DNA from: a virus
DNA: 22,945 bases
Virus record (IMG/VR): IMGVR_UViG_3300029448_000470
Coordinates: 1 to 22,945 of that record
Direction: 5' to 3' (one strand)
Part shown: positions 1-22,945 of the stretch, one piece after another
How the letters are laid out: each line of letters begins with the position of its first letter
Position numbering within the stretch: position 1 is the first letter of the stretch
Notes under the pieces: generated by a model
What the model was told of the DNA's origin: nothing
Database searches by the model: none
The model's input: only the letters and a program-made list of their open reading frames with translations
Position numbers and translations under genes: made by a program

Positions 1-1071
1 AAATCGGTGGCCTGGGATTATTTGAAAGAATTTGCGGGTGTTATAAAGGGCGTTTCTTTTCATGAGACGGAACTGAGGTGCGACTTACCCAACGGAGCCA
101 GGATTATGCTTCTTGGCGCAGAACGGCCTGATTCCATTCGTGGAATTTTTCTTGATGGTGTCGTGATGGACGAATATGCAGACATGCCCGAATCTGTGCT
201 TCCGGAGATTATACGGCCGGCGCTGAGTGACCGCAAAGGTTGGGGGATACTGATAGGTACACCAAGAGGTCATAATGCTTTCTATGAGGCTTATGAGAGG
301 GCTGTGAATGACAAGGATTGGTTAGCTGTAACCTATAGGGCAAGTGAAACAGGAATTGTTGACAGTGAAGAATTAGAAGCTGCCAGGGCTATGATGACTT
401 CGGACCAGTATGAACAGGAGTTTGAGTGTTCCTGGGTGGCGAATGTTCCGGGATCAATCTTTGGAAAAGAAATGCAAGATGCTCTTGATGAAGGGCGAAT
501 TTGTAATGTTCCTTATGATCCTTCTGCGAAGGTGGATACCTGGTGGGATTTAGGGATTGGAGATAGTAGCGCTATTTGGTTTACCCAAACAGTAGGCCGG
601 GCTGTTCATGTTATAGATTATTATGAAGCGAGGAACGAAGGTTTACCGCATTACTGCCAAATCTTATCTTCTAAGAATTATTTTTATGGGGATCATAATG
701 CGCCTCACGATATTGAGGTTAGGGAACTAGGGAGCGGAAAATCGCGCCGGGAGGTTGCCTGGGATCTAGGATTAAATTTTAGGGTGGTTCCAAAACTTCC
801 TCTTGAGGACGGAATCCACGCAGCGCAGATGTTGATACCGCGCTGTTGGTTTGACAGGGAGAACACAAAACATGGTTTGGAAGCTCTTAGGCAGTATCAC
901 CGCGCCTATAATGAAAAGAATAGAAGTTTTCGGGCAAGTCCTGTCCACGATTGGAGTTCGCATTGCAGCGATGCCTTTAGGTATTTGGCGGTTGGTTTGC
1001 GGGAAACGCGTAATTTCTCAAGACCCCCCCAACAAAAAGCCATTGCAGACTATAACCCCTTCGCAGCCTAA
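1..1071 (+). CDS. terL: Terminase large subunit (TerL), 5' end cut by the window
   Basis: This is the ATPase/nuclease motor subunit that pumps DNA into the prohead through the portal and cuts the concatemer. The frame is open at base 1, so the true start and the Walker A region lie upstream; the GTG at 7 is probably not the start. Numbering from that GTG as residue 1, a Walker B motif VVMDE with catalytic acidic D55/E56 follows a hydrophobic stretch, and the coupling motif GTPRGHN lies at 84-90. The C-terminal RNase H-like nuclease domain shows its acidic residues in DLGIGD (181-186), FYGD (about 229) and HDWSSHCSDAFRYLA (D315, D322). The order ATPase then nuclease and these motifs are diagnostic of phage TerL. 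Roughly 100 N-terminal residues appear to be missing. The 3' end overlaps, in another frame, the small basic reading frame that follows. Confidence 0.95.
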   Translation, partial: KSVAWDYLKEFAGVIKGVSFHETELRCDLPNGARIMLLGAERPDSIRGIFLDGVVMDEYADMPESVLPEIIRPALSDRKGWGILIGTPRGHNAFYEAYERAVNDKDWLAVTYRASETGIVDSEELEAARAMMTSDQYEQEFECSWVANVPGSIFGKEMQDALDEGRICNVPYDPSAKVDTWWDLGIGDSSAIWFTQTVGRAVHVIDYYEARNEGLPHYCQILSSKNYFYGDHNAPHDIEVRELGSGKSRREVAWDLGLNFRVVPKLPLEDGIHAAQMLIPRCWFDRENTKHGLEALRQYHRAYNEKNRSFRASPVHDWSSHCSDAFRYLAVGLRETRNFSRPPQQKAIADYNPFAA

Positions 1072-1207
1072 AAAGAAAACAAAAAGTTCAACAAAAAAAG
1101 CCACCACGACTGCAAAGCGAAAAAGAGCCAGAAATGCAGATGGGACGCTAAAAGGCGACGACCCAAGCACTCCAAATGTAAATGAGGCTTGGGAGCAAAA
1201 GGAATGA
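971..1207 (+). CDS. Small basic phage protein overlapping the terL 3' end (start uncertain)
   Basis: The frame ending at 1207 encodes a Lys/Thr-rich tract followed by a more ordered tail, ARNADGTLKGDDPSTPNVNE. The tail resembles short proteins I associate with the gene after terL in other phages; function unknown. The start is unclear: ATG 971 has only a distant GGAG, TTG 1043 has no Shine-Dalgarno, and ATG 872, which has GGGAG upstream, would overlap terL by 200 bases. The convincing protein-like part begins after about 1040. The frame is +1 relative to terL, and the two frames cross a run of seven C at 1024-1030, so synthesis as a frameshifted terL extension is an alternative. The frame stops just before the next gene, which starts at 1211. 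Presence of a real coding frame is likely; its N-terminus is not resolved. Confidence 0.55.
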   Translation: MPLGIWRLVCGKRVISQDPPNKKPLQTITPSQPKKKTKSSTKKATTTAKRKRARNADGTLKGDDPSTPNVNEAWEQKE

Positions 1208-1210
1208 TAA

Positions 1211-1363
1211 ATGGCTAAAAAACCTGGTTTATATGCGAATCTTCATGCGAAGAGAAAAAGAATAGCAGCCGGTAGCGGAGAAAAAATGCGAAAGCCTGGC
1301 AGCAAAGGCGCTCCAACGGCCAAAGCATTTCGAGATTCGGCCAAAACAGCGAAGAAAAGATAG
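1211..1363 (+). CDS. 50-residue very basic conserved phage protein
   Basis: A 50-residue protein, MAKKPGLYANLHAKRKRI..., preceded by AAGGAA about 7 bases upstream of ATG 1211. It is rich in Lys and Arg (about a third of residues) with few acidic residues. The GLYANLHAKRKRIAAGSGEK block and the following MRKPGSKGAPTAKAF segment match my memory of a short, highly conserved family found in marine phages, including T4-like cyanophages; its role is not known to me. Its strong positive charge and position in the packaging/head cluster suggest binding to DNA or to an acidic head protein, which is inference. It is followed one base later by the next gene's ATG. Confidence 0.8.
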   Translation: MAKKPGLYANLHAKRKRIAAGSGEKMRKPGSKGAPTAKAFRDSAKTAKKR

Positions 1364-1364
1364 T

Positions 1365-1568
1365 ATGGGCGCGCCGGTAAAGTCTGGGGATAATCCAAGA
1401 CGCGCAAGTTTTCTGGCCAGAATGGGTAATATGCCTGGTCCGGAAAGAAAAAACGGCAAGAAAACGCCTCTTCTGCAATCTCTCAATGATTGGGGTGCAA
1501 GCAGTAAAGCGGATGCGCGTAGCAAATCACGCAATATTTCAAAGCGCAATAAGAATAAAAAAGGATAG
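1365..1568 (+). CDS. Small basic hypothetical phage protein (67 aa)
   Basis: A 67-residue protein starting one base after the previous stop. The middle reads SFLARMGNMPGPERKNGKKT and is followed by LLQSLNDWGASSKADARSKS; the C-terminus is Lys/Asn-rich (NISKRNKNKKG). The SF-ARM plus L--W-xxS pattern is typical of short proteins encoded near terminase and portal genes in podoviruses and may relate to a DUF6321-like family; I hold that only weakly. There is no signal peptide or membrane segment. Translation is probably coupled to the preceding gene, as no strong Shine-Dalgarno precedes ATG 1365. Function unknown; a head or packaging accessory role is inferred from position only. Confidence 0.7.
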   Translation: MGAPVKSGDNPRRASFLARMGNMPGPERKNGKKTPLLQSLNDWGASSKADARSKSRNISKRNKNKKG

Positions 1569-1571
1569 GGC

Positions 1572-2444
1572 ATGGCATTAAGTATATTTGGATATAAGGT
1601 TCAGAATCCTACGGCTGCGCGCCAGGACGCAATGCGTTCCAGAAGCTACAACAATGTAGGTGAAAAAACACAAGGCAGAGATAAAACAGAAGAAAACAAA
1701 GCCAAAAGAAAAGCTGCCGGAGAAGCATCTGGCGGTGCGTATGTAACAAAACGCAGAAGAGATGGCGAATACCGGGCTGATATATCTGCCGATGCAAGGG
1801 CCGACGCAGAACGACTTGGCATAGATCTTCCCGATAGAGGACCGTCGGGTAATCGTATGTCCGTTACAAATCGTGTTAAAAAGTTTAATGAAGCGCTTAA
1901 CGCTGCCAGGGATCAAGAAACGGCTGATGCAGAAGTGGCCGTTGAAGATGATACAAGCCTTTCTACAGATGATTTAGATGCTAACGATGGCATTGGTTCT
2001 GTCGCCGACGCAATGGAAGGTGTTGAAGCTGCAGCCGATACAAATGTTACAGGCGTTGATGCCGGTGGAAATACAAGTGATGGTTCTGAATTAACCGCAG
2101 AACAACAAGCGGAAATAGCAGCGATTGCGTCTGCAGCCGATACATCTGGCGCTGAACAGGCAGCAGCAGCTTCGGGCAGTTATGAAGCGGTAGCAAGCGG
2201 TTTAAGCGGTGATAGTGGGTTTACAGCCGGTGGTGTGGATAATGACAGCTTTACAGGCAGCGCAGCCGGTGGTGCAGCCGAAGCGGATATAGCCGAAGTT
2301 ATAAGTGAAAGCGAAGAAGAAGATGAAGCCATAGATAGTTACAGGCAAGGACGAAGATCAACCATAGCAACTTCGGCCCAAGGATTACTTTCAAGCGCTC
2401 CAACTCGGCCTACAAGATCTCTTATGGGCGGTATGATCGTATGA
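1572..2444 (+). CDS. Acidic, low-complexity hypothetical protein (290 aa)
   Basis: The gene starts at ATG 1572 with GGATAGGG upstream. The product has two halves. Residues 1-110 are basic and partly ordered (MALSIFGYKVQNPTAARQDA, then a Lys/Arg-rich stretch and an Arg/Asp-rich segment). Residues 115-270 are an Ala/Gly/Ser/Asp/Glu-rich, probably disordered acidic stretch with loosely repeated AAD- and AGG-type words. The last residues (PTRPTRSLMGGMIV) look like a conserved short C-terminal peptide. I do not recognise the family. The charge layout and its place between terL and portal would suit a head-associated or DNA-mimicking protein, but this is inference. The stop overlaps the next ATG as ATGA. 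Confidence 0.75.
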   Translation: MALSIFGYKVQNPTAARQDAMRSRSYNNVGEKTQGRDKTEENKAKRKAAGEASGGAYVTKRRRDGEYRADISADARADAERLGIDLPDRGPSGNRMSVTNRVKKFNEALNAARDQETADAEVAVEDDTSLSTDDLDANDGIGSVADAMEGVEAAADTNVTGVDAGGNTSDGSELTAEQQAEIAAIASAADTSGAEQAAAASGSYEAVASGLSGDSGFTAGGVDNDSFTGSAAGGAAEADIAEVISESEEEDEAIDSYRQGRRSTIATSAQGLLSSAPTRPTRSLMGGMIV

Positions 2445-2617
2445 ATTTAGCCGGGAAAATGGGAAAGAAAAGCCCACAACCTTCCAAGAATAAAAAAATG
2501 GGTACGGTAAATCCCCTGGAAAGATTAATGCAAAAGATGGCCGGGCGTTCTCAAGGGCGCGCAATAGCCGGAATAAAGGCTCCATCTGCAATGAATAGGA
2601 AACGCAATGGCTATTGA
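2441..2617 (+). CDS. Small basic hypothetical protein (58 aa)
   Basis: A 58-residue frame starts at ATG 2441, whose last bases are the TGA of the previous gene (ATGA overlap), and ends 11 bases inside the portal gene. The sequence begins MNLAGKMGKKSPQPSKNKKM, continues with a GTVNPLERLMQKMAG segment, and ends NRKRNGY. It is strongly basic, Met-rich and without a membrane segment. The coupled overlaps at both ends and lack of any other gene between 2444 and 2607 argue that it is translated. I do not recognise a family. It is the fourth basic mini-protein in this cluster. Confidence 0.65.
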   Translation: MNLAGKMGKKSPQPSKNKKMGTVNPLERLMQKMAGRSQGRAIAGIKAPSAMNRKRNGY

Positions 2618-4211
2618 AAAAAATCCTATGATTGAATCCCTGGATCAGCGTTTTTCGACGCTGCATGACAAACGATCAAATTGGGAAAAGCATTGGCAAG
2701 AACTAGCGGATTATATGCTTCCTAGAAAAGCGGATATAACAAAAAGAAGAACGCAAGGGGATAAAAGAACAGAATTAATTTTTGATGCAACGGCCATTCA
2801 TGCGGTTGAATTACTTTCATCTTCTTTGCATGGGATGCTAACTTCGCCATCCTCGCCCTGGTTTCAAATGCGGTATCGCAATCCAGACTTAAATCAAAAC
2901 GATGAAGCAAAAGAATGGCTTGAATCCTCTACAGAACAAATGTACGAGGCGTTTCAGCGTTCTAATTTTCAACAGGAAATACACGAATTATATTTTGATT
3001 TGTGTGTTTTTGGTACGGCTGCAATCTTTGTGGAACTTGATGATACACAAACCTTGCGATTTTCAACGCGCAGTATAGCAGAAATATATATATCCGAAGA
3101 TCATAATGGCCGGGTTGATACGGTCTATCGTAAGTTTGATTTAACCGCCAGGGCCGTAGCGCAGCGTTTTGGCGAAAAGAATTTACCAGAAAAAATAGAA
3201 AAAGCGCTTGTCGAGGATCCGTATAGCGAACATCCTATTGTTCATGTGTTGTTTCCGCGCGGAGAAACAACAAAAAAAACAAGTAAAAAATCAGAAAATA
3301 AGCCTGTTGCATCAATTTATTATTGTGCTGAGTCAAAAATGTTACTAAGCGAAAGCGGGTTTGACGAATTTCCTATGATGGTTCCGCGTTTTGTAAAAGA
3401 TTCTGTGTCTACCTATGGACGCGCGCCGGCCATGACTGCGCTTCCAGACGTAAAAATGTTAAACACAATGGCCAAAGTCAACATTGTTTCGGCCCAAAAA
3501 CAAGCGGATCCGCCATTAATGGTTCCGGACGATGGATTTGTGTTGCCGGTAAGAACAACTCCGGGCGCTTTAAACTTTTACCGAACAGGAACCAGGGATA
3601 GACTTGAGCCTTTGCAAACTGGCGCAAACAATCCTTTATCTTTTCAAATGGAAGAACAGCGAAGAAACGCTATTCGCCAGGCTTTTTATGTTGACCAACT
3701 GTTATTAGGGCAAGGCTCTAATATGACAGCAACAGAGGTATTACAACGCAACGAAGAAAAAATGAGACTTCTTGGACCAGTCGTAGGAAGATTGCAACAA
3801 GAATTGCTCCAACCTCTCATCTCTAGGTCTTTTGCGTTGTTGCTCCGGAGTCGGCTCCTCCCTCCGGCTCCGGAGTTTTTAAGTGGCCAGGATATTGATA
3901 TAGAATATGTCAGTCCTCTTGCTAAAGCGCAGAAAATGACAGATCTGCAGACGGTAACGCGTGGAATAGAAGTTATGGCGCAGCTTGGAGAATTTGCTCC
4001 TATAGCGGATTATTTGGACGGTGATAGGCTTGTTAAGTATGTTGCAAGTGCTACCGGTATACCGGCTACAATCTTGCGCTCACCGGAAGAAATAGCGCAG
4101 TTAAGGCAGCGACAGGCAGAACAGGCCCAGGCCCAGGCTGAACAGCAACAAGCCATGCTTGAAGCGGAACAACTGCAAAAGGCAGCGCCAATGGTTAAGG
4201 CTGTTAGTTAA
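2607..4211 (+). CDS. Portal / head-to-tail connector protein (T7 gp8-like)
   Basis: This 534-residue protein is nearly identical in length to T7 gp8 (536). As a dodecameric ring it would occupy one capsid vertex, bind terminase during packaging and later carry the tail. The N-terminal helix region (FSTLHDKRSNWEKHWQELAD) followed by YMLPRKAD and the SSLHGMLTSPSSPWF block are hallmarks of the T7-type Head-tail connector family (Pfam Head-tail_con). A NMTATEVLQRNEEK motif is seen in the second half. The C-terminal 50 residues are a Gln/Ala-rich coiled coil (RQRQAEQAQAQAEQQQ). AGGA lies upstream of ATG 2607. An odd feature is a strong terminator-like hairpin within the coding sequence at 3843-3880. 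The stop shares one base with the next ATG. Confidence 0.95.
   Translation: MAIEKNPMIESLDQRFSTLHDKRSNWEKHWQELADYMLPRKADITKRRTQGDKRTELIFDATAIHAVELLSSSLHGMLTSPSSPWFQMRYRNPDLNQNDEAKEWLESSTEQMYEAFQRSNFQQEIHELYFDLCVFGTAAIFVELDDTQTLRFSTRSIAEIYISEDHNGRVDTVYRKFDLTARAVAQRFGEKNLPEKIEKALVEDPYSEHPIVHVLFPRGETTKKTSKKSENKPVASIYYCAESKMLLSESGFDEFPMMVPRFVKDSVSTYGRAPAMTALPDVKMLNTMAKVNIVSAQKQADPPLMVPDDGFVLPVRTTPGALNFYRTGTRDRLEPLQTGANNPLSFQMEEQRRNAIRQAFYVDQLLLGQGSNMTATEVLQRNEEKMRLLGPVVGRLQQELLQPLISRSFALLLRSRLLPPAPEFLSGQDIDIEYVSPLAKAQKMTDLQTVTRGIEVMAQLGEFAPIADYLDGDRLVKYVASATGIPATILRSPEEIAQLRQRQAEQAQAQAEQQQAMLEAEQLQKAAPMVKAVS
3843..3880 (+). terminator. Terminator-like hairpin inside the portal coding sequence
   Basis: A 12-base arm CTCCGGAGTCGG (3843-3854) can pair with CCGGCTCCGGAG (3864-3875), all Watson-Crick except one G-U wobble, across a 9-base loop. 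It is followed directly by TTTTT (3876-3880). In form this is a canonical intrinsic terminator, but it lies in frame inside the portal gene, where it encodes LRSRLLPPAPEF. The GC-rich hairpin contrasts with AT-leaning surroundings. Whether it stops transcription is unknown; a translating ribosome would suppress it. Confidence 0.55.
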
Positions 4212-4441
4212 TGAAACAACTTGAAGAATTAAAGTTAGCCTATCGGCGTACCTTTGCGTCCGACGATGGCCAGGCTGTTATGGCCGATATGGGAAAAAGA
4301 TTTTATTTTAACGCAACGACTTTTGTTCCTGGTGATCCACACCAATCAGCTTTTCTTGAAGGTCAACGCAGCGTTTTACTTTTAATTACCAGGATGATGA
4401 CCGAAGAAAAGGAACCCGAAAGGACAGATACAAATGAGTGA
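4211..4441 (+). CDS. Bbp19-like small phage protein (76 aa)
   Basis: A 76-residue protein beginning MKQLEELKLAYRRTF and including AVMADMGKRF and a GDPHQSAFLEGQRSVLLLI stretch. The pattern AYRxxF...VL.DL...F....F..D....A...EGxR.V...I is that of the Bbp19-like family (named from Bordetella phage BPP-1), encoded between portal and scaffold in many podoviruses. Its role is not established. There is no membrane segment. The ATG overlaps the portal stop by one base, and its own end overlaps the scaffold start by 8 bases, so the three are probably translationally coupled. Confidence 0.75.
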   Translation: MKQLEELKLAYRRTFASDDGQAVMADMGKRFYFNATTFVPGDPHQSAFLEGQRSVLLLITRMMTEEKEPERTDTNE

Positions 4442-5291
4442 AGAGACAACCCAGGCCGATGCCGGATCTCAAGGAGCAGCCGAAGCTGCACCAGTTACAT
4501 TTATTGATTCACTACCCGAAGATTTAAGATCAGAACCAAGTTTAAAAAACTTCACGGACTCGGCTTCCCTGGCAAAAAGCTATGTTCACGCGCAAAGATT
4601 AATTGGCGCTGATAAAATTGCTATTCCAAAAGGCGGTTCAACTCCGGAAGAATGGCGATCCGTTTATACAAAACTTGGCGCGCCGGAAACACCGGAAGCA
4701 TATCAGTTTAAAAACAAAGATTTTTTTGAACCCGAAGCGCTTACAGTCTTTCAAAAACAGGCTTATGATGCCGGATTAACCGGTAGACAGGCCGATCAAA
4801 TGGTTGAATACCTGGCAAACGCAAGCCAGGAAAGCGAAAACGAGTATAATACAGGAGCGCAAGCTGCCCGGAATGAGGGATTGCAAGCCCTGGAAACAGA
4901 ATGGGGAGCAGCTTTTGACCAGAAAATGACCCGCGCCAGGAGTGCTGCTTTTTCAGAATTACCTACGGAAGTGCGCGAAGTCCTCGATGATAATGGAAAA
5001 ACAGTAAAACAAGAAGTTATTCCTTTATTTGAAGATACGCTTTTGGCAGATGGCCGGGTTCTCGGTGATATGCCGGAAATCATAATGATGTTTGAAAAAC
5101 TCGCAGATAGTATGAGCGAGGATACTTTGGTTGGAGAACAAACTTCTCTTATTAAAACTCCAGATCAAGCATTTCGGGAACGAGAGGAAATTGTAAAGGA
5201 TACACAGGGTCCATATTGGGATCAATACCATCCGGAACATAAAGCCTATGTTGCCCGAGCATTAGAATTACAAGAGTTAATTAACCCTTAA
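4434..5291 (+). CDS. Capsid assembly scaffolding protein (T7 gp9-like position)
   Basis: A 285-residue acidic protein (T7 gp9 is about 307) encoded between portal and capsid. It starts with a disordered Ala/Gln/Glu-rich segment (MSEETTQADAGSQGAAEAAP), then FIDSLPEDLRSEPSLKNF, LAKSYVHAQRLIG and PKGGSTPEEWRSVYTKLGAP. These blocks are typical of phage scaffold/capsid assembly proteins, which guide capsid polymerisation and leave before DNA entry. The second half is helical, with an acidic tail ending in ARALELQELINP. No protease motif is visible, so exit without cleavage as in T7 and P22 is plausible. The gene overlaps the preceding gene by 8 bases and ends before the structured leader of the capsid gene. 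Confidence 0.85.
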   Translation: MSEETTQADAGSQGAAEAAPVTFIDSLPEDLRSEPSLKNFTDSASLAKSYVHAQRLIGADKIAIPKGGSTPEEWRSVYTKLGAPETPEAYQFKNKDFFEPEALTVFQKQAYDAGLTGRQADQMVEYLANASQESENEYNTGAQAARNEGLQALETEWGAAFDQKMTRARSAAFSELPTEVREVLDDNGKTVKQEVIPLFEDTLLADGRVLGDMPEIIMMFEKLADSMSEDTLVGEQTSLIKTPDQAFREREEIVKDTQGPYWDQYHPEHKAYVARALELQELINP

Positions 5292-5435
5292 TTAGCTCTG
5301 TATAGTAGACAAGCGAAAGCCCTACGACACCAAACTTGTGTGCCAAGTGGAATTGACCGTCCTTATCGGTAAGTCCGACCCTTCGGGATAATCAGACGCG
5401 AAAAACTTTCAATTTAAAATAGCAAGGAGATTGTA
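5292..5435 (+). promoter_or_regulatory. Structured untranslated leader of the capsid gene
   Basis: The 144 bases between scaffold and capsid hold no gene but fold well on paper. GTAG/CTAC (5305-5308 with 5322-5325) encloses GC-GAAA-GC with a GNRA loop. ACTTG/CAAGT (5334-5338 with 5344-5348) is flanked by CC/GG. A longer hairpin at 5358-5398 has CGTC/GACG, then TTATC/GATAA (5363-5367 with 5387-5391), then CCGA/TCGG closing a CCCT loop. A strong AAGGAGA (5424-5430) precedes ATG 5436. There is no U-run, so it is not a normal terminator. It could be an mRNA processing or stability element, or carry a phage promoter I cannot recognise. Confidence 0.5.
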
Positions 5436-5642
5436 ATGTCAACGACTATTACAACTGCATTTGTCAATCAATTCTCGGCAAATGTTACAATGCTATCTCA
5501 ACAGCAAGGTTCCCTTTTGCGCTCGACCGTAGATACGGAATCCGTTAATGGTGAGAAAGCATTTTTCGACCAGGTGGGATCGGCAGCAGCCGTAGCCCGC
5601 ACATCAAGACATAGTGATACACCACTCATGGACACCCCCCAT
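5436..5642 (+). CDS. Major capsid protein, exon 1 (residues 1-69 of 285)
   Basis: First exon of the major head protein, the HK97-fold subunit that forms the icosahedral shell. It begins MSTTITTAFVNQFSANVTML after a strong AAGGAGA Shine-Dalgarno and ends ...SDTPLMDTPH. Unspliced mRNA would stop at TAA 5643-5645, the first three bases of the intron, giving a useless 69-residue fragment. Removing 5643-5904 joins CAT (His69) to ACA (Thr70) in phase 0 and restores the expected motif DTPLMDTPHTRRMVTLQDYE, which is continuous in capsid proteins of this kind (Phage_capsid_2-like). The spliced protein is 285 residues. Codons here use more C-ending synonyms than neighbouring genes, as expected for a highly expressed gene. 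Confidence 0.9.
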
Positions 5643-5904
5643 TAATCTTAGTGGCCTAGTATAGTAATATACTTTGCAAACTCTGTGAACTCAGGGGAAG
5701 CCTAAGTTAGAAATAATATGGTAATCCTGATCCAAGCCTGGTGTAAGCCAGGAAGGTGCAACGACTATCCTTTTTAGGAGTAGGGCTAAGCAGCCCGAAG
5801 CGCAGAGCATCCCAAGCGGATGGTGATATAGTCTGATCTATATAGAAATATATAGCAGTTTTTAGAAACGGTTTTGGTTTAGCGATCCAAAGCGAACATA
5901 AATG
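5643..5904 (+). ncRNA. Self-splicing group I intron (IA-like, no homing endonuclease) in the capsid gene
   Basis: The conserved group I elements are present in order. P1: exon CCAU (5639-5642) pairs with GUGG (5651-5654), giving the required U-G wobble at the 5' splice site. P2: AGTATA/TATACT with a GUAA loop (5658-5673). P3: CTCTGTG (5681-5687) with CGCAGAG (5801-5807). P4/P5 region: about 5688-5708. P6: CCTGG/CCAGG (5737-5752). P7: GACTA (5763-5767) with TAGTC (5829-5833). P7.1: TCCT/AGGA (5768-5779). P7.2: GGGCT/AGCCC (5783-5796). P8: CATCC/GGATG (5808-5822). P9: CTATATA/TATATAG with a GAAA loop (5838-5855). The intron ends in G (5904). AAGA in exon 2 (5907-5910) can pair with TCTT (5646-5649) as P10. 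P7.1/P7.2 point to subgroup IA, and the core strongly recalls the T4 td intron. At 262 nt it has no room for an endonuclease. Confidence 0.9.
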
Positions 5905-6555
5905 ACAAGACGAATGGTGACACTACAAGACTATGAATACGCAGATCTAATCGACTCCCAAGATAAGGTTCGATTACTCGCGGATCCCACGAGTACCTAT
6001 AGTCGTGCTGCAGCTTTTAGCATGGGAAGAGCAATGGATGACGTAATTATTGATGCGTTTAATGCTTCTGCAAAAACTGGTAAAGATGGCACAACTTCAA
6101 CATCATTACCGGCCGGCAATATTATTGCTCATGGTTCTGCAGGGCTTACGATTGCTAAACTCGTAACCGCGAAGAAGAAACTTGACCAGGGAAGTGTGGA
6201 TCCGTCCATTCAACGATACATTGTTGTAACGCCCGAACAAATTGAAGATTTGTTGAACACGACGGCTGTTCAAAGTTCTGATTTCAATACTGTCAAGGCG
6301 CTCGTTCAAGGAACGGTGGACACCTTCGTCGGCTTCAAATTTATCGTTTCCAATCGTTTAAAAGACGATGGCACATCGCGTGAGTGTTACGCCTGGGCAA
6401 TGGATGGGATGAAACTTGCTGTTGGCCAGGAGCCGGTAGCGAGAATCGACGAGCGAGCAGATAAGAGTTATTCAACTCAAATCTATTATTCACAGACGAT
6501 TGGCTCCACAAGGATGGAAGAAGCCAAAGTCATTCAAATTCTATGTAACGAGTAG
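5905..6555 (+). CDS. Major capsid protein, exon 2 (residues 70-285)
   Basis: Second exon, starting TRRMVTLQDYEYADLIDSQD, a highly recognisable block of podovirus capsid proteins with the Phage_capsid_2-type HK97 fold. Later segments include RLLADPTSTYSRAAAFSMGR, an AMDDVIIDAF helix, the YIVVTPEQIEDLL block and FIVSNRLKDDG, with a C-terminal STRMEEAKVIQILCNE. An ATG at 5902-5904 is created by the last three intron bases and lies in frame, so naive gene calling would report a 217-residue gene from 5902. No Shine-Dalgarno precedes it, and the N-terminal arm would be missing, so I treat it as an artefact. The stop is followed by AGGAAAGGAG, the ribosome site of the next gene. Confidence 0.92.
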   Translation, partial: TRRMVTLQDYEYADLIDSQDKVRLLADPTSTYSRAAAFSMGRAMDDVIIDAFNASAKTGKDGTTSTSLPAGNIIAHGSAGLTIAKLVTAKKKLDQGSVDPSIQRYIVVTPEQIEDLLNTTAVQSSDFNTVKALVQGTVDTFVGFKFIVSNRLKDDGTSRECYAWAMDGMKLAVGQEPVARIDERADKSYSTQIYYSQTIGSTRMEEAKVIQILCNE

Positions 6556-6569
6556 GAAAGGAGCTAGAA

Positions 6570-7031
6570 ATGGGTACTGTATATTCAATAGAGCGAACTA
6601 ATTCTCGCGCCGAACCTGTCGTAATGAACAAGACCAATCAGTTTGGTGGTCGAGTTCGCTATGCAAGAGGTGAATACGAAGCGTCGTCTTTGGCAGCCGA
6701 TGAAGTCATTGAAATGTTTACGCTTCCGAATGGCGCTCGCATCATTCGGGGTGAACTTTCACATGATGCGCTTGGTTCATCAACAACTTTATCAGTCGGT
6801 CACGCTGCTTATAAAACGGCTGCGGGAACTTCTGTTGCTTTGGATGCAGATGAGTTTAAGGCTGCTGCTGCTTCAACTTCCTTAACGGTTGTTGATATAG
6901 CTGCAACGGTAGCGCTTGGACGCAATACTGTCATTGATGCGGATGAAGATGGTTATGTTGTTACGGCAACCCTTGCGGGTGCTGCCGGAACAGGAACTAT
7001 CGTTGTTCAAATGGAGTATGTGCTTGATTAA
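6570..7031 (+). CDS. Probable capsid accessory/decoration protein (153 aa)
   Basis: This 153-residue protein follows the capsid gene by 14 bases with a strong AGGAAAGGAGC upstream of ATG 6570. It begins MGTVYSIERTNSRAEPVVMN. The rest is Ala/Thr/Val-rich and looks all-beta (FTLPNGARIIRGELSH, TVVDIAATVALGRNTVIDAD, GTIVVQMEYVLD). No membrane segment or catalytic motif is visible. A beta-rich small protein co-transcribed with the major capsid gene and followed by a terminator fits a head decoration or stabilising protein; that role is inferred from position and composition, not from a recognised family. Confidence 0.7.
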   Translation: MGTVYSIERTNSRAEPVVMNKTNQFGGRVRYARGEYEASSLAADEVIEMFTLPNGARIIRGELSHDALGSSTTLSVGHAAYKTAAGTSVALDADEFKAAAASTSLTVVDIAATVALGRNTVIDADEDGYVVTATLAGAAGTGTIVVQMEYVLD

Positions 7032-7040
7032 AACATACAT

Positions 7041-7070
7041 GAGAGGGCGGGAAACTGCCCTCTCTTTCTT
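7041..7070 (+). terminator. Rho-independent terminator after the capsid operon
   Basis: GAGAGGGC (7041-7048) pairs perfectly with GCCCTCTC (7057-7064), with one further G-U pair possible inside, over a short GGAAAC-type loop. It is followed by a T-rich tract TTTCTT (7065-7070). It lies between the capsid accessory gene and tail tubular protein A, where it would lower tail gene transcription relative to capsid. Confidence 0.85.
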
Positions 7071-7081
7071 AGGAGAAATTC

Positions 7082-7681
7082 ATGGCATCTGATGTAGACA
7101 TTGCTAATACGGCCTTAACTTCTTTAGGCGCAACAACTATTACTTCTTTAGATGAAAATTCTAATGCTGCAAGGGTTATAAATCAGCGTTTTAACAATGT
7201 TCGTGATGATGTATTTCGCTCTCATCCCTGGAATTGTCTTATATCCAGGGTTGATTTAGGTCAGGAAACAACAACTCCGGCTTTTGGTTATGCTCACCAA
7301 TACGCATTACCGGCTGATTTTTTAAGAGTATTAGAGTTTACAAACGGTACATTAACCTATCCCCAGGATAATATGATAAGTAATAGTGGTGGTGCAGTTT
7401 ATGTTATCGAAGGTAAGAAACTATTAACAGACGAAGATACGGCTAAAATTAAATATATAGCGCGGGTTACGGATCCAAACCAACTTGACGCAAATGTTAT
7501 TGAAGCCCTGGCAGCCCGGTTAGCAATGGAATGTTGTTATAAAATAACCGGATCAACTTCAATGATACAGCAAATGCGAAGTTTGTATGAAGATAAAATT
7601 AAACAGGCGCGGTTTACAGACGCAACCGAAGGTGCGCCTATGAAAGTGGAAGCTAGTGATTTTATTGAAAGTCGTTTTTAG
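7082..7681 (+). CDS. Tail tubular protein A (T7 gp11-like)
   Basis: A 199-residue protein (T7 gp11 is 196). It forms the upper ring that joins portal to tail. The start MASDVDIANTALTSLGATTI, the VFRSHPWNCLISR block and the YALPADFLRVLEF block are the characteristic motifs of the tail tubular A/gatekeeper family. The second half contains EALAARLAMECCYKITGS and a helical end. TTAGGAGA precedes ATG 7082. It is the first gene after the terminator at 7041-7070. Its stop overlaps the GTG start of tail tubular protein B by one base, so the pair is probably translationally coupled. Confidence 0.93.
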   Translation: MASDVDIANTALTSLGATTITSLDENSNAARVINQRFNNVRDDVFRSHPWNCLISRVDLGQETTTPAFGYAHQYALPADFLRVLEFTNGTLTYPQDNMISNSGGAVYVIEGKKLLTDEDTAKIKYIARVTDPNQLDANVIEALAARLAMECCYKITGSTSMIQQMRSLYEDKIKQARFTDATEGAPMKVEASDFIESRF

Positions 7682-9711
7682 TGGCACGATCTGCTCCTGG
7701 TTTACAAAGTTTTCAAGCCGGAGAAATTAGTCCAAAGCTAGAAGGCCGTGTTTCACTAGAGAAATATTCTCAAGGCTTATCAGAATTAACAAATATGGTT
7801 TCGCAACCTCATGGCGGTGTTACAAGGCGCCCAGGCACACAATTTTTAGGAGAAGTAAAAACAAGCGCAAATAAAACAAGACTTATTCCATTTCAATTTA
7901 AAACTTCCGACACTTATATATTAGAATTTGGTGATGAATATTTTAGAGTATATCGAAATGGCGAAGCTGTTATAGAAGCAGCAAAAACTATTTCGGCTGC
8001 AACAAAAGCTAGTCCAGGAGTAATTACAGCAACTTCGCATGGTTACTCAAACGGTGATGAAATTTATATAGATAGTGTAGCGGGAATGACGGAACTTAAT
8101 GGCCGTAATTACCGGGTTGCTAATGTAACCACAAATACATTTACGCTTACGGATCTTTATGATGTTGCGATAAATACCACAAACTTTACGACATATACTT
8201 CCGGTGGTTCTGCTTATCGAATACTTGAGATTGTATCGCCTTATGATAAAGATGATTTGTTTGATCTTAGATTTGTTCAATCGGCTGACACGATGTATTT
8301 CGTTCATCCAAGTTATGCAGCGCGTACTTTAACAAGATCAAGCCACACTTCCTGGACCTTTGCTACTATTTCAATAGCGGGATCTCCAAGTCCAGGATTA
8401 GCAAGTTCTAATAATTACCCGGCAACGGTTACATTTTTTGAACAGCGCTTAGTTTTTGGTGGAAGTAATAACAATCCGCAGACTTTGTGGTTTTCTAAAA
8501 ATGGCGATTACGATAACTTTACTGTTGGAACCAATGACGATGACGCATTGATCTACACCATTGCGAGTACACAGGTTAATTCTATACGGTATTTATCATC
8601 AACGCGTGTTTTAGCGGTTGGTACAAGTGGCGGTGAATATGTAGTCACAACAACAAATGATGGCCCGGTTACGCCTACAACTACTCTTATTCGTAAGTAT
8701 TCCAACTATGGAAGTGCCAATGTAGAACCTATCCAGGTTGCGGATGTAACGCTATTTCTACAGCGTGGATTAAGAAAAATAAGAGAGTTTCGTTTTGTTG
8801 GCGATGTAAATACTTCGGGCTACCAGGCTCCGGATCTTACAATTCTTGCGGAACATATAACGGAAAATGGTTTAACGCAGTTTGCCTTTCAACAGGAACC
8901 TGACTCGATTGTATGGGCTATTCGTAAAGATGGTGTTCTTCTTGGAATGACATACAGAAGAGAAGAAAATGTTGTTGCCTGGCATAAACATAAATTAGGT
9001 GGAACGTATACCGGCACACATGAAAGTTTTTCTTCTGCTACTTATACTCATGGAATGGTTGAAAGTATAGCGACCTTGCCTACGGATAGTGGTGAGGATG
9101 AACTTTACATGATTGTTAAAAGAACAATTAATAGTCAAACAAAGCGTTATGTGGAACGCCTTAAAACTTTTGATTTTGGAACAGAAACAACAAGCGTATT
9201 TTTTGTGGATTCGGGATTATCTTATTCTGGATCTGCGGTTACATCATTTTCAGCGTTGTATCATCTTGAAGGTCAAACTTTGGATGTTCTGGCTAATGGT
9301 GCAAGTCATCCAGATAAAACCGTTTCGGCCGGTGCTTTGGCTATGGATGTATCTACAACTTCGGCTGCGATTGGTTTAGAATTTACAAGTGCTATGCAGA
9401 CTTTACGCATTGAATCGGGATCTCAGGACGGAGTAAGTCAGGGAAAACCAAAAAGAATACATGGTGTTACTCTTCGGCTTCATCGAACTGTAGGAATAGA
9501 AATTGGTAGTTCTTCTTCCAATGTGGATAGGATTCCATTTCGTGATTCTAGTATGAGTATGGACACAGCCGTTCCTTTATTTACCGGGGATAAAGATGTT
9601 GAATTTAGTGGTGGTTTTGAAGATGGCGATAGATTGTATGTTCAGCAAACGCAGCCACTTCCTATGACTATTCTAGCGCTTTATCCGCGCATGAATACTT
9701 ACGACATATAA
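7681..9711 (+). CDS. Tail tubular protein B (T7 gp12-like nozzle)
   Basis: A 676-residue protein starting at GTG 7681, which shares a base with the TAG of the preceding gene. The N-terminal block SFQAGEISPKLEGRVSLEKY, then QPHGGVTRRPGTQFLGEVK and IPFQFKTSDTYILEFGDEYF, is diagnostic of tail tubular protein B, the nozzle that closes the tail tip and attaches the fibres. LPTFGF-like middle motifs appear here as FFEQRLVFGGSNNNPQTLWF with a SKNGDYDNF follow-up, also typical of the family. It is somewhat shorter than T7 gp12 (794). It is beta-rich and has no membrane segment. Confidence 0.93.
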   Translation: MARSAPGLQSFQAGEISPKLEGRVSLEKYSQGLSELTNMVSQPHGGVTRRPGTQFLGEVKTSANKTRLIPFQFKTSDTYILEFGDEYFRVYRNGEAVIEAAKTISAATKASPGVITATSHGYSNGDEIYIDSVAGMTELNGRNYRVANVTTNTFTLTDLYDVAINTTNFTTYTSGGSAYRILEIVSPYDKDDLFDLRFVQSADTMYFVHPSYAARTLTRSSHTSWTFATISIAGSPSPGLASSNNYPATVTFFEQRLVFGGSNNNPQTLWFSKNGDYDNFTVGTNDDDALIYTIASTQVNSIRYLSSTRVLAVGTSGGEYVVTTTNDGPVTPTTTLIRKYSNYGSANVEPIQVADVTLFLQRGLRKIREFRFVGDVNTSGYQAPDLTILAEHITENGLTQFAFQQEPDSIVWAIRKDGVLLGMTYRREENVVAWHKHKLGGTYTGTHESFSSATYTHGMVESIATLPTDSGEDELYMIVKRTINSQTKRYVERLKTFDFGTETTSVFFVDSGLSYSGSAVTSFSALYHLEGQTLDVLANGASHPDKTVSAGALAMDVSTTSAAIGLEFTSAMQTLRIESGSQDGVSQGKPKRIHGVTLRLHRTVGIEIGSSSSNVDRIPFRDSSMSMDTAVPLFTGDKDVEFSGGFEDGDRLYVQQTQPLPMTILALYPRMNTYDI

Positions 9712-9721
9712 GGATTAAAGT

Positions 9722-10252
9722 ATGGTTGCAAATTTGCTCCCACTATTTTTTGCCGGTAGTTCATTACTACAAGGCATAAATCAAAATAAGGCTTATAAAG
9801 AAGCTGCTGCTGCTGCTAAAGAAGCTGCAGAATTTAATGCAACTCTTATAGAGCGGGATGCTGAATTACTTGGTCAACAGCAAGAAGTTATTAAACGTAA
9901 TTTTGCCGTTACAAAAATTCGTAAAGGATTGCAATTTAAGGCTCTGCAAGGAACGGTAAAAGCACAAACAGCTTTTTCTGGTTTTGATATAGCCCAGGGA
10001 ACGCCGGTTGTTAATTTAAGAAAAAATGCAAACGAATTTAATTTTGAAAAATCTGTTGATGAATTTAATGCAGCTACAGCTTTGCAACAGCTTGAAGATC
10101 AAAAAGAAAGCTCAAAGTTAAACGCTGAATTGATGCGAATGGAGGGTGGCGCGCAGTATGCCTCATTACGTTCTCAAGGCACATCATCATTACTTGCTTC
10201 GTTTTCGGGCGCTGCTCAAGGATATAAGGCTATGGGAGGTACATTTATTTGA
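9722..10252 (+). CDS. Internal virion protein B-like (T7 gp14-like)
   Basis: A 176-residue protein (T7 gp14 is 196) in the first internal-core position. The N-terminus has a short hydrophobic stretch, LLPLFFAGSSLLQGI, followed by an Ala-rich helix KAYKEAAAAAKEAAEFNATL. The body is long amphipathic helix, and the C-terminus is Gly/Ser-rich. This mix of a hydrophobic N-terminus and long helices is typical of the ejection protein expected to reach the outer membrane during DNA delivery. AAGGA precedes ATG 9722. The stop overlaps the TTG start of the next gene (TTGA). Function rests on position and general features more than on a specific motif. Confidence 0.75.
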   Translation: MVANLLPLFFAGSSLLQGINQNKAYKEAAAAAKEAAEFNATLIERDAELLGQQQEVIKRNFAVTKIRKGLQFKALQGTVKAQTAFSGFDIAQGTPVVNLRKNANEFNFEKSVDEFNAATALQQLEDQKESSKLNAELMRMEGGAQYASLRSQGTSSLLASFSGAAQGYKAMGGTFI

Positions 10253-12507
10253 AAATACCTCTTTATACATCAAGAGCAACGGCAACCAATCAAGCGCCTG
10301 GTTCAAGCATTACTGCGCGTAAAAACCCGCAACCTTTTGTTAATGCAGCTTTAGCTAAAGCAGAAGTAGCAAATACCGCTCTTTCGGCTGTTGGCCAGTA
10401 TGCTAAACATCGTTTTGAAGTTACCAGGGATAATTTGCTTAATGAAGCTAATCTTGGAATACAGGAAGAACTTTACACTCGTTCCAGGGAATTAGCTGAC
10501 AGTGATGATATAGATAATGTTCTTGATGGCGATAATCCAATATGGAGCCAAGAAGTACAACGCATTACAGATAAGTATAAAAAAATTATTCGTAATGATG
10601 AATACAGTCAAAATACTTTTAACTTAAAAAGTAAACAAACTGAAATGCAACATAGGTTTTGGTTGCGAAACCAGGTTGACCAAAAAATTGATGTAAAATC
10701 AGTTAATAATTATGTTCTTGGGGTAAAGCAGCTTGAGGACCGGTTGGGAACCTACGATATAACGGAACAAGATTTTATTCTTGAACGTAATAGAATTGTA
10801 AGGGAAGGTGAGGACTTACTAAAAAAAGGATTGGTAAAACCAGGTTCTATTGAAGATACAATTTATAATCTTACAAAAACCCTGGCTCGTAAAAGCATAA
10901 CGGATTTTATCACTCGCAATCCTAATCGTGAATTGCAAACTTTAGATACAATACGAAAACTTATTAGAGATAACCCAGGAATGAAACGCGCGCCGGATAT
11001 GATAGGCAATCCGGAAGAAGCTGCGTTAATGAATGAATTACGATACCCATTAACTCTTTTAAGAGACTTGGATCCGGTTGACCAGGCGCAAGTGCTTGGC
11101 AACACAGATACAATAATAAATGAAATCTATGGTCCTACTGCTATGGAAAAAGCAGAGGCTATTCAACAAAAGGCCATTAAAAAAGAAAAAGAAGCAGAAT
11201 TAACAGCCCTTAGAAAAACAATAAAAAGCCAAACAACTGACATTACTACAATTATTTCAGACAGATTAGCCAACGGATATGATCTTGATGATGATACATT
11301 ACAAACTATTACGGACGCTAACGACCTTGTAAATTCTCTTGAAGTAACTCCAGAAAACGAAGAAGTAATTAAAAACTTTCGTAGAGAATATAAAAATCTA
11401 CAAATAGCGCAATCGCTTAATAAAAATCTTGCAAGAGCCACACCCTCGGAAATAGCCCAGGAATTACGGGAATTATACGCGCTTGGACCAGAAGCACAAA
11501 AAAACGAAAATACTCAATTTGCTATAGATTACCTTGAGAAGTTTCAAAAGAAAAACAATGACGGAATAAGTACAGATCCGCTTAATCATTTTGCTAAAAC
11601 TGAAAAAACCGATATTGGACAACTTGATTTAACGCACGCAAGTTTGCAAGATGGATTAGGAAATCAAAATGCTATTTCAATGCGAAAGAAAGCAGCATTA
11701 AGGGCCGAAGATCGTTACCAGTTACCAGAGGTTGTTTATCTTACAAATCAAGAAGTCAGTTTATTAAAAGATCAATTTTACGACGGAAATGTTAATTTAA
11801 AAATGGATATTCTTGGCGGGTTAGAACGCCAATGGGGAACAGCAGCAAAAGATATATTTAAACAGCTTGGTTTTAATGATGCTCAATTTACCCAAATAGC
11901 CGGGTTATATGGCGCAGGGGGAACGAGTGATACACTCAAGCGTATTCTTGTTGGGATGGATAAAGAAAAAAATAACACAAGTGCGGTGGATCCCACAGCA
12001 ATTACGCCATTAATAATTGCAGAAGAATTTGCAGATGAATTTAGTGATGTTTTTCCGGATGGTTTTTATTCTCAAGAGGATATTGCTGCCATTCAACAAA
12101 ATGCACGATATTATTTATTAAGCGGTACAAATCTGCAACCGCGTCCAAGAGATATTGAAGATGCTATTATTGCTGTAACCGGCCTAAATAAAAACACAAA
12201 TACTGGTGGTTTACAAAAATACAACAAAAAATATTTTCTTGCGCCAAGTGATGTTTCTGGTGAGCAAGTATCGGAGGCTTTAGAGTTATTTCCACCGGCT
12301 GCCCTGGAAGATCAAGGCATTGATGTATCAGCATTTGATCCAGATTTATTTGAGGAAATACGCAATGAACAATTTGACATTTTAAAATTTGCTCCTGGAC
12401 AATATATTTTTGTTGATGAAGGTGTTGTTCTTGCAGATGCCGAAGGTAATGTATTAAAGGTTGATTTAAGCGCGTTAGTTAAGTTTGTCGAAAGGACACA
12501 AAACTAA
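10249..12507 (+). CDS. Internal virion protein (T7 gp15-like)
   Basis: A 752-residue protein, close to T7 gp15 (747), lying between the gp14-like and the largest internal protein. The chosen start is TTG 10249, overlapping the preceding TGA and preceded by GGGAGG about 9 bases upstream. It is almost entirely helical and charged, with no membrane segment or catalytic motif I can see. Blocks such as FVNAALAKAEVANTALSAVG near the N-terminus and a KAEAIQQKAIKKEKEAELTA coiled-coil-like helix near residues 297-321 support a core-stack protein. It probably assembles on the portal inside the head and is ejected to span the periplasm. The assignment is mostly positional. The stop shares a base with the next ATG. 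Confidence 0.75.
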   Translation: MKIPLYTSRATATNQAPGSSITARKNPQPFVNAALAKAEVANTALSAVGQYAKHRFEVTRDNLLNEANLGIQEELYTRSRELADSDDIDNVLDGDNPIWSQEVQRITDKYKKIIRNDEYSQNTFNLKSKQTEMQHRFWLRNQVDQKIDVKSVNNYVLGVKQLEDRLGTYDITEQDFILERNRIVREGEDLLKKGLVKPGSIEDTIYNLTKTLARKSITDFITRNPNRELQTLDTIRKLIRDNPGMKRAPDMIGNPEEAALMNELRYPLTLLRDLDPVDQAQVLGNTDTIINEIYGPTAMEKAEAIQQKAIKKEKEAELTALRKTIKSQTTDITTIISDRLANGYDLDDDTLQTITDANDLVNSLEVTPENEEVIKNFRREYKNLQIAQSLNKNLARATPSEIAQELRELYALGPEAQKNENTQFAIDYLEKFQKKNNDGISTDPLNHFAKTEKTDIGQLDLTHASLQDGLGNQNAISMRKKAALRAEDRYQLPEVVYLTNQEVSLLKDQFYDGNVNLKMDILGGLERQWGTAAKDIFKQLGFNDAQFTQIAGLYGAGGTSDTLKRILVGMDKEKNNTSAVDPTAITPLIIAEEFADEFSDVFPDGFYSQEDIAAIQQNARYYLLSGTNLQPRPRDIEDAIIAVTGLNKNTNTGGLQKYNKKYFLAPSDVSGEQVSEALELFPPAALEDQGIDVSAFDPDLFEEIRNEQFDILKFAPGQYIFVDEGVVLADAEGNVLKVDLSALVKFVERTQN

Positions 12508-15500
12508 TGAGCATAATTAATCCAAGCAATCCAGAAGGATTTTTTACGCTTCAACCAAAAACCGAAGCAAGTACAGGATTTGCAGAAAACTTTAGGCAAT
12601 CAGTAAAAGCAGCGCAAGAAGCCCAAATGGGTAATTCGCGTCATAATAATGCAAAAGAAATATGGGCTGACACCATAGAGCGCCTTGAGGCGGTTGCTAT
12701 AGAAAGTGCAGACAATCCAAATTTTGAAGGGTTAAATTTAAGAAATCCGGAATATTATGGAAGCATTGGTATAGATTTTTTATTACCGGAAGAAACAGAA
12801 AAAAAGTTTTTAAAAAATTATCATAACGCTGCAAATAAAGTAATTAACACTATCAATGAATTTAAAGATGAACTTAAAAGTAAAGATCCTACACTCTTAG
12901 ATATTAGTATTGAATCTGTAGAGGAACAAACAAAACAAATATCCAGGGATGCTCTTGAAGAATTTGAGGATTTTAACAAAGCTGATAAAACTTTTATGGG
13001 TAAAATAGGTTCTTTTGCCGGTGGATTTAGAGCAAATATAACGGATCCTGTTAATATAGCTGTAACGGCTGCTACACTTCCAATGACTTCTGCAAAAACT
13101 TTGCTTGGTGTAATGTTACAAGAAGCAATGATTAATGCGGGTGCAGAAACTTTAGTGCAATCAGAAGTAAGGGATTGGTATAAGGAAATAGGCGCTGAAT
13201 ATACCCAGGAAGATTTTAACCGGGCCGTTCGTGACGCTGCTTTGTTTGGTGCAGTTTTTTCCGGAACACTTAAAATCGGTGGTAAAACTATAAAACTAAC
13301 CGCCAAACAAATGAAAAAAGGGTTGGAGTTATTACGCGGGGGTAAAAATAGTCCGGCAAATAAAGCTGCAGAACAAGTATTAGATATTGTTGAACACTCC
13401 GAAAACTCGCCTATTGTAAGTAATGTTGAACATCAAAAAAGAGTACAAGAAGCAGATATAGCTGTTGCAAATAATGTTGCTCCAACAACGCCAAACACGC
13501 CTATATCGGCTGTAAAAACTAGCGCGCTTGACCGTAAAAGTTCTATGTTTCAACAGTATGATCCCGACGAAATAGAGGTCGATGCAAAAACATTTCAGTT
13601 TAAAAGTGATGGTGATGAATTTGGAGTTACGGAACGATTAAAAGGAGTAACAACCTGGGATGAAGATTTAGCCGGTATAATTTCGGTTTATGAATATCGT
13701 GATGGCCGGGCTTTCATTGCAGATGGACACCAAAGATTAGGATTGGCCAAACGACTTCGATCCGAGCAACCAGACGCAAATATAATTCTCAACGCAATGG
13801 TATACCGGGAAGCTGATGGTGTAACTCCAGAAATGGCCAGGGTGCGCGCTGCGGTTAAAAATATCGCCCAGGGAACAGGAACCCCGCTCGATGCTGCTAA
13901 AATCTTTAGAGAAGCACCAGACGAATTTTCACGATTACCACCAAAATCAGCCCTGGCTATGATGGCTCAAGGAATTGGTAAGTTAAAAGGTGATGCCTGG
14001 GGAATGGTTGTCAATGAAAAAGTAGACTTTAATATTGCTGCAGAGGTTGGAAAAATACTGGATGAACCAGGACAACAACTTGCAGCCATGAAAGTCCTGG
14101 CTAATTTAAAAACGCAAGGTAGGCGCGTTGACCGAGGCCAGGCTGAACAAATTGTACGGCAAATACGCGAAGAAGGTTTTGACGCAACGACACAATCAAG
14201 TTTATTTGGCGATGAAGTTTTACAGGAAAGTGTTTATTTAGAACGCGCAAAAGTTTTGCAGAATGTTATTAAAAAACTAAAGCAGAATAAAAGAGTGTTT
14301 TCTACACTTACAAGAGAAGCCGGGCGTGTTGAGTCTGCCGGTAATGTTTTAGCTAAAACAGCCAATGAACGGCTGCTTAACCAGGATAATATGATTTTAC
14401 AAGGTCTTTCAAGCCTGGCCAATCGAAAAGGGGTATTATCAGATGAGCTTACGAAAGCAGCCAAAATCTTTAAAGACACAAAAAGTCTCACAAAAGCAAC
14501 AGACGAATTTTCCACAGCTATCGAAAGAGCAATATCAGATGGCGATTTCGCAAGGGAGATTGGACGCAGCCCTGGACGATTTGATGAAAATACAGGCCAA
14601 AGTTTACAACTACAAGAAGAGCCAAGCCAGGCAAGCGCAGACTTAGAAAAGTTTTCCGAACCAGGAGGAAAAGGATCTCAAGAACAAACTGCTCAAATGA
14701 AAGAAGAAAAGTTTTCTGCCGAAGAAATGGAAAGAGACAATCTTATTCAGTTAATAGATAGTGGTGCTGAACTTGATGAAATAGGGCAGCATCCGGCCGT
14801 TATTAGAGCATTAGAACAACAAAATGAAATGCCTTTAACAAGCGAAATGCCTGGCTATGGTAGCGCGGAATGGAACGCAAACCGGGTTTTTAATTTTAAA
14901 GATGGTCCGGTAAAAGGTTATTCAGATGCTATTAATAAATTTTTGGTAAATGCTGAAAGTTTAGCCTGGGATGAAATGAACATACCGTTTTCTAAAGATT
15001 TAATTAAACGCCAAAAGAAAGCAGTTATTGTTCTTGGCGCGCCGGCTGCCGGGAAAAGTACACTTGCAAATCCAATCGCTGTAAAATACGGCGCTGCGAT
15101 TGTTGATAGTGACGAAGTTAAAAAAGTTATGCCAGAATTTGCAGCCGGGGTTGGTGCAAACGCTGTTCACGAAGAAAGTAGCGCTATAGGTAAGTCTATT
15201 CTTAACGCTCAAATAGCTATGGGAAATAACATAGTTTTACCAAAAGTAGGTGACAATTTAAAATCTATACAAAAATCGATTCAAAACTTTAAAGATGCCG
15301 GGTACGATGTAACTGTTATGAATATGAAAGTTTCGCCCGAAGAAGCAATGAAGCGTATGTTTTTACGCTTTGCAAAAACAGGACGCTTAATAAACGTAAA
15401 ATATGCAAGTGGGATACTTGACAATCCAAGTCAAACATATATATCTATAAGAGAGAAAGGAGATGCCGATGGCTTCATCGAAATCGACAACAATGGGCCT

Positions 15501-15809
15501 TTCGGAGAAGAACCCTTCATCATCGAAGATACAAGAAAAATCCTGGAGGGATTTCGATTTCGACATGATCGAAGCGGAAAACCGAGGCGAGTTACATTCG
15601 GAACAGAACCATCAACTGTTGATCGCACAAGCGGTCAAATTCTTGAAACAGAGACACAAGAAGGTTTAGACTTTGAGGTATCTCTTGAAGATCAACTTGA
15701 TACCAATACCGGTGAAGTAACTTCCCAACTTAAAACTCTTAGACAAGTAAAAGAAGAATTGGATCTTGACGAGAATATTGTCAAGCGATTGGAGTATTGC
15801 GTGGTATGA
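12507..15809 (+). CDS. Large polyvalent virion protein with ParB-like and zeta-toxin-type kinase domains
   Basis: A 1100-residue protein in the place of T7 gp16 but without a visible N-terminal transglycosylase. Residues 1-330 are helical, with a hydrophobic stretch near 183-215. A ParB/sulfiredoxin-like domain at about 340-470 carries ADGHQRLGLAKRL with the DGHQR signature at 406-410. After a helical middle and a low-complexity linker (about 695-745), a zeta-toxin/UDP-GlcNAc-kinase-like P-loop domain spans about 836-1010. It has Walker A GAPAAGKST at 844-852, the acidic DSDE at 867-870 after a beta strand, and the Arg-rich helix MKRMFLRFAKTGRL at 948-961. The C-terminal TNTGEVTSQLKTLRQVKEEL segment recurs in such phage proteins. 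The protein is probably ejected with the DNA and may act in the host; substrate unknown. No antitoxin gene is adjacent. Confidence 0.8.
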   Translation: MSIINPSNPEGFFTLQPKTEASTGFAENFRQSVKAAQEAQMGNSRHNNAKEIWADTIERLEAVAIESADNPNFEGLNLRNPEYYGSIGIDFLLPEETEKKFLKNYHNAANKVINTINEFKDELKSKDPTLLDISIESVEEQTKQISRDALEEFEDFNKADKTFMGKIGSFAGGFRANITDPVNIAVTAATLPMTSAKTLLGVMLQEAMINAGAETLVQSEVRDWYKEIGAEYTQEDFNRAVRDAALFGAVFSGTLKIGGKTIKLTAKQMKKGLELLRGGKNSPANKAAEQVLDIVEHSENSPIVSNVEHQKRVQEADIAVANNVAPTTPNTPISAVKTSALDRKSSMFQQYDPDEIEVDAKTFQFKSDGDEFGVTERLKGVTTWDEDLAGIISVYEYRDGRAFIADGHQRLGLAKRLRSEQPDANIILNAMVYREADGVTPEMARVRAAVKNIAQGTGTPLDAAKIFREAPDEFSRLPPKSALAMMAQGIGKLKGDAWGMVVNEKVDFNIAAEVGKILDEPGQQLAAMKVLANLKTQGRRVDRGQAEQIVRQIREEGFDATTQSSLFGDEVLQESVYLERAKVLQNVIKKLKQNKRVFSTLTREAGRVESAGNVLAKTANERLLNQDNMILQGLSSLANRKGVLSDELTKAAKIFKDTKSLTKATDEFSTAIERAISDGDFAREIGRSPGRFDENTGQSLQLQEEPSQASADLEKFSEPGGKGSQEQTAQMKEEKFSAEEMERDNLIQLIDSGAELDEIGQHPAVIRALEQQNEMPLTSEMPGYGSAEWNANRVFNFKDGPVKGYSDAINKFLVNAESLAWDEMNIPFSKDLIKRQKKAVIVLGAPAAGKSTLANPIAVKYGAAIVDSDEVKKVMPEFAAGVGANAVHEESSAIGKSILNAQIAMGNNIVLPKVGDNLKSIQKSIQNFKDAGYDVTVMNMKVSPEEAMKRMFLRFAKTGRLINVKYASGILDNPSQTYISIREKGDADGFIEIDNNGPFGEEPFIIEDTRKILEGFRFRHDRSGKPRRVTFGTEPSTVDRTSGQILETETQEGLDFEVSLEDQLDTNTGEVTSQLKTLRQVKEELDLDENIVKRLEYCVV
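15463..15669 (+). CDS. Candidate overprinted small gene inside the polyvalent virion protein gene
   Basis: This frame (+1 relative to the host gene) encodes a 66-68 residue protein. AAGGAG at 15457-15462 sits exactly 6 bases before ATG 15469, an ideal ribosome site; ATG 15463 is too close. The product starts MASSKSTTMGLSEKNPSS and has a plausible helical C-terminal half, SWRDFDFDMIEAENRG then QLLIAQAVKFLKQRHKKV. In this stretch the main frame changes its synonymous choice to C-ending codons (TTC, ATC, AAC, GAC), unlike the TTT/ATT/AAT/GAT seen in the rest of the gene, as expected if a second frame constrains it. I do not recognise a family. The alternative is a chance open frame. Confidence 0.5.
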   Translation: MPMASSKSTTMGLSEKNPSSSKIQEKSWRDFDFDMIEAENRGELHSEQNHQLLIAQAVKFLKQRHKKV

Positions 15810-18289
15810 GTTTTAAAAAATGTGTGGACGATGGTGTGGCCGAAGGGATCATACCAGAACAAGAGGCTGCGGAAATTCGTGGCCTTTTTGATGAATTAGA
15901 GGCTTCCTATGAAAAAAACTCTCCGCGCGCTGCTGCTGCAGCCCAGGCTGCTATAAATACGCTTGCTGCAGTAAAAAGACAAAAACAAGAAAAAGCCAGA
16001 AGAACATTGCTCCAGGCTGACGCTCAAAGAAATGCTGTGTTAGATATTGAAGGGTATCGCACAATGACCGGCAAAGAGAATGTGTTTGCGGGTGCGGAAG
16101 CTCTGCTTGTTAATGATAATTTTGGAACCTATAGTTCTGCCGAACAAAAAGCATTTGCAATTAAACAAATAGCCCAGGGAAAAATGACAAATGTTCTTGC
16201 AAGTTTTCGTCGAAATGTAGCGGGTTCTGTACGCAATAAAGCTAAATTAAAAAATATGGTTCGTGAAGTTTTTGGTGAGGATACCAAAGATGTATCAGCA
16301 AGAGAAATGGCTCAAGCCTGGAAAGAAGCTGCGGAGTTTTTAAGGTTAAAATTTAATGAAGCCGGTGGAGCAATACCAAGTCGCTCTGATTGGGGGATGC
16401 CTCAAATCCATGACTCTGTTCAAGTTAGAAAAGTGCCAAAAGACGAATGGGTGAATTTTGTCATTAATCGTTTAGATCAAACAAAAATGATTGATGAAAG
16501 AACTGGTCTACCCTGGAATGAGGGTTCTTTAAGAATTGAATTAGCAGAAACTTACACAACAATTTCACAGGAAGGATTAAATAAAATAAGTCCTTCGGGT
16601 GCAAGAATGGGTAAAAGCCTGGGTGACAGGAGACAAGATCACAGATTCCTAGTTTTTAAAGATGCTGATAATTGGATGGAATACCAGGATAAATTCGGTA
16701 ATCCTAATGCTTTTGATAATATGCTTGGCCATATTGATAGCATGTCAAAAGATATAGCAATCATGCAGCGTATGGGTCCAAACCCAACGGCAACAATGAA
16801 TTATGTTAATCAATATTTAAGAAAAAAAGCCGGCCCGGAAAACAAAGACAAAGCCGGTAAAGCTATTAATAGGATGCAACAATTTTATAAATCTATTAAT
16901 GGAACTTTAAACGCTCCTTTAGATGGATTTTGGGCCAATACATTAGCCGGTACGCGTCAATTATTAACAGCATCACAATTAGGATCCGCTTTCTTTACTG
17001 CTTTTTCTGATATGAATACGCAGCTTTTAGCCAGGCAATTTTCGGGATTATCCCAGGTTAATACTTTAAAACAAGTTATGTCTTACATGAACCCGGTTGG
17101 CCTTGAGGAACGCGGTAAATTAGCCACCAGGCTCGGTTTAATTGCAGAAGGGTGGACAAGTCTAGCAAGCGCGCAAATGCGCTATATGGGCGATATAAGT
17201 GGACCAGAAGTTACAAGACGAATAGCGGATGGAGTTCTACGCGTTTCTTTATTATCGCCCTGGACACAGGCCGGGCGATGGGCGTTTGGTATGGAGTTTT
17301 TAGGAACACTTGCCGATAATGTAGGTAAAACCTTTGATGAATTACCAAAACCATTAAAACTTACTTTTGATCGCTATGGTATAGATAAATCTAAATGGAA
17401 TGTAATGCGATCAACGGAACTACTTGAGGATAATGGTGCTACGTTTTTCTCTGCAGAAAACCTGGTATCAAGAACAGATTTAACTGGAAACCAGGGATTT
17501 GAAATTGGTACGCGTGTTTTAGAAATGATAAACACAGAAACAAATTTTGCTGTTCCAAGTTCGTCAACGAGAGGTAAATTATGGCTTACCGGGGATAGTA
17601 AACCAGGTTCATTCTCCGGAGAAGTTTTACGAAGTTTTGCTATGTATAAAAACTTTGGTGTGACTATTATTAATACACATTTAATTCGTGCTGTGGAAGA
17701 TATGGTTCGCCGTAAAAAAGGCAATCACATGGCGCAATTAATTATTGGCTCCACAGTTTTTGGCGCGTTTGCAATGCAAATGAAGGAAATCGCCAAAGGA
17801 CGAGATCCAAGAGAAATGGATAATCCGGAAACAATGGCAAAGTTTTGGGGTTCTGCGCTGCTCCAGGGTGGAGGGCTTGGAATATATGGAGACTTTTTAT
17901 TTACAGATGTAAACCGTTTTGGCGGTGGTATTGAAACAACCATCGGTGGTCCTGTTGCCGGGTTAGTAAGTGATGTTGCAAAGCTAACGGTGGGAAATAT
18001 TTTTGAACTTGCTGATGGTAAAGACACAAAAGCTGCAAGTGAAGCGGTTGATTTTGTCCGTAGATACACGCCTGGAAATAATATTTGGTATTTAAGGCTT
18101 GCTTTAGAGCGACAACTTTTTGACCAGATGGCTCAAATGGCAGATCCAAAGGTAGGTAAAAAATGGAGAAGAAAAGAACGATCCGCCTCCCGCGATTACG
18201 GAACTCAATACTGGTGGCGACCAGGGGAAATGACACCATCACGCGCTCCCGATCCCTCAAACGCAATTCAAAATATACAATTTGAATAA
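15806..18289 (+). CDS. Large virion/ejection protein (827 aa), podovirus family of unknown function
   Basis: I choose ATG 15806, which forms an ATGA overlap with the preceding stop and gives MSFKKCVDDGVAEGIIPEQE; GGAG at 15791-15794 lies 11 bases away. A TTG at 15797 would be only two bases from it. The N-terminal 150 residues are helical and Lys/Ala-rich. The middle includes SDWGMPQIHDSVQVRK and QLGSAFFTAFSDMNTQLLAR. Near the C-terminus are two glycine/hydrophobic stretches that could touch membrane (LIIGSTVFGAFAMQM and ALLQGGGLGIYGDFLF), then RYTPGNNIWYLRLALERQLF and a conserved SRDYGTQYWWRPGE end. I recognise this end from large proteins of BPP-1-like and other podoviruses and prophages. 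An additional ejected or tail-associated protein is likely; no enzyme motif is visible. Confidence 0.75.
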   Translation: MSFKKCVDDGVAEGIIPEQEAAEIRGLFDELEASYEKNSPRAAAAAQAAINTLAAVKRQKQEKARRTLLQADAQRNAVLDIEGYRTMTGKENVFAGAEALLVNDNFGTYSSAEQKAFAIKQIAQGKMTNVLASFRRNVAGSVRNKAKLKNMVREVFGEDTKDVSAREMAQAWKEAAEFLRLKFNEAGGAIPSRSDWGMPQIHDSVQVRKVPKDEWVNFVINRLDQTKMIDERTGLPWNEGSLRIELAETYTTISQEGLNKISPSGARMGKSLGDRRQDHRFLVFKDADNWMEYQDKFGNPNAFDNMLGHIDSMSKDIAIMQRMGPNPTATMNYVNQYLRKKAGPENKDKAGKAINRMQQFYKSINGTLNAPLDGFWANTLAGTRQLLTASQLGSAFFTAFSDMNTQLLARQFSGLSQVNTLKQVMSYMNPVGLEERGKLATRLGLIAEGWTSLASAQMRYMGDISGPEVTRRIADGVLRVSLLSPWTQAGRWAFGMEFLGTLADNVGKTFDELPKPLKLTFDRYGIDKSKWNVMRSTELLEDNGATFFSAENLVSRTDLTGNQGFEIGTRVLEMINTETNFAVPSSSTRGKLWLTGDSKPGSFSGEVLRSFAMYKNFGVTIINTHLIRAVEDMVRRKKGNHMAQLIIGSTVFGAFAMQMKEIAKGRDPREMDNPETMAKFWGSALLQGGGLGIYGDFLFTDVNRFGGGIETTIGGPVAGLVSDVAKLTVGNIFELADGKDTKAASEAVDFVRRYTPGNNIWYLRLALERQLFDQMAQMADPKVGKKWRRKERSASRDYGTQYWWRPGEMTPSRAPDPSNAIQNIQFE

Positions 18290-18299
18290 GGAATAAACT

Positions 18300-21200
18300 A
18301 TGACCATTAGTAGCACGACCAATTCTGTTTCTTTTAATGGAAACGGCTCAACCACCGTATTTGCGTATTCGTTCAAAATATTTGCTGCAGCCGATATGCA
18401 AGTTATTTTGCGATCCTCAACTGGTACGGAAACCGTGAAATCGCTAACGACTCATTATAGTTTGTCAGGGATAGGAGAAACTAGCGGTGGTAATGTTACA
18501 ATGGGTACGGCTCCGGCTTCCGGGGAAACATTAACATTAAGACGCATAAAATCTTCGGTGCAAGAATTGGATTTGGTTGCCAATTCGAGTTTTCCGTCCA
18601 GTTCGATAGAAGATCAGTTAGACAAAATAGTTATGATGATTCAGCAAAATGATGAAGATATATCAAAAGCTATTAAGTTATCGCCTTCAAACACGATGAC
18701 TTCCACAGAATTTACAAATTCCGCAACAGACCGGGCAAATAAGTTGTTAAGTTTTGATGGCAGTGGCGAGTTATCTGTAGCCCAGGAGCTAGGCTCATTT
18801 AAAGGCGATTGGGGAGCTTCTACGGCCTACGTTGTTAGGGATTTGGTAAAGGACACAAGCACAAACAATGTGTTTATATGTATTACTGCCCACACAAGTT
18901 CTGGATCTCAGCCTCTTACGACAAACACAGATTCAGCAAAGTGGTCTTTAATTGTTCAAAACTTAATTACAACGCAGACAGATATAACATCGATACTTAA
19001 TTCAAGTTTGGTGGTTGGCCGTGATGCAAATAACAAACTCGACTTTGGAACGGCTGATACTGTTATCGTCAAAGCAGGGGGAGCAAACCAGGTAAAGGTT
19101 GTTGATGGTGCAGTCGTGCCTATCACCGATAACGATGTAGACTTAGGAACAACATCGCTTGAATTTAAAGATATGTTCATTGATGGAACGGCGCACATTG
19201 ATACGCTTGATGTTGATGTAAATGCGACTGTTGGCGGTACGCTTGGTGTAACTGGCGCAACGACATTAGCGGCAACTTCCTTTGGTGATGCTGATATTAC
19301 GAATGTTGGCAACATCGCTTTAGACAGTATTACGGCTGATGGTTCTACAATTACAATTACTGGTAACACAACTTTTGCTGATGGTTCGTATGATTTTGAT
19401 GTAGCAAGTCACGATGGAACAAACGGTTTAAAACTTGGCGGTACGCTTGTAACTTCTACAGCAGCAGAGTTAAATATATTAGATGGCGTGACTTCTACAG
19501 CTGCGGAACTGAATATCTTAGATGGTGTTACATCTACGGCAGCAGAGTTAAACATATTGGACGGCGTTACAAGCACGGCTGCGGAGTTAAATATTCTTGA
19601 TGGTGTGACGGCAACGGCTGCGGAACTAAACGCCCTGGACGGTATTACGGCTGTGGTAGGAGAGCTTAATGCCTTAGACATAGGTAGTACAGCAGTAGGT
19701 ACAGCGGTCGCTTCTAAAGCTGTAATATTAAATTCTGACAAAGATTACACAGGAATAAGAAACTTTACAATTACAGGTAATCTGACTGTAGGTGGCACAA
19801 CAACCGTTGTTGATACGGTTACGATGAACGCACAAAACGCTGTAGTTTTTGAGGGAGCTACGGCAGATGACCACGAAACAACTTTAAGTATTGTTGATCC
19901 TACTGCTGACAGAACGCAGTATTTAATTAACCAGGGCGGTTATATTCCGTTGCTTGCAGCCGTAACAACAACTGCGATTACATCTACTCCAGAAGAACTT
20001 AACATTATGGACGGTGGCAATTCCGCTTCATCTGTTACACTTGCTGACGCTGATAGAATTATTGTCAACGATAACGGCACGATGAAGCAAGTCGCTTTGA
20101 CAACATTGAATACTTATATTGGTGGAAGTACAACAAGTGTTGGTGCATTAAATAGCGGTAGTATAACTTCTGGTTTTGGTTCGATAGATAATGGATCGTC
20201 AGCTATTACAACGACAGGCACAGTTACCTTTGGAAGTTTGTCTGACGGCACGATAACGGCTACAGCTTTTGTCGATGAAGATAATATGTCATCAAATTCA
20301 GCAACGCTTATTCCAACGCAACAAAGTGTAAAAGCCTACGTAGATTCTGTTGCAGGGTCTGCAAATAACGTAACAGGACTTAACGCAACAGGCACAGAAC
20401 TAAACGCTGTTGCCGATGGTGATACTTCTGCTAGTGCAATCACGGTTGTTGACGGAGATCAAATCCCAATCAATGATGCTGGAACTATGAAGCAAATTAC
20501 GGTTCAAACGCTTTCTGCTTACCTGGACGATGAAATTACTGCCATGCCTAACCTTGTAAGTACAGGTGCTTTAGATAGTGGCTCTATAACATCTGGGTTT
20601 GGAAATATAAACATAGGCTCTTCTACAATTACAACCACAGGTGCATTATCCAGTGGAACTTTAGGCGTTGGGATTACTTCACTTGGTCGATCTCCTCTTC
20701 ATGTGCATACATCAACGGACGATACAGATAGTAACATCCATTTAACAAGCAATGAAACAGGATCAGGTTCTAGCGATGGTTTTACTCTTGGGGTATCAGC
20801 AGGGGGTGCAAATGATTTAGACGCATATTTTATTCAGCGTGAAAACGCTAATATTAGATTATTAACAAATAGCACAGAACGTATGCGTATTGACAATTCT
20901 GGCAATGTTGGGATTGGCACAAGTTCAATCCCTGCTGCTAACACTGCTTATCTTACGGTAGGAACACAAGACTATTCTTTAAGCCATAATGGATTTGCAA
21001 AAAATACCTATTTTGATGGTTCTAATTATGTAGCCGTTTCTGCTGGTGCAGGGAAATTAATTCAAATGGGCGATGACATTTTATTTTATTCTGCTGCTTC
21101 AGTGAGCGCTGGCGCTAATCAAACCCTTGTTGAACAAATGCGTATTCTTAGTACAGGTAATGTTGGGATTGGCACAACTAGCCCTTCTTCACCTTTAACT

Positions 21201-22001
21201 GTTCAAGCAAATAGTTCAGCAACAGGAATAGGTATTATTGGTAGAAACAATGGGTCAGCCGATGAAGGTACTTTGGCTTTTTATGACAATAACGGTACTA
21301 CTATAAATGCTATGATAATTCAGAATACTAAAACTCTTGAATTTTATACAAACACAAATAATCATACATTTAATTTGGGTGCAGCAGGGCAAGTTGGTAT
21401 TGGGGGTGCAAACTATGGAACATCTGGTCAAGTTCTAACATCTGGTGGTGCTAGTTCAGCACCTTCATGGGCTGATGCAGGCGGTGGTGGTATGTACGAA
21501 CTTGTAGGAACTACAACTATGTCGGGTGCAAGTTCTGCTGAATTTACTGTGAGCTACGATAGAGATTTTTATTTTACTTTTGAAAACCTTTCTAGAACAT
21601 CTGGTACTGGTGGTATTACTCTTCAAGCAAAGGGTGCAGGAGATTCTGGTTTTGGAAGTTATGGAGATGCAAATTTCAGAGTAGCTTATTTTTATTTCAC
21701 AAGCGGTGGCAGTCACGCTTCAGCAGGGTTAAACTCAACTGAAGTAACACTCTCACAAGACAATTTTACTACAACTAATGACGCAATTTATGGACATGGA
21801 TTTATGCGTTACCATCAAGCCACTAGTAAATATGCAAAATTTGACATCGAAATTTCAAATGGAACTGGAACAACAACCGCTTTAAGAAATTATTCTTCAG
21901 GTCTAATACGAGAAACTAATCAAGTTACAACATTAAAAATATTTCCAGCAGGTAGTGGCAATATAAATGGTATTATTCGTCAATATAGAAGGGTTCAATA
22001 A
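18300..22001 (+). CDS. Tail fibre protein with T7-type N-terminal domain
   Basis: A 1233-residue fibre. Residues 1-150 match the T7 gp17 N-terminal (Phage_T7_tail) pattern: FNGNGSTTVFAYSFKIFAAA, LTTHYSLSGIGETSGGNVTM, LTLRRIKSSVQELDL and SSIEDQLDKIVMMIQQNDED, which anchors the fibre to the tail. The shaft contains tandem TSTAAELNILDGV units (19455-19649), a duplicated module (see repeats) and two MRI--(S/T)GNVGIGT segments (about 20884 and 21139), typical of fibres and adhesins. A GGGG stretch near 21480 precedes a beta-rich tip ending NINGIIRQYRRVQ, the likely receptor-binding part. No S74 peptidase domain is visible. AAGGAATAAACT precedes ATG 18300. Confidence 0.93.
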   Translation: MTISSTTNSVSFNGNGSTTVFAYSFKIFAAADMQVILRSSTGTETVKSLTTHYSLSGIGETSGGNVTMGTAPASGETLTLRRIKSSVQELDLVANSSFPSSSIEDQLDKIVMMIQQNDEDISKAIKLSPSNTMTSTEFTNSATDRANKLLSFDGSGELSVAQELGSFKGDWGASTAYVVRDLVKDTSTNNVFICITAHTSSGSQPLTTNTDSAKWSLIVQNLITTQTDITSILNSSLVVGRDANNKLDFGTADTVIVKAGGANQVKVVDGAVVPITDNDVDLGTTSLEFKDMFIDGTAHIDTLDVDVNATVGGTLGVTGATTLAATSFGDADITNVGNIALDSITADGSTITITGNTTFADGSYDFDVASHDGTNGLKLGGTLVTSTAAELNILDGVTSTAAELNILDGVTSTAAELNILDGVTSTAAELNILDGVTATAAELNALDGITAVVGELNALDIGSTAVGTAVASKAVILNSDKDYTGIRNFTITGNLTVGGTTTVVDTVTMNAQNAVVFEGATADDHETTLSIVDPTADRTQYLINQGGYIPLLAAVTTTAITSTPEELNIMDGGNSASSVTLADADRIIVNDNGTMKQVALTTLNTYIGGSTTSVGALNSGSITSGFGSIDNGSSAITTTGTVTFGSLSDGTITATAFVDEDNMSSNSATLIPTQQSVKAYVDSVAGSANNVTGLNATGTELNAVADGDTSASAITVVDGDQIPINDAGTMKQITVQTLSAYLDDEITAMPNLVSTGALDSGSITSGFGNINIGSSTITTTGALSSGTLGVGITSLGRSPLHVHTSTDDTDSNIHLTSNETGSGSSDGFTLGVSAGGANDLDAYFIQRENANIRLLTNSTERMRIDNSGNVGIGTSSIPAANTAYLTVGTQDYSLSHNGFAKNTYFDGSNYVAVSAGAGKLIQMGDDILFYSAASVSAGANQTLVEQMRILSTGNVGIGTTSPSSPLTVQANSSATGIGIIGRNNGSADEGTLAFYDNNGTTINAMIIQNTKTLEFYTNTNNHTFNLGAAGQVGIGGANYGTSGQVLTSGGASSAPSWADAGGGGMYELVGTTTMSGASSAEFTVSYDRDFYFTFENLSRTSGTGGITLQAKGAGDSGFGSYGDANFRVAYFYFTSGGSHASAGLNSTEVTLSQDNFTTTNDAIYGHGFMRYHQATSKYAKFDIEISNGTGTTTALRNYSSGLIRETNQVTTLKIFPAGSGNINGIIRQYRRVQ
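19455..19649 (+). repeat. Five tandem 39-bp units in the fibre gene (STAAELNILDGVT)
   Basis: Five consecutive 39-bp units begin at 19455, 19494, 19533, 19572 and 19611. Each encodes a version of STAAELNILDGVT, and the fifth reads ATAAELNALDGIT. A decayed sixth follows (VVGELNALDIG). Units are near-identical in protein but differ at many third codon positions, so they are old or under selection at the protein level rather than a recent slippage product. This word is common in phage fibre shafts. Confidence 0.9.
20001..20650 (+). repeat. Duplicated shaft module in the tail fibre gene
   Basis: Two copies of a module lie at about 20001-20225 and 20402-20648. Copy one has ELNIMDGGNSASSVTLADAD, a VNDNGTMKQV segment and GALNSGSITSGFGSIDNGSS. 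Copy two has ELNAVADGDTSASAITVVDG, an INDAGTMKQI segment and GALDSGSITSGFGNINIGSS. The order is the same and DNA identity is moderate, indicating an ancient internal duplication of the fibre shaft. An unrelated TQQSVKAYVDSV linker, frequent in fibres, separates them. Confidence 0.8.
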
Positions 22002-22262
22002 ATGGGTAAACATTATAAAGATGGCGTAGAGTATACACCTGATTGGGATATTCCAACAGACGAAGAACAAGCAGCTCTTGCATTAAGAGTTGGAAGCCAA
22101 ATGGCTCGTACAAAACGTAATGCTTTATTACAAGAAACAGATTGGATGGCAGGGTCAGACGTAACAATGTCAGATGCTTGGAAGACATACCGTCAGGCTT
22201 TGCGTGATCTCCCTGCACAGTCAGGCTTTCCTGACGTAGACTTTCCGACCAAACCTTCATAG
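22002..22262 (+). CDS. Phage tail assembly chaperone-like protein (86 aa)
   Basis: An 86-residue protein directly after the fibre gene, with GAAGG upstream of ATG 22002. The C-terminal half, RNALLQETDW...SDAWKTYRQALRDLP followed by SGFPDVDFPTKPS, is the signature of the small Phage_tail_APC-type chaperone family. These proteins are usually encoded next to tail fibre or tail genes and are thought to assist fibre or tail assembly. The N-terminal half (MGKHYKDGVEYTPDWDIPTD) is variable. There is no signal or membrane segment. The link with fibre maturation is family knowledge plus position. Confidence 0.82.
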   Translation: MGKHYKDGVEYTPDWDIPTDEEQAALALRVGSQMARTKRNALLQETDWMAGSDVTMSDAWKTYRQALRDLPAQSGFPDVDFPTKPS

Positions 22263-22271
22263 GAGTAGAGC

Positions 22272-22607
22272 ATGGCAGTAACATGGAAAATTAATTCTGT
22301 AGATTACACAGTAAATGGTTCTAAAGGAACGAATCAAATATCTACTATTCATTGGAGTTGCAGTGATACTGAAACTATAGGTAGTGGCGAAGATGCTGTA
22401 TATCACTCAGGTAATCGGTATGGTGCAATCGCTTGTCCAGACCCATCTGGTTCTTTCATAACTTACGCTGACGTAACTCAAGCAAACTGTATAACATGGG
22501 TAAAAGCATTGCTTGGATCAGATGAAGTAACAGCGATTGAAACATCTATAGATGCACAAATAACAGAAAGTAAAACACCAACAAGAGGAACAGGTACACC
22601 ATGGTAG
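22272..22607 (+). CDS. DUF7936-like conserved phage protein (111 aa)
   Basis: A 111-residue protein preceded by AGGAG at ATG 22272. It starts MAVTWKINSVDYTV, continues with a beta-rich stretch including ISTIHWSCSDTETI, then FITYADVTQANCITWVKALL and ends ESKTPTRGTGTPW. The layout MxVTW-(V/I)xxx...xxVHWxxxxxD...-Y-xVT---xxxWVK--LG---V---E---xxQI-E---P---xGxPW is that of a small family common in marine phages beside fibre genes, which I tentatively equate with DUF7936. Function unknown. The final PW and the TAG overlap the start of the next gene by 7 bases. Confidence 0.75.
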   Translation: MAVTWKINSVDYTVNGSKGTNQISTIHWSCSDTETIGSGEDAVYHSGNRYGAIACPDPSGSFITYADVTQANCITWVKALLGSDEVTAIETSIDAQITESKTPTRGTGTPW

Positions 22608-22819
22608 ATAATGTAATTAAAATAAATGGCACAGATCACGATGTAGATACTATGTCTGATGAACAAAAACATATCATTAATCAGATTAAGGTGTGTCAGG
22701 CGAAAGCCAATAGTTTGAAAGCAGAGCTACAAATATTTGAAGTCAGCCTTCAAGGGTTTACCAATGCCTTAATTAAAAGCGTTGAGCCTGATGAAGTTGA
22801 GGAAGCAGTAGCTAATTAA
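22601..22819 (+). CDS. DUF6447-like small coiled-coil protein (72 aa)
   Basis: A 72-residue protein beginning MVDNVIKINGTDHDVDTMSD. The opening xIxINGxxYDxDxLSxE pattern followed by a single amphipathic helix (INQIKVCQAKANSLKAELQI) is that of a small phage family I tentatively equate with DUF6447. It is probably a homo-oligomeric coiled coil; its role is unknown. The ATG overlaps the preceding gene by 7 bases and its TAA shares one base with the next ATG, so the four genes from 22002 onward form a tightly coupled cassette. Confidence 0.72.
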   Translation: MVDNVIKINGTDHDVDTMSDEQKHIINQIKVCQAKANSLKAELQIFEVSLQGFTNALIKSVEPDEVEEAVAN

Positions 22820-22945
22820 TGAAAGATGAAGATAAAACAAAAGAGGATTTTAAGAATGAAGATAAGGCTGCTTTAAGACGACAACTCGCACAGCTTAGAA
22901 TGGCACGATATACTTTAATGTCTATGGGCGTTTTCACGGCAGCAA
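22819..22945 (+). CDS. Small probable membrane protein, 3' end cut by the window
   Basis: Forty-two codons are visible from ATG 22819, which shares a base with the preceding TAA. The N-terminal 25 residues are very charged (MKDEDKTKEDFKNEDKAALR). They are followed by a helical RRQLAQLRMARY and then a hydrophobic start, TLMSMGVFTAA, that looks like the first part of a transmembrane segment. A charged cytoplasmic N-terminus followed by one membrane helix just after the fibre cassette would fit a holin, spanin or other lysis-related protein, but no motif decides this and the gene is incomplete. Confidence 0.55.
   Translation, partial: MKDEDKTKEDFKNEDKAALRRQLAQLRMARYTLMSMGVFTAA

Follow-up and report, generated by a model that had tools for sequence, protein, structure and literature searches.

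A self-splicing group IA-type intron very probably splits the major capsid gene of an HTVC010P-kind marine podovirus, one of a set in this gene

A marine podovirus of the HTVC010P kind has a major capsid gene that is very probably interrupted at positions 5643-5904 by a self-splicing intron of group IA type, and this intron belongs to a set that appears to have colonised the gene repeatedly. The gene lies in the window analysed here, a viral genome fragment of 22.9 kb (22,945 nt) with a GC content of 35-46%. The boundaries of the intron, its fold, the covariation of guide and exon, the empty alleles and the recurrence of such introns in related genes are observed directly; that the intron is spliced in cells, and how such introns spread, we infer from these sequences.

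The order of genes in the window (terminase, connector, scaffold-like, capsid, tail) is that of HTVC010P (NC_020481), and HTVC010P-type pelagiphages are relatives of this phage. The first-pass annotation of this DNA had spoken of a T7-like podovirus, which is appropriate in that the portal is a T7-type connector, but the phage is of HTVC010P type and not strictly T7-like. Elsewhere in the window, positions 12507-15809 encode a protein of 1100 aa in the internal virion protein region, in which residues 835-991 form a Zeta_toxin domain (Pfam E 8.9e-19), and tandem copies of STAAELNILDGVT are present at 19400-19750 within a tail-fibre-like ORF of 1233 aa. Capsid genes of HTVC010P type were also found at both ends (L370 and L371) of the 38-kb contig PAOW01000004.1, which is labelled as a euryarchaeal MAG and is probably a phage genome binned by mistake.

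Boundaries of the intron and the split capsid gene

A cmscan search of the whole window revealed a match to RF00028 at 5639-5855 (86.1 bits against a cut-off of 50, E 5.6e-21) and none to any other Rfam family. The ORF at 5436-5645 reads ...MDTPH and is closed by TAA at 5643-5645, with the remaining capsid coding sequence downstream. Two IMG/VR contigs, L002 and L003, contain an uninterrupted capsid gene, the product of which is 99% identical in amino acid sequence to the spliced protein of the window. The DNA of these contigs is about 88-92% identical to the window across long aligned blocks, and the alignment stops exactly at 5642 and restarts exactly at 5905. Because both alleles break at precisely these positions, the insertion comprises 5643-5904, a total of 262 nt, and it is situated between codons 69 and 70 of the capsid gene, the parts of which are as follows:

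5436..5642, + strand: capsid exon 1, 69 codons, ending ...CCC CCC CAT (P-H); assigned from the ORF and homology of the spliced protein
5643..5904, + strand: group I intron, 262 nt, in-frame TAA first and G last; assigned from RF00028 and the exact empty-site alleles L002 and L003
5905..6555, + strand: capsid exon 2, codons 70-285 and stop (T-R-R-M-V...); assigned from the ORF and alignment to intronless homologues

The spliced capsid protein has 285 aa and spans the whole of Pfam Phage_capsid_2 (E 1.6e-92); its alignment with the proteins annotated as major head protein in HTVC010P and HTVC034P is unbroken over the full length (67% aa identity). A covariance-model search and an alignment with intronless homologues had been proposed as checks in the first-pass annotation, which placed a group I intron of 262 nt at DTPH/TRR. 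The RF00028 score and the empty alleles show this placement to be correct to the base, and the capsids of relatives continue past DTPH in unbroken alignment. Likewise upheld was the claim that the intron has no endonuclease, since no ORF lies within the 262 nt and no homing-endonuclease domain was detected in the window.

With TAA as the first three bases of the intron and the remaining capsid sequence downstream, capsid synthesis would have to depend on splicing, as had been noted. It had also been proposed that splicing acts as a checkpoint that times late capsid expression. An in-frame stop in an essential host gene is all that favours such a role, which is unsupported and very unlikely: a stop just 3' of the 5' splice site is usual in group I introns of protein genes (PMC3073962), and about 94% of the judgeable relatives among the matches listed, including the nearest ones with their 99% identical protein, have no capsid intron.

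Fold of the intron

Folded unaided as a single sequence, the window intron forms P1, P2, P3, P4, P5, P6a, P7.1, P7.2, P8, P9 and P9.2 (-73.9 kcal/mol, z -1.97). The window helices, with P7 included as a pseudoknot and P1 left out, were then counted on an alignment of 28 introns from this work. In these introns, 91.6% of helix cells pair, as against 33-42% in slid versions, and changes on both sides are present in 46 of the 59 helix pairs. The individual elements are:

5639..5654, + strand: P1, CCAU-UA (5' splice site at the hyphen) with UAGUGG, U.G at the 5' splice site, internal guide sequence GUGG at 5651-5654; from sequence, fold and guide/exon covariation
5646..5910, + strand: candidate P10, UCUU 5646-5649 with AAGA 5907-5910 in the 3' exon, four pairs; from sequence inspection only
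5658..5673, + strand: P2 with GUAA loop; from the fold and the 28-intron alignment
5681..5807, + strand: P3, CUCUGUG 5681-5687 with CGCAGAG 5801-5807; 100% of cells paired, both-side changes in 5 of 7 pairs
5691-5695/5726-5730, + strand: P4; 98.6% of cells paired
5700-5702/5720-5722, + strand: P5; 71% of cells paired
5737..5752, + strand: P6a with GUAA loop; 100% of cells paired
5763..5833, + strand: P7, the guanosine-binding helix, GACUAU 5763-5768 with AUAGUC 5828-5833; 98.8% of cells paired
5769-5778, + strand: P7.1; from fold and alignment, less well aligned, 76% of cells paired
5783-5796, + strand: P7.2; from fold and alignment, less well aligned, 67% of cells paired
5808..5822, + strand: P8; 96.4% of cells paired
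5838-5855 and 5872-5892, + strand: P9 (GAAA loop) and P9.2; 94-97% of cells paired

The core helices P3-P8, including the P3/P7 pseudoknot, are present in the window intron, as is the trait of subgroup IA in its td-like form IA2, P7.1 and P7.2 between P7 and P3'. Such a pair of hairpins is typical of group IA. The group IA pairings claimed from a first reading of the sequence were therefore recovered as a complete IA-type fold, P7.1/P7.2 included.

In the transcript, the 5' splice site would be presented by P1 (CCAU with guide GUGG) and attacked after U5642 by the guanosine that P7 binds, whereupon the freed exon would attack after G5904, such that CAU is joined to ACA and the capsid of 285 aa is restored. 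The initial TAA may keep ribosomes off the intron core. A quite different reading is that the intron no longer splices and that the capsid exists as two pieces or in truncated form, with exon 2 possibly translated from the ATG at 5902, which overlaps the last three intron bases and opens exon 2. This is highly improbable given that the core helices are all intact and P1 fits, that exon 2 is as constrained as its counterpart in intronless relatives (99% aa) and that inspection revealed no recognisable ribosome-binding site before 5902.

Recurrence in related capsid genes

An IMG/VR scan for the intron core gave, among the matches listed, at least seven further split genes of the capsid family of the window, which were confirmed by RF00028, and more were added via IMG/VR scans that coupled the intron core to capsid exons. 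Splice sites were mapped against a profile of 80 intronless capsids. Eleven insertion sites were found, after coding nt 127, 180, 190, 195, 198, 204, 207, 251, 276, 596 and 772. Among the genes mapped, site 207 is occupied in the window only; an IMG/VR pattern scan able to catch introns at this site returned introns at 190 and 195 only. The capsid introns are 188-279 nt long, all without ORFs and too small for an endonuclease gene. Split genes carry one to three introns: genes with two are common in the set, and three are present in L163, L224, L227 and L229, with every intron of these four genes matched by RF00028.

With the introns removed, nearly all genes uncut by a contig end encode 285-288 aa, those with three introns included. 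The exceptions are L202 and L222, in which the C terminus is two residues longer, and site 251, which needs one extra codon. For L217 and its relatives, which have the intron at site 251, the best splice solution inserts a Y relative to all intronless capsids (WADL-Y-IDD).

The frequency of introns was estimated with an intron-blind IMG/VR pattern (TRMEExKVV), which gave 90 complete uninterrupted capsid genes, 6 split genes and 23 partial genes among the matches listed. In this sample, 6 of 96 judgeable genes carry introns (roughly 6%, about one in sixteen). The capsid matches of cultured HTVC-type isolates in GenBank are in one piece. In each of 50 intron-bearing records, which together comprise about 572 kb, there are as many above-cutoff RF00028 matches as capsid introns, an agreement by count and not by coordinates in records longer than their locus. 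Because these 50 records were picked for capsid introns, confinement of the introns to the capsid gene is conditional. RF00028 gave no match in 80 records with intronless capsids. Many of the contigs may derive from the same virus populations. The capsid gene looks like a hotspot for group I introns, and the window intron is not unusual inside its own phage group.

Pairing of guide and exon

U is the last exon base and G the last intron base at all eleven sites, the corresponding elements of the window being CCAU/GUGG and G5904. A guide match of at least four consecutive bases, with U.G counted, is present in 81% of distinct combinations of exon and intron start, as against 12% on average, and 32% at most, when exons were shuffled. 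The guide covaries with the exon at site 127 (GCCT/GGGC, GGCTT/GAGCC and GCGT/GCGC), at site 190 (CCAT/GTGG and CCGT/GCGG) and at site 180 (CTCT/GGAG and CGCT/GGCG). P1 is weaker at site 198, where it contains G.U, and has three pairs by strict count at site 596. The second mapping of the sites scored the guide too and is hence somewhat circular, but the first was guide-free and gave the same position at eight sites; the sites of the 195 and 251 introns were set by inspection and the guide rule.

Evidence for movement and routes of spread

Intron presence on a capsid tree of 179 genes requires at least 14 gain/loss changes, and a polymorphism for presence and absence of the intron is clear between the window and L002/L003. 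The expectation of the first-pass annotation that an intron of this kind could be fixed in place is contradicted both by these changes and by the intron-free alleles in nearly identical capsid genes. In a tree of the introns themselves, those at 596, 251, 772, 195 and 198 form one clade per site. At site 127 there were at least two entries, a single clade of its introns being rejected (AU p 0.012). The position of the window intron on this tree is not firm; a grouping with site 190 is absent yet not rejected (p 0.11). The exon next to the window intron has a further feature:

5905..5931, + strand: exon tract with an excess of silent differences, the first 27 nt of exon 2 (Fisher p 0.0005, 0 of 20000 permutations)

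This tract contains 6 of the 35 differences shared against both L002 and L003, all silent, and looks like a co-conversion footprint, on one side only. A search for its donor found none, the best other flank matching 30 of 36 bases, no better than L003.

These observations bear on how introns without ORFs could have entered the capsid gene at eleven sites. Spread would most likely have occurred when a phage recombined with a co-infecting relative that bears the intron, an endonuclease acting in trans. According to this explanation, which we judge somewhat likely, intronless capsid genes would be cut by a free-standing enzyme whose gene lies either in the part of the genome that the fragment lacks or in a co-infecting phage, and the ORF-less intron would be copied together with flanking exon. 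The coexistence of alleles with and without the intron, a 3' tract of silent differences that begins at the insertion site and the grouping of same-site introns mostly in one clade (596, 251, 772, 195 and 198) are all consistent with such trans homing. Precedents are the T4 nrdB intron, which mobE mobilises in trans, and "collaborative homing" (PMC2988022).

The search for an endonuclease argues in the opposite direction. HNH, HNH_3, NUMOD4, GIY-YIG and LAGLIDADG_3 gave no match in the window, GIY-YIG was absent from the 50 intron-bearing records, and HNH, NUMOD4 and LAGLIDADG_3 were absent from the 14 longest, these records being fragments. Three HNH_3 matches were rejected as homing enzymes, being small proteins of 72-110 aa beside terminase, about 5 kb away. 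Near the capsid introns there is, as far as these sequences and the tested families go, no plausible endonuclease candidate. Eleven sites would in addition demand either many specificities or one tolerant enzyme.

A second route, which we regard as rather unlikely, is reverse splicing into new sites of the capsid mRNA that offer a guide match of 4-6 nt, followed by reverse transcription and recombination. Abundant capsid mRNA would be the main target, and the site-207 intron of the window would be of site-190 type, shifted by 17 nt. Sites 207 and 190 both follow CCAU, their introns share the guide UUAGUGG and have near-identical first 13 nt, and the nearest intron to that of the window by identity is a site-190 intron (71%). 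The different sites all have guide matches, and in the 50 records, picked as they were for capsid introns, the introns are confined to the capsid gene. However, the intron tree does not place the window intron with site 190, although it does not reject this either, and the similar 5' ends may be no more than a consequence of the common guide pairing. No reverse-transcription agent is known here, and spread by reverse splicing is, to our knowledge, rarely documented in phages. The broader proposition, that the capsid gene serves specifically as a target for group I introns without endonucleases, which reach new sites in this gene by an RNA-level route (guided reverse splicing) and not by classical homing, is a shade more doubtful still.

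A structured leader upstream of the capsid gene

A second RNA feature adjoins the capsid gene and is separate from the intron:

5291..5435, + strand: structured capsid mRNA leader, 145 nt before the ATG, with hairpins H1 at 5305-5325 and H4 at 5377-5393

The same position is structured in about 200 related loci. A recurring leader hairpin, in which a YAR bulge lies next to an A.C or G.U wobble, was found in 57 of 83 dereplicated leaders (1.6 expected), its mirrored form in 42 of 83 (4.0 expected) and both hairpins together in 30 of 83 (0.1 expected); the descriptor was made after reading the sequences, and these counts are descriptive. Around 210 capsid genes there are 154 strict hairpin matches, 122 of which lie no more than 200 nt upstream of the start codon. 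Another 16 of the 154 form a smaller peak some 1.0-1.2 kb before the capsid start, around where the scaffold-like gene would be expected to begin in some relatives. The consensus fold of the leader from automatic alignment is poor because the hairpins are misaligned, and no Rfam family matched the leader, which is possibly a new RNA element controlling capsid expression.

Comparison with known systems

Group I introns of phages are usually discussed as single insertions with their own endonuclease in polymerase, reductase and terminase genes. The window intron resembles the group IA introns of T4 type (td and nrdB) in its IA architecture with P7.1/P7.2, its P9 extensions, the U.G at the splice site and the 3' G, and its core has a DNA similarity of 71.8% over 152 nt to the nrdB intron of T4-like phages, other phage introns being similar too. 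Unlike td and nrdB, it is without an endonuclease ORF and lies in a structural and not a nucleotide-metabolism gene.

Twort too has several introns in a single gene, the three-intron gene being orf142, but this is of another gene family and has no many-site pattern across a phage group. The three group I introns of one Twort gene are described in work cited in PMC11620839. Introns in the major capsid gene are known from the mycobacteriophage LittleE and the lactococcal phage Tuc2009 (PMC3706429); as in the window, a probable group I intron splits the gene and a relative has an intron-free allele, and for LittleE splicing was shown by RT-PCR (PMC3706429). The LittleE intron differs in having a predicted LAGLIDADG ORF and a siphovirus host, and LittleE and Tuc2009 have a single site each (PMC3706429). 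Because the LittleE and Tuc2009 capsid introns and the three-intron gene of Twort are already known, the window intron is of a known kind. What is new is the colonisation of one capsid gene at many sites, and the initial description of such an intron as uncommon was accordingly half right, given the known capsid introns (PMC3706429) and the eleven sites and roughly 6% of genes in this phage group. The intron-rich phage Jug and the Bastillevirinae have many group I introns, with two or three in some genes, but these are in polymerase, terminase or reductase genes and often with endonucleases (PMC12363816, PMC11878797).

Among known systems, the closest whole-intron DNA match to the window intron (71%) is in the major head gene of C72C1 (OQ984150, L082), a phage of 35 kb. 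This intron (L082 2934-3174; RF00028 81.8 bits) lies between two fragments annotated as major head protein, and the annotation keeps the gene split. Protein searches did not recover the C72C1 head protein among relatives of the window capsid, and a single guess of the 5' splice site gave no open frame. No report of capsid introns in HTVC010P-type phages or pelagiphages was found in the open-access literature.

Significance

Across the relatives of pelagiphages found in marine metagenomes, introns have entered a single short and highly expressed structural gene at eleven sites, and one copy of the gene can contain as many as three of them. The capsid gene is a common marker, and automated annotation splits it in about 6% of these phages among the matches listed. 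Natural pairs of intron-plus and intron-minus alleles make the spread of ORF-less introns testable.
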